Source: Gemmatimonas sp.
GTDB lineage: Bacteria; Gemmatimonadota; Gemmatimonadetes; Gemmatimonadales; Gemmatimonadaceae
Length of the DNA: 64,000 bases
Direction of reading: 5' to 3'
Assembly: GCA_011390885.1 (NCBI GenBank)
Contig: JAABRO010000008.1
Span: 18,397-82,396, forward strand
In this document: positions 1 to 64,000 of the stretch, in pieces
Layout: each line of letters opens with the position of its first letter
Numbering within the stretch: the first letter of the stretch is position 1
The notes under the pieces: model-generated
Databases searched by the model: none
The model's input: only the letters and a program-made list of their open reading frames with translations
What the model was told of the DNA's origin: nothing
Translations under genes and position numbers: made by a program

Positions 1-1377
1 CCCGCCACCGGCTGGGCCAACCTCGATCGCCTCGGTCGTGGGGTGACGCCGCGCGAAGTGGCGTGGGGCGTGGGCGAGGACTCGCTGTTCGCGCTGCTGC
101 ACGGGGCGCGCGTGTACGACCGCGTGCTGCTGTCGGCCACGCGCGATGCGGCCGCCGGCACCATCGCGATCACCGCGCCCGAGGAGTCGGCGCCCGTGAC
201 GGGCGATCGTCCGCTGGCGCGTCACTTCGCCGACCCCACGTTCGTGCGAACGACGCAGGGCACCGTGGCGCTCACCGGACGTCTCTTCTCCATCAGCCCG
301 GATGGCACGTCGTTCGAGCTGCTCATTCCGGAACTGCGCCCCATCGAGGGGAACAACGTGGAGCGCACGGACGCGTACGTACGCGCGATCGGCGGCTGGT
401 ACGGCAACGGCGCGCTCTCTGCCTATCGCGCGGGCCGGTTCGGGCCCATCATCGCGAACGGCGGCGACGGGCGCGCCGAGCAGCGCTACCTCGAGTCGCT
501 CGAGCTGCTCACGCGCCAGTTCCTGCGCGGCGCCGAGTGGCTGTGGACCACGCGCACTCCGCAGCTGCACCTCGACTACCTGCCGCTCATCGACGAGGTG
601 GACCACGAGTGGTTCGGCCTCGTGGACTCCACCGCGGCGCCGTACGACGCCGCCATCGCGCGCAAGCTTCAGCCGTGGCGTGTGCGCGCGTGGCAGCTCG
701 CCGACCGGCACCTGCGCGGCCTGCAGCGGCTCGTGGAAGGGGATCCGAACGCCGCGCTCGTGGTGTCCGGCGATCACGGCATGCGCACATATTGGATGGG
801 CTTCCGCCCGAATGTCGCGCTCAAGGACGCGGGCCTGCTCACGCTCGACGACAACGGTCGCGTGGACCTCACGCGCACGAAGGCGTGGAGCATGAACGGC
901 TACTACGTGATGCTCAACCGCACGGCGTGGAAGGACGGCATCGTGCCGCCGTCGGAGGAGCGCGCCACGATGGACGCGGTGGAAAGCGCGCTGCTCGCCG
1001 TGCGCACACCCGAGGGTACACCCGTGGTGACGCGCACCTGGCGCAGTGACATGCCCGGCGCGGACACGCTCGGCATTGGCGGGCCGAGCGGCGGCGATGT
1101 GTACTACGACGTGGCGCGCGGTTACTACTGGAACACGGGGCTCACCGGACCGGTGATCGCGCCGCTCAACCGTCTCGCGGCCACGCACGGGTTTCCGTCG
1201 CCGAGTCCCGAGATGCATACGGTGCTGTGCGCGTGGGGCCCCGGCATCGCGCCGCGTCGCATCGGACCGGCGCGCAACGCCGATGCGCCGCTGGTCGTGG
1301 CGGACTGGCTGGGCATGCCGCATCCGCCCGATGCCACGGGGCGGTCGCCGTATGCGGAGTTGATCGGCCGCCGGTAG
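1..1377 (+). CDS. Type I phosphodiesterase/nucleotide pyrophosphatase family protein (5' truncated)
   Basis: The reading frame is open from base 1, so the gene starts upstream of the window; the GTG at 43 is only the first in-window start-like codon. The first residues (ATGWANLDRLG) look like the interior of an alkaline-phosphatase-fold enzyme of the PF01663 type, which hydrolyses phosphodiester or pyrophosphate bonds with two metal ions. Likely metal ligands are the Asp/His pair in the LDYLPLIDEVDHEW segment, the Asp-His of SGDHGM, and the late His in the EMHTVLCAWGPG segment. The substrate cannot be read from the sequence; family members act on nucleotides, phospholipids or phosphonates. 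The neighbour on the other strand is unrelated. The nucleophile region lies outside the window. Confidence 0.8.
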   Translation, partial: PATGWANLDRLGRGVTPREVAWGVGEDSLFALLHGARVYDRVLLSATRDAAAGTIAITAPEESAPVTGDRPLARHFADPTFVRTTQGTVALTGRLFSISPDGTSFELLIPELRPIEGNNVERTDAYVRAIGGWYGNGALSAYRAGRFGPIIANGGDGRAEQRYLESLELLTRQFLRGAEWLWTTRTPQLHLDYLPLIDEVDHEWFGLVDSTAAPYDAAIARKLQPWRVRAWQLADRHLRGLQRLVEGDPNAALVVSGDHGMRTYWMGFRPNVALKDAGLLTLDDNGRVDLTRTKAWSMNGYYVMLNRTAWKDGIVPPSEERATMDAVESALLAVRTPEGTPVVTRTWRSDMPGADTLGIGGPSGGDVYYDVARGYYWNTGLTGPVIAPLNRLAATHGFPSPSPEMHTVLCAWGPGIAPRRIGPARNADAPLVVADWLGMPHPPDATGRSPYAELIGRR

Positions 1378-1395
1378 TTCATCCTACCGACAACT

Positions 1396-1528
1396 GACGA
1401 CCGTTTACCGTGGCCGAGTACCGTCTCAGTGCGGTCCTCGGCAACAGTAGACGGTACACGGTAAACGGTGGTGGTCGTCCGCAGCGCGGTCCTCGGCAAC
1501 AGCAAACGGTGAACGGTCAACAGCGATA
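1396..1528. repeat. Intergenic palindromic/tandem repeat element (copy C)
   Basis: This fills the gap between two convergent genes. A 17-nt word (gcggtcctcggcaacag) occurs at 1431-1447 and again at 1486-1502. Around the first copy, the arm at 1400-1426 is the reverse complement of 1449-1469 apart from a 6-nt insertion. The inward-facing end (ctcggcaacagt) is shared with the elements near 27.8 and 28.7 kb, so it looks like a member of the same family. No ORF, transposase or T-run terminator is seen. Confidence 0.65.
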
Positions 1529-1529
1529 G

Positions 1530-2198
1530 TCAGCCCTTGGGCTTGTGCATCGCGGCCCGGAGCTCGAGGTCCGGCAGCACCTTGCGCAGCACGCCGTCCA
1601 CGAGCGTGAGCCGCGCCATTGGCGACCGTGACTCCAGCAGCGCCTGGCGCTGCGCGAGGTCGAAGTCCACCATGCCCGCGATGGCAAACGCGATCTGCGC
1701 GGGATCATCGGGGAGCGACGGCGGCGGATCGTCGTCGTCGTTGAGCGTGTGCACGGCGCGCACCACACGGCGAAAGTTCGACACCACGTCGTCGGAGGCC
1801 ACGGCGACCGCCACGGGGGAATCGCCGGCCTCATCCTCGAACGTGGTCACCTCGGCCACGTGGTACGGCGCCGCGTCGGCCACGAAGCGGTCGAGCGTGA
1901 AGCGCTCACGCCCGTCCACGAGGATGTTCGCGCGCCCGTCGTCGAGCATCTCCACGTCGCGCACCTCGGCAATGCACCCCACGCGGCCTGCGGGGAGCGC
2001 GCGCTCGTCCACGCCGGGGATCGCACAGATGATGCCGAAGCGTCCGTCGTCTTCGCGCACGTCCTTGAGCAGCTGGCGGTAGCGCGGTTCGAACAGGTGC
2101 AGCGGCGCCGTGGTGCCCGGGTAGAGCACCATGCCGAGGGGGAACATCGGGAGCAGACGCGTAGGCACGGGGATCGGCGTGAGGGGACTCGACAGCAC
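1530..2198 (-). CDS. LON substrate-binding domain protein
   Basis: A 222-residue stand-alone protein resembling the N-terminal substrate-recognition domain of Lon protease (PF02190). The diagnostic segments are LPMFPLGMVLYPG near residues 16-28, LHLFEPRYRQLL, and GRFGIICAIPG. There is no AAA+ or protease domain, as is usual for this small family. Its role is not established: it may bind unfolded or regulatory substrates. The start is GTG at 2198; a later in-frame start near the conserved block is possible. The upstream neighbour on this strand ends 42 bp away (2240) and is functionally unrelated. Confidence 0.85.
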   Translation of the reverse strand: MLSSPLTPIPVPTRLLPMFPLGMVLYPGTTAPLHLFEPRYRQLLKDVREDDGRFGIICAIPGVDERALPAGRVGCIAEVRDVEMLDDGRANILVDGRERFTLDRFVADAAPYHVAEVTTFEDEAGDSPVAVAVASDDVVSNFRRVVRAVHTLNDDDDPPPSLPDDPAQIAFAIAGMVDFDLAQRQALLESRSPMARLTLVDGVLRKVLPDLELRAAMHKPKG

Positions 2199-2239
2199 TG
2201 CTCACTCAAACCTCGCGAGCCGCACGGCGTTCCGTCCAG

Positions 2240-3487
2240 TCACTCGTGCCGGATCGCGTCGATGGGGTCGAGGCGGGCCGCCCGCCGGGCCGGATAGGTG
2301 CCGAACGCGAGTCCCACGAGCGCCGCGCTCGCGACCGCCACCAGGATCGTGCTCCACGACACGCTCGCGTAAATGCTCATGCCCGGCAGCTTCGCGCGCA
2401 TGAGCGCCGTGATGCTGAACGCCGCGGTGAGTCCGAGCGCCACGCCCACCGCGCTGCCGAACGACGCAATGGCCACCGACTCGGCCAGGAACTGCGAGCG
2501 CACGTCAGCGCCGCGCGCACCCACCGCCTTGCGGATGCCGATCTCGCGCGTGCGCTCGGTGACCGAGGCGAGCATCACGTTCATGATGCCGATGCCGCCC
2601 ACGAGCAGCGAGATGCCCGTGATCGCGCCCATGAACAGCTTGAACAGCAGGATCCCCTGCGTCGCCTGCTCGAGCCGCGCCTCGTTCGAGCGCAGGCGCG
2701 TGGTGCCCTCCCCGAAGCGCGCGTCGGCCCAGCGCGACACGGCCGCGCGCACGGAGTCGGCTTCCTCGACGCGCTCGATCTTGCCGGTGAGCATCACGGC
2801 CCGCGGCCGACCGGTGGGTGGCATCGCACGCGTGGCCATGGGCAGCCCCACCCACGCGCTCTCCATGGGGGAGGAGTCGGCGGTCACGCCGCGCACCAGG
2901 AACGTCGCATCGCCGATCACGATGGGGCGGCCGACCATGGCGTCCGGGCCCGGCAGCGAATCGGCGCTCGCGAAGCGCGCCGCCAGCCCGCCGGAGATCA
3001 CGGCCGAGGGCGCGAGCGTGTCATTCACGGCCGCCTCGTCGAGCGCAGTGCCGGCCCGCAGTTCCACGGGCGTGAGCGTGAACCAGCGTTCCGTCACGCC
3101 GCTCACCGCCACCATGCGCCGCACGCGCCCCGCCGAGTCGCGTGCTTCGCCGCGCGCCATCACCTCGGCGGTGATGCCGGTGAGCCCCGCGAGCGTACCC
3201 GCGGCGCGTGCGTCGGCCACGCTGAACACCGGGAAGGTGTCGCGCGGAAACTGCTGCCCGTCCACCGTTTCGGTGGTTTCCGGCTCGAGCGTGAAGAAGA
3301 GCACGCTCGTGGTGGTGGCGAGCTGTTCGCGCATGGTGCGCTCCATGCCGTCACCCACCGAGAGCACGGCCACCAGCGATCCCACGCCGATGATCACGCC
3401 GAGGGTGGAGAGCACGGTGCGCAGCGGATTGGCGCGCAGCGCGTCGAGGCCGACGCGCAGGTTCTGGTGCAGGGTGGAGGCGGGCAT
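2240..3487 (-). CDS. MacB/FtsX-type ABC transporter permease
   Basis: 415 residues with the MacB layout: a first membrane segment near residues 22-45 (LRTVLSTLGVIIGVGSLVAV), a large periplasmic MacB_PCD-like domain, then three C-terminal membrane segments of the FtsX domain (about 285-310, 335-365 and 372-400), including the family signature ERTREIGIRKAVGA. Such permeases use ATP to drive mechanotransmission, for example export of lipoproteins, peptides or macrolides from the periplasm. No cognate ATPase gene is next to it, so the ATPase partner must be encoded elsewhere. It lies 33 bp downstream of the spermidine-synthase-like gene and may be co-transcribed with it. Confidence 0.88.
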   Translation of the reverse strand: MPASTLHQNLRVGLDALRANPLRTVLSTLGVIIGVGSLVAVLSVGDGMERTMREQLATTTSVLFFTLEPETTETVDGQQFPRDTFPVFSVADARAAGTLAGLTGITAEVMARGEARDSAGRVRRMVAVSGVTERWFTLTPVELRAGTALDEAAVNDTLAPSAVISGGLAARFASADSLPGPDAMVGRPIVIGDATFLVRGVTADSSPMESAWVGLPMATRAMPPTGRPRAVMLTGKIERVEEADSVRAAVSRWADARFGEGTTRLRSNEARLEQATQGILLFKLFMGAITGISLLVGGIGIMNVMLASVTERTREIGIRKAVGARGADVRSQFLAESVAIASFGSAVGVALGLTAAFSITALMRAKLPGMSIYASVSWSTILVAVASAALVGLAFGTYPARRAARLDPIDAIRHE

Positions 3488-3520
3488 GCGGACACCTACG
3501 GGCGTGCGCGTGTCCCGGTG

Positions 3521-4243
3521 TCAGTCTGCGTCGGGCGCCGGCGTGTTTCGTTCGGGCGCGCCCTTCGGCGCCTTCTTCGCGGGTCGCGCGATGTACAGCG
3601 TGTGCAGCGGCCCCGAGGTGACATGGGCGCGCGACTTCTCGGCCTCCACCGTGAGTCCCACGTGCCGCAGCGTGCGCGCAAAGCGCGGGTCGTCGCCCAC
3701 CGACCAGTACACGATCGTGCCCCCGTCGCGCAGCGCCGCCACCGTGGTGACCACGCCCTTCGCCGTGTAGAGGCGCGTGTTCTCCGTCATGAGCATGCCG
3801 TCGGGGCCGTTGTCGGTGTCGAGCATGATCGCATCGAACGCGCCGGCGTTGGCCTGCAGCACGTTCACCACGTCGTCCTGCACCACGCGCACGCGCGGGT
3901 CGCGCATGGCCTCGGCCGAGAGGTCGTACTCCGGGTTGGCGTTCCACGCGATCACCTCGGCAAGGAACTCTGCGACCACCACCTCGGCGTCAGCCGGCAG
4001 CACGCGCAGCGCGGCCCGCAGGGTGAAGCCGAGCCCGAGCCCGCCAATGAGCACGCGGGCGCCGGCAGTCTGTCGCAGCGGCTCGCAGGCGAGCTCGGCC
4101 AGGCGATCTTCCGAGTGGTGCCGGCGCGTGGACATGAGCTCCACGCCGTCGGCCCGGATCAGGTAGGCGCCGTCGTGCCGGTAGAGCGCGAGCACGCTGC
4201 CGTCGGGGGTGCGGGCCTCGCCGAGCCGTTCGTAGGGCTTCAT
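3521..4243 (-). CDS. Spermidine synthase-like SAM-binding protein
   Basis: 240 residues from the ATG at 4243. The fold is that of spermidine synthase-like Rossmann methyltransferases (SpeE superfamily): the nucleotide-binding motif is ARVLIGGLGLGFTLRAAL, followed by the acidic strand end VVVAEFLAEV and the DAIMLDTDNGP motif. It lacks convincing SpeE substrate-binding residues beyond the core, so a polyamine role is not assured; these proteins are often annotated as spermine/spermidine synthase or as a spermidine-synthase-like methyltransferase. The start codon overlaps (ATGA) the stop of a 14-codon upstream ORF, which suggests translational coupling. It is divergent from a second SAM-dependent methyltransferase. 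Confidence 0.8.
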   Translation of the reverse strand: MKPYERLGEARTPDGSVLALYRHDGAYLIRADGVELMSTRRHHSEDRLAELACEPLRQTAGARVLIGGLGLGFTLRAALRVLPADAEVVVAEFLAEVIAWNANPEYDLSAEAMRDPRVRVVQDDVVNVLQANAGAFDAIMLDTDNGPDGMLMTENTRLYTAKGVVTTVAALRDGGTIVYWSVGDDPRFARTLRHVGLTVEAEKSRAHVTSGPLHTLYIARPAKKAPKGAPERNTPAPDAD

Positions 4244-4284
4244 GCGAGGCGCGCCGGGCGGATGGTTGGGCAGGCAAGGGGCAT
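4240..4284 (-). CDS. Putative 14-residue leader peptide
   Basis: A tiny ORF encoding MPLACPTIRPARLA. Its ATG lies 5 nt after a TATCGT box (plus-strand acgata, 4290-4295), the same spacing seen at other probable leaderless genes here. Its TGA overlaps the ATG of the spermidine-synthase-like gene. The geometry suggests a leaderless, translationally coupled leader. The peptide has no recognised function, and the ORF could be chance. Confidence 0.35.
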   Translation of the reverse strand: MPLACPTIRPARLA

Positions 4285-4370
4285 GGCGCACGATAGTCGT
4301 TCGTCGCGCGGTTCGCATCGACACGGTAACGGCCGCGGGGGCCCGCTCCCGTTCCGATCCCGGAGGACGG

Positions 4371-4376
4371 TATGCT
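4371..4376 (+). promoter_or_regulatory. -10 box of probable leaderless methyltransferase mRNA
   Basis: TATGCT sits 5 nt upstream of the ATG at 4382. Transcription would begin at or within a couple of bases of the start codon, and there is no Shine-Dalgarno sequence. The divergent TATCGT box at 4290-4295 serves the opposite strand, so the 4296-4370 interval is a compact divergent promoter region. No clear -35 hexamer is visible. Confidence 0.55.
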
Positions 4377-4381
4377 TTAAC

Positions 4382-5044
4382 ATGATCGCTCCTGCAACCC
4401 CCGTAGCCCGCGCGTACGATCGCTGGGCCGCCACCTACGACACGGCTCCCAATCGCACGCGCGACCTCGACGCCGAGATCCTGCGTGCGCACGGGCCGGA
4501 GCTGCGCGGCCACGTCGTGCTCGAGCTGGGGGGCGGCACCGGCAAGAACACCACCTGGCTCGCCTCGCGTGCGTCGCGGCTGATCTCGCTCGACCTCTCC
4601 CCCGAGATGCAGGCGCTGGCGCAGGCGCGCGTTGCCGAGCTCGGCCTGCCCGAGGATCGCGTTTCCTTCCTGCTGCACGACCTGCGCGAGCGCTGGCCGC
4701 TCGAGGACGAGTCGGTGGAGATGGTCGTGGGCAACCTCGTGCTCGAGCACGTCGAGGAACTCGCGCCGGTGTTCCGCGAGGCGGCCCGGGTGCTCAAGCC
4801 CGGCGGCACACTCTGGGTCTCGGAGTTGCACCCCGAGCGTCAGCGCCGCGGCGCGCAGGCGCACTTCGCCGACGCGATCACCGGCGAGGTGGTGCGCGTG
4901 CCCGCGTTCCGGCACACGGTGAGCGAGTACGTGAACGCGGCCATCGCCGCCGGGCTGCGCGTGCGCCGGCTCGGCGAGTGGATCGAGGACGGCGCCGAGC
5001 CCGACGCGCCACCTCGGCTGTTCACCATGCGCGCCAAGCGCTGA
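4382..5044 (+). CDS. Class I SAM-dependent methyltransferase
   Basis: 220 residues with the Methyltransf_11-type fold: motif I is VVLELGGGTGKNT (about residues 44-56), the acidic end of strand 2 is in LISLDLSPEM, motif II/III corresponds to VGNLVLEHVEEL, and the post-motif is LKPGGTLWVSELHP. This arrangement resembles small-molecule methyltransferases of the UbiE/BioC class, but the substrate cannot be deduced. The chosen ATG is supported by the TATGCT box 5 nt upstream. It is transcribed divergently from the spermidine-synthase-like gene, and the next gene on the same strand is an unrelated transporter. Confidence 0.85.
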   Translation: MIAPATPVARAYDRWAATYDTAPNRTRDLDAEILRAHGPELRGHVVLELGGGTGKNTTWLASRASRLISLDLSPEMQALAQARVAELGLPEDRVSFLLHDLRERWPLEDESVEMVVGNLVLEHVEELAPVFREAARVLKPGGTLWVSELHPERQRRGAQAHFADAITGEVVRVPAFRHTVSEYVNAAIAAGLRVRRLGEWIEDGAEPDAPPRLFTMRAKR

Positions 5045-5063
5045 GCGGAGCCACGCGGCCGGG

Positions 5064-5091
5064 TTCGACGGCGCGGGTGATTGCGTAGCTT
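5064..5091 (+). promoter_or_regulatory. Putative promoter of the SulP gene
   Basis: TTCGAC (5064-5069) and TAGCTT (5086-5091) are separated by 16 bp. The -10 is preceded by gcg, giving gcgTAGCTT, a string also found before other genes in this window (58.3 and 60.8 kb). The predicted leader to the GTG at 5133 is about 35 nt. Confidence 0.4.
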
Positions 5092-5132
5092 GCAGCAGGA
5101 CGGCCACGCGACCCCTCGACCCGAGGCACCCG

Positions 5133-6929
5133 GTGGGCAGGACCCGATACGACAGGGATGATGGCGCATCGTCGACGCGGCTTCGTCCCGCGTCGGCCCT
5201 TCGTGCCGTGCTCCGCGAGGGATACGGCGTGGCGGATTTCCGCCACGATCTGGGGGCTGGCCTCGTGGTGGGGATCGTGGCGCTGCCACTGGCGATGGCG
5301 CTCGGGATCGGGGTGGGCGTGGCGCCCCAGCACGGCCTCTACACGGCCATCGTGGCGGGCTTCGCGGTGGCCGCGCTCGGCGGGTCGCGCCTGCAGGTCA
5401 CCGGCCCCACGGCCGCGTTCATCGTGATCCTCGCCCCCATTCACCAGCAGTTCGGCATGCGCGGGCTGCTGCTCGCCGGCATGCTCGCCGGCCTCATGCT
5501 GATCGGCATGGGGATCGCGCGGCTGGGGCGGCTGATCGAGTTCATTCCGCACCCCGTCACGACGGGATTCACGGCGGGCATCGGCACGGTCATCGCCGTG
5601 CTGCAGCTCAAGGACGTGTTCGGGCTCACGCTGGCCAGCCAGCCGGTGCACTTCCACGAGCGCGTGCTCGCCCTGGTCGAGGCGCGCGGCACGGTGAACG
5701 GCTGGGAGGTGCTCATCGCGGCGCTCACGCTGACCCTGCTGCTCGTCCTGCCGAAGGTCACGCGTCGCGTGCCGGCGCCGCTGCTCGCCCTGCCGGCCGC
5801 GGCGCTCGCGGCGTGGGCGCTGACCCACTTCGTGAGCGGCGTCGAGATCGCCACGATCGCCAGTCGCTTCGAGACCCTGGTGGGCGGGCGCCCGGTGCAG
5901 GGCATCCCGTCACTGCCGCCCCAGCTGCTCTTCCCCTGGAGCGCGCCGGGCGTGGCGGCGAGTGGTGCCGAAGCGCCGCTCGACTTCGCACTCATTCGCG
6001 CCCTGCTGCCCAGCGCGTTCGCGATCGCGATGCTCGGCGCCATCGAATCCCTGTTGTCCGCCGTGGTGGCCGACGGCATGGCCAACACGCGACACGACCC
6101 GGACGCCGAGCTGCTGGCGCTCGGCATCGGCAACGTGGTCACGCCGTTCTTCGGTGGCATTCCGGCCACGGGGGCGATCGCGCGCACGGCCACGAACGTG
6201 CGCTCCGGGGCCCGCTCCCCGATCGCTGCCATGCTCCACGCCATCGTGATCCTCGTGGCCGTGCTGGCGCTCGCGCCCGCGCTCGGCTACCTGCCCATGT
6301 CCGCGCTGGCCGCGCTGCTGCTGCTGGTCGCGTGGAACATGTCGGAGGCCAAGCACTTCCTGCACATCGTGCGCGTGGCGCCGCGCAGTGACGTGCTCGT
6401 GCTGCTCGCCTGCTTCGGGCTCACCGTGGCGTTCGACATGGTCGTGGGCGTGTCGGTGGGTCTCGTGCTCGCGTCGTTCCTCTTCATGCGTCGCATGGCC
6501 GAGGTCACGCAGGCCACGCTGGTGTCGGGGACGCATCCCGCACTGCCGGAGAACGTGCCAGCCGGGGTGGTGCTGTACGAGATCAGCGGTCCGCTCTTCT
6601 TCGGTGCGGCGCAGAAGGCGCTGGCCACCTTCGACATCGTACGAGGCCGCGCGCGTGCGGTGATCCTGCTCCTGGAGGAGGTGCATGCGATGGACGCCAC
6701 CGGGCTCGTGGCGCTGGAATCGGCGCTGCAGCCGTTGCGGGGCACGAACACCCTCGTGGTGCTCACCGGTGTGCGCGAGCAGCCGCGGCGCCTCATGGAG
6801 CGCGCGCAACTCGCGGACGGGGCCAGCGTGGTGCTGGTGCAGGACGTCGCCGAGGCAGTGGCGCGCGCCTCGGCGCATGTCGCTGCCGAGCGCGGTGAGG
6901 AGTCCCCGCCGATCGGGCGCGCCGTGTGA
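5133..6929 (+). CDS. SulP-family anion transporter with STAS domain
   Basis: 598 residues matching the SLC26/SulP family of sulfate, bicarbonate or dicarboxylate carriers. The N-terminal transmembrane domain starts near residue 38 (AGLVVGIVALPLAMALGIG), with the signature VTGPTAAFIVIL, and covers about 430 residues. A cytoplasmic C-terminal STAS domain follows (from about residue 465), with the loop EEVHAMDATGLVALESAL at the usual regulatory position. The transported anion is not evident: no carbonic anhydrase or sulfur-assimilation gene is adjacent. The GTG start at 5133 gives a plausible cytoplasmic N-terminus; nearby downstream starts are also possible. Confidence 0.9.
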   Translation: MGRTRYDRDDGASSTRLRPASALRAVLREGYGVADFRHDLGAGLVVGIVALPLAMALGIGVGVAPQHGLYTAIVAGFAVAALGGSRLQVTGPTAAFIVILAPIHQQFGMRGLLLAGMLAGLMLIGMGIARLGRLIEFIPHPVTTGFTAGIGTVIAVLQLKDVFGLTLASQPVHFHERVLALVEARGTVNGWEVLIAALTLTLLLVLPKVTRRVPAPLLALPAAALAAWALTHFVSGVEIATIASRFETLVGGRPVQGIPSLPPQLLFPWSAPGVAASGAEAPLDFALIRALLPSAFAIAMLGAIESLLSAVVADGMANTRHDPDAELLALGIGNVVTPFFGGIPATGAIARTATNVRSGARSPIAAMLHAIVILVAVLALAPALGYLPMSALAALLLLVAWNMSEAKHFLHIVRVAPRSDVLVLLACFGLTVAFDMVVGVSVGLVLASFLFMRRMAEVTQATLVSGTHPALPENVPAGVVLYEISGPLFFGAAQKALATFDIVRGRARAVILLLEEVHAMDATGLVALESALQPLRGTNTLVVLTGVREQPRRLMERAQLADGASVVLVQDVAEAVARASAHVAAERGEESPPIGRAV

Positions 6930-6957
6930 GGCGGAGCGCAGGTCGACCGGTGGCAGC

Positions 6958-6987
6958 TTGACTTTGAACGCGCGTTCAAACTAGCCT
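6958..6987 (+). promoter_or_regulatory. Promoter with palindromic TetR operator in the spacer
   Basis: A -35 TTGACT (6958-6963) and a -10 TAGCCT (6982-6987) are 18 bp apart. A perfect 18-bp palindrome, tttgaacgcgcgttcaaa (6963-6980), fills almost the whole spacer. Binding there would block polymerase. It is the best candidate for the autorepression site of the TetR regulator that starts 46 bp downstream, and would also control the desaturase gene that follows. Confidence 0.7.
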
Positions 6988-7032
6988 TCGGGGCAGGCCG
7001 AACACGCGGCCGGCTGTCCCTCTCGCCCCCGC

Positions 7033-7659
7033 ATGTCGGTCCGCAAGACTCCCGAATCCCCTCGACGCGACGAGATCCTGCGCGCCGCCTACCGGGTCGC
7101 CGCGCGCGACCGGCTGGGCGGACTCACGGTGCGCACCGTGGCGACCGAGGCCGGGGTGAGCGCCGGCCTGCTGCTCTACCACTTCGAGTCCAAGGACGGC
7201 CTGCTGGTCGACCTGCTCGACTGGATGCTGGCCCACACCATCGTGGCCGGCGAGATGCACCGGCAGCCGCCCGCCGGCGTGCCCGCCGAGCGCTGGCTGC
7301 TCACGCTCGTGGAGCGCGACCTGCGCCACCTGCTCGCCCAGCGCGAGCGCATCGAGCTCTTCTACGACTACTGGGTGCTTGGCACCCGGCACCCCGTGGT
7401 GCGCCGGCTCATTCGCCGGGCACTGCATCGCTACCGCGAGAGTTTTCGACCGGCGGCCGCGGCCATCATCGCGTCCGCGCCGGGCCGCTACGCGCACCTC
7501 TCGGCCGACGACCTCGCGGGCGTCTGCGCCGCGTTCATCGAAGGGTGCGCCACGCAGACCATTCTCGATCCCGATCGTTTCGACGCCGTGCGCGCCATGG
7601 CGACCCTCGACGCCCTCGTCCTCGATGCCGGGCGAGGGGTCCGCATCACCCGTTCCTGA
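7033..7659 (+). CDS. TetR-family transcriptional regulator (next to desaturase)
   Basis: 208 residues. The N-terminal TetR helix-turn-helix is clear: a DEILRAAYRVAARDRLGGLTV helix region, then VATEAGVSAGLLLYHFESKDGLL at about residues 37-60. The C-terminal ligand domain resembles BetI/TetR_C-type regulators and ends near AGRGVRITRS. It precedes an acyl-CoA desaturase by only 16 bp and is preceded by a promoter carrying a perfect palindrome. By analogy with DesT/FadR-like TetR proteins, it may sense acyl-CoA or fatty acids and repress the two-gene unit. The ligand is an inference from context only. Confidence 0.88.
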   Translation: MSVRKTPESPRRDEILRAAYRVAARDRLGGLTVRTVATEAGVSAGLLLYHFESKDGLLVDLLDWMLAHTIVAGEMHRQPPAGVPAERWLLTLVERDLRHLLAQRERIELFYDYWVLGTRHPVVRRLIRRALHRYRESFRPAAAAIIASAPGRYAHLSADDLAGVCAAFIEGCATQTILDPDRFDAVRAMATLDALVLDAGRGVRITRS

Positions 7660-7675
7660 ACCATCCGGAGTCCCG

Positions 7676-8944
7676 TTGGCCACGCTGTCCCGTCCCGAGT
7701 CCGATCCGCGCGACCTCTCGCAGGCGCACCACCACGACCACGATGACACCGTCTATCCCGGCAAGGCGCTGTTCATCGGCATTCACCTCGCCTGCTTCGC
7801 GGCCATCTGGACCGGGGTGACGAGCACGTCGATCATCCTCGCGATCACGCTGTACGTGGCGCGCATGTTCGGCGTCACCGCGGGCTACCATCGTTACTTC
7901 TCGCACCGCTCGTTCAAGACGAGCCGCGTGATGCAGTTCCTGCTCGCCATGCTGGCGCAGTCGAGCGCGCAGAAGGGCGCGCTCTGGTGGGCAGGGCATC
8001 ACCGGCACCACCATCGCCACAGCGACACCGAGCACGACGTGCACTCGCCGCGCCACTCGGGCTTCGTGCACGCGCACCTCGGCTGGATCTTCGCGAAGCA
8101 GTGGGACAAGACCGACTACGAGGCGGTGCCCGACCTCGCCGCGTATCCGGAGCTCGTGTTCCTGAACAAGTACGAGCACATCCCCACCGTGCTGCTCATC
8201 GCGCTGTGCGCGCTGATCGACGGCTGGACCGGCCTCATCGTGGGCTTCTGCTGGAGCACGGTGGCCACGTGGCACGGCACGTTCATGATCAACTCGCTCG
8301 CGCACGTGCACGGCAACCAGCGTTACGTGACGGGTGACGATTCGCGCAACAACTGGTGGCTGGCCATCATCACGCTGGGCGAAGGGTGGCACAACAACCA
8401 CCACGCCTATCAGCGCAGCACGCGCCAGGGCTTCCGCTGGTACGAGATCGACCCCACGTACTACGCGCTCAAGGCCATGAGCTGGGTGGGGCTCGTGTGG
8501 GACCTCGGCGCGCCGCCGCCGGAGGTGGTGCGCAACGAGCGTCCGGTGGGCAAGGCGGTGCTCGAGAAGGTCGCGCGCCAGCTCGCCGAGACCTTCAATG
8601 TTGACCAGCTCGTGGCCGACGCGCGCCGCGCGCAGTCGAACGCGCAGCAGCAGTTCGCCGACATGAAGCACCAGGCGGAAGACCGGATCGCCGAGATGAA
8701 GCATCAGGCGGAGGACCGCTTCGCCGAGGCGAAGCACCAGGCGGAGGACCGCATCGCGGCCATGCGCGCGCAGGTGCACGACGCCATGGCGGGGGTGCAC
8801 TGGCCCAACTTCCCCACGCGCGACGAGCTGCGCGCCAAGGCGCAGGCCATGCTGCCGGCGAGCCCGTCGCTCGATGCGATCGCGGCGCGTGCGCACGAGC
8901 TACTGGCGGAGCGGGTGGCGCAGCGGCTGGCGGTGACGGCGTAA
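7676..8944 (+). CDS. Acyl-CoA (fatty acid) desaturase with repeated coiled-coil tail
   Basis: About 422 residues from a TTG start at 7676, chosen because a GGAG lies 5 nt upstream and the next gene boundary is at 7659. The three histidine boxes of membrane di-iron desaturases are present: HRYFSH at about 72-77, HHRHHH near 108-113, and WHNNHH near 238-243. The enzyme would insert a double bond into saturated acyl chains in the inner membrane, using O2 and an electron donor. Unusually, after about residue 300 there is a soluble tail with four 11-residue repeats (AEMKHQAEDRI type, about 328-371) and a final amphipathic region. No ferredoxin or reductase gene is adjacent. Confidence 0.88.
   Translation: MATLSRPESDPRDLSQAHHHDHDDTVYPGKALFIGIHLACFAAIWTGVTSTSIILAITLYVARMFGVTAGYHRYFSHRSFKTSRVMQFLLAMLAQSSAQKGALWWAGHHRHHHRHSDTEHDVHSPRHSGFVHAHLGWIFAKQWDKTDYEAVPDLAAYPELVFLNKYEHIPTVLLIALCALIDGWTGLIVGFCWSTVATWHGTFMINSLAHVHGNQRYVTGDDSRNNWWLAIITLGEGWHNNHHAYQRSTRQGFRWYEIDPTYYALKAMSWVGLVWDLGAPPPEVVRNERPVGKAVLEKVARQLAETFNVDQLVADARRAQSNAQQQFADMKHQAEDRIAEMKHQAEDRFAEAKHQAEDRIAAMRAQVHDAMAGVHWPNFPTRDELRAKAQAMLPASPSLDAIAARAHELLAERVAQRLAVTA
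8657..8788 (+). repeat. 33-bp in-gene tandem repeat (hendecad coding)
   Basis: Four 33-bp units encode the 11-residue repeats in the desaturase tail. The first three (8657-8755) differ at few bases and the fourth is degenerate. An 11-residue period fits a right-handed coiled coil or an amphipathic membrane-surface helix. Confidence 0.75.
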
Positions 8945-8992
8945 AGGCGCCTCGCGTGCGCATCCCGCTGCCCTCGACAGCGGCGCGGCGCG

Positions 8993-9379
8993 TCAGATCT
9001 TCCGGATCGGCCCCGGGTAGCCGGCCACGACCGCGTCGGCGGTAACGAGTGTGATGCCTTCGCACTGTGCCTGTGCCACGAGCAGCCGGTCGAACGGGTC
9101 GCGATGCAGGTCGGGGAGCCCCTCGACCTGCACGGCGTGCTCGCTGGTCACCGCGAGCTCGCGGTACCCATTCTCGAGCAGGCCGCGGCGCAGCACTCTC
9201 GGTTCGACCTGAAAGTCCGCTCGGCCAAGCTGCGCCTTGATCGTCACTTCCCAGAGACTCGCGGCGCTGAACCAGAGCTCGTGCCGCGCATCGTTCAGCA
9301 GGCGACGCGCGGCGGCACTGAGTCGCCGCGGCTCGCCGGCCGCCCACAGCAGCAGCTGCGTGTCGAGGAGCAGCTTCAC
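8993..9379 (-). CDS. VapC-family PIN-domain toxin
   Basis: 128 residues from a GTG at 9379 that overlaps (GTGA) the antitoxin stop codon. PIN nuclease landmarks: KLLLDTQLLLWA with the first catalytic Asp near residue 6, the Glu in SLWEVTIKAQLG, the Asp in DPFDRLLVAQA, and the Asp in LVTADAVVAGY. The variant with LLLDT..LLW and DPFDR is typical of the PIN toxins paired with Phd/YefM-type antitoxins. It would cleave RNA (tRNA or rRNA in studied cases) when the antitoxin is degraded. Confidence 0.88.
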   Translation of the reverse strand: MKLLLDTQLLLWAAGEPRRLSAAARRLLNDARHELWFSAASLWEVTIKAQLGRADFQVEPRVLRRGLLENGYRELAVTSEHAVQVEGLPDLHRDPFDRLLVAQAQCEGITLVTADAVVAGYPGPIRKI

Positions 9380-9696
9380 GGCGTGCGCCGCTTGCGTCTG
9401 GTGCGGCGCGGCCGATCCGTCTCGGGTGCGTGTGCGTCGTCTCCGGACGCGCCCGTCGCGGCTTCGCCGGTGAACATGGCGGCGATCGACTCGGCACCCA
9501 TCCGGTCGAAGTCCTCGGGGACGCGGATCTCGCCCTCCAGGAAACCGAGGCGCTGCGGTGCGACCGGCGTCTCGATGGCCGTGACGCGCACCATCGGCTT
9601 GCCCGCCTTGGCGATCACGAACGGCTCCCCTTGGGCGGCCCGGTCGACGAGGCGGGACAGGTGCGTCTTGGCTTCGTGGATGTTCACGATGGTCAT
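9376..9696 (-). CDS. Phd/YefM-type antitoxin
   Basis: 106 residues from the ATG at 9696. The first 35 residues (MTIVNIHEAKTHLSRLVDRA... and IAKAGKPMVRV) form the classic prevent-host-death DNA-binding fold. The middle (LGFLEGEIRVPEDFD) is the usual toxin-neutralising segment. The C-terminus is longer than typical and ends in a strongly basic run (RPRRTRRKRR) of unknown purpose. It overlaps vapC by 4 bp and is preceded by a leaderless-type promoter with repeated acttagtc words. A longer start at 9717 is possible but would pass through the -10 region. Confidence 0.85.
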   Translation of the reverse strand: MTIVNIHEAKTHLSRLVDRAAQGEPFVIAKAGKPMVRVTAIETPVAPQRLGFLEGEIRVPEDFDRMGAESIAAMFTGEAATGASGDDAHAPETDRPRRTRRKRRTP

Positions 9697-9701
9697 TCCC
9701 C

Positions 9702-9731
9702 AACTTAGTCGGACCAATCAGACTTAGTCCA
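9702..9731 (-). promoter_or_regulatory. Toxin-antitoxin promoter/operator
   Basis: On the minus strand, TGGACT and TAAGTT (plus-strand 9726-9731 and 9702-9707) are 18 bp apart, and the -10 lies 5 nt before the antitoxin ATG. The word acttagtc occurs twice (9703-9710 and 9722-9729, 19 bp apart), and the second copy is part of the near-palindrome gacttagtc. Both overlap the promoter elements, as expected for antitoxin autorepression. Confidence 0.55.
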
Positions 9732-9779
9732 GTAGATTGACCGGACTGGCGGATCAGCGGGCGGCTGGTGGCTGCGGAC

Positions 9780-10349
9780 CTACGGCTCCCCGAGTGCGTC
9801 CAGGAAGATCGGGGCGAGCTCGACGGTGAGCATTGTCGCAGCGTCGGCGGGCTGCCAGGTGATGGTCTCGGTGTGAATGCTTGGCCGGTCTGCATTGGGC
9901 AACCAGCACTCGACGAGGCGCGCATCGAGGTCCACGATCCAGTACGTGACGTCGGCGCGCTGGTAGCGCGGCCGCTTCACCACCCGGTCGTAGCGCGCGG
10001 TGCTCGGCGAGAGCACCTCCACGAACAGCAGCGGATGCCCGATCTCGGCCTGTGTGCGCGGGCGACGCCCGTCCACCAGCGGCAGCACATACACATCGGG
10101 CTGCACGAGCGTGTACGCGTCGAGTTCGAGGTCGCCGGGTGAGACGAACACCGCGCCGAGGAGATGCGGGCGGACGAAGTCCTCGAGCACGCGCCAGAGC
10201 AGCGTGACCGCGGACTGATGCGTGAGCCGAGGACTCGGGCTCACGAGCAGCTCCCCGTCCACGCACTCGAAGCGCTTTCCGGGTTCGTCGGGAAGTTCGC
10301 GGACCTCGGCGGCGGTCCAGCGGCGGGCGACGACGGCAGGCATGGCCAT
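9780..10349 (-). CDS. Uma2 family (PD-(D/E)XK-like) protein
   Basis: About 189 residues belonging to the Uma2/DUF820 family of restriction-endonuclease-like proteins, common in cyanobacteria and other environmental bacteria. Diagnostic segments are RWTAAEVRELPDEPGKRFECVDGELLVSPSP, the acidic PDVYVLP motif after LELDAYTLVQ, LLFVEVLSPSTARYDR with the catalytic-type E-V-(hydrophobic), and K-x-x-x-Y near VVKRPRYQRADVTYWIVD. The biological role is unknown. I place the start at the MAMPAVVARRW methionine pair; in-frame starts up to 10436 exist and would add an atypical extension. Confidence 0.8.
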   Translation of the reverse strand: MAMPAVVARRWTAAEVRELPDEPGKRFECVDGELLVSPSPRLTHQSAVTLLWRVLEDFVRPHLLGAVFVSPGDLELDAYTLVQPDVYVLPLVDGRRPRTQAEIGHPLLFVEVLSPSTARYDRVVKRPRYQRADVTYWIVDLDARLVECWLPNADRPSIHTETITWQPADAATMLTVELAPIFLDALGEP

Positions 10350-10494
10350 ATGCTGCAGGCAAAAGAGGTGGGAGCGCAAGGCATGCACCACGCTATGCGA
10401 GTCACGGTCGTCGGCCATCACCATTATCCTGCGCAACGAACCGCGTCACCGCGGCACGCGCCGTGCGGTGCCGACGGGCCTCAGCGCTTCGCGG

Positions 10495-11103
10495 CTACAC
10501 GTTTCGGCTGGCCCAACCGATGCGCTGGGCGATGCCGATCGCGACACCGGCGCTCATCACCCACGCCAGCGTGACGTACTGCGCCGGCCACAGCAGGAAG
10601 AGCGCGAAGAACACCACCGTCTCCGTGCCGGCCACGAGCCCGCGCGGCATCGTCACGCTCGTCAGTTCGCCACGCGCCGCCGCGCCCGTGCCGCGCTTCT
10701 CGAGCACGGCAGCCAGGTACATCCAGCTCGCGGCGTTCACGAACCAGCTCATGAGCAGCACCGTCGATGCGAGCCACACGGCGCGCGTGTCGAGCGCGAG
10801 CGCGATGGCGATCGGCATGGCGCCGTACACCGCGAAGTCGCACACGATGTCGAGGTAGCCGCCGAACTCGCTCTGGCGGCCCGTCTGGCGCGCGAGCACG
10901 CCGTCCACGCCGTCGAGCAGTCGGTTGGCGAGCCACAGCGCGAGCGCCAGCGTCCACGCGGCGCGTGACGCGGCCACCGCCGCACCCATGCCGATCACGA
11001 GCGCGAGCAGCGTGAGCGCGATCGGGCTGAACACGCGCCCGAGCAGCAGCGCGAGCGGCGCGAGCCATCGCTCCTTGTGCAGGCGGAACCATTCGTCGAA
11101 CAC
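10495..11103 (-). CDS. CDP-alcohol phosphatidyltransferase family protein (YnjF-like)
   Basis: 202 residues, mostly membrane-embedded. The family signature DG-x2-AR-x8-G-x3-D-x3-D is complete in the DGVLARQTGRQSEF and GGYLDIVCD segments (about residues 66-88), which bind CDP and Mg2+. It would transfer a phosphatidyl group to an alcohol in the inner membrane, but the alcohol is unknown. The gene starts 9 bp after the ABC ATPase and appears to end that operon. E. coli ynjF, which encodes the same family, also closes the ynjABCDEF cluster, so the linkage is probably not accidental. Confidence 0.85.
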   Translation of the reverse strand: MFDEWFRLHKERWLAPLALLLGRVFSPIALTLLALVIGMGAAVAASRAAWTLALALWLANRLLDGVDGVLARQTGRQSEFGGYLDIVCDFAVYGAMPIAIALALDTRAVWLASTVLLMSWFVNAASWMYLAAVLEKRGTGAAARGELTSVTMPRGLVAGTETVVFFALFLLWPAQYVTLAWVMSAGVAIGIAQRIGWASRNV

Positions 11104-11112
11104 GCGGCGCCC

Positions 11113-12222
11113 TCAGCCGGGGAAGAGCACGAGGCCACGTGGATCGATCTCCACGAGTACGGCGTCACCGATCGCCGGTGGCTGCATGGCGTCGATGAGT
11201 GCCTGCACCCGCTGGTCGCCGACCTGCACCGTCGCGCTGCTGCCACGCGGACGTGGCGTGATGGAGACGACGTGACCGGTGCCGGGGCCGGCATTCGCGT
11301 CTGCGCACCGGCAGCGGATCGCGTCGTCGCGCACGCCCACGATCACGCCCGCACCGACCGAGCTGCCGGCGGAACGCAGTGCCTCGGTGGGCACGGTCAG
11401 ACGGCCGAGCGGTGTGTCGATCGAATCGGGCGTGGCCACCACTCCGCGGAACTCCTGATGCGTGCCGAGAAAGCGCATGACGTCCGGCGACGCCGGGCGC
11501 GCGAACAGCTCTGCCGGCGTCGCGACCTGCGCGATCTGCCGCCCGAGCAGCACCGCGATGCGATCTCCGAGCGCGGTGGCGTCATCCAGGTCGTGCGTGA
11601 CCAGGACCACGGCGGCGCCGCTCTCGGCGTGCGCCTCGCGAATCGCCTCCCGCACATCGGCACGCAGCACGGGATCGAGCGCGGCGAGCGGTTCGTCGAG
11701 CAGCAGCAGCTGTGGTTTGGCGGCGAGGGCGCGCGCGAGGGCCACGCGGTGACGCTGCCCACCACTGAGCGCACTCGGCAGTCGATCGGCGAGCGCACCC
11801 AGCCCGAGCCGTTCAAGCAACGGCGCGACCATGCGCGCACGCTCGGCGCGCGGCATGCCCCGCACGGTGAGCGGAAAGGCCACGTTCTCGCGCACCCGCA
11901 GGTGCGGGAAGAGCACCGGCACCTGGTGCAGATACACCGCATTGCGTTGCTCCGGCGGCAGCGCGCTGACCTCGCGCGCGCCGATCAGGATGCGCCCCGC
12001 ACGCACGGGCGCGAGACCGGCGATCGCGCGGAGCAGCGTGGTCTTGCCCTCGCCGGACGGGCCGAGCAGCACGACGCGTTCACCGGCGGCAACGCGCAGC
12101 GACACGCCGGTGAGGCCGGTGGACTCGCCGAACGGAACCGTCAGGTCGTGCAGCTGGAGCGCGTCGGTCACGTCGTGCATTGTCGCGCGTGGCGTGTCGG
12201 GCGGGAAGGGCGTCATTGCCAC
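11113..12222 (-). CDS. ABC transporter ATP-binding protein (YnjD-like)
   Basis: 369 residues. The ATPase core has Walker A GPSGEGKTT (about 53-61), Q-loop in YLHQVPVLFPHLRV, signature LSGGQRHRVALARAL, Walker B LLLLDEPLAALD and the H-loop VTHD. A C-terminal TOBE-like regulatory region of about 120 residues follows (residues 240-369), longer than in E. coli YnjD. It would energise uptake through the two permeases encoded directly upstream. The operon order matches the E. coli ynj cluster. Related importers of this class carry iron, thiamine, polyamines or sulfate; the substrate is not evident here. Confidence 0.88.
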   Translation of the reverse strand: MAMTPFPPDTPRATMHDVTDALQLHDLTVPFGESTGLTGVSLRVAAGERVVLLGPSGEGKTTLLRAIAGLAPVRAGRILIGAREVSALPPEQRNAVYLHQVPVLFPHLRVRENVAFPLTVRGMPRAERARMVAPLLERLGLGALADRLPSALSGGQRHRVALARALAAKPQLLLLDEPLAALDPVLRADVREAIREAHAESGAAVVLVTHDLDDATALGDRIAVLLGRQIAQVATPAELFARPASPDVMRFLGTHQEFRGVVATPDSIDTPLGRLTVPTEALRSAGSSVGAGVIVGVRDDAIRCRCADANAGPGTGHVVSITPRPRGSSATVQVGDQRVQALIDAMQPPAIGDAVLVEIDPRGLVLFPG

Positions 12223-12234
12223 TGCTCCACCCGG

Positions 12235-13044
12235 TCAGGCCGGCAGCGCATCGGTGCGCCGCGCGCCGAACCGCAGCGCCGAGAGCGCCAGCATGGCGGG
12301 CACCACGAGCAGCAGCGCGCCCACGGCCGCGTCGCGGTCCTGGCCGGCGCGCACGAGCGCGAGCACCTCGATGGGAAGCGCCCGCACGGCGCCCCCGCCG
12401 ATGAGCAGCGTGAGCGCCACCTGCGCCCACGAGATCAGGAAGCAGATCGCGAGCGCTTCCACGATCACCCCGCGCACCGACGGCAGGAGCACGTGCCACC
12501 ACACCTGCAGCCCCGACGCGCCCAGCGAGCGGGCCGCCTCCTCGTCGTCGCGCCCCCGCGCGCCGAACACGCCCATGAAGAGCAGCGCGGCGTAGCCGAT
12601 GGCCGGCACGCAGTGCGCGAGCCACACGCCCACCGCGGAGCCGGCGACGCCGAGCTGCAGCGTGGCGACCTGCAGCCCGGCGCCGAGCGCGATCGGAGGC
12701 GCGGCCACCGGCAGGAAGACGAGTGCGGCGGCCACGTGACGCCACGGCGCGCGCAACGTGGCGAGCGAGCGCCCGATCGGCAGGGCGGCCAGCACCGAGG
12801 CCAACGCGGTGGCCATCGCAAGCAGAGCGCTCGTGAGCGCCGAGCGACCGAGCGCGCCGCTGGCGACGGTGCGCCACCCCGCGGCAGTGTAGTCGTCGGG
12901 GAGCAGCAGGGGCCAGCGCCAGCTGGTGGCAAGGGACTGCAGCACGAGCACGGCCAGCGGCAGCAGCGTGGAGAGCGTGAGCGCTACCAAGGCGGCCCAT
13001 GTCCATGCCGGTCGCGCGCGTCGCGGCGGGATGTTGGCCCTCAT
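12235..13044 (-). CDS. ABC transporter permease, second half (YnjC C-half-like)
   Basis: 269 residues with about six transmembrane helices and the EAA loop (EEAARSLGASGLQVWWHVLLP), characteristic of binding-protein-dependent importers. It begins 4 bp inside the end of the preceding permease gene, implying translational coupling. In E. coli YnjC the two permease domains are fused in one chain; here they are separate. The ATPase gene follows 12 bp downstream. Confidence 0.88.
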   Translation of the reverse strand: MRANIPPRRARPAWTWAALVALTLSTLLPLAVLVLQSLATSWRWPLLLPDDYTAAGWRTVASGALGRSALTSALLAMATALASVLAALPIGRSLATLRAPWRHVAAALVFLPVAAPPIALGAGLQVATLQLGVAGSAVGVWLAHCVPAIGYAALLFMGVFGARGRDDEEAARSLGASGLQVWWHVLLPSVRGVIVEALAICFLISWAQVALTLLIGGGAVRALPIEVLALVRAGQDRDAAVGALLLVVPAMLALSALRFGARRTDALPA

Positions 13045-13925
13045 GCGCGCGACACCGTGGTCGCGCTCCACCGCGCACGGGCCCACTCGTGCGCGGCCAC
13101 GGCCACGCCAGCGAGTGCGAGCGTGACGAGGGCCAGCACGTACGCATCGCCACGCCGCGCCAGCGCGGGATCGGCAAAGCGCTCCATGGTGAGCACGGCG
13201 AGCGGGGCCGGATCGACCGGGGCGAGCAGCACGGCCGTTTCGTAGCTGCCCAGCGCGAACACGAACACGGCGATCACGGCAGGCAGCATGCCGCGCCAGA
13301 GCAGCGGCCACATCACGCGACGGCGCACGTAACGAGGCGCCGCACCGAGCGTTCGCGCGGTTTCGTCGAGGGCCGGATCGATGTCCTGCCGCAGCGCGAT
13401 GGCCACGACGGCCAGGAACGGCAGCTCCTTCCACGCCAGCGCCACGATGAGGCCGACGCCGGCGCCGTCGTACACGAGGGGCGGCATGTCGGCAGGAGCA
13501 TCGAGCAGGCCGGCGGCGAAGAGCAGGCGGGCCAGCAGGCCGCTCTGCGCCAGCACGAGAAGCGCCGTGGCGGCGGCCACCAGGTGCGGCACCGGCAGCG
13601 GCAGCGTGGCGAGTGCGCGCGCGCTGCGATCGAGGCGCGTGTTCGAGGCGAAGCCCATGGCCACGAGCGCGGCGCCGGCCGTGGCCAGGGCCGTGGCGGC
13701 CGCCGCGACATACAGCGTCCAGCCAAGCGCGCGCCAGGTGCTCCGCGCGCCGAGCACGGTGGCGAACCGGTCGAGGCTCGCGGTGTCGCTCGATCCTGCA
13801 CCGAGCACACCGAGGGCGGCGAGCAGTGCGTACGCCACGCCGAGCAGCACCGGCAGGGCCACCAGCGCGGCGAGCAGCAGCGGGCCCAGCGGCGACTCGC
13901 GCAGGCGGTCAGGGCGCGCGCTCAC
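13041..13925 (-). CDS. ABC transporter permease, first half (YnjC N-half-like)
   Basis: 294 residues with about six predicted membrane segments and an EAA-type cytoplasmic loop (DETARTLGAAPRYVRRRVMWPLL) for contact with the ATPase. It lies 21 bp after the substrate-binding lipoprotein gene and overlaps the second permease gene by 4 bp. It would form a heterodimeric channel with that protein. Confidence 0.87.
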   Translation of the reverse strand: MSARPDRLRESPLGPLLLAALVALPVLLGVAYALLAALGVLGAGSSDTASLDRFATVLGARSTWRALGWTLYVAAAATALATAGAALVAMGFASNTRLDRSARALATLPLPVPHLVAAATALLVLAQSGLLARLLFAAGLLDAPADMPPLVYDGAGVGLIVALAWKELPFLAVVAIALRQDIDPALDETARTLGAAPRYVRRRVMWPLLWRGMLPAVIAVFVFALGSYETAVLLAPVDPAPLAVLTMERFADPALARRGDAYVLALVTLALAGVAVAAHEWARARWSATTVSRA

Positions 13926-13946
13926 CGCACACCGTCACGCAGATGG

Positions 13947-15218
13947 TCAGGGCGCGCCGTCACCACGTACCCAGGCGCGCCAGTCGGCCTGCAGCCGCTC
14001 GTGGTAACGCGGCGACACCTCGGGGCGGGCGTAGCGGGCCAGCGTGTCGCGCGGAATCGCGCGCGGATCGTCGGCCAGGGCGGCGAACTGCGCGCGCCAC
14101 GGCTCGGGCACACGCGTCACGTCGAGCACCGTGCCGTCGGCCCACACCTCGGGCTTGAGCTTCTCGAGCTGTGCTTCCGGGGAGAGCAGCAGGTCGGCCA
14201 CGACCATCGCGCCGGCAGGATTGGGCGCGTTGAACGGAATGCCCACGTAGTGCGTGTTGGCGATCGTGCCGTCGCGCAGCACGAAGGCGCGCGCGGTCGG
14301 CGGCAGCACGCCCTGCCGGATCTTGTTCACCACGTCGTGCTGGTTGTTGGACATGGAGAGGTCGATCTCGCCATTGGCGAACAGCCGATGCATCGCGGCC
14401 ACATCGGGTGGGTACGTGGCACCACCACGCCAGAAGGCGCCGCGCAGCGAGTCGAGCCATCCGAACACCGCGGTGCGGCCCCGTGCGTACCGCTCGTCGC
14501 CGAAACCGCCCGCGAACGCCTCCACACCACCGCCCTTCGCGTACATGAGCATCTTCAGGAACGTCACGCCGCTGAACGCCTGGTCGTGCGTGAAGCGCCC
14601 CGGATGTGCGCGGATCCACGCGGCCAGCTCGTCGAACGTGCGTGGCGGTTCCGGCATGCGTACGCTGTCGTGAATGAGCGCGAACTGCACCGTGCCCCAC
14701 GGGCTCTCGAAGCCGGCCGGGTCCTGTTCGAAGTCGCGCGAGATGATCGGGGACGCGCTGTCCACGTACGCCGAGCTCGGCAGCACGCCCGACCACGGCC
14801 CCGCCAGCAGCGACTCGGCGCGCAGCTGCGCGAACGTTTCGCCGTTGATCCACACGAGGCTCGCCGTACCGCGCCCGCGTCCCGCCTCGCGCTCCAGCAC
14901 GAGCTGGTTCACGAGCTCCGCACCCTGGCCCTCGACAGCTTCGAGCGTGATGTCGTATCGCTCACGCAACCGTGGCGCCACCCAGCCGTCCACGAACGCA
15001 TTGATCGCCGGGTCGCCGCGCCACTTGCGCCAGGTCACGGTGGTGCCGCGCGCGCGAGCGACGAGGCTGTCCCACGGCAGCGCAGCGAGTTCGGCGACCT
15101 CGGCATTCGCGTCGGAACCCGGTGATGGGTGCGACGCGTCGCGCCCGCACGCCGCGAGCAGCGACGCGGCGACCAGCGACACGGCGACCGCCGCGATGGT
15201 CCGCTTCAGAACAGCCAC
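13947..15218 (-). CDS. ABC transporter substrate-binding lipoprotein (YnjB-like)
   Basis: 423 residues from a GTG at 15218, which places the start 13 bp inside the end of the TonB receptor gene. A lipoprotein signal is clear: a basic start, a hydrophobic stretch and the lipobox LLAAC at about residues 20-24. The mature protein matches the YnjB type of extracellular solute-binding protein, with segments WRKWRGDPAINAFVDGW, LVWINGETFAQL, and SPWGTVQFALIHDS. It would deliver an unknown solute to the adjacent YnjC/YnjD-like transporter. The overlap with the receptor gene suggests one transcript covering outer-membrane and inner-membrane uptake steps. Confidence 0.87.
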   Translation of the reverse strand: MAVLKRTIAAVAVSLVAASLLAACGRDASHPSPGSDANAEVAELAALPWDSLVARARGTTVTWRKWRGDPAINAFVDGWVAPRLRERYDITLEAVEGQGAELVNQLVLEREAGRGRGTASLVWINGETFAQLRAESLLAGPWSGVLPSSAYVDSASPIISRDFEQDPAGFESPWGTVQFALIHDSVRMPEPPRTFDELAAWIRAHPGRFTHDQAFSGVTFLKMLMYAKGGGVEAFAGGFGDERYARGRTAVFGWLDSLRGAFWRGGATYPPDVAAMHRLFANGEIDLSMSNNQHDVVNKIRQGVLPPTARAFVLRDGTIANTHYVGIPFNAPNPAGAMVVADLLLSPEAQLEKLKPEVWADGTVLDVTRVPEPWRAQFAALADDPRAIPRDTLARYARPEVSPRYHERLQADWRAWVRGDGAP

Positions 15219-18052
15219 CGCGACGAGAACTGGAGCTGCCGCGGCGGCGCCACCGCCGACGTCACGATCGGATCGCCGGGGCGCCCCACCTGCGTGCGCG
15301 CCCCACCGCCCGGCAGGCCGTTCGCGTAGCCGCTCACGGTGGTGCTGTTGAGCAGGTTGAACGCATCGACGCGGAGCTCGACCGCCTGCGAGCGCAGGTG
15401 CAGTTCGTACGACACGCTCGCGCTCGTGAACAGCGCGCTCGGCAGCCGTTCGCCGTTGCGCGGCACGCCGAAGAAGCGATCCTGGTTGCCCAGGAAGCCG
15501 TTGCCGAACGTGTCGCCCGAGCCGTCGAGGTCGCGGAAGAACGCCACGCGGTTGATCGGCTGTCCCGTCTGCCAGTCCACGATCCCCGACAGCGCCAGCC
15601 GCCGCACCCCGCGCCACGTGGCGCGCGCCGCCACGCGGTGGCGACGGTCGTTCACCGCATCCGCCCACTCGGCGTCGAAATCGTTGCCCTGCGTGGCGTT
15701 GAAGTTGATGTCCTCGGTGTTGTTGCGGGCCCGTGACCAGATCCAGTTCGCATCCACGAGCCAGTCGTCGCCAGCGATCCAGCGCGCGGTGGTGTAGAGC
15801 CCCGCGTAGGTGGAGCGCCCGCCGCTTTCCGTGGTGGTGCGCCGGCGGAAGCCACCGGTGACCGGCGTGACGGGACGAAACCGGTCGCCTTCGGTGACGG
15901 GCAGGCTGATGGTGTCCGTGGGCCCGATGCCGCGCGTGTTCGCATTCAGGTCCCACGAGCGCGGCAAGTTGCGCGTGTCCGTATACACGGCATCCACACC
16001 CACGGCGAGCCGCTCGCCGACCTGCTGCTGCCACCCCACGCTGAACTGTCGGCTCATGGGCTGCTCGAGGCCGAGCGCGAACAGCTCGCGCACCTCGCCC
16101 GGCGGCAGCTGCGCGCGGTCGAGCGTGGCCGTGCGCGGGCCAGCCAGGAATGCCGGGGCGTTCGCCCCGTCGAACGTGACGGTCTGGTTGCCATCGGGGC
16201 CGAACTGGATGGCGTCGGAGTACACCGTGTACGGCAGCTTGCCCGCATAGAGGCCGGCGCCGGCGCGCAGCACGGTGTTGCGACCAGCGAGCCAGTTCAC
16301 CGACGCGCGCGGCTGCCAGTTGTCGAGGTCGGCCGAACTGTTGCCGCGCGACGTGAGGTCGTCGTAGTCCCAGCGCAGGCCGAGCGTGAGCGTCAGTGAC
16401 GGCGACAGGCGCCACCGGTCTTCCACGAACAGTCCGAGCAGCGTCTGCGAGAGGTCCACCTGCTTCTGCGCCGCGTCCACCGTGTAGCTGAGCACGCGCA
16501 CGTTGCTCGGCACATCGGCGAAGGCGAAGCGGTTGCCACGGCTCGGAATGTTGCCCTCGTCGAGCACCACGTATGAGCCCGACGGGTTCGTCTGCGAGCC
16601 GGTGAGCCGGAACTGCGAACGCCACGCGTCGCCGCCAATACGCAGCCGGTGACGATCGCCGACGAGCGTTTCGAAGACGTTGCGCAGCTGCAGCTGCGTC
16701 TCGGCTTCGTCGAACACGAAGTTGCTCGATCCTACCACGCCCACGGAGACGGTGTCGATGCCCTGCACACGACGGATCGTGACCTGTGGAATGGCGAAGC
16801 TGCTCTGCGCCGGTGGGAAGTTCCAGCGGAAGGTGCCGAGCTGCGCGGCGAACTCGTTGCTGGCGCGTCCCTCGCGCAGCGCCGACCGGTGAATGAGCGC
16901 CGACACGGTGCCGATGCGCTGCGTCACGATGTCGGCTTCGGGCGCGACGATGCCGCTGCCGCGCCCTTCGCGGTCCACGCGGCTGCCGGCGAAGCGCAGC
17001 GTGGTGGTCTGCGTGGGGCTCCAGCCATGGTCGAGCCGGCCGAACGCCTTGATCGTGCCACGCACTTCTCGGCCGGTGAACGTGGCGTTGGCCGTGGACG
17101 CGATGCGGTCCTCGTTCTCGTTGGTGTACTCGAGCGCGCCGAACACGAACGTGCGGTCGGTGCGCAGCGGTCCGCCGCCGGCTGCGCCCACCTGCGTGCG
17201 GCGGAACCCTTCCTGCGCGCGACGGAAGTCGTCGGGGTCCTGGCCGGCGGGCACTACCGCGGTGCGCGCATCCACCGGCAACCCGGGCCGGTTGTACACG
17301 AACGCCTCCCCCTCCCACCGCGCGCCGCCGGCGCGCGTTTCCATGTTCACCACGCCGTTCGAACTGCGTCCGTACTCGGCGCCGTACGTGTTTGCCAGCA
17401 CCGAAAAGCGCTGCAGCGCCGACAGCGGCACCTCCACGCGTGCGCCGCCCAGGAATCCCTCGTTGTTCTCGAGGCCGTCGAGCGAATACTGCGTGTACAG
17501 CGCATTCGCGCCATTGATCGACAGGCGCGGCGCGTCACCGAAGAAACCGGTGGCGCTCGTCACGCCGGGAATGGTGTTGGCCAGCGCGATCGGGTCGCGC
17601 GCGTCAGTGGGAAGGCGCTCGAGTTCGCGGCGTTCCACCGTGCCGCCGGTCGCGGCGTCGGCGGTGTTGAGCAGCGGACGCGGACGCGGGGCGACCACGG
17701 TCACCACGCCGAGCGAGGCGAGCGGGCGCAGCACCATGGCCACGGTCCGGTCACCGTCCCGCGCGAGCACGCGCACGGAATCGGGAATGGCACCGTCGGC
17801 GCGCGCGATCACGTAGCCATCCGCGGCGCTGGTGAGCGTGAGGACGAAGCGCCCCGCGGCATCGCTTGCTGCCTGCGCGGACGGCGCCGTGGTGCCGTCC
17901 GCGCGGAAGGTGAGCTGCGCGTCCGCGATGGGCGCACCGCTGGTGGCGCGCACCACACCGGAAATGCGCGGCGACTGGGCGGACAGCGCGACGGGGAACG
18001 ACAGGCCGGCCAACAGCAGGGGGCCGGAGAGCAGGGCGGAACGAAGCGTCAT
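15206..18052 (-). CDS. TonB-dependent outer-membrane receptor with carboxypeptidase-regulatory-like domain
   Basis: 948 residues from the ATG at 18052, chosen because a good signal peptide follows at once (hydrophobic LLSGPLLLAGLSFPVAL ending in SAQ). Residues about 27-105 form a CarboxypepD_reg-like beta-sandwich (ISGVVRATSGAPIADAQLTF). A plug domain follows, with IALANTIPGVTS and LSINGANALYTQYSLDG, and then a 22-strand-type barrel that ends in Phe, as outer-membrane barrels do. The ligand is unknown. The 3' end overlaps the YnjB-like lipoprotein gene, and an ECF sigma/anti-sigma pair lies just upstream, so both transport partner and regulation are suggested by context. Confidence 0.9.
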   Translation of the reverse strand: MTLRSALLSGPLLLAGLSFPVALSAQSPRISGVVRATSGAPIADAQLTFRADGTTAPSAQAASDAAGRFVLTLTSAADGYVIARADGAIPDSVRVLARDGDRTVAMVLRPLASLGVVTVVAPRPRPLLNTADAATGGTVERRELERLPTDARDPIALANTIPGVTSATGFFGDAPRLSINGANALYTQYSLDGLENNEGFLGGARVEVPLSALQRFSVLANTYGAEYGRSSNGVVNMETRAGGARWEGEAFVYNRPGLPVDARTAVVPAGQDPDDFRRAQEGFRRTQVGAAGGGPLRTDRTFVFGALEYTNENEDRIASTANATFTGREVRGTIKAFGRLDHGWSPTQTTTLRFAGSRVDREGRGSGIVAPEADIVTQRIGTVSALIHRSALREGRASNEFAAQLGTFRWNFPPAQSSFAIPQVTIRRVQGIDTVSVGVVGSSNFVFDEAETQLQLRNVFETLVGDRHRLRIGGDAWRSQFRLTGSQTNPSGSYVVLDEGNIPSRGNRFAFADVPSNVRVLSYTVDAAQKQVDLSQTLLGLFVEDRWRLSPSLTLTLGLRWDYDDLTSRGNSSADLDNWQPRASVNWLAGRNTVLRAGAGLYAGKLPYTVYSDAIQFGPDGNQTVTFDGANAPAFLAGPRTATLDRAQLPPGEVRELFALGLEQPMSRQFSVGWQQQVGERLAVGVDAVYTDTRNLPRSWDLNANTRGIGPTDTISLPVTEGDRFRPVTPVTGGFRRRTTTESGGRSTYAGLYTTARWIAGDDWLVDANWIWSRARNNTEDINFNATQGNDFDAEWADAVNDRRHRVAARATWRGVRRLALSGIVDWQTGQPINRVAFFRDLDGSGDTFGNGFLGNQDRFFGVPRNGERLPSALFTSASVSYELHLRSQAVELRVDAFNLLNSTTVSGYANGLPGGGARTQVGRPGDPIVTSAVAPPRQLQFSSRWLF

Positions 18053-18151
18053 GAACTGGGTGAACGGGAGACGTGGGCGACGGGACGCGGACGGTGCGTG
18101 CATCCCGGTCGTGGTACGAACACGGTGCGGTGCGGGGATTGCCGACAGGAA

Positions 18152-18442
18152 TCAGGGTGCCTCGTAGCCCTCGAGCGCGAGGCGCGCGAGCACCCCATCC
18201 CGAACGGACGCCGTCGACTCCGGTGCCCTGCGCTGCTCGGCCACGGCCTTGAGCAGCAGCTCACCGAACTGCGCGTGCGGGAAGCAGTGGCTGCACTTGT
18301 CCATGTGTGCGCGCAGGGCCGCATCATCCGCCGCGGCGAGGTGCCCGTCGAGGAAGTCCCAGAGCATGCGCATGGCGGCGTTGCAGTCGAGCATCGCGGA
18401 CGTGCGTTCGGGCGTGTCCGGGCCCGTGTCGTCGATGTGCAT
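18152..18442 (-). CDS. Soluble zinc-binding anti-sigma factor (RsrA-like)
   Basis: 96 residues with no membrane segment. The zinc-associated anti-sigma signature is present: a Cys in MLDCNAAMR, and H-x3-C-x2-C in HMDKCSHC (about residues 46-53), followed by an amphipathic helix. This is the arrangement of RsrA and mycothiol-system anti-sigma factors, where disulfide formation releases the sigma factor. Its start overlaps the sigma factor stop by 1 bp. Redox sensing is inferred from the residues; it may instead respond to another signal. An internal start at the MLDC methionine is possible. Confidence 0.8.
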   Translation of the reverse strand: MHIDDTGPDTPERTSAMLDCNAAMRMLWDFLDGHLAAADDAALRAHMDKCSHCFPHAQFGELLLKAVAEQRRAPESTASVRDGVLARLALEGYEAP

Positions 18443-19023
18443 CAGGCGCTCCTCCCGTTGGGATCGCTCGGCAACAGCCCGGCATCACGCGCGTGCTCGA
18501 GCAGCGCCTCCTGCAGCAGCCGTCGTGCGCGGAACAGCCGCGATCGCACCGTCCCGACGGGAACGTCCAGCACCTCGGCGGCATCCAGGTACGAGAGCTG
18601 TTCGATGTCCACCAACTCCACCGCTTCGCGGAAAGCGTCGGGGAGCGCGTCGATCGCCGAGCGGATGGCGTCGCCCAGGTCGGTGTGCGAGAGGGCATGC
18701 AGCACGGCGTCGGGTGCGCCCAGCGGTCGCTCCGATTCCGACAGCGCCTGCAGTGTGTCATCCTCGACCGCCACCAGGCGCGCGTCGCGCGGTGCCTGCT
18801 TGCGCCAGGTGTTGCGGGCGATGGTGAACAGCCAGGCGCGCGCTTCGCTGCCGTGGTTGAACGTGTCCCAGTGCCGCCAGGCGCGCAGGAATGTTTCCTG
18901 CACGAGGTCTTCCGTGGCCGCGTCGTCGCGCGTGAGCGACCGGGCGAATCGGGTCACGTCCGGGAGCCAGCGCAGCGCGACGTCGTGGAACTGCCGCTGT
19001 CGCTCGTGATGGGCGTCGGACAC
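18442..19023 (-). CDS. ECF-family RNA polymerase sigma factor
   Basis: 193 residues with region 2 (VTRFARSLTRDDAATEDLVQETFLRAWRHW, about residues 23-52) and region 4 (about 125-180) with the helix-turn-helix YLDAAEVLDVPVGTVRSRLFRAR. It is SigR/RpoE-like in length and layout. The anti-sigma gene follows with a 1-bp overlap. It begins 45 bp after the TVP38 gene, so it could be the third gene of a redox-flavoured operon starting at the disulfide reductase. Target promoters cannot be named from this window. Confidence 0.9.
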   Translation of the reverse strand: MSDAHHERQRQFHDVALRWLPDVTRFARSLTRDDAATEDLVQETFLRAWRHWDTFNHGSEARAWLFTIARNTWRKQAPRDARLVAVEDDTLQALSESERPLGAPDAVLHALSHTDLGDAIRSAIDALPDAFREAVELVDIEQLSYLDAAEVLDVPVGTVRSRLFRARRLLQEALLEHARDAGLLPSDPNGRSA

Positions 19024-19068
19024 GTGATGCCGTGATGAAGTGAAGGCCTCGGTCGCGCGGCCATGGCG

Positions 19069-19794
19069 TCAGCTCCTGTCGGCCGAGGCCGCATCCGCGG
19101 AGCGTCCGCGCATGCGCTGGACGAGACCGGGGAGGAACGAGAGGCCGAGCAGCAGCACCGAGGCCACGATGAGGTTGGTGCGCGCGGACGCGGAGGCACC
19201 CGAGACACCGCCCACGAGGCTTCCCGCAAAATAGGTGTAGATCACGGTACCCGGCAGGATGCCGAGCGCGGTGGCGCTCACGTACGGCCGCAACGCGATG
19301 CCGGAGAGCGCTGCCGTGAGGCTGAGCGCGTTGAACGGGATCACGGGAATGAGGCGCAGTCGGAAGAGCGTGCGAAAGCCCGCATCGCCGGCGAAGAGGT
19401 CGAGGCGAGCCGCGTTCGCGCCGAGCAGCCCGCGCAGCGCGTCGCCGCCGAGGGCGCGGGCAAGCAGGTACGTGCCGGTCGCGCCGAGCGTGGCGCCGGT
19501 CCAGTTGAGCACCGATCCGAGTCCGGTGCCGAAGAGAATGCCGCCCGCCAGCGTGAAGGGTGTGGCCGGCAGCCCGAACGCAGCCACCACGATGTACGCG
19601 AGCACGAAGGACACGTGCACATACGGCAGCGCGCGCGCCCGCTCGATGGCGGCGAGCAGCGCGTCCGAGTCGCGCAGGTCGAAGAGCCCCGCGCGCCAGG
19701 CGCCGACGCCCACCAGCGCGAGCACCGCCACGAGGGCACCGAGCCGGATGAGGGAAGCGCGGCGTGAAGGGGGAGTCGCCGTCGTCTGGCTCAC
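19069..19794 (-). CDS. TVP38/TMEM64 (DedA-superfamily) membrane protein
   Basis: 241 residues from a GTG at 19794 that overlaps (GTGA) the stop of the reductase gene. It has about five or six membrane segments and the VTT/SNARE-associated signature: FGLPATPFTLAGGILFGTGLGS and the loop FRLRLIPVIPFNALSL with the conserved Arg-x-x-Pro, near residue 133. Superfamily members include lipid scramblases and flippases, but bacterial TVP38 proteins are little studied. The tight coupling to a MerA-like flavoprotein recurs in other bacteria, to my knowledge, so the two probably act together. Confidence 0.85.
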   Translation of the reverse strand: MSQTTATPPSRRASLIRLGALVAVLALVGVGAWRAGLFDLRDSDALLAAIERARALPYVHVSFVLAYIVVAAFGLPATPFTLAGGILFGTGLGSVLNWTGATLGATGTYLLARALGGDALRGLLGANAARLDLFAGDAGFRTLFRLRLIPVIPFNALSLTAALSGIALRPYVSATALGILPGTVIYTYFAGSLVGGVSGASASARTNLIVASVLLLGLSFLPGLVQRMRGRSADAASADRS

Positions 19795-21365
19795 CGCACC
19801 ACCTGGAAGAACCGCGCGAAGACGGCCTTCGCGGTGGGCGTGAGTCGTCCGCGGTTGAACTGGTCGGCCGCGCGTCCGAAGATCGCCGCGCGCGTAGGGT
19901 ACGGCCGGATCGTCTTCGCGAGCGTGCCAAGCCCGTCGCCGCGCCGCATCGCGGTCACGATCTCGCCGATCATGTCGCCCGCGTGCTCGCACACGAGTGT
20001 CGCGCCGAGCAGGCGATCGGAGCCGCGCGCCACGTGCACGCGGAAGAACCCCTCCGTGTCGCCCTCGAGGATGCCGCGATCGTTGTCGTGCATGGGGAGC
20101 GTGATCGTGTCGTACGCCGTGCCGGATGCGTCGAGCTCGGCGGGCGTGCGCCCCACGTGCGCGACCTCGGGCGAGGTGTACGTGGTCCACGGAATCACGA
20201 GCGACGAGGCCTTGCCGCCGCCGAGCCCGAAGAAGAGCGCGTTGGGCACGGCGAGTCGCGCCTGCGCGTCGGCCGCGTGTGTGAACTGGTACGCCGACGC
20301 CACGTCGCCAATGGCGTAGATGCGCGAGTTGCTCGTGCGGAAGCGGTCGTCCACCTGCACGCCACGCTTGTCGAACCGCACGCCGGCCGCCTCGAGCCCG
20401 AGTCCGTCCACGTTGGGCGTGCGTCCCGCGGCGACCAGCAGCGCGTCGGCCTCCACGCGCACGGTGTGGCCGTTCACGTCGGCGAGCAGCGTGGTGACGT
20501 CACCCGAGCGTGTCACCTGCGTGATGCGCGCGCCGTGGTGGAACGTCACGCCGTCGCGCACGAGCGCCGCGTCCACGAGCGCTGCCGCGTCGGCGTCGTC
20601 GCGCGGCATGGCGCGCGCATCGGCGTTGAACACGGTGACCGTGCTGCCGAAGCGCGCGAACGACTGCGCCAGCTCGAGGCCGATCGGTCCGGCGCCGATC
20701 ACGACCAGCCGCGCCGGCCGTTCGGTGAGGGAGAAGATCGTCTCGTTGGTATATGGTTGCGCCTCGGCCAGCCCGGGAATGGGCGGCAGCGCCGCGCGCG
20801 CACCGGTGGCGATCATGGCGCGACGGAAAGTGAGCACCTGCCCGCCCACCTCCACCCGATCGACGCCGGTGAAGCGCGCGTCACCGAAGAACACGTCCAC
20901 GCCCAGCGAGGCGAAGCGCGGTGCGCCATCGACCGGGGCGATGCCGGCGCGCAGCCGACGCAGTCGTTCCATCACCGCGCCGAAGTCGCCCTCGCCTGCG
21001 GCCTCCGGTCCGCCGAACTCGGCGCGTGCGCGGCGGGCATCTGCCCATGCGCGCGCCGCCCGCAGCACTGCCTTCGACGGCACGCACCCCACGTTCAGGC
21101 AGTCGCCGCCGAGCAGGTGCCGCTCGATGAGCGCCACCCGCGCGCCCAGTCCGGCGGCGATCGCCGCGCTCACGAGCCCGGCCGTGCCGCCACCGATCAC
21201 GACCAGGTGATAGCGGTCGGCGGGCACCGGGTTCACCCAGTCGGCCGGGTGCACGTGCGCGAGCAGCGCGCGATTGTGGACGTCGTCGGGGAGCAGCAGG
21301 GACACGAAGCGGGGGATCAGGATAGTCGCGGGCGGGGCGGTCGGCAGGCGCACACGCTCTCGCAT
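19791..21365 (-). CDS. MerA/Lpd-like FAD-dependent disulfide oxidoreductase
   Basis: Up to 524 residues. FAD-binding GxGxxG is HLVVIGGGTAGLVSAAIAAG (about 54-73), the redox-active pair is C-x4-C in GGDCLNVGCVPSKA, the NAD(P)H site is VVIGAGPIGLELAQSF, and a C-terminal dimerisation domain is present. No N-terminal heavy-metal domain or C-terminal Cys pair is seen, so mercury reduction is unlikely; it is a generic pyridine nucleotide-disulfide reductase. The N-terminus LLLPDDVHNRALLAHVHPADW is shared by the TVP38-associated subgroup. A TATCCT box (plus-strand 21319-21324) suggests the true start may be the GTG at 21305. Confidence 0.85.
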   Translation of the reverse strand: MRERVRLPTAPPATILIPRFVSLLLPDDVHNRALLAHVHPADWVNPVPADRYHLVVIGGGTAGLVSAAIAAGLGARVALIERHLLGGDCLNVGCVPSKAVLRAARAWADARRARAEFGGPEAAGEGDFGAVMERLRRLRAGIAPVDGAPRFASLGVDVFFGDARFTGVDRVEVGGQVLTFRRAMIATGARAALPPIPGLAEAQPYTNETIFSLTERPARLVVIGAGPIGLELAQSFARFGSTVTVFNADARAMPRDDADAAALVDAALVRDGVTFHHGARITQVTRSGDVTTLLADVNGHTVRVEADALLVAAGRTPNVDGLGLEAAGVRFDKRGVQVDDRFRTSNSRIYAIGDVASAYQFTHAADAQARLAVPNALFFGLGGGKASSLVIPWTTYTSPEVAHVGRTPAELDASGTAYDTITLPMHDNDRGILEGDTEGFFRVHVARGSDRLLGATLVCEHAGDMIGEIVTAMRRGDGLGTLAKTIRPYPTRAAIFGRAADQFNRGRLTPTAKAVFARFFQVVR

Positions 21366-21425
21366 GACGTCGACAAGTCCACGACCGCCGATCGGGTTCC
21401 CGGCGTCGTGATGGAGCGGGAGCGA

Positions 21426-22052
21426 TCAGCCCGGCAGGGCGCGCCAGCGCTGCACGTCGTCGGGGGTGTCGAGGTCCAGCGCGCCGTCGGCCAGCGGCAC
21501 GGCCGGCTCATCGCCACGGAGCAGCGCCTTGGCGCCGCGGTCGCCGCTGAGCTGCCGCAGCGCAGGCCAGTCGGCGCGCGGCCACACGGCAGGGATACCG
21601 TGCGCGCCGTCGTACGACGACACCACGCGCCCTCCGTACGACGCGTGAGCAGCGAGCATCGCCTCGAGGTGTGCGCGCGTCACCGCGGGCTGGTCGCAGG
21701 CCATGAGCAGGAGCGCGTCGACCTCGCTGGTGATCGGCGCGTCGGCGTTCGCGGCGAGCGCGGCGTCCACGCCCACGCGAATCGACGTGGCCATGCCGTG
21801 CGGCCAGTCGGGGTTGTGCACCAGGTGCGCGTTCGTCGTACCCAGCGACGCGCGCACGGCGTCCGACTCGGCGCCGAGCACCACGATCACCGGATCGCAG
21901 CCGGCGAGCGTCGCCTCGCGGATCAGCCGCGCGAGCAGCGGTGTGTCGTGCGCATCGCGCAGCAGCTGCTTGGGCGTGCCCAGGCGGCTCGATGCGCCTG
22001 CGGCAAGCAGCACGGCCGCGGTGCGCCGCGCGCCCGCTCTCGGTTCATCCAT
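21426..22052 (-). CDS. MobA/MocA-like nucleotidyltransferase
   Basis: 208 residues from the ATG at 22052. The nucleotidyltransferase signature LLAAGASSRLGTPKQLL (about residues 15-31), the ALLLMACDQPAVT motif with a metal-binding Asp, and GAHGIPAVWPR match the MocA family, which attaches CMP (or GMP) to molybdopterin. The gene overlaps the end of the XdhC gene by 8 bp, a frequent pairing for molybdenum hydroxylase maturation. No molybdenum hydroxylase structural genes occur in this window. Confidence 0.85.
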   Translation of the reverse strand: MDEPRAGARRTAAVLLAAGASSRLGTPKQLLRDAHDTPLLARLIREATLAGCDPVIVVLGAESDAVRASLGTTNAHLVHNPDWPHGMATSIRVGVDAALAANADAPITSEVDALLLMACDQPAVTRAHLEAMLAAHASYGGRVVSSYDGAHGIPAVWPRADWPALRQLSGDRGAKALLRGDEPAVPLADGALDLDTPDDVQRWRALPG

Positions 22053-23199
22053 GTGCCGCCTCGTCGATCGCGCACGCCGCCGCAGCGTCGGTGGACGCGA
22101 GCCTGGGCGTGTCGGTGCGCGTGTGCAGCGGCGTCTGCCGCAGCCGCAGCGACCCGCCCGCGCGGCCATTCAGGACCGCCTGCGCCTCGGCCACGGCCGC
22201 GAGCGCGATCTCGTCGGGCGACTCGCCGCCCAGGTCGAGGCCGATGGGGGCGTAGACGCGGTGCGCGTGGTCGGCGAAGGCACGTGCGTTCGGCCCGTCG
22301 AGCGTGCGCAGCAGCCGCGCGCCGCGCTGCCGCGAGCCGAGCAGTCCGATGTAGGGCGATTGCGTGCGGAGTGCCGCCTCGAGCCACGCCGCATCGTGCT
22401 CGAACCGGTGCGTGCACAGCGCGACCACCACCCGTGCATCGCCAGGCAGCGCGCCGTCGGCGAAGGCCGCGCCGGCCTCGTGCGGCGCGATCGTGCGCAT
22501 CGAGGCTCCAGGCGGCAGCGAAAGCGACGCCAGCGCCGCCTCGCGATGATCCACCACCGTGACCTGCCAGCCCGTGGCGTGCGCGATGCGCGCCATGGCC
22601 TCCGCGCCGCGCGTGGCACCGATCACGAGCAGGTGCACGGGCGGACGCACCGGCGTGCCGAACAGCCGCGGTGCACCGGAGCGCTCCGCGAGGTATGCGT
22701 GTCCCGTGTGCTGCACTGTGTCGAACACGAGCGCTGCGGTCGTCGCGTCGGGCGCCTCGCGCAGGAACGTGAGTCGTCCGGGCGTGTCGCCGTCCACCTG
22801 CAGCAGCAGCACGCCGGAGCGCCGCGCGACCGCCGCCTCGATCGCCTGGTCCAGCGGCGACAGGTCGGTGAGCGGCGCGAGCAGCACGTGCGCCACGCCG
22901 TCGCACCCGGCGCCGAAGCCCCAGATGGTTTCGAGGTCCTCGCGCAGGTCGTAGCGGAGCAGCGTGCCCGTGTCGCCGAGTTCGGCCACGCGCGCCGCGA
23001 CATCGGCCTCGAGGCAGCCGCCGCTGATCGCGCCGGCAAGGACGCGTCCCTCCGCGTCGCACAGCATGCGCGCGCCGGGCTGCCGGTAGGACGACCCGTC
23101 CACCGCCACGAGCGTGGCGAGCGCGCGCGGCACGCCGGGATCATCCCGACGTGCCGCGCGCGCGGCGTCCAGCAGGGTGCGGAGTTCGGCGAAGGTCAT
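22045..23199 (-). CDS. XdhC/CoxI family molybdenum hydroxylase maturation protein
   Basis: 384 residues. The N-terminal XdhC_CoxI domain has DGSSYRQPGARMLC and ISGGCLEADVA (about 33-68). A C-terminal Rossmann domain follows with LLVIGATRGAEAMARIA (about 192-208). XdhC proteins bind and sulfurate the molybdenum cofactor and insert it into xanthine-dehydrogenase-type enzymes. The MocA-like gene overlaps its 3' end. The client enzyme is not encoded nearby. It starts 7 bp after the S9 peptidase gene, perhaps only by compact packing. Confidence 0.88.
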   Translation of the reverse strand: MTFAELRTLLDAARAARRDDPGVPRALATLVAVDGSSYRQPGARMLCDAEGRVLAGAISGGCLEADVAARVAELGDTGTLLRYDLREDLETIWGFGAGCDGVAHVLLAPLTDLSPLDQAIEAAVARRSGVLLLQVDGDTPGRLTFLREAPDATTAALVFDTVQHTGHAYLAERSGAPRLFGTPVRPPVHLLVIGATRGAEAMARIAHATGWQVTVVDHREAALASLSLPPGASMRTIAPHEAGAAFADGALPGDARVVVALCTHRFEHDAAWLEAALRTQSPYIGLLGSRQRGARLLRTLDGPNARAFADHAHRVYAPIGLDLGGESPDEIALAAVAEAQAVLNGRAGGSLRLRQTPLHTRTDTPRLASTDAAAACAIDEAAHG

Positions 23200-23206
23200 G
23201 CGTGGG

Positions 23207-25693
23207 TCAGTCGTCCATCGCCGTGCGCGTCTTCTTCACGTGCTTGTCGAGCCACGACACCATCTCGAACAGCGAGTGGCCGATGCTCTCGCGTGCCGAG
23301 TACCCGTGCGACTCGGCAGGCAGCTGCACGTAGCGCACCGTGGCCCCGTTCCCCTTGAGCGCGGCGTACATGCGCTCGCTCTGGATCGGGAAGGTGCCGG
23401 TGTTGTTGTCGGCCATGCCGTGAATGAGCAGGATCGGGTCCTTGATCTTGTTCGCGTTCGTGAACGGCGACATGGTCGTGTAGATCTCCTGCGCCTCCCA
23501 GTACGTGCGCTGCTCGGCCTGGAAGCCGAACGGCGTAAGCGTGCGGTTGTACGCGCCGCTGCGTGCCACGCCCGCCTTGAAGAGGCGTGAATGCGCCAGC
23601 AGGTTGGCCGTCATGAACGCGCCGTACGAATGGCCGCCCACTCCGATGCGGTCACGGTCGGCCACGCCGCGCGACACGATCGCGTCCACCGCCGCCTCGG
23701 CGCTCGACACGAGCTGTTGCACGTAGGTGTCGTTCGGCTCCGCGTCGCCTTCGCCGATGATCGGCATGGCGGGGCCGTCGAGCACGCCGTAGCCCTGCGT
23801 GAGCAGGAACAGGTGGCTCGAGCCACCCGGGCGCACGAAGCGGTCGGGGGAGCCCTGCACCTGCGCGGCCGCAGCCGCCGAACGGAACTCCTGCGGATAC
23901 GCCCAGAGGAAGAACGGCAGCGCGCCGTCGCGCGTCTTGTCGTAGCCCGCCGGCAGGTAGAGCGTGGCCGAGAGCTGCACGCCGTCCTTGCGCGTGTACG
24001 TGATGAGCTCCGACGTCACGCCCGCGAACTGCGGCGCCGGATCGGTGAAGCTGGTGAGCGCGATAGGCGCGATGCGCGCCCGTGTGTTGCGCAGCCAGTA
24101 GTTGGGCGCCTCCGTCTTGGACTCGCGACGCGTGAGCAGCTGGTCGCCACGGTCGTCGAGCAGGTCCATGGGCACTTCGTAGAAGCCGCGCGCCGACTGG
24201 AACAGCCGCTGCGACTTGCCGGTGGCGAGTTCGTAGCGATCGAGGAAGGGACGGTCGCCCTCGTCGGACGCACCCGGTCCCTGCAGGAACGCGTAACGTC
24301 CATCGGTGGTGGTGTGCAGCACGGTCTGGCCACGCGCGTCGGTGTGCGTCATGAAGCTGCCGGGGTCGCCGTAGCGGTCCTCGCTGCTGCGCGCCCAGAG
24401 CAGGCGCGGTGTGCTGCCGGGCTTCGACGGGTCGACGGCCCACGTCTTCACTTCGCGCGTGCGCGCCCAGCGCTCCGTCACGATCGCGAGATTCTCGCGC
24501 GCCCACGTCACGCCCCCCGCGCGCCAGCCGAGTGTGGCCAGCGTGGTGGGCGCGCCGGAGAAGGGCGCAGCCAGCAGCTGCACGCGGTCGCGCATGCCGT
24601 TCACGGCGATCGTGTCACCGCGGAACGCCTCGTGCCACACGAGCGTGGCGTCGGCATCGCTGCGCCAGCGCACGGCGCGTGGTCCTTCCTCGACGGCGTC
24701 GCCGCCCCAGGGCACACGCTCGCGCAGCGGCTGCGTGTGCACGCGCCGCACCTCGCGTCCGTCCATGCCCCACACCGCCACCGTGCTCGGGAAGTAGTTG
24801 AGCGGCACCACGTACGAGAACGGCTGCGCGTACGTGGTCACGAGCAGGAAGCGGCCATCGGGGCTCGCGGCCACGCTGCCATGAATGCCGCGCGCACCGA
24901 TCGGCGACACGGTGCCGTCGAGGCCGATGCGCGCGACCTGGCTCGTGGCGTAGTGCTTGAAGAGTGCTTCGTCGTGCGGCGAGGCGAGCAGGTCTTGATA
25001 CGTGGCCACGCGATCGGCGCTGCCGCCTTCGGTCTCCTGGATGATCGGGCCGTCCGGCGTGGCGGCGAGCGTCGGCGCGGGGCCACGATCGGCGGGGACG
25101 AGGCGGCAGATCAGCGCCGGCTCCGTGCTCAGCCAGCTGCAGGGCGAACCGAGCACCGCGTTGAGTCGCACATCGGCGAGGCGACGCACGGCGCCGGTGG
25201 CGACGTCGGCCACCCACGGCTCGATGCGATCGGCGCCGGCGAGTGTGAAGAAGATGCGATCGCCCTTGGGCGACCAGCTCACGTTGCCGATCGGCGCACC
25301 GCGCCCGTCGCCGGGGAGCGGAATGTCGAGCGTGCGCGCATCGCTCGTGCCGCGACGAACCGGCTGCAGCGCGATGCCACGATATCCGCTGCCGCGCGAT
25401 GGCCCGTTCGAGGCCGGATCGAAGCGCAGGCCGGCGAGTCGCAGTTCGGGCGCCGCCACCTCGGCGATGCTCGGGTAGCCCGCACGGGAGAAGAGCGCCA
25501 TGACCGTGCGGTCGGGGCTCAGCGAGACGATCGGCGTAGGGGGCGCGTCGAGGATGGCCGCGATGGGTGACGGCGGCTGACGGTAGCCGGCCTGCGCGGA
25601 GAGCGGCAGCGCGAACGCGCCGAGCAGGGCGAGGGCGCCGGTTCCGGCGCGGGCGACCGCGGGCGGTCGGCGGAGGCGAAGGCGAGCGGGCAT
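23207..25693 (-). CDS. Secreted S9-family (prolyl oligopeptidase) serine peptidase
   Basis: 828 residues with an N-terminal signal sequence (ALALLGAFALPLSAQA). A beta-propeller of about 540 residues precedes the alpha/beta-hydrolase domain. The catalytic triad can be placed as Ser689 (GGHSYGAF), Asp762 (HGMADNN) and His796 (ESHGYS). The long propeller and the extended QEF and HSYGAF segments resemble the glutamyl-endopeptidase-like S9 subgroup rather than classical prolyl oligopeptidase. It would degrade peptides in the periplasm or outside the cell. It is the first gene of the long minus-strand block, with a 157-bp gap upstream. Confidence 0.9.
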   Translation of the reverse strand: MPARLRLRRPPAVARAGTGALALLGAFALPLSAQAGYRQPPSPIAAILDAPPTPIVSLSPDRTVMALFSRAGYPSIAEVAAPELRLAGLRFDPASNGPSRGSGYRGIALQPVRRGTSDARTLDIPLPGDGRGAPIGNVSWSPKGDRIFFTLAGADRIEPWVADVATGAVRRLADVRLNAVLGSPCSWLSTEPALICRLVPADRGPAPTLAATPDGPIIQETEGGSADRVATYQDLLASPHDEALFKHYATSQVARIGLDGTVSPIGARGIHGSVAASPDGRFLLVTTYAQPFSYVVPLNYFPSTVAVWGMDGREVRRVHTQPLRERVPWGGDAVEEGPRAVRWRSDADATLVWHEAFRGDTIAVNGMRDRVQLLAAPFSGAPTTLATLGWRAGGVTWARENLAIVTERWARTREVKTWAVDPSKPGSTPRLLWARSSEDRYGDPGSFMTHTDARGQTVLHTTTDGRYAFLQGPGASDEGDRPFLDRYELATGKSQRLFQSARGFYEVPMDLLDDRGDQLLTRRESKTEAPNYWLRNTRARIAPIALTSFTDPAPQFAGVTSELITYTRKDGVQLSATLYLPAGYDKTRDGALPFFLWAYPQEFRSAAAAAQVQGSPDRFVRPGGSSHLFLLTQGYGVLDGPAMPIIGEGDAEPNDTYVQQLVSSAEAAVDAIVSRGVADRDRIGVGGHSYGAFMTANLLAHSRLFKAGVARSGAYNRTLTPFGFQAEQRTYWEAQEIYTTMSPFTNANKIKDPILLIHGMADNNTGTFPIQSERMYAALKGNGATVRYVQLPAESHGYSARESIGHSLFEMVSWLDKHVKKTRTAMDD

Positions 25694-25839
25694 GGCGGGC
25701 CGGGGTGAGGGGGACGAGGCGGGGCCGCTGGGCGGGCGCGGCGGGATGTCTTGTCTGAAATAGGGGGCGGAGAGGGCGGGGGCGCCAGCCGCCCCGCATC
25801 ATGCGCCCCCGCAGTCTGGCACGGATCACGCCGAGTGCC

Positions 25840-25845
25840 TACCCT
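25840..25845 (+). promoter_or_regulatory. -10 box before the small ORF and prfC
   Basis: TACCCT lies 5 nt before the ATG at 25851. An AGGA sits directly against the ATG, too close to act as a normal Shine-Dalgarno sequence. The spacing indicates a leaderless transcript that would include prfC. Confidence 0.5.
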
Positions 25846-25850
25846 CAGGA

Positions 25851-26045
25851 ATGACTGCACGGCACGAGAATACCAACGAGTCCCCGTTGCTCCGGTGCGT
25901 CGAGACGCTCGATGCGTGGCAGTCGGTCGTGGCGCTCTCCGAGGAGCGGGCGGTCGCGTGGGAGCGGAGCGTGCGAGCGGAGCGGCGTGCCCGTGACGAG
26001 AGCGCGACCCGCTACCTTTCGACCGAACCCGCCAAGCCTGAATGA
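25851..26045 (+). CDS. Small hypothetical protein coupled to prfC
   Basis: 64 residues, charged and probably helical (EERAVAWERSVRAERRARDE), with no known domain that I recognise. It has a TANNNT box 5 nt upstream, and its TGA overlaps the prfC start (ATGA), so ribosomes finishing this ORF could reinitiate on prfC. That geometry is the main reason to call it a gene. Confidence 0.6.
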   Translation: MTARHENTNESPLLRCVETLDAWQSVVALSEERAVAWERSVRAERRARDESATRYLSTEPAKPE

Positions 26046-27667
26046 CCGCACCGACCGACGCCACCGAAACCGCCGAAGCCCCCCGCGCCCTCCACCCGGA
26101 GATCGCGCGCCGCCGCACGTTCGCGATCATTTCGCACCCGGACGCCGGCAAGACCACGCTCACCGAGAAGCTGCTGCTGTACGGTGGCGCGCTGCATCTG
26201 GCCGGCACCGTGAAGGCGCGCCGCGCCGAGCGGCACGCGACGTCCGACTGGCTGGCGCTCGAGAAGGAGCGCGGCATCTCCGTGACCACGTCGGTCATGC
26301 AGTTCGACTACCACGGCTTCCGCGTGAACCTGCTGGACACGCCGGGCCACGGGGACTTCTCCGAGGACACGTACCGCACGCTCGTGGCCGCCGACTGCGC
26401 GATCATGCTCGTGGACAACCGCAAGGGCGTGGAAGAGCGCACGCGGCAGCTGTATGAAGTGTGCCGTCGCCGTCGTCTGCCGATCTTCGCGTTCGTGAAC
26501 AAGTGCGATCGCGTGGGTCAGGAGCCGCTCGAGCTGCTCGGCCTGCTCGAACAGGAGCTCGGCCTGCCGGTGGTGGCCGCGATGTGGCCGGTGATGGAGA
26601 ACGACACGCTGCAGGCCGTCGTGGACCGCCGCCGCAACATCGTGCACTGGTTCCAGCGCGGCGGCGATCACGGCGCCTCGCGCGTGGCCATCGAGACGTC
26701 GCCGCTGTCGCACGAGGACATCGCGCGCCACACGAGCCAGTCGGTGGCCGACAAGACGTTCGACGAACTCGGCCTGCTCGACGCGGCCGGCCACGAGTGG
26801 AACGAGGAGGCCATCACCACGGGCGCGCTCATTCCGCTCTACTTCGGTTCGGCGCTCACCAACTTCGGCGTGGAGCCGTTTCTCGACGACTTCCTCAAGC
26901 TCGCGCCGGCGCCCACGCCGCGCGCGATCGAGGGGGGCGTGGCGGATCCGGGCGACGAAGCCTTCACCGGCTTCGTCTTCAAGATTCAGGCGAACATGGA
27001 CCCGAAGCACCGCGACCGCATCGCGTTCGTGCGCATCGTCTCGGGGCACTTCGAGGCCGGCCTGCAGGCCACGCTCGGCCGCACAGGCAAGCCGCTGCGC
27101 ATGAACCTGCCGCAGACCTTCCTCGCGCAGGAACGCATGCACGTGGATGACGCATGGGCTGGCGACGTGATCGGCCTGCACGACCGCGGCACGTTGCGCA
27201 TCGGCGACGCGATCTTCACCGGCAAGCCGGTGGCGTTCGCCGACATCCCGCGCTTCCCGCCCGAGCATTTCTCGCGCATCACGATCAAGGACCCGCTGCG
27301 CCGTCCGCACCTCGACACGGGGCTGCGCCAGCTCGCGGAAGAGGGGGCGATCCAGCTGTTCAAGGGCGACCCGCAGGCGAGCGTGCCCGACATCGTGGGT
27401 GCCGTGGGTCAGCTGCAGTTCGACGTGCTGCTACACCGGCTCGAGCACGAATACGGCGTGCCGGCCAAGCTCTCGTCGCTCGGCATGTCGCACGCGCGCT
27501 GGATCGAGGGCGACGCGGCCGCGGTGCAGCGCGCCATCATGATGCGCGACCGCATGCTGCTGTACGACGCGAAGGACCGGCCGGTGCTGCTGTTCACCAA
27601 TGGGTTCGCGGTGCGCTGGGCCGAGCGGGAGAGCGATGGATTGGTGCTGAAGGAGTTTCCGGACTAG
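26042..27667 (+). CDS. prfC: Peptide chain release factor 3
   Basis: 541 residues, the usual RF3 length. The GTPase domain has the P-loop SHPDAGKTT (about 31-39), switch regions ERGISVTTSVMQF, DTPGHGDFSEDTYR, and the NKCD specificity motif. EF-Tu-like domain 2 and the RF3-specific C-terminal domain follow. RF3 uses GTP to remove RF1 or RF2 from the ribosome after peptide release, and also takes part in quality control. Translation is probably coupled to the 64-residue ORF. It is followed by a long palindromic element. Confidence 0.95.
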   Translation: MTAPTDATETAEAPRALHPEIARRRTFAIISHPDAGKTTLTEKLLLYGGALHLAGTVKARRAERHATSDWLALEKERGISVTTSVMQFDYHGFRVNLLDTPGHGDFSEDTYRTLVAADCAIMLVDNRKGVEERTRQLYEVCRRRRLPIFAFVNKCDRVGQEPLELLGLLEQELGLPVVAAMWPVMENDTLQAVVDRRRNIVHWFQRGGDHGASRVAIETSPLSHEDIARHTSQSVADKTFDELGLLDAAGHEWNEEAITTGALIPLYFGSALTNFGVEPFLDDFLKLAPAPTPRAIEGGVADPGDEAFTGFVFKIQANMDPKHRDRIAFVRIVSGHFEAGLQATLGRTGKPLRMNLPQTFLAQERMHVDDAWAGDVIGLHDRGTLRIGDAIFTGKPVAFADIPRFPPEHFSRITIKDPLRRPHLDTGLRQLAEEGAIQLFKGDPQASVPDIVGAVGQLQFDVLLHRLEHEYGVPAKLSSLGMSHARWIEGDAAAVQRAIMMRDRMLLYDAKDRPVLLFTNGFAVRWAERESDGLVLKEFPD

Positions 27668-27734
27668 GCAGCTCGGGCGCGCATCGCGTTGCGCGTCGCG
27701 CCGGACGTTGCACCCAAGCGCGAGCTCGGCCGTC

Positions 27735-27877
27735 GGCCAGACCGGTTACCGGTGACGGTCCACTGTTGCCGATCAACCCGCTGTCCCGTCGCGGGCCGAC
27801 GCATCGGGTGATCCGTCGCGCCGGGCACGGATCGTGTACTCGGCAACAGTGAACCGTTCTCGGTGATCGGTCTGGCC
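27735..27877. repeat. Long palindromic intergenic element (copy A)
   Basis: A 38-nt arm (27735-27772) pairs with 27840-27877 at 32 of 38 positions, enclosing a 67-nt centre. The centre contains gggccgacgcat (27793-27804), shared exactly with copy B, followed by a gtgatccgtcgcg...gcacgg segment that resembles copy D. It starts 67 bp after the prfC stop. There is no ORF that I believe and no T-run. Confidence 0.8.
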
Positions 27878-27915
27878 TTCCGCAGTTTCCCGGCTCACTG
27901 CTGGCGATCATCCGA

Positions 27916-27921
27916 TACAGT
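27916..27921 (+). promoter_or_regulatory. -10 box of the following exported protein
   Basis: TACAGT lies 7 nt before the ATG at 27929, giving a leaderless or near-leaderless transcript. It sits just beyond the outer edge of palindromic copy A. Confidence 0.4.
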
Positions 27922-27928
27922 CCACGCC

Positions 27929-28576
27929 ATGCGAGAAAACGTCCGTACAGTGCTTGTGCGCCTCGTCGCGCTCTGTTCGCTCGTCGCGCTCGTCGCAGCG
28001 ATCGGTGTCGCGCCGCTCTCCGCGCAGCCACCGACCAGCACTACTTGGTCCCTGCAGGATCTCGCGCAACGCCTGATGCCGGCGTTCCCCGATCGCACGT
28101 GCCGCGACGAGCGGGAGCCCGTCATCGAGCAGATGGTGCGCCGCTGCTATCTGCGACGCGGTCCAAGCGGGACCGACACGCTGGAACTGCTCTTCGAGTT
28201 CAACGACTCGCTCACCGGCGTCTACTGGTGGAATCGACGCTTCGACGACGATGTGAGCGCCGCGCGGTTCGTCGACTCGCTCGCCGTCGATCTTGCGGGC
28301 GCCCGATTCGAACGCTGGAAGTGTCCGCCCGACTCTGGGAACGGATTCACGATTCGGACACACATGTGGACCGGTCCAGGCGCGAGTGTGAGGCTTGGTC
28401 TGACCCGGCGTGAGCAGGCGTCGTGGCGGCTCAGCCTGTCGTTCCTCGACGACCCGAGCGGCTCTGCGCGCGAAGCATTCTGCCCCCTGGGAGAGAAGCT
28501 GCCTGAGTCGCCCGGCCGTCGGAGTGGGCTCGTCATGGTGCCGTTCGCGGTGAGCCGAGCAACATCGGGCCAGTGA
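27929..28576 (+). CDS. Exported hypothetical protein
   Basis: 215 residues from the ATG at 27929. A signal peptide is clear (LVRLVALCSLVALVAAIGVAP then LSAQ). The mature part has no family I recognise; it has four cysteines, of which Cys in RTCRDE, RRCYLR, WKCPPD and AFCPLG could form disulfides in the periplasm. It is flanked on both sides by palindromic elements A and B and appears to be a single-gene unit. An upstream in-frame start at 27863 would pass through the repeat arm and is less likely. Confidence 0.7.
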   Translation: MRENVRTVLVRLVALCSLVALVAAIGVAPLSAQPPTSTTWSLQDLAQRLMPAFPDRTCRDEREPVIEQMVRRCYLRRGPSGTDTLELLFEFNDSLTGVYWWNRRFDDDVSAARFVDSLAVDLAGARFERWKCPPDSGNGFTIRTHMWTGPGASVRLGLTRREQASWRLSLSFLDDPSGSAREAFCPLGEKLPESPGRRSGLVMVPFAVSRATSGQ

Positions 28577-28600
28577 CCTTTCACGTACAGTGGCCTTCGG

Positions 28601-28754
28601 GCCGCGGTCAGACCGATCACCGACGACGGTCTACTGTTGCGGAACGACTAGCAGTTCTGGCGTGGGCCGACGCATGGCGTGAGGTGCGGCGAGAGGCACG
28701 GGCCGTGTAGTCGGCCGCGGTAGACCGTACACGGTAGTCGGTCTGGCCTGCGGC
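28601..28754. repeat. Long palindromic intergenic element (copy B)
   Basis: The left arm (28601-28642) is complementary to the right arm (28715-28754) with mismatches; the best block (cagaccga, accg, acggtctac) is retained in both. The centre carries gggccgacgcat at 28664-28675, identical to copy A. It fills the convergent gap between the exported protein and the oxidoreductase gene. Arm sequences differ from copy A at many sites although pairing is kept. Confidence 0.75.
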
Positions 28755-28801
28755 GGCGCCCCGGCTCGTGGCGATCGTCCGCGCAACATAGAAGCGCTTG
28801 T

Positions 28802-29818
28802 TCAACCCGCCGCGATCCGAACCCCCACCTTCCCCGCGACGTCGTTGCTCTCGAGCAGCGCATGCGCGGCCGCGAGCTCCTCGAGCGGATACGCGGCGGC
28901 CATCGGAAGCCGAACGCGCCCGCTGGCCAGCAACGGCACCACCTCCTCCACGAACGCCCGCGTGTACGCCACCCGCTCGTCGAGCCCGCGTGACCGCAGC
29001 ACCGTGCCCGTGATCTGCAGCCGCCGCGTGAGCACACGGCCCAGGTCCACCTCGGCCGTCCGCCCCGCCAGCAGCCCGATCAGCACCAGCCGGCCGCGTG
29101 GTGCCATGGCGCGCACACTCTCCCCCACGTAGGCCCCGCCCACGAGATCCAGCACCACGTCGGCGCCGTGGCCTTCGGTCTCCGCCATCACCGCGTCGGC
29201 GAAGATCGGCCCCCCCTCGGCGTCACGCTCCGGCACGATGCCGGTCACGAGCCCGAGCCCGCGCGCCGCCTCGAGCTTGGCCGTCGAGCGCGCCGTGCCG
29301 ATCGGCACCCCGCCGAGCGCGCGTACGAGCTGCACGGCGGCCAGCCCGACGCCGCTCCCCGCGGCGTGAATGAGCACCCGCTCACCGGGCGCGAAGCGGG
29401 CCTGTCGCAGCGCGTCGTGCGCCGTGATGCACGCCTCGGGGAGCGCGCCGGCGTCGGTCAGCGACAGCGCATCAGGCACGCGGGCGAGCGTCTCCGCGTG
29501 CGTGACCAGGAACTCGGCATGCGCCCCGCCGGGCACGAGCCCGAAGACGCGGTCACCCGGCTGCCAGGCCGCGACGCCCGGCGCGACGGCTTCCACCACC
29601 CCCGCGAACTCGAGCCCGGGAATGTCGGCCGGCACGCCGGGCGGCGCCGGGTAGCGGCCGGCGCGCTGCACGAGGTCGGCGCGGTTGAGGGCGGAGGCGA
29701 CCACGCGCACGAGCACCCCGTGCGGCACGTCGGTCGCCGCTGGTCGTGGTCGGTGCTGGATCTCCAACACCTCCGGTCCGCCGGGGCGGGTGATGACGGC
29801 GGCGCGCATGTCGGGCAT
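28802..29818 (-). CDS. Quinone oxidoreductase-like medium-chain dehydrogenase (PIG3 type)
   Basis: 338 residues from the ATG at 29818 (MPDMRAAV). The GroES-like domain has LNRADLVQRAGRYPAPPG, typical of the PIG3/TP53I3 branch of NADPH:quinone oxidoreductases, and the Rossmann nucleotide site is LIHAAGSGVGLAAVQL (about 141-156). Catalytic zinc ligands are absent, as expected for this branch. It would reduce quinones or alpha,beta-unsaturated carbonyls with NADPH. It is divergent from the TetR/RND locus with a 146-bp shared upstream region, so that regulator might also control it. Confidence 0.88.
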   Translation of the reverse strand: MPDMRAAVITRPGGPEVLEIQHRPRPAATDVPHGVLVRVVASALNRADLVQRAGRYPAPPGVPADIPGLEFAGVVEAVAPGVAAWQPGDRVFGLVPGGAHAEFLVTHAETLARVPDALSLTDAGALPEACITAHDALRQARFAPGERVLIHAAGSGVGLAAVQLVRALGGVPIGTARSTAKLEAARGLGLVTGIVPERDAEGGPIFADAVMAETEGHGADVVLDLVGGAYVGESVRAMAPRGRLVLIGLLAGRTAEVDLGRVLTRRLQITGTVLRSRGLDERVAYTRAFVEEVVPLLASGRVRLPMAAAYPLEELAAAHALLESNDVAGKVGVRIAAG

Positions 29819-29927
29819 TCGGTCGGGCTCTTGGGAAATGGACCATCGGGCTCGGGGCACGAACCCGGGCAAGTTCGCATTGAACAGAGAGCGACGAAAG
29901 CAGACCGGGCTCGACAGTAAGTACCCA

Positions 29928-29957
29928 CTTGCGCGCAAGCGAGTGCTTGCATACTAT
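29928..29957 (+). promoter_or_regulatory. Promoter and operator of the TetR/RND locus
   Basis: A -35 TTGCGC (29929-29934) and -10 TACTAT (29952-29957) are 17 bp apart, and the -10 is 7 nt before the ATG. A perfect 12-bp palindrome cttgcgcgcaag (29928-29939) covers the -35, and a second inverted repeat gcaagc-gagt-gcttgc (29935-29950) fills the spacer. These overlapping half-sites are the likely binding site of the TetR protein. Confidence 0.65.
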
Positions 29958-29964
29958 CCGCGCC

Positions 29965-30642
29965 ATGCTCGACAACCGATCCCGCATCATCGACGCTGCT
30001 GCGCGCGTGTACGCGGCCCACGGATACCGTGGCGCCACCACGCGGCGCATTGCCGAGGAAGCCGGCGTGAACGAGGTCACCCTCTTCCGCCAGTTCGGCT
30101 CCAAGTCCGCCCTGCTCGACGCCATGGTCGAGGAGTGCCTGCTCATGCGCCACGTCGGCCTCCCCGACGTGCCGCAGGACCCGGAGGCCGAGCTCACCCT
30201 GTGGGTCACGGCGCACATGCACGACGTCGCCGGCAAGCGGGACCTGCTCCGGCAGGTCATGCGCGACACCGGGGAGCACCCCGACCATGCGTCCTGCGCC
30301 GGACAAGGACCAGCCGCTGCGGCCGACCAGCTGCGCGACTACGTGGTCCAGCTGCGCCGACACGGCTGGCTCGACACCGACGCGGACACCGAAGCCTCGG
30401 CCCTCGACGTCTCGGCCGCGGTCACCATGCTCATGGCTGCGTTCTTCGTGGACGCCATGGATCGCGTCATGATGCCCACCCTCTTCACCACACCGGCCGC
30501 CGACGCCCCGCGCTGCTACGTCCGGATCTTCCTGCGCGGCCTCGGCCTGCGCGCCGCGCCGACCGGGACATCCGACCCGTCACCAGTTCGCGCGTCCTCC
30601 CGTACGGTGCAGCAGTCCGCACCGAGTTCGTCCATCACGTGA
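29965..30642 (+). CDS. TetR/AcrR-family regulator of the RND efflux operon
   Basis: 225 residues from the ATG at 29965. The helix-turn-helix is evident: IIDAAARVYAAHGYRGATTRRIAEEAG then VNEVTLFRQFGSKSALL (about residues 7-50). The C-terminal domain is alpha-helical and ends in a low-complexity Ser/Thr-rich tail. The tolC-like gene begins 8 bp after its stop, so the regulator and pump are probably one transcript under the palindrome-bearing promoter. It likely represses until a pump substrate binds, by analogy with AcrR. Confidence 0.87.
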   Translation: MLDNRSRIIDAAARVYAAHGYRGATTRRIAEEAGVNEVTLFRQFGSKSALLDAMVEECLLMRHVGLPDVPQDPEAELTLWVTAHMHDVAGKRDLLRQVMRDTGEHPDHASCAGQGPAAAADQLRDYVVQLRRHGWLDTDADTEASALDVSAAVTMLMAAFFVDAMDRVMMPTLFTTPAADAPRCYVRIFLRGLGLRAAPTGTSDPSPVRASSRTVQQSAPSSSIT

Positions 30643-30650
30643 GAGTTCCC

Positions 30651-32294
30651 ATGACCGCCAATCCGCGCGTTGCCCGGCTCGCTGCCGGCCTCGCGCTTCT
30701 CGCGGTGGCCGCCCAGGCGTTGTTCGCGCCGGGCGCGCACGCCCAAAACGCGCCGCCCCCTCGCGCCCTCTCGCTGGAAGAGGCGCTCGCCCTCGCCGGT
30801 GGCAGCAGCGAATCCGTCGGCATTGCCCGCGCCGGCGTCGACCGCTCGCGTGGCCAGCAGCTGCAGGCGCGCAGTGCCCTGCTGCCGCAGGTCAACACGT
30901 CGCTCAACTACCAGCGCCAGCTGCAGAACCAGTTCCAGGCCATCACGCAGCGCTTCGCGCCCGCCGATGGCGGCACCACCCAGCCGGGCGACAGCGCCGC
31001 AGGCGGCGACGGCTTCACCGACAGTCCGATCGCGCGCATCTTCGCGTCGCCGTACACGGTGACCTTCACGGCGCAGGCGTCGCAGCAGCTCTTCGACGGC
31101 GGCCGCGCGCTGGCCGGTACTCGCGCCGCGCGCGCGAGCCGCAACGCGGCCGAACTCGGTGTCACCAGCGCCGAGGCCCAGGTGCAGCTCGATGTCACCT
31201 CCGCCTACTACGACGCCGTGCTCGCCGATCGGCTCGTGGCGATCGCCGAATCGAGCTTCGTGCAGTCGGAGCGCACGCTGCGCCAGGTGCAGCTCACCTT
31301 CGACGTGGGCAACACGTCGGAGTTCGAACTGCTGCGGGCCCGTGTGACGCGCGACAATCAGCGCCCACCGCTGCTGCAGGCGCGCACGCAGCGCACCACG
31401 GCGTACCTGCGCCTGCAGCAGCTGCTCGACCTGCCCCTCGACCAGCCGCTCACGCTCACGAGTCCCATCGTCGAAGCGCCCGTCGCGGAAGCGACCGCGC
31501 AGGCTGCGCCGGTCACGTCGATCGTGGTGAACGCCGACGAGGCCCTTGCCGCCGATCCGCGCGTGCGTCGCGCGGTCGATTCGGTGGTGGCCGCCTCGGA
31601 CACGTCGGTGAACGACCGGCTCGCCGTTCGACAGGTCGAGCAGGGACTCGAGGCCGCGCGCCAGCAGTTCAACGCGGCCAGGGCCGCGCGTTGGCCGTCG
31701 CTGTCCGTGAGCACGCTGTACCAGCGCTTTGCGTACCCCGATGACGGCGTGCCGCGCAGTCTCGCCGACTTCTTCCCCAACTGGAGCGTGTCGGCCGGCT
31801 TGTCGGTGCCGATCTTCACCGGCGGTCGCCTGCGCGGTGACGCGCTCGCCGCGGAGGCCGCGTACGACGAGTCGCGCTTCCGGTTGCAGCAGGCGCGCGA
31901 AGCCGCCGCACTCGAGGCACGCCTCCAGGTGGAGCAGCTCGAGGCGTCCCAGTCGGCGTGGCTCGCCAGCGTCGGCACCGCCGACGTCGCGCAGCGCGCG
32001 TACGAGATTGCCGAAGTGCGCTTCCGCGAAGGGCTGTCCACGCAGGTCGAACTCTCCGAATCGCGCGTGCAATGGCAGCAGGCGCTCGCCAATCGCGCGC
32101 AGGCCGCCCGCGACCTGCAGGTGGCGCGTGTGCGCCTCGCGCTGCTGCGCGCCCTGCCGATTGCCGGCGCCACGCCCGTCCCCGCCACGAACGCGGCTGC
32201 GCAGGGCGCCGCCTCTCAACGCACGACCCCACGTGCCGGCGCGACCGCCGGCGGAACCACGCAGCCCGGCGCGCCGGGCGGAGGAACTGAGTGA
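30651..32294 (+). CDS. TolC-family outer-membrane efflux protein
   Basis: 547 residues from the ATG at 30651, followed by a signal peptide (hydrophobic LAAGLALLAVAAQALFAP, cleavage near AHAQ). Two OEP repeats are present: ALSLEEALALAGG opening the first, and long coiled-coil helices with RFREGLSTQVELSESRVQWQQA in the second. It forms the trimeric outer-membrane duct of the tripartite pump. Two insertions rich in Gly, Thr and Pro (about 105-130 and the last 40 residues) are longer than in E. coli TolC. Its stop overlaps the start of the adaptor gene. Confidence 0.9.
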   Translation: MTANPRVARLAAGLALLAVAAQALFAPGAHAQNAPPPRALSLEEALALAGGSSESVGIARAGVDRSRGQQLQARSALLPQVNTSLNYQRQLQNQFQAITQRFAPADGGTTQPGDSAAGGDGFTDSPIARIFASPYTVTFTAQASQQLFDGGRALAGTRAARASRNAAELGVTSAEAQVQLDVTSAYYDAVLADRLVAIAESSFVQSERTLRQVQLTFDVGNTSEFELLRARVTRDNQRPPLLQARTQRTTAYLRLQQLLDLPLDQPLTLTSPIVEAPVAEATAQAAPVTSIVVNADEALAADPRVRRAVDSVVAASDTSVNDRLAVRQVEQGLEAARQQFNAARAARWPSLSVSTLYQRFAYPDDGVPRSLADFFPNWSVSAGLSVPIFTGGRLRGDALAAEAAYDESRFRLQQAREAAALEARLQVEQLEASQSAWLASVGTADVAQRAYEIAEVRFREGLSTQVELSESRVQWQQALANRAQAARDLQVARVRLALLRALPIAGATPVPATNAAAQGAASQRTTPRAGATAGGTTQPGAPGGGTE

Positions 32295-33475
32295 TGATCG
32301 CCGTGTCCCCGCGCACCGTCCGCTTCGCGCGGCCGTCGTCGCTGCTCGTTGCGCTTGCCACCGTCGGCGCAGTCGCGTGCGGCGGCAACGAGGCGACGGC
32401 AAATGACGCCGCCGCCGAGCCGACGACGATCGTCATCGGTCCCGAGAACATCGTGCTGGCCGAGCAGGATTCCATCCGCACCGGTCCCATCCTCACTGGC
32501 GCGCTCGTGCCGGCGCGCGAAGCGCGCATCCGCGCCGAGCTCTCCGGTCGCGTGCTCACCACGCTCGTCGAGGCCGGCACCGCCGTCTCCGCGGGCACCG
32601 TGCTCGCGCGCATCGACGACGCGGGCATCAGCGACGACGCGCTCTCCGCGAAGACGGCGCTCACGAGCGCCGCACTCGCCGCCGAGCAGGCTGATCGCGA
32701 ACTCGAGCGCGCCCGCACCCTGGGCAAGGCCGGTGCGATTGCCGTGCGCGACGTCGAGGCTGCCGAACGCGCGCAGCTGCAGGCCGCGGCGCAGCTCGAT
32801 GCGGCCAAGGCGCGACTGGCGAGCAGTGAGAAGTCGCTCGGCAACACCGTGGTGCGCGCGCCCTTCGCCGGCATCGTGAGCGAGCGATCCGTGAGCGCCG
32901 GCGACGTGGTGACCACGGGCGGCGCGCTGTTCACCATCGTGGACCCGCGCAGCCTGCGCCTCGAGGCCTCCGTGCCGGCCGACGCGGTCGGTGCGCTGCG
33001 CGTGGGCGCACCCGTGACGTTCGCGCTCAACGGCTACCCCGACCGCACGTTTGCCGGTCGCATCACGCGCATCAGCCCGGTGGCCGACGCGGTCACGCGG
33101 CAGGTCGGCATCATTGCCGAAGTGCCCAATCGTGACGGCCGGCTGGTGGGTGGCCTGTTCGCCGAAGGGCGTGTTGCCTCCGACGTGCATGTCGCCGTGG
33201 TGCTCCCCGAGACCGCCGTGGACCAGCGTGGTGCGACGCCTGTCGTGATGCGCCTCAAGGCCGGTCGCGTGGAATCGGTGGACGTCACGCTTGGCCTGCG
33301 CGATCCGGCGCGTGAGACGATCGAGATCACCACCGGCATCGCTGCGGGCGACACCGTGCTGACCGGCGGGGCGCGCGGCCTGAGCGCGGGTACGCCGGTC
33401 GCGGTACGCGCGGTGCAGGACGCTTCGCCCGGTGCCGCACCGACGCCTGCGCCCTCGACCCCGCCCGTGAACTGA
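32294..33475 (+). CDS. RND efflux periplasmic adaptor (membrane fusion protein)
   Basis: About 393 residues from an ATG that overlaps the tolC-like stop (TGATG); a GTG 3 nt earlier is also possible. A hydrophobic N-terminus leads to a Cys (GAVACGG) that is a possible lipidation site. The biotinyl-lipoyl domain is split around an alpha-hairpin: first half AREARIRAELSGRVLTTLVEAG, hairpin about residues 115-180, second half NTVVRAPFAGIVSERSVSAGD. Beta-barrel and membrane-proximal domains follow. It links the TolC-like duct to the RND pump. Confidence 0.9.
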   Translation: MIAVSPRTVRFARPSSLLVALATVGAVACGGNEATANDAAAEPTTIVIGPENIVLAEQDSIRTGPILTGALVPAREARIRAELSGRVLTTLVEAGTAVSAGTVLARIDDAGISDDALSAKTALTSAALAAEQADRELERARTLGKAGAIAVRDVEAAERAQLQAAAQLDAAKARLASSEKSLGNTVVRAPFAGIVSERSVSAGDVVTTGGALFTIVDPRSLRLEASVPADAVGALRVGAPVTFALNGYPDRTFAGRITRISPVADAVTRQVGIIAEVPNRDGRLVGGLFAEGRVASDVHVAVVLPETAVDQRGATPVVMRLKAGRVESVDVTLGLRDPARETIEITTGIAAGDTVLTGGARGLSAGTPVAVRAVQDASPGAAPTPAPSTPPVN

Positions 33476-33514
33476 TCGCACATCCGGCGCCCTCGTCCCT
33501 CCAAGGAATTCCGC

Positions 33515-36500
33515 ATGCTCATTTCCGATTACGCGATCAAGAAGCCGCTGATCACCATCGTGGCGATGCTCGCCCTGGTGGCGTTCGGCGGCGTCGCGCT
33601 GCTGCAGTTGCAGACCGACGAGTTTCCCGAGGTGACGCCGCCGGTCGTGCTCACCACGATCATCTATCCCGGCGCGTCCCCCGACCAGGTGGAGCGGGAG
33701 GTGCTGGAGCCGATCGAGGAAGCCATCCAATCCATCTCCGGCGTGGACAAGGTGCAGGGTGAGGCGCGCGACGGTTTCGCGCAGATCACCACCTTCTTCG
33801 TGTTCAGCAAGGACCTCGCCGAGGCCACGCAGGACATCCGCGACGCCATCAACCTCAAGCGTCAGGACCTGCCCGCCGAGATGGAGGAGCCGATCCTCAA
33901 GAAGTTCAGCCCCACCGATCGGCCCATCGTCACGCTGTCGCTCTTCTCCGAGCGCCTCTCGCCGCCGCAGCTGACGCGCATCGCCGACCCCGGGGTGGTG
34001 CGCGAGTTGCGTTCCATTGCCGGTGTCGCCGACGTGACGATCTCCGGCGCCGTGCAGCGCGAACTCACCGTGGAGGTGCAGCCGCAGGCGCTGCAGGCCG
34101 CGAACGTGAGCGTGCCCGAGGTGGTGGCCGCCCTGCAGGGACAGAACCTGGCCGTGCCGGTGGGGCGCCTCAACTCATCGCTCGACGAGCGCACCATTCG
34201 CCTCAAGGGCCGCCTCGACACCCCCGCCGACTTCGAGCGCATGGTCGTGGCCGATCGCGGCGGCGCGCTCGTGCGCCTCGGTGACGTGGCGCGGGTGAGC
34301 GATGGCATCGAGGAGCAGCGCACGCTCGCGCTCTTCAACGGCAAGGAAGCGATCGGCATCGACATCACGAAGACGGCCGGCTACAGCACCACCGATGTGG
34401 CCGAGCGCGTGATTGCGGCCGTCGAGAAGCTGCGCCCCACGCTGCCCGCGGGCGTGCAGCTCGACGTGATCAAGAACTCCGGCGTGCGCGTGGAGAACTC
34501 GGTGAAGAACGTGCAGAGCACGCTCATCGAGGGTGCCGTGCTCACCGTGCTCGTGGTGTTCCTGTTCCTCAACTCGTGGCGCTCCACCGTGATCACCGGC
34601 CTCGCGCTGCCGGTCTCGGTGCTCGCCAGCTTCGTGGCCGTGTACGCCTTCGGCTTCACGCTCAACACGATGTCGCTGCTCGGCCTGTCGCTGGCCATCG
34701 GCATCCTGATCGACGACGCCATCGTGGTGCGCGAGAACATCGTGCGCCATGTGGAGATGGGGAAGGATCACTACACCGCGGCGCGCGAGGGCACGGCCGA
34801 GATCGGGCTGGCCGTGACGGCCACCACGCTCTCCATCGTGGCCGTGTTCGTGCCGATCGCCTTCCTCGACGCCGAAGCGGGGCAGTGGTTCAAGCCCATG
34901 GCGCTCACGATCGCCTGCTCGGTACTCGTGTCGCTGTTCGTGTCCTTCTCGCTCGACCCGATGCTGTCGGCCTACTGGCCCGACCCGCACGTGCCCGAGG
35001 AGAAGAAGTGGTGGATCACGAAGCAGCTGGACAAGTTCAACCGCTGGTTCGACGGCCTCTCGCAGAAGTACCGCACCGTGATCGGCTGGGCGCTCGATCA
35101 TCCGAAGACGATGGTGACGCTCGCGGTGGCGAGCCTCGTGATCGCGATCGCCATGCCGGTGGTGGGACTCGTGGGCGGCGGCTTCTTCCCGGGCGACGAC
35201 CGCTCGGAGCTCAACATGGCAGTGGAGACGCCGCCGGGGTCGAGCCTCGACTTCACGCGCCTCAAGGCCGAGGAGGCCGCCGGCCTCGCGCGCTCGTACG
35301 GTGAGGTGGAGTACAGCTTCACCACGGTCGGTGGCGCCAGCGGCTCGGTCGACGCGGCCGCGATCTACCTCAAGCTCACGCCCAAGAACTCGCGCGAGCG
35401 CGGCGCCGAGACGATCGCCTCCGCGCTGCGCGAGGACGTCAAGCGCATCGGCGGGGCCACGGTGTTCGTGTTCGAGAGCGATTTCGGCGGTGCGCAGAAG
35501 CAGGTGCAGCTCGAGCTCCGCGGCAGCGACCCAGAGGCGCTCAACGAGACGGCGCAGAAGTACCTCGCCATCGTGCGCGAGGTGCCGGGCGCGGTGGACG
35601 TCGGACTCTCGAGCAAGGGGCAGAAGCCTGAACTCGACGTGCAGGTGGACCGCGGCCTTGCGGGCTCGCTCGGCCTGACGGTCGGGCAGGTGGCGCAGGC
35701 GCTGCGTCCCGCGTTTGCCGGCATCGAGGTGGGCGACTGGATCGATCCGTCGGGCGAGACGCGCGATGTGCGCGTGCGCCTCTCCCCCGAGTCGCGCTCG
35801 CGCGCGCTCGACCTGGAGCAGCTGCCGCTCACGGTGCGTGGCACCGGTGGCGCGACGGGCACGGTGCCGCTGGGCCAGGTGGCCACGGTGTCGTCGTCGC
35901 TCGGTCCGGCGATCATCAACCACCTCGATCGCGACCGCGTGGTGCGCGTTGAGGCCAACATCGCCGGCCGCTCGCTCTCCGAGGTGCTGGCCGACATCAA
36001 CGCGCGGGTGGCCGACGTGCCGCTCCCGCCGGGCGTGCGCTTCACGCAGGGCGGCGAGGCGGAGCAGCAGGCGGAGGTGTTCACCAGCATCATCATCGCG
36101 CTGGGCGTCGCGATCGGGCTCATGTACTTCATTCTCGTGGTGCAGTTCGGCTCGTTCCTGGATCCGATCGCGATCCTCATCTCGCTGCCGCTCTCGCTCA
36201 TCGGCGTGATGACGGCGCTCGCGATCACGGGCAACACGATCAACATCATGAGCATGATCGGCCTGATCCTGCTCGCCGGCATCGTGGCCAAGAACGCCAT
36301 CCTGCTCATCGACTTCGCGAAGTACTCGCGCGAGCAGGTGGGGCTGCCGCTGCGCGAGGCGCTGATCGAGGCGGGGGCCATTCGACTGCGCCCCATCCTC
36401 ATGACCACCTTCGCGCTCGTGGCTGGCATGGTGCCCATTGCGCTGGGCACCGGCGAAGGCGCGCAGTTCCGCGCGCCGCTCGGCGTGGCGGTGATCGGTG

Positions 36501-36661
36501 GCGTGATCACCTCCACCGTGCTCACGCTGCTGGTGATCCCGACGTTCTACGACATCATGGACCGCTGGCGGACGCGCGTGATGCGGCGGGTCGGCCTCAA
36601 GGCGCCGAACACCGCGGAGTTCCCCACGGTGGGCTCGCCGGTGCCGGCCATCGGGGATTGA
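33515..36661 (+). CDS. RND-family efflux permease (AcrB/HAE1 type)
   Basis: 1048 residues, the full length of the AcrB family. The proton-relay aspartates are in GILIDDAIVVRENIV (TM4) and the partner Lys is in GIVAKNAILLIDFA (TM10). Two large periplasmic loops follow TM1 and TM7, and the internal repeat is plain (TLNTMSLLGLSLAIG versus TINIMSMIGLILLAG). It would expel hydrophobic compounds or drugs using the proton gradient. The start lies 39 bp after the adaptor with an AAGGAA Shine-Dalgarno-like stretch at 33503-33508. The last gene of the TetR-TolC-MFP-RND operon. Confidence 0.95.
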   Translation: MLISDYAIKKPLITIVAMLALVAFGGVALLQLQTDEFPEVTPPVVLTTIIYPGASPDQVEREVLEPIEEAIQSISGVDKVQGEARDGFAQITTFFVFSKDLAEATQDIRDAINLKRQDLPAEMEEPILKKFSPTDRPIVTLSLFSERLSPPQLTRIADPGVVRELRSIAGVADVTISGAVQRELTVEVQPQALQAANVSVPEVVAALQGQNLAVPVGRLNSSLDERTIRLKGRLDTPADFERMVVADRGGALVRLGDVARVSDGIEEQRTLALFNGKEAIGIDITKTAGYSTTDVAERVIAAVEKLRPTLPAGVQLDVIKNSGVRVENSVKNVQSTLIEGAVLTVLVVFLFLNSWRSTVITGLALPVSVLASFVAVYAFGFTLNTMSLLGLSLAIGILIDDAIVVRENIVRHVEMGKDHYTAAREGTAEIGLAVTATTLSIVAVFVPIAFLDAEAGQWFKPMALTIACSVLVSLFVSFSLDPMLSAYWPDPHVPEEKKWWITKQLDKFNRWFDGLSQKYRTVIGWALDHPKTMVTLAVASLVIAIAMPVVGLVGGGFFPGDDRSELNMAVETPPGSSLDFTRLKAEEAAGLARSYGEVEYSFTTVGGASGSVDAAAIYLKLTPKNSRERGAETIASALREDVKRIGGATVFVFESDFGGAQKQVQLELRGSDPEALNETAQKYLAIVREVPGAVDVGLSSKGQKPELDVQVDRGLAGSLGLTVGQVAQALRPAFAGIEVGDWIDPSGETRDVRVRLSPESRSRALDLEQLPLTVRGTGGATGTVPLGQVATVSSSLGPAIINHLDRDRVVRVEANIAGRSLSEVLADINARVADVPLPPGVRFTQGGEAEQQAEVFTSIIIALGVAIGLMYFILVVQFGSFLDPIAILISLPLSLIGVMTALAITGNTINIMSMIGLILLAGIVAKNAILLIDFAKYSREQVGLPLREALIEAGAIRLRPILMTTFALVAGMVPIALGTGEGAQFRAPLGVAVIGGVITSTVLTLLVIPTFYDIMDRWRTRVMRRVGLKAPNTAEFPTVGSPVPAIGD

Positions 36662-36715
36662 GGTCCGGCGGCGGTCGCGGCGACGCGACCGGCGCCCTGC
36701 GCGTGATTAGCATTC

Positions 36716-36746
36716 GGGGACGCGACGCACGGCCGGTCGCGTCCCC
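36716..36746. terminator. GC-rich hairpin between RND gene and DedA gene
   Basis: A perfect 11-bp stem (ggggacgcgac / gtcgcgtcccc) encloses a 9-nt loop, 54 bp past the RND stop and 3 nt before the DedA GTG. There is no T-run, so it could be a terminator of the efflux operon or a structure limiting DedA initiation. A TAGCAT box lies just upstream (36708-36713). Confidence 0.4.
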
Positions 36747-37380
36747 GTCGTGTTCCGGGCCCTGGAGCCCACGTCGCCTCACACCCGTTGGTTGGTCGTG
36801 TCCCCGCTGCGCGCTCTCTTCACCTTCGCCGTCGTGGCGACCGCCCTGCCCGGGCCGGACGACCTGCTCGCGCTCGTCGCCTCGGTGGAGGACACGCTCA
36901 CCACCTACCTCGCGCTCGGCGCGAGCACGCCGTTCGTGTCGGAGCTCGCGCCGATCGTGGGCGGCATCGCCTCCCACGAAGGTCGGCTGCCGCTCGCGCG
37001 CGTGATCATCGCGGTCACGCTCGGCGGGTGGGTGGGCACCTCGCTGCTGTACCTCTCCGGACGGCTCAAGTGGGAGTGGCTGCGCCGCCGGTCGCGCACC
37101 GTGCGCACCACGGGCACGGTGGCGCTCCGCATCGTGAAGCGCAATCCGTGGCGCGCCTCGTTCCTGGTGCGATTCCTCTTCGGGGCGCGCATCCTGCTCC
37201 CCATGGCGTGCGGCGCCGCGCGCGTGCCGCTGGCGACCTACCTGCCCATGTCGCTGCTCGGCTCGCTGGCGTGGTCGGTGACGTTCGCGTTCGTGGGGCT
37301 GGCAGCGGGCGAGGCGGCGCACGCGGTGCTCGAGAACATCAAGCAGCTGGAAAGCGTGCTGATGGTGCTCGGCGGTGTGC

Positions 37381-39042
<1,662 letters not shown>

Positions 39043-39047
39043 GCAGG

Positions 39048-39053
39048 AAGCTA
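39048..39053 (-). promoter_or_regulatory. -10 box of probable leaderless ABC-F mRNA
   Basis: On the minus strand TAGCTT is followed by 5 nt and then the ATG at 39042, and is preceded by gcgc, as in other extended -10 elements here. It lies just past the decarboxylase stop at 39080. Confidence 0.5.
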
Positions 39054-39079
39054 GCGCAACGGCCGCGCGGGGCGCCGGG

Positions 39080-40621
39080 TCAGCCGACCCGTGCGACCGC
39101 GCTGTCGCGCACCACCCGCGCCGCCTCGCGCAGCGCCTTCCACGTGGCCTCCACGTGCTCACGCTGCGTGCGCACGCTGCCGATGGCGAGCCGCAGCACC
39201 ACACGGTCGCCCAGCTTGGTGTGCGACAGCAGCGCGGTGCCACTCGCGTTCACATGCTCGAGAATGGCCATGTTCCACGCGTTGCGCGTGGGCTCGTCCA
39301 GGCCCTCGGGCGCGTAGCGGAAGCACACCAGCGACAGCGGCACCGGCGCGGCGATCTCCCACCCGCCTTCGTAGTGCACCATGCCGGCGAAGTCGCGCGC
39401 CAGCTCGCAGTGATGCCGCAGCCGCTCGGCGATCCCCTCGGCCCCGAAGGCGCGCAGCACCATCCACAGCTTGAGCGACCGGAAGCGCCGGCCGAGCTGG
39501 AAGCCGTAGTCCATGAGGTTCACGACGGCGTCGTCCTCGCGCGTGCGCAGGTACTCCGCCACGAGCGAAAACGCGCCCTTGAGCACGTCGGGGCGCTTCG
39601 TGTACAGCACCGAGCAGTCCACCGGCGTGAACAGCCACTTGTGCGGGTTCACCACGAGCGAGTCCGCGCCGTCCACCCCGTCGAGCAGCCAGCGCAACTC
39701 GGGCACGATCGCGGCCGGACCGCCGTAGGCCCCGTCCACGTGCACCCAGCACCCCGCCTCACGCGCGATCGGTACGATCGCCGCGACGTTGTCGATGCTC
39801 GACGTGCTCGTGGTGCCCACGGTGGCGACCACGGCCATCGGCTTGTGTCCGGCGGCGATGTCGGCCGCGATGAGCTCACGCAATGCGTCGGGGCGCATGC
39901 GGAAGGACTCGTCCACCGGCACCTTCACGAGGTTGTCGTGTCCGAGCCCGAGCGTGATCACCGCCTTGTCCACGCTCGAGTGCGCGTGTGCGGAGCAGTA
40001 CACGCGCAGCGCCGGCTGCCCTTGCAGGCCGCGTGCGCGCACGTCGGGGGCCGCCGCCTCGCGCGCCGCCGCGAGTGCGTACAGCGTGCTCGTGGAGGCC
40101 GTGTCGGTGATCTCGCCGAACCAGCCGTCGCCGAGCCCCATGAGCTGGCGCAGCCAGTCCACGGTGCGGAGCTCGAGCTCCGTGGCCGCCGGGCTCGTGA
40201 GCCACAGCATGTTGTTCACGTTCAGCCCCGCCGCGAACAGCTCGCCGAGGATGCCGGGGTACGAGCCCGAGATCGAGAAGTAGCCGAAGAACGCGGGGTG
40301 ATTCCAGTGCGTGATGCCGGGCACGATCACGTCGTGGAAATCCTGCGCGATCGCGTCGAGCGACTCGCCGTGCACCGGTGCCGAGGGCGCGAGCCGTGCG
40401 GCGATGTCACCGGGCGCAACGCGTGGCTTGACCGGCACGCGCTCGGGGTGCTCGAGGTAATCGGCGATCCAGTCCACCGCCGCGTGCGCGGCGCGGCGGA
40501 ACTCGTCGGGAGAGATGTCGCCGAGCGTCTCGCGCGCGACGGCATCAGGCACGAACGCGGGGGACGATGTGTCCCCCGCGTTCGTGGCCTTCGTGTCCTG
40601 CGGGTCGTGCGGAGTCGTCAC
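39080..40621 (-). CDS. PLP-dependent decarboxylase (aromatic-L-amino-acid decarboxylase type)
   Basis: 513 residues from a GTG at 40621 overlapping (GTGA) the amidohydrolase stop. This is a group II decarboxylase: the PLP Lys is Lys328 in NPHKWLF, with HVDGAYGG and HSSVDKA also typical. The region VVDWI..YL and TSPAATELE match the AADC/TDC branch, so the substrate is probably an aromatic amino acid, giving an arylamine and CO2. The first 25 residues are low-complexity and encode a perfect 16-bp hairpin. It is translationally coupled to the M20 amidohydrolase, so an acylated amino acid may be deacylated and then decarboxylated. Confidence 0.88.
   Translation of the reverse strand: MTTPHDPQDTKATNAGDTSSPAFVPDAVARETLGDISPDEFRRAAHAAVDWIADYLEHPERVPVKPRVAPGDIAARLAPSAPVHGESLDAIAQDFHDVIVPGITHWNHPAFFGYFSISGSYPGILGELFAAGLNVNNMLWLTSPAATELELRTVDWLRQLMGLGDGWFGEITDTASTSTLYALAAAREAAAPDVRARGLQGQPALRVYCSAHAHSSVDKAVITLGLGHDNLVKVPVDESFRMRPDALRELIAADIAAGHKPMAVVATVGTTSTSSIDNVAAIVPIAREAGCWVHVDGAYGGPAAIVPELRWLLDGVDGADSLVVNPHKWLFTPVDCSVLYTKRPDVLKGAFSLVAEYLRTREDDAVVNLMDYGFQLGRRFRSLKLWMVLRAFGAEGIAERLRHHCELARDFAGMVHYEGGWEIAAPVPLSLVCFRYAPEGLDEPTRNAWNMAILEHVNASGTALLSHTKLGDRVVLRLAIGSVRTQREHVEATWKALREAARVVRDSAVARVG
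40550..40586. promoter_or_regulatory. Perfect 16-bp stem hairpin inside the decarboxylase 5' end
   Basis: cacgaacgcgggggac (40550-40565) and its exact complement (40571-40586) enclose a 5-nt loop. It lies about 35 nt into the decarboxylase ORF. No T-run follows on either strand, so it is not a standard terminator. It might attenuate translation or stabilise the upstream amidohydrolase mRNA. Confidence 0.6.
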
Positions 40622-42279
40622 TTCGATCCGCCCGATCCGGTGGTGCCGCGCACCGTGGGATACGTGATGCCGAGCTGCTCGAGGTACGTGCTGAATCGCG
40701 TCGGGTCGTAGTACAGCTTCCGGAGCTCCGGGCGGAAGCGGTTCATGACTTCCGCGTTGAGGTCGGCCACCGGGCGGTCGCTCGGCCGGATGAACGGCTG
40801 GTACTTCACGTCCTTGGTCTGCACGTCCTTGAAGTACGTCCACGCATCGCTCACCAGCGTGGGCGTGAGCAGCAGGTCGAGCATGGTGAGCGCCTGCACC
40901 TTGGCGCCGGCCAGGGCGCCCTTGTGCGCGATCGGCGTGGCCATCGCGATGCTGTTGGCCCAGTTGTGCCCCGGCAGCCCGGGAATGTTGGACGGGTAGC
41001 GCAGCGTGATCGTGGGCACGTTCCACGAGATGTCGCCGATGTCGTCGCTGCCGCCGCCGGTGAAGTTCTGCGACGTCTCGGTGCCGCGCAGCGGGTTGAT
41101 CTGCGTGGAGAGGCCGAAGCCGGGCTGTCCGAGCTCCTGCTGCAGCGCGCGCGCCAGCGTGAGGTCCTTCTCGTCCCACGTCGGCATGCCGACCTTCTTG
41201 ATGTTCTCGTACGTGGCTTCGGCGATCGGCTTGCTGAAGTGCGCCGACCACCCGGAGCCGAGCACGCGCACCGTGTCGAGTTCGGTGTCGGTCATCATCG
41301 CGGCGCCCTTGGCGATGCGCTGTCCCACCTCGAACAGCTCCATCGTGCGCGGGTAGTCCTGCTCGCGGAAGTAGAACCAGATGCTGGCCGTGCTCGGCAC
41401 CACGTTCGGCTGGTCGCCGCCGTCGCGGATCACGTAGTGCGAGCGCTGGGCGAGGCGCAGGTGTTCGCGGCGATACTCCCAGCCGCTGGCCATGAGCATG
41501 ACCGCATCGAGCGCGCTCTTGCCGCGCCACGGGCCGCCGGCGGCGTGCGCGCTGGTGCCGCGGAACTTGAACTCGGCCGAGACGAGCGCGGCCTGGTTGC
41601 TCTGCCCCCAGGTCACGCCGAGGTCGTTGGACACGTGCGTGAAGAGCGCCACGTCCGCGTCCTTGAACAGCCCATCGCGCACGAGGAACGCCTTGCCGGC
41701 CATGAGCTCCTCGGCCACGCCCGGCCACAGCACGAGCGTGCCCTGGATCTTCTCGCGCTCCATGAGCTTCTTGACCGCGATGGCCGCAGCCACGTTCACC
41801 GCCTGCCCGGAGTTGTGCCCCTCGCCGTGGCCGGGGCCGCCCTCGATGAGCGGGTCGCGGTAGGCCACGCCCGGCTTCTGCGACGCCTGCGGAATGCCGT
41901 CCACGTCGGAGCCGAGCGTGATGACCGGCTTGCCCGAACCCCACCGCGCGACCCACGCGCTCGGCATGTCGGCCACGCCGCGCTCGATGGTGAAGCCCTC
42001 CTTCTCGAGCATGCCCGTGAGGTAGCGCATGGTCTCGACTTCCTCGAAGCCGAGCTCGCTGAAGGAGAAGAGCATGTCCACGATTTCCTGGACGCGCTTG
42101 GCGTCGGCGTCCACCATGGTGAGCGCTTCGGCCTTGAGCTTGGCGAGACGCGGGTCGGCCTTGCGGGCCGGACCCTGCGCGCCCGCGATGGCGGGGAGGA
42201 CCGCACTGGCGGTGGCCGCGAAGGCGGCGGCAACGAGGCACGCGTGTCGCGTGCGTGAGAGCAGGCGGGCGAGGGGCAT
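40618..42279 (-). CDS. Exported M20-family amidohydrolase (AbgB-like)
   Basis: 553 residues from the ATG at 42279, which is followed by a signal peptide (ACLVAAAFAATASAVLPAIAGAQ). Zinc-peptidase landmarks are TLGSDVDGIPQ and GPGHGEGHNSG (about 100-140), and the insert dimerisation domain with KFRGTSAHAAGGPWRGKSALDA. This pattern fits the AbgB/p-aminobenzoyl-glutamate hydrolase and aminoacylase branch. It would hydrolyse N-acyl amino acids or amides in the periplasm. The decarboxylase gene overlaps its stop by 4 bp. It is divergent from the Omp85-like gene. Confidence 0.87.
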   Translation of the reverse strand: MPLARLLSRTRHACLVAAAFAATASAVLPAIAGAQGPARKADPRLAKLKAEALTMVDADAKRVQEIVDMLFSFSELGFEEVETMRYLTGMLEKEGFTIERGVADMPSAWVARWGSGKPVITLGSDVDGIPQASQKPGVAYRDPLIEGGPGHGEGHNSGQAVNVAAAIAVKKLMEREKIQGTLVLWPGVAEELMAGKAFLVRDGLFKDADVALFTHVSNDLGVTWGQSNQAALVSAEFKFRGTSAHAAGGPWRGKSALDAVMLMASGWEYRREHLRLAQRSHYVIRDGGDQPNVVPSTASIWFYFREQDYPRTMELFEVGQRIAKGAAMMTDTELDTVRVLGSGWSAHFSKPIAEATYENIKKVGMPTWDEKDLTLARALQQELGQPGFGLSTQINPLRGTETSQNFTGGGSDDIGDISWNVPTITLRYPSNIPGLPGHNWANSIAMATPIAHKGALAGAKVQALTMLDLLLTPTLVSDAWTYFKDVQTKDVKYQPFIRPSDRPVADLNAEVMNRFRPELRKLYYDPTRFSTYLEQLGITYPTVRGTTGSGGSK

Positions 42280-42514
42280 CGTGGGGACGGGAAGGGACGG
42301 GAGGGTGGGCGCCGGCGGGCGTCCGCGAGCATCATCCCAAGGTACGCAAAACGGCGCGGCGGCGTTCGGCTGGTCCCCGATTCGGTCCCACGATCGGGAA
42401 ACCGCGACCGCACACGTCCCGTACGACGGGGTATCTCGACGAGTGCCGCACGCCTCCCGCGCGGCCGAGTCTCCGCACCATCGCTGTCCCTCCTCCCCAC
42501 GCGACTGGTTCCGC

Positions 42515-45106
42515 ATGGTTGCCGCTCTTCGATTCGCCCCGCTGTTCGCCCTCGCCGCCTCCCTGGCCGCGCCGCTCGTCTCCCCCGCGAGCGCGCAGGG
42601 ACGCACCCGCGACACGCTCCCCGACAGCGTGCGGGCCATCCTGCGCGACGTCTCGCGCGAGGCGCGCGAGGCCGGGCGCACCGTGTGGGACAGCGCGCGC
42701 CGCCCCGTGACCGTGACCGAGGCGCAGCTTGGCTCCGCCTTCGCCGACCCGGAGGCCCGCGAGATCCTGCTCCGAGCGCGCGCCGCGCGGCTGCGTCAGG
42801 ACTCGGCGCTGCGCTCGTACCGGGCCACCACCACGCAGCGCATCTCGCTGGGCATGGGCGTGCGGCGTCTGGGACTCGAGAAGACGCTGTTTCGCGGCGA
42901 CAACGTCTCGCGCATCGACTGGTCGCGTGACGGGGGCGTGTGGGTCACGCCGATCGGCTCACGCATGCAGGTGCCCATGGCCGGCGGTGGCGCCGACGGC
43001 GACTTCGTGGACGCGGTGTCGATTCCGTACTTTCCCGGCAAGGAGACGCTGTGGCTGCCCAGCAGCAACTTCGGCGTCGTGAAGGCCGACGTGGACGATC
43101 GCGAGATCATTCACCCCATCGCCAACGGCGCCGAAGCGTACTACCGCTACGCGACGGGCGACTCGATCACGATCACGCTCGGCGGCGGACGGCAGATCCG
43201 CTTGCGCGAGCTGCGCATCACCGCGCGGCGGCCGCAGTGGCGGCTGTTCGTGGGCTCGTTCTGGTTCGACCGCGACGGCGGGCAGCTGGCGCGCGCCGCC
43301 TATCGCCTGGCCGTGCCGATCGAGTTCTGGGACGTGGCCAGCGAGGAGATCGCGTCGGAGATGGTGCGCGACTCGGCGTACGACCGCGTGCGCGACTCGC
43401 TGGCGCGCGAGCGACTCTCTCGCGCCGACTACGTGATCGATTCCACGCGGCGCGCGCGCGCGGCCGCATCGAACTCCGATGAGGACGAGCCGCCGGGGTG
43501 GGTGAAGGCGGCATTCCGTCCGGCGCGCGGCTCGCTCGATGCGGTCACGGTGGAGTACGGGCTGTTCGGCAACGGCCGCTTCTGGCTGCCGCGCGCCAAC
43601 AGCGCGACGTTCAGCGCGCAGATCGGGCCGCTGCGCACGCCCTTCACCTTCGACGAGAAGTTCGAGTACGACGATGTGAACGGCGACTTCACCACGCCGC
43701 CCGTGCCGCCGGAGCGTACGGCAGTCGAACTCGAGGCGGAGCGTGCCGCGCGGCGTGACAGCCTGCGTGCCGACTCGGCGGCCAGTGCGGGCGCCGCCGT
43801 GGTCGAGCGCGATCCGACGGTGTCGGTGAACGTGAGCATCGGCACCGGCGACGACAGCACGCGCCTCGCGCGCGCCGACTCCGCCTACCGCGCGCGCAAC
43901 TGCCGACCCGGCGACAGCACCTACGTGCGTACCGAGTCGCGCTACAACGGCGCGCTCCGCGTGGCCTACACCATGCCCTGCGACCGGGCGTCGCTGCGCA
44001 CGAGCAGCGCGCTGCCCCCCGCCAGCATGTCGACCGAGGAGCTGTTCGATCTCTCGCAGCGCGACGACCTCATCGCCGCGCTCGGGCTGTCGCTGCAGCC
44101 GGCGTGGGGACCGCAGGCGCCGACGGTGCGCACCGGGCTCGACCTCATCCGCTACAATCGCGTGGAAGGGCTCAGCGTGGCGCTGCTCGGCGAGCAGGTG
44201 CTCGGCGCCGGCTACACGGCGCACGCCAGCGTGCGGTTGGGGCATGCCGACCTGCAGCTCAACGGCGAGCTCGGCTTCGAGCGCTCGAGCGGTCGGCGCA
44301 CCGTGTACGGCACCGTGTACGAGCGGCTGCGCGCCACCGCCGAGGAGTGGGGCAACCCGCTGTCGTTCGGACCGTCGCTGCCGGCCATCCTGTATGCGCG
44401 CGACGAAGGGTTCTACTTCCGCACGCGCGGCGCGGAAGTGGGCGATCGCCACGTGCAGCGCAACGGCGCCTTCGCGTGGCGCCTGTACCACGAGCAGCAG
44501 CGCACGGCCGGCGACAGCAGCGTGGTGGACACCTGGTCGCTCGGCCGCGTGTTCGGCAACCGCTTCCGCACCAACTTCGACGCGTCGCGCGTCTCGCTCA
44601 CGGGGCTCGACGTGTCGTGGTCGCGCGCCTTCGGGGCCGACCCGGCGGGGCTGCGGCTCGTGACGGCCGTGCGCGGCGAGGGGGCCACCGGCACCGTGAC
44701 CTTCGGCCGGGCCGCCTTCGAGGCCACGGCCTCGCGGCCGGTGGCGAAGGTGGCGCTCGCGCTCACCGCGAGCGTCGGGTCCACGGTGGGCGAGGTGCCC
44801 CCGCAGCGCAACTGGTTCCTGGGCGGACTGCGCACCGTGCGCGGCTCCACGCCGGGCTCGGCCGTGGGCGACGCGTACTGGTTCCTGCGCCAGGAGGTGG
44901 GCACGAAGTTCGGGGCGGTGCGGCCGGTGGTGTTCTTCGACGCCGGCTGGGCGGGGGCGCGCGACGCCTTCGGCGAGGGGCGCGTCCTGCGGGGAGCCGG
45001 TGGCGGACTGTCGTTCCTCGACGGCATCTTCCGCCTCGACGTAGCGCGCAACCTGGCCCGTGGCGGCGGGTGGCGCACCGACCTGTACTTCGAGGCGCCG
45101 ATCTAG
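42515..45106 (+). CDS. Large outer-membrane protein with Omp85/BamA-like C-terminal barrel
   Basis: 863 residues from the ATG at 42515, with a signal peptide (LFALAASLAAPLVSPASAQ). The N-terminal half contains beta-rich repeats and an Asp/Arg-rich linker (about 300-460). The C-terminal half ends in repeated amphipathic strands and has GGLRTVRGS near residue 770, which resembles the VRGF/RGY motif of Omp85 and FhaC barrels, followed by FLRQEVGTKF and FFDAGWAGA. No clear POTRA repeats are visible. The function is unknown; surface-antigen or lipid transport is an inference. It is followed by the membrane spermidine-synthase-like gene with a 20-bp gap. Confidence 0.7.
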   Translation: MVAALRFAPLFALAASLAAPLVSPASAQGRTRDTLPDSVRAILRDVSREAREAGRTVWDSARRPVTVTEAQLGSAFADPEAREILLRARAARLRQDSALRSYRATTTQRISLGMGVRRLGLEKTLFRGDNVSRIDWSRDGGVWVTPIGSRMQVPMAGGGADGDFVDAVSIPYFPGKETLWLPSSNFGVVKADVDDREIIHPIANGAEAYYRYATGDSITITLGGGRQIRLRELRITARRPQWRLFVGSFWFDRDGGQLARAAYRLAVPIEFWDVASEEIASEMVRDSAYDRVRDSLARERLSRADYVIDSTRRARAAASNSDEDEPPGWVKAAFRPARGSLDAVTVEYGLFGNGRFWLPRANSATFSAQIGPLRTPFTFDEKFEYDDVNGDFTTPPVPPERTAVELEAERAARRDSLRADSAASAGAAVVERDPTVSVNVSIGTGDDSTRLARADSAYRARNCRPGDSTYVRTESRYNGALRVAYTMPCDRASLRTSSALPPASMSTEELFDLSQRDDLIAALGLSLQPAWGPQAPTVRTGLDLIRYNRVEGLSVALLGEQVLGAGYTAHASVRLGHADLQLNGELGFERSSGRRTVYGTVYERLRATAEEWGNPLSFGPSLPAILYARDEGFYFRTRGAEVGDRHVQRNGAFAWRLYHEQQRTAGDSSVVDTWSLGRVFGNRFRTNFDASRVSLTGLDVSWSRAFGADPAGLRLVTAVRGEGATGTVTFGRAAFEATASRPVAKVALALTASVGSTVGEVPPQRNWFLGGLRTVRGSTPGSAVGDAYWFLRQEVGTKFGAVRPVVFFDAGWAGARDAFGEGRVLRGAGGGLSFLDGIFRLDVARNLARGGGWRTDLYFEAPI

Positions 45107-45126
45107 TCGCGCGCCGCGGGAGGCGC

Positions 45127-47421
45127 GTGACCGACGCGAACGCTGGTGCATCGAACACACCACACGCGTCGCCGTCCCCTCCCGCCCCGGCGCTCGCCCT
45201 CCCGCTGTTCGCGGTGGCGCTCTTCTCGAGCGCCACCCTGATCTTCACGCTGCAGCCGCTGTTCGCGCGCATGGTGACGCCGCTGCTCGGCGGCTCGCCG
45301 GCGGTGTGGAACACCAGCATGGTGTTCTTCCAGGCCGCGCTGCTCGTGGGGTACTTCCACGCGCACGTGCTGCAGCGCCTGCGATCACCGGCGGCGCAGC
45401 TGGCGGTGCACGCCGTGGCGCTGGCGGCCGCCGCGCTCGTGCTGCCGCTCGCGCCAAGCACGCTGCTGGGTGCGCCGAACGTGCAGCAGCCCGCGCTCTG
45501 GCTGCTGGGCGTGCTCACGCTCTCCGTGGGCGCGCCGTACATGGTGGCCTCGGCCACCGCACCGTTGCTGCAGGCCTGGTACGCGCGCTCGGGGCGACCC
45601 GATGCGCACGACCCGTACTTCCTGTACGGCGCCAGCAACCTGGGCAGCCTGCTCGGGCTGCTCGCGTATCCGGTGCTCGTGGAGCCGCTGGTGGGGCTCT
45701 CGAATCAGGGGATCGGCTGGTCGTGGGGCTACGGGGTGGTGGCGTGCCTGGTGCTGGCGAGCGGTGCGCTGATCGTGCGGCGGCCGGTGGTGGTGCCGGA
45801 CGCGCAGGTGATGCTCGGCGTCGAGCAGCCGCGCGTGACGAGTGAGGCACCCGGTGCCACGTGGCGCCAGCGCCTCTTCTGGATGGCCGCCGCCGCCGTG
45901 CCGTCGAGCCTGCTCATCGGCGTGACGCAGCACATCCTCACCGACATCGCCTCGGCGCCGTTTCTGTGGGTGCCGCCGCTGGCGCTGTACCTGCTCACGT
46001 TCGTGGTGGCGTTCCGGAAGGGGGCGGGGGAGGCAGGGCCGACGATGCTCAGCCTGCACGCCGGTGCCGTGGCGCTGCTCGTGGTGCTGCCCAAGTCGCC
46101 GTCGATCGTGCTCGACGTGTGCCTGCGACTCGCCGCGCTGTTCGTGGCGGCGCTGGTGTGTCATGCGGCGCTTGCCGCCGCGCGCCCGCATCCGTCGCGA
46201 CTCACCGAGTTCTACAACTACATGGCACTCGGCGGTGTGATCGGTGGCGCGGCGACGGCGCTCCTGGCGCCGGTGGTCTTCGATCGCATCGCCGAGTTTC
46301 CGCTGGCGATCGCGGCCACGCTGCTGCTGCGCGCCGCGCAGGAGGTGGAGTGGAAGATGGCCGCCGACACGTTCCTGATCGGTGCGGCGGCGGTGCTCGT
46401 GGCCGTGCTGACCGGCTGGCTGCCGCTCGAGGCACCACTGCTTGGCTTCCTTGCGCTTGCAGTGTATCTGAATCGCGCGCGTCCGTGGCTGGCCGCACCG
46501 GTCGTCGTGGTGTCCATGCTGCTCGTGGACGCGCGCAGCGTGAGCGGCGAGCTCATCCTCCGCGAACGCACCTTCTTCGGCGCGTATCGCGTGATCGCGG
46601 TGCAGCGCCCCGACGGGCTCGCGCACATGCTCCTGCACGGCAGCACCATTCACGGCGTGCAGTGGCGAGACAGCGCGCGCGCCTCGCGGCCGCTCAGCTA
46701 CTATGCGCAGGGTGGCGCGGTGTACGACGCCGTGCGCGCCGCGCTCCCCGCGGACCGACCGGGGCACGCGGCGCTGATCGGGTTGGGCTCCGGCGCCATG
46801 GCCTGCGTGCTGCGCCAGCAGGACCGCGCCACGTTCATCGAGATCGACCCGGCCGTCGTGGCCATCGCGCGCGATCCGCGCTACTTCACCTACCTCGAGG
46901 CGTGCCCACGCCGCACCGAGGTGCGTCTCGGTGATGGCCGCCTCGAGATGCAGCGCTTCGAACCCGGCTCGCTCGATGTGGTGCTTGGCGACGCGTTCTC
47001 GTCGGACGCGATCCCGGTGCACCTGCTCACGCGCGAGGCCGTGCGGCGATACATGCGCGCCCTCCGTCCCGAGGGGGCGCTGGTCCTGCACGTCTCCAAT
47101 CGCCATCTCGCCGTGGCCAACGAGGCGGTGCGTGTGGCCGCCGCCGAAGGATTCGCCGCCCGCCACTGGCGCTCGCCCACGGGGCGCACCGACAGCACGA
47201 ACGCCTTCGAGAACCCGTCCGCCTCGGCGGTCGTGATCACGCGCACGGAAGCGGCCATGGACGCACTCGGGCTCGGTGCCCACTGGGCGCCCGCGCCGGC
47301 GCTCGCCGGCCGCGCCTGGTCGGACGACTTCATCCCGCTCGTGCGCACCATGCGCGAGCCGGCCATCGACGCGCGTCCCACGAAGGCGATCCCGGACAGC
47401 GCACCACCCCCGTCCCCCTGA
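45127..47421 (+). CDS. Multi-pass membrane protein fused to spermidine-synthase-like domain
   Basis: 764 residues. The first 470 hold about twelve to fourteen membrane segments (LFTLQPLFARMVTPLLGGSPAVWNTSMVFFQA onward), followed by a SpeE-like Rossmann domain with ALIGLGSGAMACVL, the acidic FIEIDPAVV, and DVVLGDAFSSDAIPVHLLT. Fused transporter-synthase proteins of this layout occur in many bacteria but their product is not established. The GTG start at 45127 is 20 bp after the preceding stop. The active-site Asp is retained in GDAFSSDA; the polyamine-binding residues are not obvious. Confidence 0.75.
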   Translation: MTDANAGASNTPHASPSPPAPALALPLFAVALFSSATLIFTLQPLFARMVTPLLGGSPAVWNTSMVFFQAALLVGYFHAHVLQRLRSPAAQLAVHAVALAAAALVLPLAPSTLLGAPNVQQPALWLLGVLTLSVGAPYMVASATAPLLQAWYARSGRPDAHDPYFLYGASNLGSLLGLLAYPVLVEPLVGLSNQGIGWSWGYGVVACLVLASGALIVRRPVVVPDAQVMLGVEQPRVTSEAPGATWRQRLFWMAAAAVPSSLLIGVTQHILTDIASAPFLWVPPLALYLLTFVVAFRKGAGEAGPTMLSLHAGAVALLVVLPKSPSIVLDVCLRLAALFVAALVCHAALAAARPHPSRLTEFYNYMALGGVIGGAATALLAPVVFDRIAEFPLAIAATLLLRAAQEVEWKMAADTFLIGAAAVLVAVLTGWLPLEAPLLGFLALAVYLNRARPWLAAPVVVVSMLLVDARSVSGELILRERTFFGAYRVIAVQRPDGLAHMLLHGSTIHGVQWRDSARASRPLSYYAQGGAVYDAVRAALPADRPGHAALIGLGSGAMACVLRQQDRATFIEIDPAVVAIARDPRYFTYLEACPRRTEVRLGDGRLEMQRFEPGSLDVVLGDAFSSDAIPVHLLTREAVRRYMRALRPEGALVLHVSNRHLAVANEAVRVAAAEGFAARHWRSPTGRTDSTNAFENPSASAVVITRTEAAMDALGLGAHWAPAPALAGRAWSDDFIPLVRTMREPAIDARPTKAIPDSAPPPSP

Positions 47422-47448
47422 GACCGGGCACGCGATTGCCGGGTGTCG

Positions 47449-47477
47449 CTGCGCGGAACTCGCGGTCGCGCTAACTT
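47449..47477 (+). promoter_or_regulatory. Putative promoter of the diguanylate cyclase gene
   Basis: CTGCGC (47449-47454) and TAACTT (47472-47477) are spaced 17 bp apart. The -10 is preceded by gcgc, as in other promoters of this window. The leader to the ATG at 47541 would be about 57 nt. Confidence 0.35.
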
Positions 47478-47540
47478 TGCGCATCTGCGGCCCAGCCTTG
47501 CGTTGCAGGCCGCGCCGCGTCCACCCCGCCGCCCTCCTCC

Positions 47541-48815
47541 ATGGCGTTCGATCTCGCCGGCCAGGAACAACCGCGCTACGAGCAGAGCAACGCCGACGTG
47601 CTGCTCTGGCAGACGCGCTACCGCGTGGTGCTCGCGCTGCTCGCCGCCGGCGTGGCCGTGGGGCTGCGCACCGTGGGCTGGCTGTCAGTGTCCGCCGTGG
47701 CCGAGGCACGCCTGGGCGCGGCGATGGCCGACTGGCTCATTGCCGCGGTCGCGGCCGTGTACGTGGCCGTGGTGCTGTGGCTGCACGCGCACGTGCAGCG
47801 CTCGCGACGCGCGAGCCGCGCGCTCGCCACGCTCATGATGGTGGGCGACCTGCTGCTGGTGTTCGTGCTGGTGTTCGTGCTCGCCTCGCCGCGCAGCTAC
47901 GATCGCGCGCTGCTCGTGGCACTCTTCGCCTTGCAGCTCACGCACGTGTACTTCGGACGCGGGCCCGCGCTGCTCATGCTCGCGGCCACGGCTACGGGCT
48001 ACCTGTTCATCGTGGACGTCGCCATCCGCACCACCGGTGACGGCAGCTGGGCTGACGCGCTCTTCACGCTGCTCATCTTTGGCGTGGGGGCCGGCCTGGT
48101 CACCGTGGTGCAGAGCCACATACACGAGCGCCTCTCACGCCTGCTCGACATGTTTGCGCGCGCCGAGGACGGCGATTTCACGGCCACCTACGACGTGGCC
48201 TCGGACGTGCGCCCCGACGCCATCACGCATGTGGGGCGCGCGTACAACCGCATGCGCGCGCACCTCGCGGATATCGTGGAAACCGATCCGCTCAGCGGAT
48301 GCCTCAACCGGCGCGGCTTCGAGCAGCAGTTCCGCCGCGAGCTGGCCCGCGCCGCCCGCGCGCAGGTGGAGCTCGCCATCATCGACGTGGACCTCGACCA
48401 CTTCAAGCAGATCAACGACACCTACGGCCACCTCACGGGTGACCAGGTGATCACCGAGGCCGGTGAACTGCTGCGCGCCAACGCGCGTGCCGGCGACATC
48501 GTGGCGCGCACCGGCGGCGAGGAGTTCGCGATCCTCGCCCCCGGCACCGGGCTCGCGGGCGCCCAGCATCTCGCGCTGCGCATCGTGGAAGCGTTCCGAC
48601 GCCGCGAGTTCGCCGGGGCGCGGCGGATTCCCGTGACCGCGTCGGTGGGCGTGGTGGCCGAGACGATCACCGACGAGGCCGTGCATGCGGACCTGCTGGC
48701 CCGCGCGGATGAGGCGCTGTACGCGGCGAAGCGGAGCGGAAGGAACCGGGTGGTGATCTGGACGCCCGGGTTGGCCGCCATGCGGGCCTCGGCAGGGGAG
48801 CCGGCGATACGGTAG
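47541..48815 (+). CDS. Membrane-anchored diguanylate cyclase (GGEEF)
   Basis: 424 residues: about six N-terminal membrane helices (residues 25-190), a HAMP-like linker with AEDGDFTATYDV, and a GGEEF domain (about 250-410). The active motif GGEEF is at 325-329, the metal-binding DVDLDHFKQIND is intact, and the inhibitory I-site R-x-x-D (RAGD, 316-319) precedes it by five residues. It would make c-di-GMP with product feedback. The membrane sensor has no known ligand pocket that I can name. No c-di-GMP phosphodiesterase is encoded nearby. Confidence 0.92.
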   Translation: MAFDLAGQEQPRYEQSNADVLLWQTRYRVVLALLAAGVAVGLRTVGWLSVSAVAEARLGAAMADWLIAAVAAVYVAVVLWLHAHVQRSRRASRALATLMMVGDLLLVFVLVFVLASPRSYDRALLVALFALQLTHVYFGRGPALLMLAATATGYLFIVDVAIRTTGDGSWADALFTLLIFGVGAGLVTVVQSHIHERLSRLLDMFARAEDGDFTATYDVASDVRPDAITHVGRAYNRMRAHLADIVETDPLSGCLNRRGFEQQFRRELARAARAQVELAIIDVDLDHFKQINDTYGHLTGDQVITEAGELLRANARAGDIVARTGGEEFAILAPGTGLAGAQHLALRIVEAFRRREFAGARRIPVTASVGVVAETITDEAVHADLLARADEALYAAKRSGRNRVVIWTPGLAAMRASAGEPAIR

Positions 48816-48845
48816 GGGGATGTTGCTCCCCGAGACGCAACTGCG

Positions 48846-49001
48846 GTTGCACCCCCGAAGCTCGCGGCTCGCGGCTAGCCGCTCGGGTCCGTTCCGAGTG
48901 ATCCTCGCGATGAGCACGGCCGGTAGCCCCAACAAGTTGCCGAGATCACGCGACACGGACCCGAGCGGCTAGCCTCGAGCTTCGAGTCTCGTGGGTTCAA
49001 C
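48846..49001. repeat. Long palindromic intergenic element (copy D)
   Basis: A 47-nt left arm (48846-48892) pairs with 48955-49001 at 40 of 47 positions. The arms include a repeated gctcg-rich word. The 62-nt centre carries gtgatcctcgcgatgagcacgg, similar to the centre of copy A. It fills the gap between convergent genes, and the last five bases of the right arm run into the phzF stop region (48997). Confidence 0.8.
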
Positions 49002-49968
49002 TGCGCGGCAAGGGCAACCGCATGGTTCCTTCCGACACCACCACGCTGGCCCCGCCAACCCGCACGGCCCTCACCGCGCCCTGCGTCTTGTCCGCCTCGA
49101 TCTCCAACCGGCTCGGACGCCCCATCTCCACGCCCTGCGCCACGCGCCAGCGCAGCGTCCCATCGCGCGGCGTGCGCGCCGCCAGGTACCCTGCGAGGCA
49201 GGCATTGGCCGAACCCGTGGCCGGGTCTTCCGGCACCGACAGCCCGGGCACGAACACGCGCGCGCGGATGTCCGCGTCGAGCAGCGACGCGGGCAGATCC
49301 GCCCGCTCCGCCTCGTCGCGCACGAGCGCGAACACCAGCGGCTCCGATGCCCACGCGCCGCGCAGGTGCGCGTCCCACGCGTCCATGCGCACGCGCGCGC
49401 GCCGCACCGCGTCCACCGAGGCGAGCGGCACTACCAGGAACGGCAGCCCGCACGACACGCCCGCGGGCCTGTGCGTGCCGCCCACGAAGTCGTGTGGCGC
49501 GAGGCCGAGCACGTCGGCGAGCGCCTCGATGCTCGGCACGCCCTCGGTGCGCTCCTCGGGCAGCTGCGCCGTGGTGAGCTGCGCGCGTACGGGCAGGCCG
49601 TTCTCGCACCATACGCGCACCGGCACTGGCCCCACGTTCTCGCCGAGCACGAGCTGCATCACGGCCGTGCCGCCGTCGTCGGCGTTCGTGCGCACGCGCC
49701 CGGTGGCCACGAGCACGTGCGCCGTGCCGATCGTGGGGTGTCCCGCGAAGGGCACCTCGCCGCCTGGCGTGAAGATGCGCACACGGCGCGTGGTGCCCTC
49801 CGTCTCGGGCGCGAACACGAAGGTGGTCTCGGAGTAGTTGAACTCGCGCGTGATCGCGAGCAGCGTCTCGCTGGGCAGCCCCTCGGCGTCGAACACGACG
49901 GCGAGCTGGTTGCCCGCGAGCGGCGTGTCGGTGAACACGTCGCAGGTCACGAATCGCAGCGTGCGCAT
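48997..49968 (-). CDS. PhzF-family isomerase/epimerase
   Basis: 323 residues from the ATG at 49968, with GGAG 8 nt upstream inside the pruA stop region. PhzF-like landmarks are CDVFTDTPLAGNQLAVV at the N-terminus, the catalytic Glu in NYSETTFV (about residue 46), PFAGHPTIGTAHVL, and EDPATGSANACLAGYL near 240. The fold is that of phenazine biosynthesis PhzF and diaminopimelate-epimerase-like isomerases. No other phenazine genes are present, so the substrate is unknown. It is 5 bp downstream of pruA, so both share a transcript. Confidence 0.87.
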   Translation of the reverse strand: MRTLRFVTCDVFTDTPLAGNQLAVVFDAEGLPSETLLAITREFNYSETTFVFAPETEGTTRRVRIFTPGGEVPFAGHPTIGTAHVLVATGRVRTNADDGGTAVMQLVLGENVGPVPVRVWCENGLPVRAQLTTAQLPEERTEGVPSIEALADVLGLAPHDFVGGTHRPAGVSCGLPFLVVPLASVDAVRRARVRMDAWDAHLRGAWASEPLVFALVRDEAERADLPASLLDADIRARVFVPGLSVPEDPATGSANACLAGYLAARTPRDGTLRWRVAQGVEMGRPSRLEIEADKTQGAVRAVRVGGASVVVSEGTMRLPLPRS

Positions 49969-49973
49969 GGGAC

Positions 49974-51611
<1,638 letters not shown>

Positions 51612-51725
51612 GGAGCGTCTCCAGGGAGGCCGAGGGGAAGCGCCGGCGCGTGGGATATCGCGGCCAGCGCCAGCGGGCACGATTGCCCGGAACTTAACCG
51701 CCGGACCCGAGCCCGTCGGCGATCC

Positions 51726-52616
51726 TCAGTCCCCGCCGGTTCCCAGGTCGATCCGTTCGCCGAGCGCGGCGTTGTCGATGAGCCGCACCCCCTGCACGTG
51801 CGCGGCGAGCAGCACGCGCGTGGTGGCGTCCGCGACGTCGACCGGTCGCAGCGTCTCACCGTGCGCCACCAGCGCGTAGTCCACGCGCACCGCGGGCTCC
51901 TGCGCGAACGAGGCCTGCAGCATGGCCTCGAGCGCCTCGGCGCGACGCTCGCCGGCCGCAAAGGCGCGCTGCGCCGCCACGATGGCACGCGGCAGCGCGC
52001 GCGCCTGGGCGCGCGCCGTGGCGTCGAGCCGCGCATTCCGGCTCGAAAGGGCGAGGCCGTGGGCGTCGCGCACGGTGGGCACCGGCACGATCGTCACGTC
52101 GAGCAGCAGGTCGGCGGCGAGGCGACGGATCACCTGAAGCTGCTGCCAGTCCTTCTCACCGAAGAACGCATGCGTGGGGCGCGCCGCGCGCAGGAGCAGC
52201 GTGACGACGGTGGCAACCCCGCGAAAGTGTCCCGGCCGCAGCGCTCCCTCGAGCACCTCCGTGAGCCCCGACACCTCCACGTGCGTGGCAAATCCGGCCG
52301 GATAGAGCGCCGACGGCGCGGGCACGAACGCGATGTCACAGCCGGCGGCCTCGAGCAGCGCGAGATCGGCGGCCTCCGTGCGGGGATACGCCGCCAGGTC
52401 ACGCGGGTCGTTGAACTGCGTGGGGTTCACGAACACGCTCGCGACCACCACGGCGCACACCGCGCGGGCATGCGTCACCAGCGTGAGATGGCCCTCGTGC
52501 AGCGCGCCCATCGTGGGCACGAGCCCAACGGAGCCCGGGCGTGCGTCCTGTCGCGCGGCGATCGCGGCGCGCAGCGCGGCGACATCGCGCACCACCACGA
52601 GTCCGGCCGCACTCAC
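51726..52616 (-). CDS. panC: Pantoate--beta-alanine ligase
   Basis: 296 residues from a GTG at 52616 that overlaps (GTGA) the panB stop. ATP-binding motifs: VPTMGALHEGHLTL (HIGH-like), NPTQFNDPRDLAAYPR, FGEKDWQQLQVI and ALSSRNARL (KMSKS-like). It joins pantoate and beta-alanine, using ATP, to make pantothenate. The order panB-panC, with a Rossmann/DUF2520 gene upstream, makes a compact vitamin B5 unit. panD (beta-alanine supply) is not present. Confidence 0.93.
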   Translation of the reverse strand: MSAAGLVVVRDVAALRAAIAARQDARPGSVGLVPTMGALHEGHLTLVTHARAVCAVVVASVFVNPTQFNDPRDLAAYPRTEAADLALLEAAGCDIAFVPAPSALYPAGFATHVEVSGLTEVLEGALRPGHFRGVATVVTLLLRAARPTHAFFGEKDWQQLQVIRRLAADLLLDVTIVPVPTVRDAHGLALSSRNARLDATARAQARALPRAIVAAQRAFAAGERRAEALEAMLQASFAQEPAVRVDYALVAHGETLRPVDVADATTRVLLAAHVQGVRLIDNAALGERIDLGTGGD

Positions 52617-53500
52617 GACGCGCGCTCCTCCCCGGTGCGCGTCGTCTCGCCTGTCGCCGTGTCGGTCCGCGCCGCGCGGAAGGCCGCCAGCGATTCGCCG
52701 CCGCGCACCGACTGCGCGTCGCCCGGGAACGCACCGCGCCGCACGTCGTCCGCGTAGCGCGCGAACGCGTCACGGATCGGCGCGGCCAGGTCGGCGTAGC
52801 GGCCGGCGTGTCGCGGCCGGAACTGCTCGTCGAGCCCGAGCAGGTCGTGCATGACCTGCACCTGTCCGCGGCAGTGCGGCCCCGAGCCGATGCCGATGGT
52901 CGGGATGCGCACCGTCTGCGTGATCGCCTGCGCCACTTCCACGGGCATCTTCTCGAGCAGCAGCGCCCAGGCGCCCGCCTCCTCGAGCGCGACGGCGTCC
53001 TGGACCAGCCGCTCCGCCGCCTCCGACGTGCGTCCCTGGGCCGGATAGCCACCGAGCAGCGAACTCTGCTGCGGGCGCAGGCCGATGTGTCCCATGATCG
53101 GAATGCCGGCTTCCGTGCAGCGCTGCACGAAGGGTGCCCAGCGCGCGCCGCCCTCGAACTTCACCGACTGCGCGCCGGCGTCCTGCAGCGCGCGCCCCGC
53201 GTTGCGCACGGCCTCGTCCTCGCCCGTGTGGTACGAGAGGAACGGCAGGTCGCACACCACGTGTGCCGACGTGGTTGCGCGCACCACGGCCCGCGTGTGG
53301 TGCAGCATGTCCTCCATTGTGACCGGCACCGTGGACGCATGGCCGAGCAGCGTCATGCCCACGCTGTCGCCGACGAGGAGGAAGTCCACGCCGGCGGCTT
53401 CGCACAGGCGCGCGAAGGTTGCGTCGTAGGCGGTGAGCATGACGAGCGGCTCGCCGCGATCGGCGCGGGCGCGGAGTTCAGGGATCGTGGGACGGGGCAT
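52613..53500 (-). CDS. panB: 3-methyl-2-oxobutanoate hydroxymethyltransferase
   Basis: 295 residues from the ATG at 53500. Signature segments are VMLTAYDATFARL, FLLVGDSVGMTLLGH (metal-binding Asp), SVKFEGG, GHIGLRPQQ and IPTIGIGSGPHCRGQVQVMHDLLGL. It adds a hydroxymethyl group from methylenetetrahydrofolate to 2-oxoisovalerate, giving ketopantoate. It overlaps the DUF2520 gene by 23 bp at its 5' end and panC by 4 bp at its 3' end, so translation of all three is probably coupled. Confidence 0.95.
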   Translation of the reverse strand: MPRPTIPELRARADRGEPLVMLTAYDATFARLCEAAGVDFLLVGDSVGMTLLGHASTVPVTMEDMLHHTRAVVRATTSAHVVCDLPFLSYHTGEDEAVRNAGRALQDAGAQSVKFEGGARWAPFVQRCTEAGIPIMGHIGLRPQQSSLLGGYPAQGRTSEAAERLVQDAVALEEAGAWALLLEKMPVEVAQAITQTVRIPTIGIGSGPHCRGQVQVMHDLLGLDEQFRPRHAGRYADLAAPIRDAFARYADDVRRGAFPGDAQSVRGGESLAAFRAARTDTATGETTRTGEERAS

Positions 53501-54410
53501 TGGCGTGGGGCGAGAGGGCAAGCGAGAGCAGGGTGGTGGCGGCGTCGTACGCCGCGCGCTCGGCAGGCGTGCTGGCGAGCGCCTCGCGATGACGGGACAC
53601 GGTGGCGGTGTCGCCGCGCGCGAGCGGACCGGAGATCGCGCGGCGCGCGGACGTGTGCGGCGGCAGCGCGTGCAGGTTGCGCACGACGCTGTCGAGCAGG
53701 CCGAGCAGCGCCCGGCGCGCGGTGACGGGATCGAGGTGGAGCGGGGCGAGCATCGCCTCGGCGTGCGCGAGCAGCGCGGCCGGCGCGTTGCCCATGAGCG
53801 TGGCGGCGGCGTGCCAGCGCGCGCGATCGGCGTCCTGCACGCGCACCGGCTGCAGTGCGAGGGTCGCGCACAGCGCCTCGAGCGCCGTGCCGGCGATGGC
53901 GTCACCGGCGATGGCGGCCACCGCGCCGGCGAAGTGGTGCGCCGGCGCGTCCTCGCCGCGGGGCAGGGACACCATCGGGTGCAGCGCGCCGGCATGCACG
54001 CGCGCGAGCTCCGCGCCGCCTTGCTGCCGCGCCACCTCGATGACGTCGGCGCCGAGCGCGCCGGCGCAGTGCGCGAGCACCTGCCCATCGCGCCACACCG
54101 GCAAGGCGGCGAGCACGGGCACGTCGGTGTCGCTCACGGCGAGTACGACGAGGTCCACGTGGGCGGCAAGCGAGCGCAGTGGAACCGCGTGCACGCCCGG
54201 CAGCGTCGCGGCGAGCGCCTCGGCGGCACCGGCGCGTCGGCTGCTCACCGCCGTGAGGCGCACCGCCGCCGGTTCGTGCACGCCGACGTGCGCCCGCTGC
54301 GCGGACATCGGCTGCGCGGACGCGTGCCGCGAAGACGCGTGCAGTGCGCGGGCCAGTGCGCGGCCCACGGTGCCGAGTCCCACGATCCCTACGTGCCAGG
54401 CGCCAGTCAT
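53478..54410 (-). CDS. Rossmann/DUF2520 protein in the pan operon
   Basis: 310 residues from the ATG at 54410. An NAD(P)-binding fold at the start (VGIVGLGTVGRALARAL) is followed by the DUF2520 helical domain with GALHPMVSLP and WHAAATLMGNAPAALLAHAEAML. Architecture is that of the ketopantoate-reductase/6-phosphogluconate dehydrogenase superfamily. As the first gene of an operon with panB and panC, and with no panE in the window, it is a reasonable candidate for the ketopantoate reductase step; that is inference. A GATGCT sequence 5 nt before the ATG resembles, imperfectly, the leaderless -10 pattern. Confidence 0.8.
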   Translation of the reverse strand: MTGAWHVGIVGLGTVGRALARALHASSRHASAQPMSAQRAHVGVHEPAAVRLTAVSSRRAGAAEALAATLPGVHAVPLRSLAAHVDLVVLAVSDTDVPVLAALPVWRDGQVLAHCAGALGADVIEVARQQGGAELARVHAGALHPMVSLPRGEDAPAHHFAGAVAAIAGDAIAGTALEALCATLALQPVRVQDADRARWHAAATLMGNAPAALLAHAEAMLAPLHLDPVTARRALLGLLDSVVRNLHALPPHTSARRAISGPLARGDTATVSRHREALASTPAERAAYDAATTLLSLALSPHANAPSHDP

Positions 54411-54472
54411 GGTGAAGCATCGTTGGCGGGCGGGGCGCGGAGCAAGGTCGCGCCGGCCGGTGCGCTGGCGAT

Positions 54473-54478
54473 TATCGT
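54473..54478 (+). promoter_or_regulatory. -10 box of probable leaderless lipoprotein mRNA
   Basis: TATCGT lies 5 nt before the ATG at 54484, the same spacing as at 4.38, 9.70, 25.85 and 39.04 kb. It is within the divergent region shared with the DUF2520 gene. Confidence 0.5.
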
Positions 54479-54483
54479 CCGGC

Positions 54484-55503
54484 ATGCGACGCTTCCGGAC
54501 TTCGGCGCCCGGCGCCCTTCTGCTGTTCCTGTTGCCACTGCTCGCCGGCTGCGCCGCCGGCGAACGCGAAATCGTGTGGGTGGACACGTCGCCCACGATC
54601 GTGTCCTTTGCCGGCCTCGACGAGCCCGACGTGGACACGCTCCCCGAGGCGACCGACACCCTGTACGCCGGCGAGCGCGCCGAGTGGCAGGCCACGCGCC
54701 CCGGCCTCGTGCACGACCTGTGGCGCGCCACCGCGCTGCGCCGCGAACTGACCGCCATGCCGGCCTCACGCGAGCGTCGTGCACCGGCCGGGCCGCTGCC
54801 GCTCGTGGAGACGCCCCCCGCGCCCGATCGCTCCATGGGCGAGGGCAGCCTGCCCATCGACCCGCAGCGGTGCGTGGGCAGCTTGCGCATTGCCAATACG
54901 GCGCGCGGTCAGGTGGCCGCGTGGTGGTCGGAGCGCGCGGGGCAGCGTGTGCACCTGCTCGCGGCGTGGCGGGATTTCGGACAGGCCACGTGGCGCGGAC
55001 CCATTCCGGTGGACACGCTCGACGTGGGCTCCACCGACGCGCGCGACGTGCCCGAGGGTGTGCCCAACGGCTGCGCGCGCCCCGCGCCCGGGCTCTCGGT
55101 GGACGGCGACAACGGCTACGTGCACCTTGCCTACGCGCTCGTGGGGCCCGAGGGGCCAGGCTTCTTCTACGCGCACCAGATGGACCCGCGCGCCGCCTTC
55201 GAGCCGCCCATTCCCATCGTGTACGGCGAACGGCTCGGCGCCGCGCGCGTCGCCTCCGACGGCGACGCGGTGGCCGTTGTGTACGAGGACCCCAACAGCG
55301 GCTCGCGCCCGCGCATCGCGCTCGCCGTGTCGCGCACCGCGGGGCACCTGTTCGAGGGACGCTTCACCGTGAACGCCGGCCTCTCGCCGGCCTCCGACCC
55401 GTACGTGCAGATTCGCGGAGCCGCGATCGTCGCGGGGTGGTCCGAAGTGCCGCCCGCCGGTGGCGACACCGTGTTCCTCGTGCGACGCGCCACGATACGC
55501 TGA
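54484..55503 (+). CDS. Hypothetical lipoprotein
   Basis: 339 residues from the ATG at 54484. The signal peptide ends in the lipobox LLAGC (about residues 18-22). The mature protein has an Asp/Glu-rich early segment and then beta-rich repeats with SVDGDNGYVHLAYAL and RVASDGDAVAVVYEDPNSG, which resemble blades of a sialidase-like or WD-type propeller. I do not recognise a specific family. It precedes nfo by 68 bp and may share its transcript. It probably sits on the periplasmic face of the inner or outer membrane. Confidence 0.7.
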   Translation: MRRFRTSAPGALLLFLLPLLAGCAAGEREIVWVDTSPTIVSFAGLDEPDVDTLPEATDTLYAGERAEWQATRPGLVHDLWRATALRRELTAMPASRERRAPAGPLPLVETPPAPDRSMGEGSLPIDPQRCVGSLRIANTARGQVAAWWSERAGQRVHLLAAWRDFGQATWRGPIPVDTLDVGSTDARDVPEGVPNGCARPAPGLSVDGDNGYVHLAYALVGPEGPGFFYAHQMDPRAAFEPPIPIVYGERLGAARVASDGDAVAVVYEDPNSGSRPRIALAVSRTAGHLFEGRFTVNAGLSPASDPYVQIRGAAIVAGWSEVPPAGGDTVFLVRRATIR

Positions 55504-55571
55504 TCGCGCGACCCCTCGAGCGCGTCCCCATCGCCCGATCGCGTCCGACCGTCCCTCCCGCCCGCTTCGCC

Positions 55572-56486
55572 ATGACCGACACGTCGCTCCTGCTCGGCGC
55601 CCACTGCATCGACACCGGGGGCATCCCCATGGCCGCGCGCCGTGCCGGCCGCGCCGGCATGCAGGCGCTGCAGATCTTCAGCGCCATCCCCAAGTACTAC
55701 AACGAGAAGGTGAGCGTGAAGCCCGATCGCATCGCGCGCTTTCGCGAGGCGCTCGAGGGCGCGGGCATCGCGCCGGCGCATGTGATCGTGCACGCGGGCT
55801 ACGTGCTCAACTGCGCCACCCCCGACGCGGAAAAGTGGGAGCGCGCGGCCACCGCGCTCGCCAGGGAGCTCGAGCGCAGCACCGCCCTTGGCGTGGGGGG
55901 CGTGTGCTTTCACCCCGGCGCCGCCACCGACGGCGACCGCGATGCCGCGATCGCGCGCGTGAGTGAGGCCATGCGCCGCGCGCTGCTCGCGGTGCCGGAG
56001 GGCGGTACGCGCCTGCTCATCGAGAACACTGCCGGCGCCGGCACCACCGTGGGGCGCACCCCCGACGAAGTGGGCGCCATGCTCGCCGCGCTGCCAGCCG
56101 ACCTGCGCGCGCGCGCCGGCTACGGCCTCGACACGTGCCACCTGTACGCGTCCGGCTACGACCTCGCGGCGTCTCGCGACGAGGTCACGCGCGTGCTCGA
56201 CGCGTTCGAGCAGGCCACGGGGGAACCGCCCTCGTTCCTGCATCTGAACGACAGCGAAGGAGCACTCGGCTCCAACAAGGACCGCCACGCGCGCATCGGC
56301 CAGGGGAAGATCGGCGCCGAGGCGTTCGGCTGGTTGCTGCAGGACGCGCGGGCGCGTGGCATTCCCTGCCTGCTCGAGACGCCGCAGGCGGTGAGCGAGG
56401 TGGCCGAAGACGACGACACACCCGACGCGTGGGACGTGGAGGACATCGCGCGGCTGCGCGAGCTGGCGGGGGTGGCCGGCGCGTGA
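55572..56486 (+). CDS. nfo: Deoxyribonuclease IV (AP endonuclease)
   Basis: 304 residues from the ATG at 55572. The endonuclease IV TIM barrel carries three zinc sites: HCIDTGG/QIFSAIPKYYNE at the start, HPGAATDGDRD, the Glu in LIENTAGAGTTVG, GYGLDTCHLYASGYD and HLNDSEGALGSNKDRHARIGQGKIG, then the Glu in CLLETP. It cuts 5' of abasic sites during base-excision repair. The following hydrolase starts within its stop (GTGA overlap), suggesting coupled translation although the functions differ. Confidence 0.93.
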   Translation: MTDTSLLLGAHCIDTGGIPMAARRAGRAGMQALQIFSAIPKYYNEKVSVKPDRIARFREALEGAGIAPAHVIVHAGYVLNCATPDAEKWERAATALARELERSTALGVGGVCFHPGAATDGDRDAAIARVSEAMRRALLAVPEGGTRLLIENTAGAGTTVGRTPDEVGAMLAALPADLRARAGYGLDTCHLYASGYDLAASRDEVTRVLDAFEQATGEPPSFLHLNDSEGALGSNKDRHARIGQGKIGAEAFGWLLQDARARGIPCLLETPQAVSEVAEDDDTPDAWDVEDIARLRELAGVAGA

Positions 56487-58159
56487 GGCTGCGCGCGCTG
56501 CTCGTGCTCGCGGCGCTCTCCTGCACGCTGCCGGCCGAGCGTGCGCCTGACGCAACCGACGCGGACCTCGCGCGGGCCACACGGGACTCTGCACCGGACA
56601 TCGCACCGATCTCCCCCGACGCGCGTGCCTGGGTGCTGTTCACCGAGGGCGGCGATACGATCGCGCACGAGGTCGCGCGTGAGGGGCGTGACTGGTTGGA
56701 GGTCACGCTCACGCTCGACCGCCGCGCGGAGTCGCAGCGCATCGTGATCGCGTCGCAGGGGGGCGCGGACGTGCGCTGGGACGTGCTGCGCGAATGGGCA
56801 CCCGCGGTCGCGCGCCCTGCCGAGCGCTGGCGATTGCTCCCGTTCGGCGACTCGCTGACGGTGGTGCGGGGTGCGCTCATCGGCGTGCCGGTGGACGTGG
56901 GCACCGTTCCGCTGCCGCGTGACGCGGCCCCCTGGCACGACGCGTCCGTCGCGCTCCTCGAGCGCGTGGTGCGGCAGGGCCTCGTGCTCGCGGGAGCGGC
57001 CGAGCGATCGGTGGTCTCGCTCACGACGCCCGAACGCGTGCGTCGCGTGCGCGTGACGCGCATCGGCCTGGACTCGGTGCGCGTCGCGCACCCCGACGGG
57101 GACTGGCTGCTGCGCGTCGATGGTTCGGGACGCGTACAGGGCGGTGCGTCGCCATCGCGGCGGCTCCTGCTGCGCCGTGTGGCTGTGCCCGACGACTCGG
57201 CGCGCGCGCACTCTCAGGCGGACACTCACGGCGATGCACAGAACGGCGTGATGCACCAATCCGTCCTGCTGCACGCCCCCGACGGCGTGCGACTGGCCGG
57301 CACCTTCACGCGCCCGACGACCGGCGATCCGGTGCCGGTCGTGGTCTTCGTGAGCGGCTCCGGGCCGCAGGATCGCGACCTCGGCGTGCCCGGATTCGAT
57401 GGCTACCGCCCTTTCGCGGAGCTCGCCGAGTCGCTCGCGCTCCGCGGCATTGCGTCGCTGCGCGTGGACGATCGCGGCACCGGCGCGTCGGGCGGCAGCG
57501 CCTACAGCGCCACCTTCGCCGACGAGGCGCGCGACGTGCGTGCGCTGCTCGCGTGGCTGCGCGCGCGCGCCGAGCTGCGGCCGTCCGCGATCGCACTTGT
57601 GGGACACAGTGACGGCGGGCATGTCGTGCTCGAGGTGGCGGCGTCGGACACGGCACGCCGTGGCGGCGCGATTCGCGCGGTGCTTCTGCTTGGCACGCCC
57701 GCCGAGTCGGGACGGGCACTGGCCCGCGCGCAGCGGCTGGCCTGGCTCGACGAGCGATCGCGGGACGGTGTGCCGCCGTCGGAGGCGACGCGCGCCACGC
57801 TCGACGCCCTCGACGCCGAGACGGAGCGACTCGCCGCGCGCGACCCATGGCTGCGCGACTGGCTGGCGCACGAGCCGTCGCGCGCGCTCGGCGGCGTGCG
57901 AGCGCCGGTGCTCGTGGCCCACGGCGCACATGACGGGCAGGTGCCCGTCGCGCAGGCGGTGCAGCTTGCCGCGCTGCTGCGCGCTCGGGGGGCGGGCGAC
58001 GTGTCGGTGCAGCGGCTTCCCGGCGTGAACCACCTGCTGCTGGCCGACTCGAGTGGCGACCCGCGTGGCTATCGTCGCCTGCCGTCCCGCGCGTTGCCGG
58101 CGGACGTGCGCGACACGCTTGTGGCGTGGCTGTCGGCGCGTCTGCGCGAGCGTCCCTGA
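56483..58159 (+). CDS. Secreted alpha/beta-hydrolase (S9/dienelactone-hydrolase-like)
   Basis: 558 residues from a GTG at 56483, overlapping the nfo stop. A hydrophobic start is followed by a Cys and a low-complexity segment, so export or lipidation is likely. The N-terminal 270 residues have no family I recognise. The C-terminal hydrolase has Ser376 in GHSDGGHV, Asp484 in HGAHDGQVP, and His517 in GVNHLLL, with SGSGPQDRDLGVPG forming the oxyanion region. It resembles acyl-esterase/peptidase hydrolases of the kind often called alpha/beta hydrolase family protein. The substrate is unknown. Confidence 0.8.
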   Translation: MRLRALLVLAALSCTLPAERAPDATDADLARATRDSAPDIAPISPDARAWVLFTEGGDTIAHEVAREGRDWLEVTLTLDRRAESQRIVIASQGGADVRWDVLREWAPAVARPAERWRLLPFGDSLTVVRGALIGVPVDVGTVPLPRDAAPWHDASVALLERVVRQGLVLAGAAERSVVSLTTPERVRRVRVTRIGLDSVRVAHPDGDWLLRVDGSGRVQGGASPSRRLLLRRVAVPDDSARAHSQADTHGDAQNGVMHQSVLLHAPDGVRLAGTFTRPTTGDPVPVVVFVSGSGPQDRDLGVPGFDGYRPFAELAESLALRGIASLRVDDRGTGASGGSAYSATFADEARDVRALLAWLRARAELRPSAIALVGHSDGGHVVLEVAASDTARRGGAIRAVLLLGTPAESGRALARAQRLAWLDERSRDGVPPSEATRATLDALDAETERLAARDPWLRDWLAHEPSRALGGVRAPVLVAHGAHDGQVPVAQAVQLAALLRARGAGDVSVQRLPGVNHLLLADSSGDPRGYRRLPSRALPADVRDTLVAWLSARLRERP

Positions 58160-58266
58160 GGCGAGTGCGCGTCCCCTCGACGCTCCTTCGAACGCCCCTC
58201 TGACGCCCCTCGAAGGCGTCCCCGAGGGCGCGCACCCGTCTCCCCGAGGGAAAAACCGTCATTCTC

Positions 58267-58319
58267 ATAGGGGAAAACGCGATTTCCCCTATTGCGCGTC
58301 CCATAGCGCCATATAGCTT
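58267..58319 (+). promoter_or_regulatory. Hairpin and promoter upstream of the SWIB protein gene
   Basis: A 10-bp stem (ataggggaaa / tttcccctat; 58267-58276 and 58283-58292) precedes a -35 TTGCGC (58292-58297) and a -10 TAGCTT (58314-58319), spaced 16 bp. The AT content is unusually high for the window. The hairpin may terminate the upstream operon or be an operator. The leader to the ATG at 58377 is about 50 nt and includes an AGGAG. Confidence 0.55.
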
Positions 58320-58376
58320 GTGGCGCGTCACGCACAGATCGCGCGACACGGACCGGTACCCAACACAGGAGATTCC

Positions 58377-58817
58377 ATGGCCCCTGCGAAGAAGTCTGCC
58401 AAGAAGGCGGCGAAGAAGGCCGCCCCGAAGAAGGCCGCTGCGAAGAAGGCGGCACCCAAGAAGGCCGCCGCCAAGAAGGCGGCTCCGAAGAAGGCCGCGA
58501 AGAAGGCGGCCGCCCCGAAGAAGGCCGCCGCGAAGAAGGCGGCTCCCAAGAAGGCGGCCAAGAAGCGCACGCCGAATGCCGCGTTCATGAAGGCCATGAC
58601 GCCGTCGGCCGAGCTCGGCGCCGTGATCGGCACCAAGCCGCTCCCGCGCACCGAAGCCACCAAGAAGATCTGGGATTACATCAAGAAGAACGGCCTGCAG
58701 GACGCGAAGAACAAGCGGCAGATCAACGCCGACGACAAGCTCAAGGCCGTCTTCGGTGGCAAGAAGTCCGTCACCATGTTCGAGATGACGGCGCTGGTCA
58801 GCAAGCACCTCTCCTGA
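58377..58817 (+). CDS. Lysine/alanine-rich histone-tail and SWIB-domain protein
   Basis: 146 residues from the ATG at 58377, with AGGAG 5 nt upstream of it. Residues 1-64 are repeats of AKKAAPKK type, as in histone H1 and chlamydial Hc1/Hc2 tails. Residues about 70-146 form a SWIB/MDM2-like domain: LGAVIGTKPLPRTEATKKIWDYIKKNGLQDAKNKRQINADDKLKAVFGGKKSVTMFEMT is the core. Such bacterial proteins may compact DNA or bind it through the basic tail. It has its own promoter and a terminator-like hairpin after it, so it seems to be a separate unit. Confidence 0.88.
   Translation: MAPAKKSAKKAAKKAAPKKAAAKKAAPKKAAAKKAAPKKAAKKAAAPKKAAAKKAAPKKAAKKRTPNAAFMKAMTPSAELGAVIGTKPLPRTEATKKIWDYIKKNGLQDAKNKRQINADDKLKAVFGGKKSVTMFEMTALVSKHLS
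58395..58566 (+). repeat. aagaaggc-rich low-complexity coding repeat
   Basis: Repeated codons for Lys-Lys-Ala-Ala/Pro-Lys-Lys encode the histone-like tail. Repeat units are not identical (ccgc/cgct variants), so the array is old enough to have diverged. Confidence 0.75.
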
Positions 58818-58837
58818 CCATCTTTCGGCAGGCGTGG

Positions 58838-58872
58838 CGAGGGGGCGTGTCCCGCACGGACGCGCCCCCTCG
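58838..58872. terminator. GC-rich hairpin after the SWIB gene
   Basis: A 15-nt arm (58838-58852) pairs with 58858-58872 at 14 of 15 positions around a 5-nt loop, 21 bp past the stop. The following tcgcttgt is a weak T-tract, so this is a plausible but not canonical intrinsic terminator. Confidence 0.55.
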
Positions 58873-58906
58873 TCGCTTGTGACCCCGACTCCCTCCACAC
58901 GCTGCC

Positions 58907-59704
58907 GTGGCCCGTTCGCCGAAGTCCAAGTCCGACGCCCCCGCCAACGCCGTGGCCGCGCTGCGTGGCGATGCGAAGCAGGCGCCCGATCGCCCGTCGT
59001 CCACCAAGGACAACATCAAGGCGATCCTCTGGACGCTCGCGATCTTCTTCTTCATCCGCACGTTCCTCTTCGAGGCGTACCGGATCCCGTCCGGGAGCAT
59101 GCAGCCCACGCTGCTGGTGGGCGACTGGCTGTTCGTGAACAAGCTCGCCTACGGGCCGCACGTGCCGGGCACGAACATCAACCTGCCGGGCTACGACGAA
59201 CCCGCGCGCGGCGACGTGATCGTGTTCAAGTCGCCCGACCAGCGCGACCAGCCCGACGATCCCAACCCCACGCTGGTGAAGCGGCTCGTGGCCGTGGCCG
59301 GTGACACGGTGCACATGCGCGGCGGGCTCTTCTTCCTGAACGGGGAGCCGCAGCCGCAGCCCGACGCCATGCGCGACAACCCCAAGCTCGACGGCTCCTT
59401 CTCGCACCCGCTCTTCGAGTGGCAGGCGGCACACGAGATCCAGGGGGCGCGCATGGGCGATCCGCCCGACGTGCCCACGCTCGACGACTGGGGCCCGCTC
59501 GTGGTGCCCGCCGGATACCTGTTCATGCTCGGCGACAACCGCTACGACTCCAAGGACGGCCGCTACTGGGGGCTCGTGCCGCGCGAGAACGTGCGTGGCC
59601 GTCCGGCCTTCGTGTACTACTCGTACAACGGCCTCGACAGTGACCGCGCGCTGCCGTTCCTCACCGACATTCGGTGGTCGCGCATCGGGACCGTGATCCG
59701 GTAG
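58907..59704 (+). CDS. lepB: Signal peptidase I
   Basis: 265 residues from a GTG at 58907. One membrane anchor is present (AILWTLAIFFFIRTFLFEAY, about 39-58). The catalytic Ser64 is in IPSGSMQPTLL and the general-base Lys125 is in LVKRLVAVAGD, with box E as LGDNRYDSKDGRYWG. It removes signal peptides from exported preproteins on the periplasmic face of the inner membrane. The esterase gene begins 2 bp after its stop, so these may be co-transcribed. Confidence 0.95.
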   Translation: MARSPKSKSDAPANAVAALRGDAKQAPDRPSSTKDNIKAILWTLAIFFFIRTFLFEAYRIPSGSMQPTLLVGDWLFVNKLAYGPHVPGTNINLPGYDEPARGDVIVFKSPDQRDQPDDPNPTLVKRLVAVAGDTVHMRGGLFFLNGEPQPQPDAMRDNPKLDGSFSHPLFEWQAAHEIQGARMGDPPDVPTLDDWGPLVVPAGYLFMLGDNRYDSKDGRYWGLVPRENVRGRPAFVYYSYNGLDSDRALPFLTDIRWSRIGTVIR

Positions 59705-59706
59705 CC

Positions 59707-60816
59707 ATGCCGTCGTCGCTTCGCTCGCGCCTCGCGAATCTGTTGCTCGCGACCAGCCTCTGGAGTTCGCTGTGCCTCACGGCAGCTCCGATCGAGGCGC
59801 GAGCACAGCCGAGCATCCCCCGCGGCGCGCTGCGCATCGACACCCTCTGGTCGCAGTCGCTCGGCACGACCAAGCGGCTGTACGTGTACCTGCCGCCAAG
59901 CTACTCGCGCGACACCGCCGCGCGTTTTCCCGTGCTCTTCTACCTGCACGGCGTGGGCGGCGACGAAGAGAACTGGGTGCGCCTCGCGCGTCTCGATCGC
60001 GTCATGGATTCGCTCGCCGCGGCCGGCCACCCCGAGGCGATCGTGGTCATGCCCGACGGCGACGACTCCTGGTACACCACCTGGCACACGCTCCCCGACG
60101 CGGCCGCCTGTCGTGCCGACACCGCGCGCGCCGAGCGGGCGGAGAGCTACTGCGTGCCCTGGCCGCACTACGACGACTACGTCGCGCGTGACCTGGTGGC
60201 GCATGTGGACGCCCGCTATCGCACGCGTGCCGAATCAAGGCACCGCGGCATCGGCGGGCTCAGCATGGGCGGCTTCGGCGCGGTCACGCTGGCGCTCGCC
60301 TACCCCGACGTGTACTCGGCGGCCGCGAGCCACTCGGGGGTGCTCGCGCCGGCGCTGCTGGGGCCGCGTCCGCTTCCCGTTGGCGCGACGGCAGGCGACC
60401 TGCAGTGGGCGCGCACGCCCGCCGAGCTGCGGCAGGCGGCGGGTGACATGCGCTTCACGCGCTGGTTCGCGCCGAAGTTCGGCACCGACACCATCGGCTG
60501 GTACGCGCGCGATCCCGGCCGGCTCGTGCAGCGGCTGCAGGTGGCGGGCACGACCGTGCCTGCGCTGTTCTTCGACGGCGGCGTGGACGACGTGTACCTC
60601 GAGCAGAACCGCGCCTTCGCGGCCACGCTGCGTGCGCTGGGCGTGGCCCACGAGTATCGCGAGCCGCGTGGCGGGCACACCTGGGACTACTGGCGCGCGC
60701 AGCTGCCATCGAGCCTTGCCTGGCTGCTGCAACGGGTGGCCGCGCCCGCGTCCGGTGACAGCCTGCCCCAGGTGCGTGACGGCCGCCGTGGTGGCGCCCG
60801 CGCACGCGGCGCGTAG
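59707..60816 (+). CDS. Secreted esterase (D/XynZ-like alpha/beta hydrolase)
   Basis: 369 residues from the ATG at 59707, starting with a signal peptide (LANLLLATSLWSSLCLTAAP). Esterase-D-type features: YVYLPPSYSRD, FYLHGVGGDEENW, Ser186 in GGLSMGGFGA, an Asp in FDGGVDDVYL (294-295), and His324 in GGHTWDYW. This matches the feruloyl/acetyl esterase family (PF00756). It would cleave esters outside the cytoplasm. It starts 2 bp past lepB. Confidence 0.88.
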   Translation: MPSSLRSRLANLLLATSLWSSLCLTAAPIEARAQPSIPRGALRIDTLWSQSLGTTKRLYVYLPPSYSRDTAARFPVLFYLHGVGGDEENWVRLARLDRVMDSLAAAGHPEAIVVMPDGDDSWYTTWHTLPDAAACRADTARAERAESYCVPWPHYDDYVARDLVAHVDARYRTRAESRHRGIGGLSMGGFGAVTLALAYPDVYSAAASHSGVLAPALLGPRPLPVGATAGDLQWARTPAELRQAAGDMRFTRWFAPKFGTDTIGWYARDPGRLVQRLQVAGTTVPALFFDGGVDDVYLEQNRAFAATLRALGVAHEYREPRGGHTWDYWRAQLPSSLAWLLQRVAAPASGDSLPQVRDGRRGGARARGA

Positions 60817-60819
60817 CTT
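60814..60819 (+). promoter_or_regulatory. -10 box before the small membrane protein gene
   Basis: TAGCTT, preceded by gcg, ends 6 nt before the ATG at 60826. It overlaps the end of the esterase gene. The spacing suggests a leaderless transcript in addition to any read-through. Confidence 0.4.
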
Positions 60820-60825
60820 CGCAGG

Positions 60826-61305
60826 ATGCGCCTCTACACGCCGCCCATCGGCTCGACCGCGGTCCCGCCGCGGACCGGTGGCCTGCGCGCCTTCTCGCGC
60901 TCCACGCTCGAGCTGGCCGCGCTCACGGGCATCGTGCTGCGGCTGTACCGGGCCGCCGTGCTCACCCTCCCCAGTTTCGCCGACTGGCCGGTGTTCATTG
61001 GCGCGCTCGTGCTGGGCGTGGTGCTCGCCTGCGGCGCGCTCACCTGGCACCTGAGCAACTTCACGCTGCGCCGCTGGCCCGCGCGCGTGGCCACCTTCGT
61101 GGGGATCGAGGTGGCGGCCGAGTTCGGCATGAGCTCGGTGCTCATCGCGCTGCACCGCGAGCCTGTGGGGTCGGGGCTGGCCACGTGGGCGGATTGGTGG
61201 CCGCTCGCGGGGCAGACGCTGCTGGAGCGTGGGCTGGTCCTGGGTGGGTATGCGGGGCTGCTCGCGGCGGCGATGTGGGTGGTGACGCGCAAGCGCCTCT
61301 CGTGA
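60826..61305 (+). CDS. Small integral membrane protein of unknown function
   Basis: 159 residues, with about four membrane segments (ALTGIVLRLYRAAVLTLP, FIGALVLGVVLACGALTW, WPLAGQTLLERGLVLGGYAG and neighbours). No family is recognised. It sits between an esterase gene and a peptidase gene on the same strand, with a 9-bp gap upstream. A leaderless-type box precedes it. Confidence 0.65.
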   Translation: MRLYTPPIGSTAVPPRTGGLRAFSRSTLELAALTGIVLRLYRAAVLTLPSFADWPVFIGALVLGVVLACGALTWHLSNFTLRRWPARVATFVGIEVAAEFGMSSVLIALHREPVGSGLATWADWWPLAGQTLLERGLVLGGYAGLLAAAMWVVTRKRLS

Positions 61306-61346
61306 TTTCTTCGCGATTGTTGAATCCTTCCGAACCGGAGCAGGGC

Positions 61347-62807
61347 ATGGTGTTCAGTCAGTCGTCGCGTGCAGCAGTCATCGCGCTCTGCACGGCAGTC
61401 GTTGCACCGTTCGCTGTGATGCAAGCCCAACCCGCCCTCACCCCCCGCCCCGAACCCGCCGCCATCGCGGCCCCCGCCTGGCGCACCATCGCCTCGCGCG
61501 ACTCCCTGCGCCCCTTCGGCTCGCTGCGCGAGCAGGCCGTCATCCGGCAGCAGTGGCTCGAGAAGCGCATGGACACCATCCTGCCGGCGCTCATGCGCAA
61601 GTACGGCGTGGACATGTGGGTCATCCCCATGCGCGAGTACAACGAGGACCCCGCGTTCCGCGCCCTCGTCTCGCCCACCACCTTCGCCGCGCGTCGCCGC
61701 ACCATCTACGTGTTCTACGACCGTGGCGCCGAAGGCATCGAACGCATCGCGTTCGGTGGCACCAACCAGGGCGGCGTGTACAAGGCCATTCGCAGCACCA
61801 AGGCGGTGGACGCGCCTGCCGCCGGAAGCCGCGCCAACGATCGCACCGCCGAGCTGTGGGGCGACGAGCAGTGGCAGGTGCTGCGCACCGCCATCGAGGA
61901 ACGGCAGCCGAAGAAGATCGCCGTGAACTGGTCGCGCACCTGGCACTTCGCCGACGGCCTCACGCACGGCGAGTACGAAGGCATGACCGAGGCGCTCGGC
62001 CCCGACTTCACGAGTCGCCTGGTGCCCGCCGAAGGGCTGGCCGTGGATTTCATCGCCGCGCGCCTCCCCGAGGAGGAGGCCACCTTCGAGCGCCTCAATG
62101 CGCTCGCGTGGGAGATCATATCGGAGGCGTTCAGCGAGCGCGTCATCACCCCCGGCGAGACGCGCACGGAAGACGTGATCTGGTGGATGCGCCAGCGCCT
62201 CGAGGACCTCGGCCTGCAGACGTGGTTCCAGCCGAGCGTGGAAGTGCAGCGCTTCTTCGGCAGCCCGGACCTCGTGGGGCCCAACCCGGTCATCCAGCGC
62301 GGCGACGTGCTGCACTGCGACTTCGGCATCACCGCCATGGGGCTCAACACCGACACGCAGCACATGGGCTATGTGCTCAAGGTGGGCGAGACCGATGCAC
62401 CCGCCGGCCTCAAGGCCGCGCTGAGTGCGTCCAACCGCTTGCAGGACTTCAACACCGAAGCGCTGCGTCCGGGACGCACCGGCAACGAGGTGCTCGCCGC
62501 CGCGCTCGCGCGCATGCGCGGCGAGGGCATTGACGGCACCATCTACACGCACCCGATCGGTTCGCACGGCCACGGCTCGGGCACGATCATCGGCCTCTGG
62601 GACTACCAGGAGGGCGTGCCGGGGCGCGGCGACTTCCCGGTCATGGCCGGCATGTGGTACTCCATCGAGCTGCAGGCCACGGTGCCTGTGCCCGAATGGA
62701 ACGGACAGCGCGTGCGGTCGGCGCAGGAAGAGGACGTCATCATCGACCGTGAGGGTCGCGTGCGCTGGGCCAAGGGGCGACAGGAGCGCTTCCACCTGGT
62801 GCGCTGA
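61347..62807 (+). CDS. Exported M24-family metallopeptidase (Xaa-Pro aminopeptidase-like)
   Basis: 486 residues from the ATG at 61347, with GGAG upstream and a signal peptide (AVIALCTAVVAPFAVMQAQ). The N-terminal creatinase-like domain is followed by the pita-bread fold. Likely metal ligands are the Asp residues in HCDFGITAMGLNTDTQHMGY, the His of HPIGSHGHGSG, and the Glu residues in SIELQATVP and EEDVII. It would remove N-terminal residues, probably before Pro, outside the cytoplasm. It is unlike cytosolic PepP in having an export signal. Confidence 0.87.
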   Translation: MVFSQSSRAAVIALCTAVVAPFAVMQAQPALTPRPEPAAIAAPAWRTIASRDSLRPFGSLREQAVIRQQWLEKRMDTILPALMRKYGVDMWVIPMREYNEDPAFRALVSPTTFAARRRTIYVFYDRGAEGIERIAFGGTNQGGVYKAIRSTKAVDAPAAGSRANDRTAELWGDEQWQVLRTAIEERQPKKIAVNWSRTWHFADGLTHGEYEGMTEALGPDFTSRLVPAEGLAVDFIAARLPEEEATFERLNALAWEIISEAFSERVITPGETRTEDVIWWMRQRLEDLGLQTWFQPSVEVQRFFGSPDLVGPNPVIQRGDVLHCDFGITAMGLNTDTQHMGYVLKVGETDAPAGLKAALSASNRLQDFNTEALRPGRTGNEVLAAALARMRGEGIDGTIYTHPIGSHGHGSGTIIGLWDYQEGVPGRGDFPVMAGMWYSIELQATVPVPEWNGQRVRSAQEEDVIIDREGRVRWAKGRQERFHLVR

Positions 62808-62841
62808 CGTCATCGCGCGCCATTAGGTTGGGGTGACGTCC

Positions 62842-64000
62842 ATGCCCCACGACACTGCCCTCATCGCCACGATCGCGGTCGGACTCGGCCTCGCGTTCGT
62901 GTTCGGCTGGCTGGCCACGCGCGTCGGATTGCCGGCGCTCGTGGGCTACCTGCTCGCCGGCGTGGCCGTGGGGCCGCGCACGCCCGGTTTCACCGCCGAC
63001 GTGGGGCTCTCGGGGCAGCTGGCGGAGATCGGCGTGATCCTGCTCATGTTCGGCGTGGGGCTGCACTTTTCCGTGCGCGACCTCATGAACGTGCGGCGCG
63101 TGGCGGTGCCCGGCGCCCTCGTGGGCATGCTCGCGCTCACACTCGCGGGCGCGGGGCTGGCCACGCTGTGGGGGTGGCCGGTGGGCATGGCCGTCACGTT
63201 CGGGCTCTGCATCTGCATCTCGAGCACCGTGGTGGTGATCCGCTCGTTCGAGCAGCGCAACGCGCTCGACACCGGGGCCGGCAAGCTGGCGGTGGGGTGG
63301 ATGATCGTGGAGGACCTCGTCATGGTGCTCGCGCTGGTGCTGCTGCCGGCACTGGCGCCGATGATGGGTGGCACCGGTGCTGGGTTGGCCGTGCGCGCGG
63401 GGGACCCGCTGTGGCTGGTGCTCGCGATCACGCTCGCCAAGGTGGTGGCGTTCAGCGCGCTCATGTACTTCGTGGGGCGCCGCACCATTCCGTGGTTCCT
63501 CTGGCAGGTGGCGCGCACCGGCTCGCGCGAGCTGTTCACGCTCTCGGTGCTCGCGGCCGCGCTCGGCATTGCCGTGGGTGCGGCGGTGCTCTTCGGCGTG
63601 TCCTTCGCGCTCGGCGCCTTCTTCGCCGGGCTCGTGATCAGCGAGTCGGACCTCAGCCACCAGGCCGCGGCCGACGCGCTTCCCATGCGCGATGCCTTCG
63701 CGGTGCTCTTCTTCGTGTCGGTGGGCATGCTGTTCGACCCTGGCATCCTGCTCCGCGCGCCGCTCAAGGTGCTGGCGGTGGTCGCGCTGGTCATGCTCGT
63801 CAAGCCGGCGGTGTCGGGGCTCATGCTGCTGCGGCTCCGCAAGCCGGCGCGCAGCGCGGTGCAGGTGGGTGCGAGCCTCGGGGAGATCGGCGAGTTCAGC
63901 TTCATCCTGGCGGGGCTCGCCATCTCGCTCGGTCTGCTCGACGAGGATGGCCGCAGCCTGATCCTGGCCGGCGCCATCCTGTCCATTTCGCTCAATCCGC
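62842..64000 (+). CDS. Kef-type cation:proton antiporter (3' truncated)
   Basis: 386 codons are visible before the window ends, with no stop. About ten membrane segments of the CPA2 exchanger domain are present, with features VGYLLAGVAVGPRTPG, VILLMFGVGLHFS and the GLVISESDLSHQA region. The sequence resembles the YbaL/KefB group (GEIGEFSFILAGLA). The rest, likely an RCK/TrkA-N domain, is not in the window. An in-frame GTG at 62833 is an alternative start; a TAGGTT box lies at 62824-62829. It would exchange K+ or Na+ for protons. Confidence 0.87.
   Translation, partial: MPHDTALIATIAVGLGLAFVFGWLATRVGLPALVGYLLAGVAVGPRTPGFTADVGLSGQLAEIGVILLMFGVGLHFSVRDLMNVRRVAVPGALVGMLALTLAGAGLATLWGWPVGMAVTFGLCICISSTVVVIRSFEQRNALDTGAGKLAVGWMIVEDLVMVLALVLLPALAPMMGGTGAGLAVRAGDPLWLVLAITLAKVVAFSALMYFVGRRTIPWFLWQVARTGSRELFTLSVLAAALGIAVGAAVLFGVSFALGAFFAGLVISESDLSHQAAADALPMRDAFAVLFFVSVGMLFDPGILLRAPLKVLAVVALVMLVKPAVSGLMLLRLRKPARSAVQVGASLGEIGEFSFILAGLAISLGLLDEDGRSLILAGAILSISLNP

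Follow-up and report, generated by a model that had tools for sequence, protein, structure and literature searches.

Heptad-phased palindromes behind genes in a Gemmatimonadaceae-like genome: a conserved core with spacers that do not co-vary

Introduction

Two long palindromes stand on either side of one small gene for an exported protein. Are they the borders of a mobile cassette, structures of RNA 3' ends, or something else? The locus lies in a stretch of 64,000 nt (the window) of contig C8, part of a Gemmatimonadaceae-like draft genome of 4.07 Mb which is 95% complete. The nearest named relatives by prfC are Gemmatimonadaceae MAGs, and a prfC search of GTDB contigs returned no genus-level relatives. 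The features of the window discussed here are the following.

1380-1475, no strand assigned: third copy of the A/B family, just past a predicted stop codon; covariance model 60.3 bits
26042-27667, plus strand: prfC (peptide chain release factor 3), upstream neighbour
27735-27877, no strand assigned: element A, a palindromic repeat whose heptad-phased arms (27735-27772, 27840-27877) enclose a 67-nt loop; covariance model 80.8 bits
27878-27921, plus strand: tail of A, outside the palindrome, resembling the tail of B and those of further copies; subtype NNCGGCGGCGGYCCGGCTCNTGGCGANC
27929-28576, plus strand: gene flanked by A and B; encodes an exported protein of 215 aa, family unassigned
28606-28748, no strand assigned: element B, a sister copy lying in the same orientation as A, with its arms at 28606-28643 and at 28711-28748 around a 67-nt loop; covariance model 72.8 bits
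28749-28790, plus strand: tail of B, outside the palindrome
28802-29938, minus strand: zinc-binding dehydrogenase/quinone oxidoreductase-like gene, here called qor, convergent neighbour
About 48848-49005: copy of a second palindrome family

Elements A and B at the prfC-qor locus

The initial annotation had reported two palindromes with pairing arms and an exact 12-mer shared by their centres, and both observations are confirmed. The arms are 38 nt long, and 32 of 38 positions pair in A (84% complementary) and 28 of 38 in B (74%). The 12-mer GGGCCGACGCAT is found as an exact match in both loops. A related gtgatcc...gcacgg stretch is likewise present in A (GTGATCCGTCGCGCCGGGCACGG) and B (GTGAGGTGCGGCGAGAGGCACGG), but it is shared only loosely. 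Overall, the two elements are direct repeats with 73% identity over 171 nt, and their likeness extends outward for about 45 nt beyond the 3' arm.

The arms had also been said to differ between copies while pairing within each copy. This does not hold for A and B, since the 3' arm of A pairs with the 5' arm of B at 84%, which equals the match to its own partner and exceeds the pairing between the two arms of B.

A dispersed family with heptad-phased arms

A search for further copies had been set in advance as a check, and at least 23 separate copies were found in the genome by a covariance model built from 15 aligned copies, a lower bound because scoring in this genome was limited to the best candidates. 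The window holds three of them: A, B and the one at 1380-1475, from which an additional heptad stretch runs on to about position 1520. Genome-wide counts derive from searches and sampled stretches. A degenerate arm pattern had 14 genome matches against none for the reversed pattern, and a second arm pattern had 40 against 2 for a control pattern. By these controls and by the covariance-model scores, the family signal is far above chance.

Contig C3 bears eight copies, and tandem copies occur at C3:97303/97446 and C3:110997/111110. Most other copies are single and are not paired around one gene. One copy is located at C18:17485-17587, about 4.6 kb from the integron-type integrase of contig C18. 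It went unreported by an unbiased hairpin finder, which is prone to overlook these elements, as their spacers are unpaired. A plain DNA similarity search of 99 relatives gave a single weak, unrelated-looking match outside the genome itself, and an Rfam search gave no match up to E = 1.

Read outward, the arm consensus is TCGGC-NNC-GGTNNAC-GGTNNAC-GGTNNNC-GGTCTGGCC, i.e., about four degenerate heptads. In the heptad unit, NNACSGT, the CSGT core is fixed and the spacers, 2-3 nt long, vary; the arm is usually capped by GGTCTGGCC. The conserved ends of the palindrome are GGCCAGACC and GGTCTGGCC. Outside the palindrome, two tail subtypes recur, GAGTGCGAGATCGCG and CGGCGGCGGYCCGGCTCNTGGCGA.

Conservation of sequence and lack of covariation

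Core and spacer differ strongly in conservation. Between copies, core columns are about 91% identical and spacer columns 34-41%, the core value being somewhat inflated, as 15 of the 23 copies were used to build the model and were first found by core-containing patterns. The same contrast is seen between A and B, where mismatches fall on 12 of 20 spacer positions and on 2 of 38 core positions. Tandem sister copies (L057a/b and L014a/b) show 11 differences, of which seven are in spacers, three in other columns and one in the core.

Arms that diverge while keeping their pairing had been taken to point to selection on structure. The spacers contradict this reading: within copies, 33 of 130 spacer positions form Watson-Crick pairs, against 39.7 +/- 4.3 after the 3' arms have been exchanged at random among copies. 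Over all stem positions, 341 Watson-Crick pairs are formed within copies and 341.5 after shuffling; whole-stem pairing is 77.5% against 77.0%, and no measure lies outside its shuffles. The covariation term of RNAalifold is +0.28, which is unfavourable. Covariation, on which the initial annotation had itself staked the structural reading, thus showed no excess over shuffled arms, and a co-varying RNA stem is rejected. The CSGT blocks stand in opposite orientation in the two arms and pair for that reason; the remaining positions do not pair. Within-copy pairing being no better than shuffled, the conserved feature is a sequence motif rather than a co-varying stem, and the arms are kept by sequence rather than by pairing. 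As a counterpoint, the core pair columns 25/70 are switched from C-G to G-C on both sides in three copies, which hints at some pairing constraint.

Position behind genes

All 23 copies are intergenic, and 17 of the 23 have a gene 3' end no more than 120 nt away. The 3' end is nearer than the 5' end for 18 of 23 copies, compared with 29 of 94 random placements in intergenic gaps (Fisher p = 7e-5), and convergent gaps hold 8 of 23 copies compared with 7 of 94 (p = 0.002). These positions depend on a home-made, codon-usage gene caller which may misplace some neighbouring genes. No T-run follows the stem in the flanks of the copies and no terminator was called there; some copies (L014, L056) have a separate, canonical terminator next to them. 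For these reasons the elements are not ordinary intrinsic terminators, and this identity is rejected.

The suggestion that the elements are RNA 3'-end structures is therefore borne out in position only. Terminators or exonuclease barriers whose pairing is itself selected would fit the location and the strong predicted folds (-94.3 kcal/mol for A and -87.5 kcal/mol for B). Such hairpins are nevertheless quite improbable: the shuffle tests, which found no covariation, had already weakened them, and the missing T-run and the separate terminators count further against them.

The gene between A and B

A Pfam search of the 215-aa protein gave no family. A homologous gene, 62-63% identical, is found in the closest sister genome (G002; prfC 86% identical), where it likewise stands next to a convergent qor; the covariance model detected neither A nor B at that locus. 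In G003 and G001, prfC and qor are separated by gene-free gaps of about 80 nt and about 320 nt, respectively. In the gap of G001 (C2, about 4954-5280, L369), hairpin-forming repeats of the 8-nt unit TCTCTGCG replace the heptad palindromes. G002 additionally carries, at C212:5660-6076 (L367), a partial duplicate of the prfC 3' end that is fused to the 3' end of a qor gene, several genes beyond the full prfC; this is a rearranged version of the prfC-qor gap.

That the gene might be a mobile cassette was one of the ideas initially put forward. With A and B as its borders, such a cassette could be integron attC-like or have been integrated via homologous palindromes. A and B are direct repeats and each other's closest copies, no such gene is present in the gap of G001 and G003, and the genome encodes an integron-type integrase (C18:22193-23131, L359; 382 bits, curated cut-off 265). 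However, no attC-like site was found near this integrase, and the attC boxes R'' (RYYYAAC) and R' (GTTRRRY) are not among the element ends GGCCAGACC and GGTCTGGCC, so that an integron cassette is rejected. Moreover, most other copies stand alone instead of in pairs around a gene, and the homologue in G002 sits beside qor with neither element, which makes the presence of the gene independent of the palindromes. A cassette bounded by A and B is thus very unlikely. The gene is patchy at the prfC-qor locus and belongs to a variable gap in its own right, not to a repeat-bounded cassette.

Age and spread in relatives

Spacers differ between copies at about 60-65% of sites. By comparison, fourfold sites of prfC differ by 33-47% between this genome and three sisters, i.e., between species of the genus. 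Spacer divergence thus exceeds the divergence between species, and the copies are not recent. In four other genomes of the genus, one of them only 64% complete, the family is absent or nearly so. The family would then either predate the genus and have been lost from its other members, or carry spacers that change unusually fast.

These data bear on a non-autonomous mobile palindrome (REPIN- or MITE-like) with its transposase in trans. Such an element would account for dispersed copies with two conserved tail subtypes outside the palindrome, for the tandem copies on contig C3 and for the absence or near absence from the sister genomes. It is unlikely all the same, as the copies are old by their spacers and no match to the Y1 transposase PF01797 (TnpA-REP) was found in the genome (G000, draft 95% complete).

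Among further genomes, the heptad pattern ACSGTNN has 280 matches in G049, 96 in G045 and 55 in G062 and is absent from most. When one site per genome was sampled, a clear heptad hairpin was present in 6 of 29 (score of at least 14, shuffled at most 12); heptad matches can thus also be plain direct arrays or due to chance. Other Gemmatimonadota carry hairpins of other short units, mostly behind genes (L085, L086, L087, L091, L096), with the units RCCCGYN in G040, GTACCGA in G088, ACCGTGG in G045 and TCGGTTN in G067. A relative assembled as a single contig (G051) has hairpins with the 9-nt unit GGCATCCRA (L279, L282, L290). In about 400 kb sampled from each of four genomes, the self-similarity of hairpin arms was raised at lag 7 in this genome and G045 and at lag 9 in G045 and G051; the arms of G040 showed no raised self-similarity at either lag.

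Passive heptameric simple-sequence repeats could give rise to a similar picture. Slippage would produce the arrays and template switching their inverted pairs, which would persist harmlessly at 3' ends, so that heptad slippage without function could be another source of phased arms. Two papers (PMC4679880, PMC4692102), both citing Mrazek 2007, describe heptamers as over-represented in many bacteria and ascribe them to slippage. The hairpins of other units in other Gemmatimonadota and the patchy distribution between species of one genus are in line with this explanation. Equal drift would erase core and spacer alike, though, and the very unequal decay of the two counts against it. Slippage alone would not predict conserved caps and tails either. 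Passive repeats are hence a possible but not a likely explanation.

Probable recognition of the core as the preferred explanation

A and B are members of a family of dispersed heptad palindromes at gene 3' ends, with a conserved core, spacers that do not co-vary and no cassette between them; on balance, the core is probably recognised by a protein. The family may have originated when heptamer units were duplicated and copied in inverted form, an origin already put forward for other heptameric repeats. As to function, we infer that recognition of their sequence by some factor is what now preserves the CSGT blocks. The recogniser would most likely be a putative protein that binds DNA or RNA and acts on the dyad where transcripts end, by analogy with REP elements. 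The spacers would drift because they are neither read nor required to pair.

A second palindrome family in the same genome

About 20 copies of a second family occur in the genome, with the heptad CTCGNGG and arms GAACCCACGAG...CTCGGGTCCGTTC. In this family the arms are alike within a copy and different between copies. At spacers, the arms match at 102 of 150 positions, against 72.8 +/- 6.5 when shuffled (p = 0.0001), and two copies have perfectly matching arms (42/42 and 52/52). The pattern fits homogenisation of the arms, recent inverted copying or selection for pairing. The gene-conversion process initially invoked for A and B fits this family rather than their own.

Comparison with known systems

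The closest described system is the inverted heptameric repeats of Xanthomonas (GGGAATC, or (GGGANTN)n). They form 70-75 inverted pairs per genome, mostly of about four units, and about 90% are intergenic (PMC4692102). They lie close behind the upstream gene, at a mean of 28 nt compared with 160 nt to the next gene (PMC4692102). The A/B family resembles them in its 7-nt unit with fixed and variable positions, in the number of units and in its intergenic inverted pairs near the end of the upstream gene. In contrast, the NNACSGT unit has at most GG in its core and no GGGA G-tract. The authors of PMC4692102 favour quadruplexes for the Xanthomonas unit, an idea which does not carry over to a unit without a G-tract. 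The A/B family further differs in its common caps and tails and in arms which demonstrably do not co-vary.

Like REP/BIME and REPIN elements, the A/B copies are dispersed extragenic palindromes behind genes, but they are much longer (about 90-160 nt) and heptad-phased. No GTAG-type or related tag was found in the flanks of the copies; with neither such a tag nor a PF01797 match, identity with REP/REPIN elements served by TnpA-REP is rejected. The TAACTGA heptamers of Beggiatoaceae and cyanobacteria occur as direct repeats immediately ahead of start codons (PMC4679880). They share with the A/B family intergenic heptamer units and a patchy phylogenetic spread, whereas the latter forms inverted pairs at gene ends.

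More broadly, many Gemmatimonadota genomes might possess their own dialects of inverted repeats behind genes. The fixed letters would be the recognition code of a co-evolving, genome-specific factor, and the spacers would drift or, in some families, be homogenised between the arms. This proposal is tentative, and we consider it unlikely rather than likely to hold in full. The dialects so read are short-period and mostly heptad: ACSGTNN and CTCGNGG in this genome, RCCCGYN in G040 and GTACCGA in G088.

Heptameric repeats are over-represented among the long simple repeats of many bacteria and have no established role; their function is left unsettled in PMC4692102 and PMC4679880 as well. The presence in one genome of a family that keeps its core and loses its spacers, beside a family whose arms match, separates recognition from pairing and arm homogenisation, and both can be tested.
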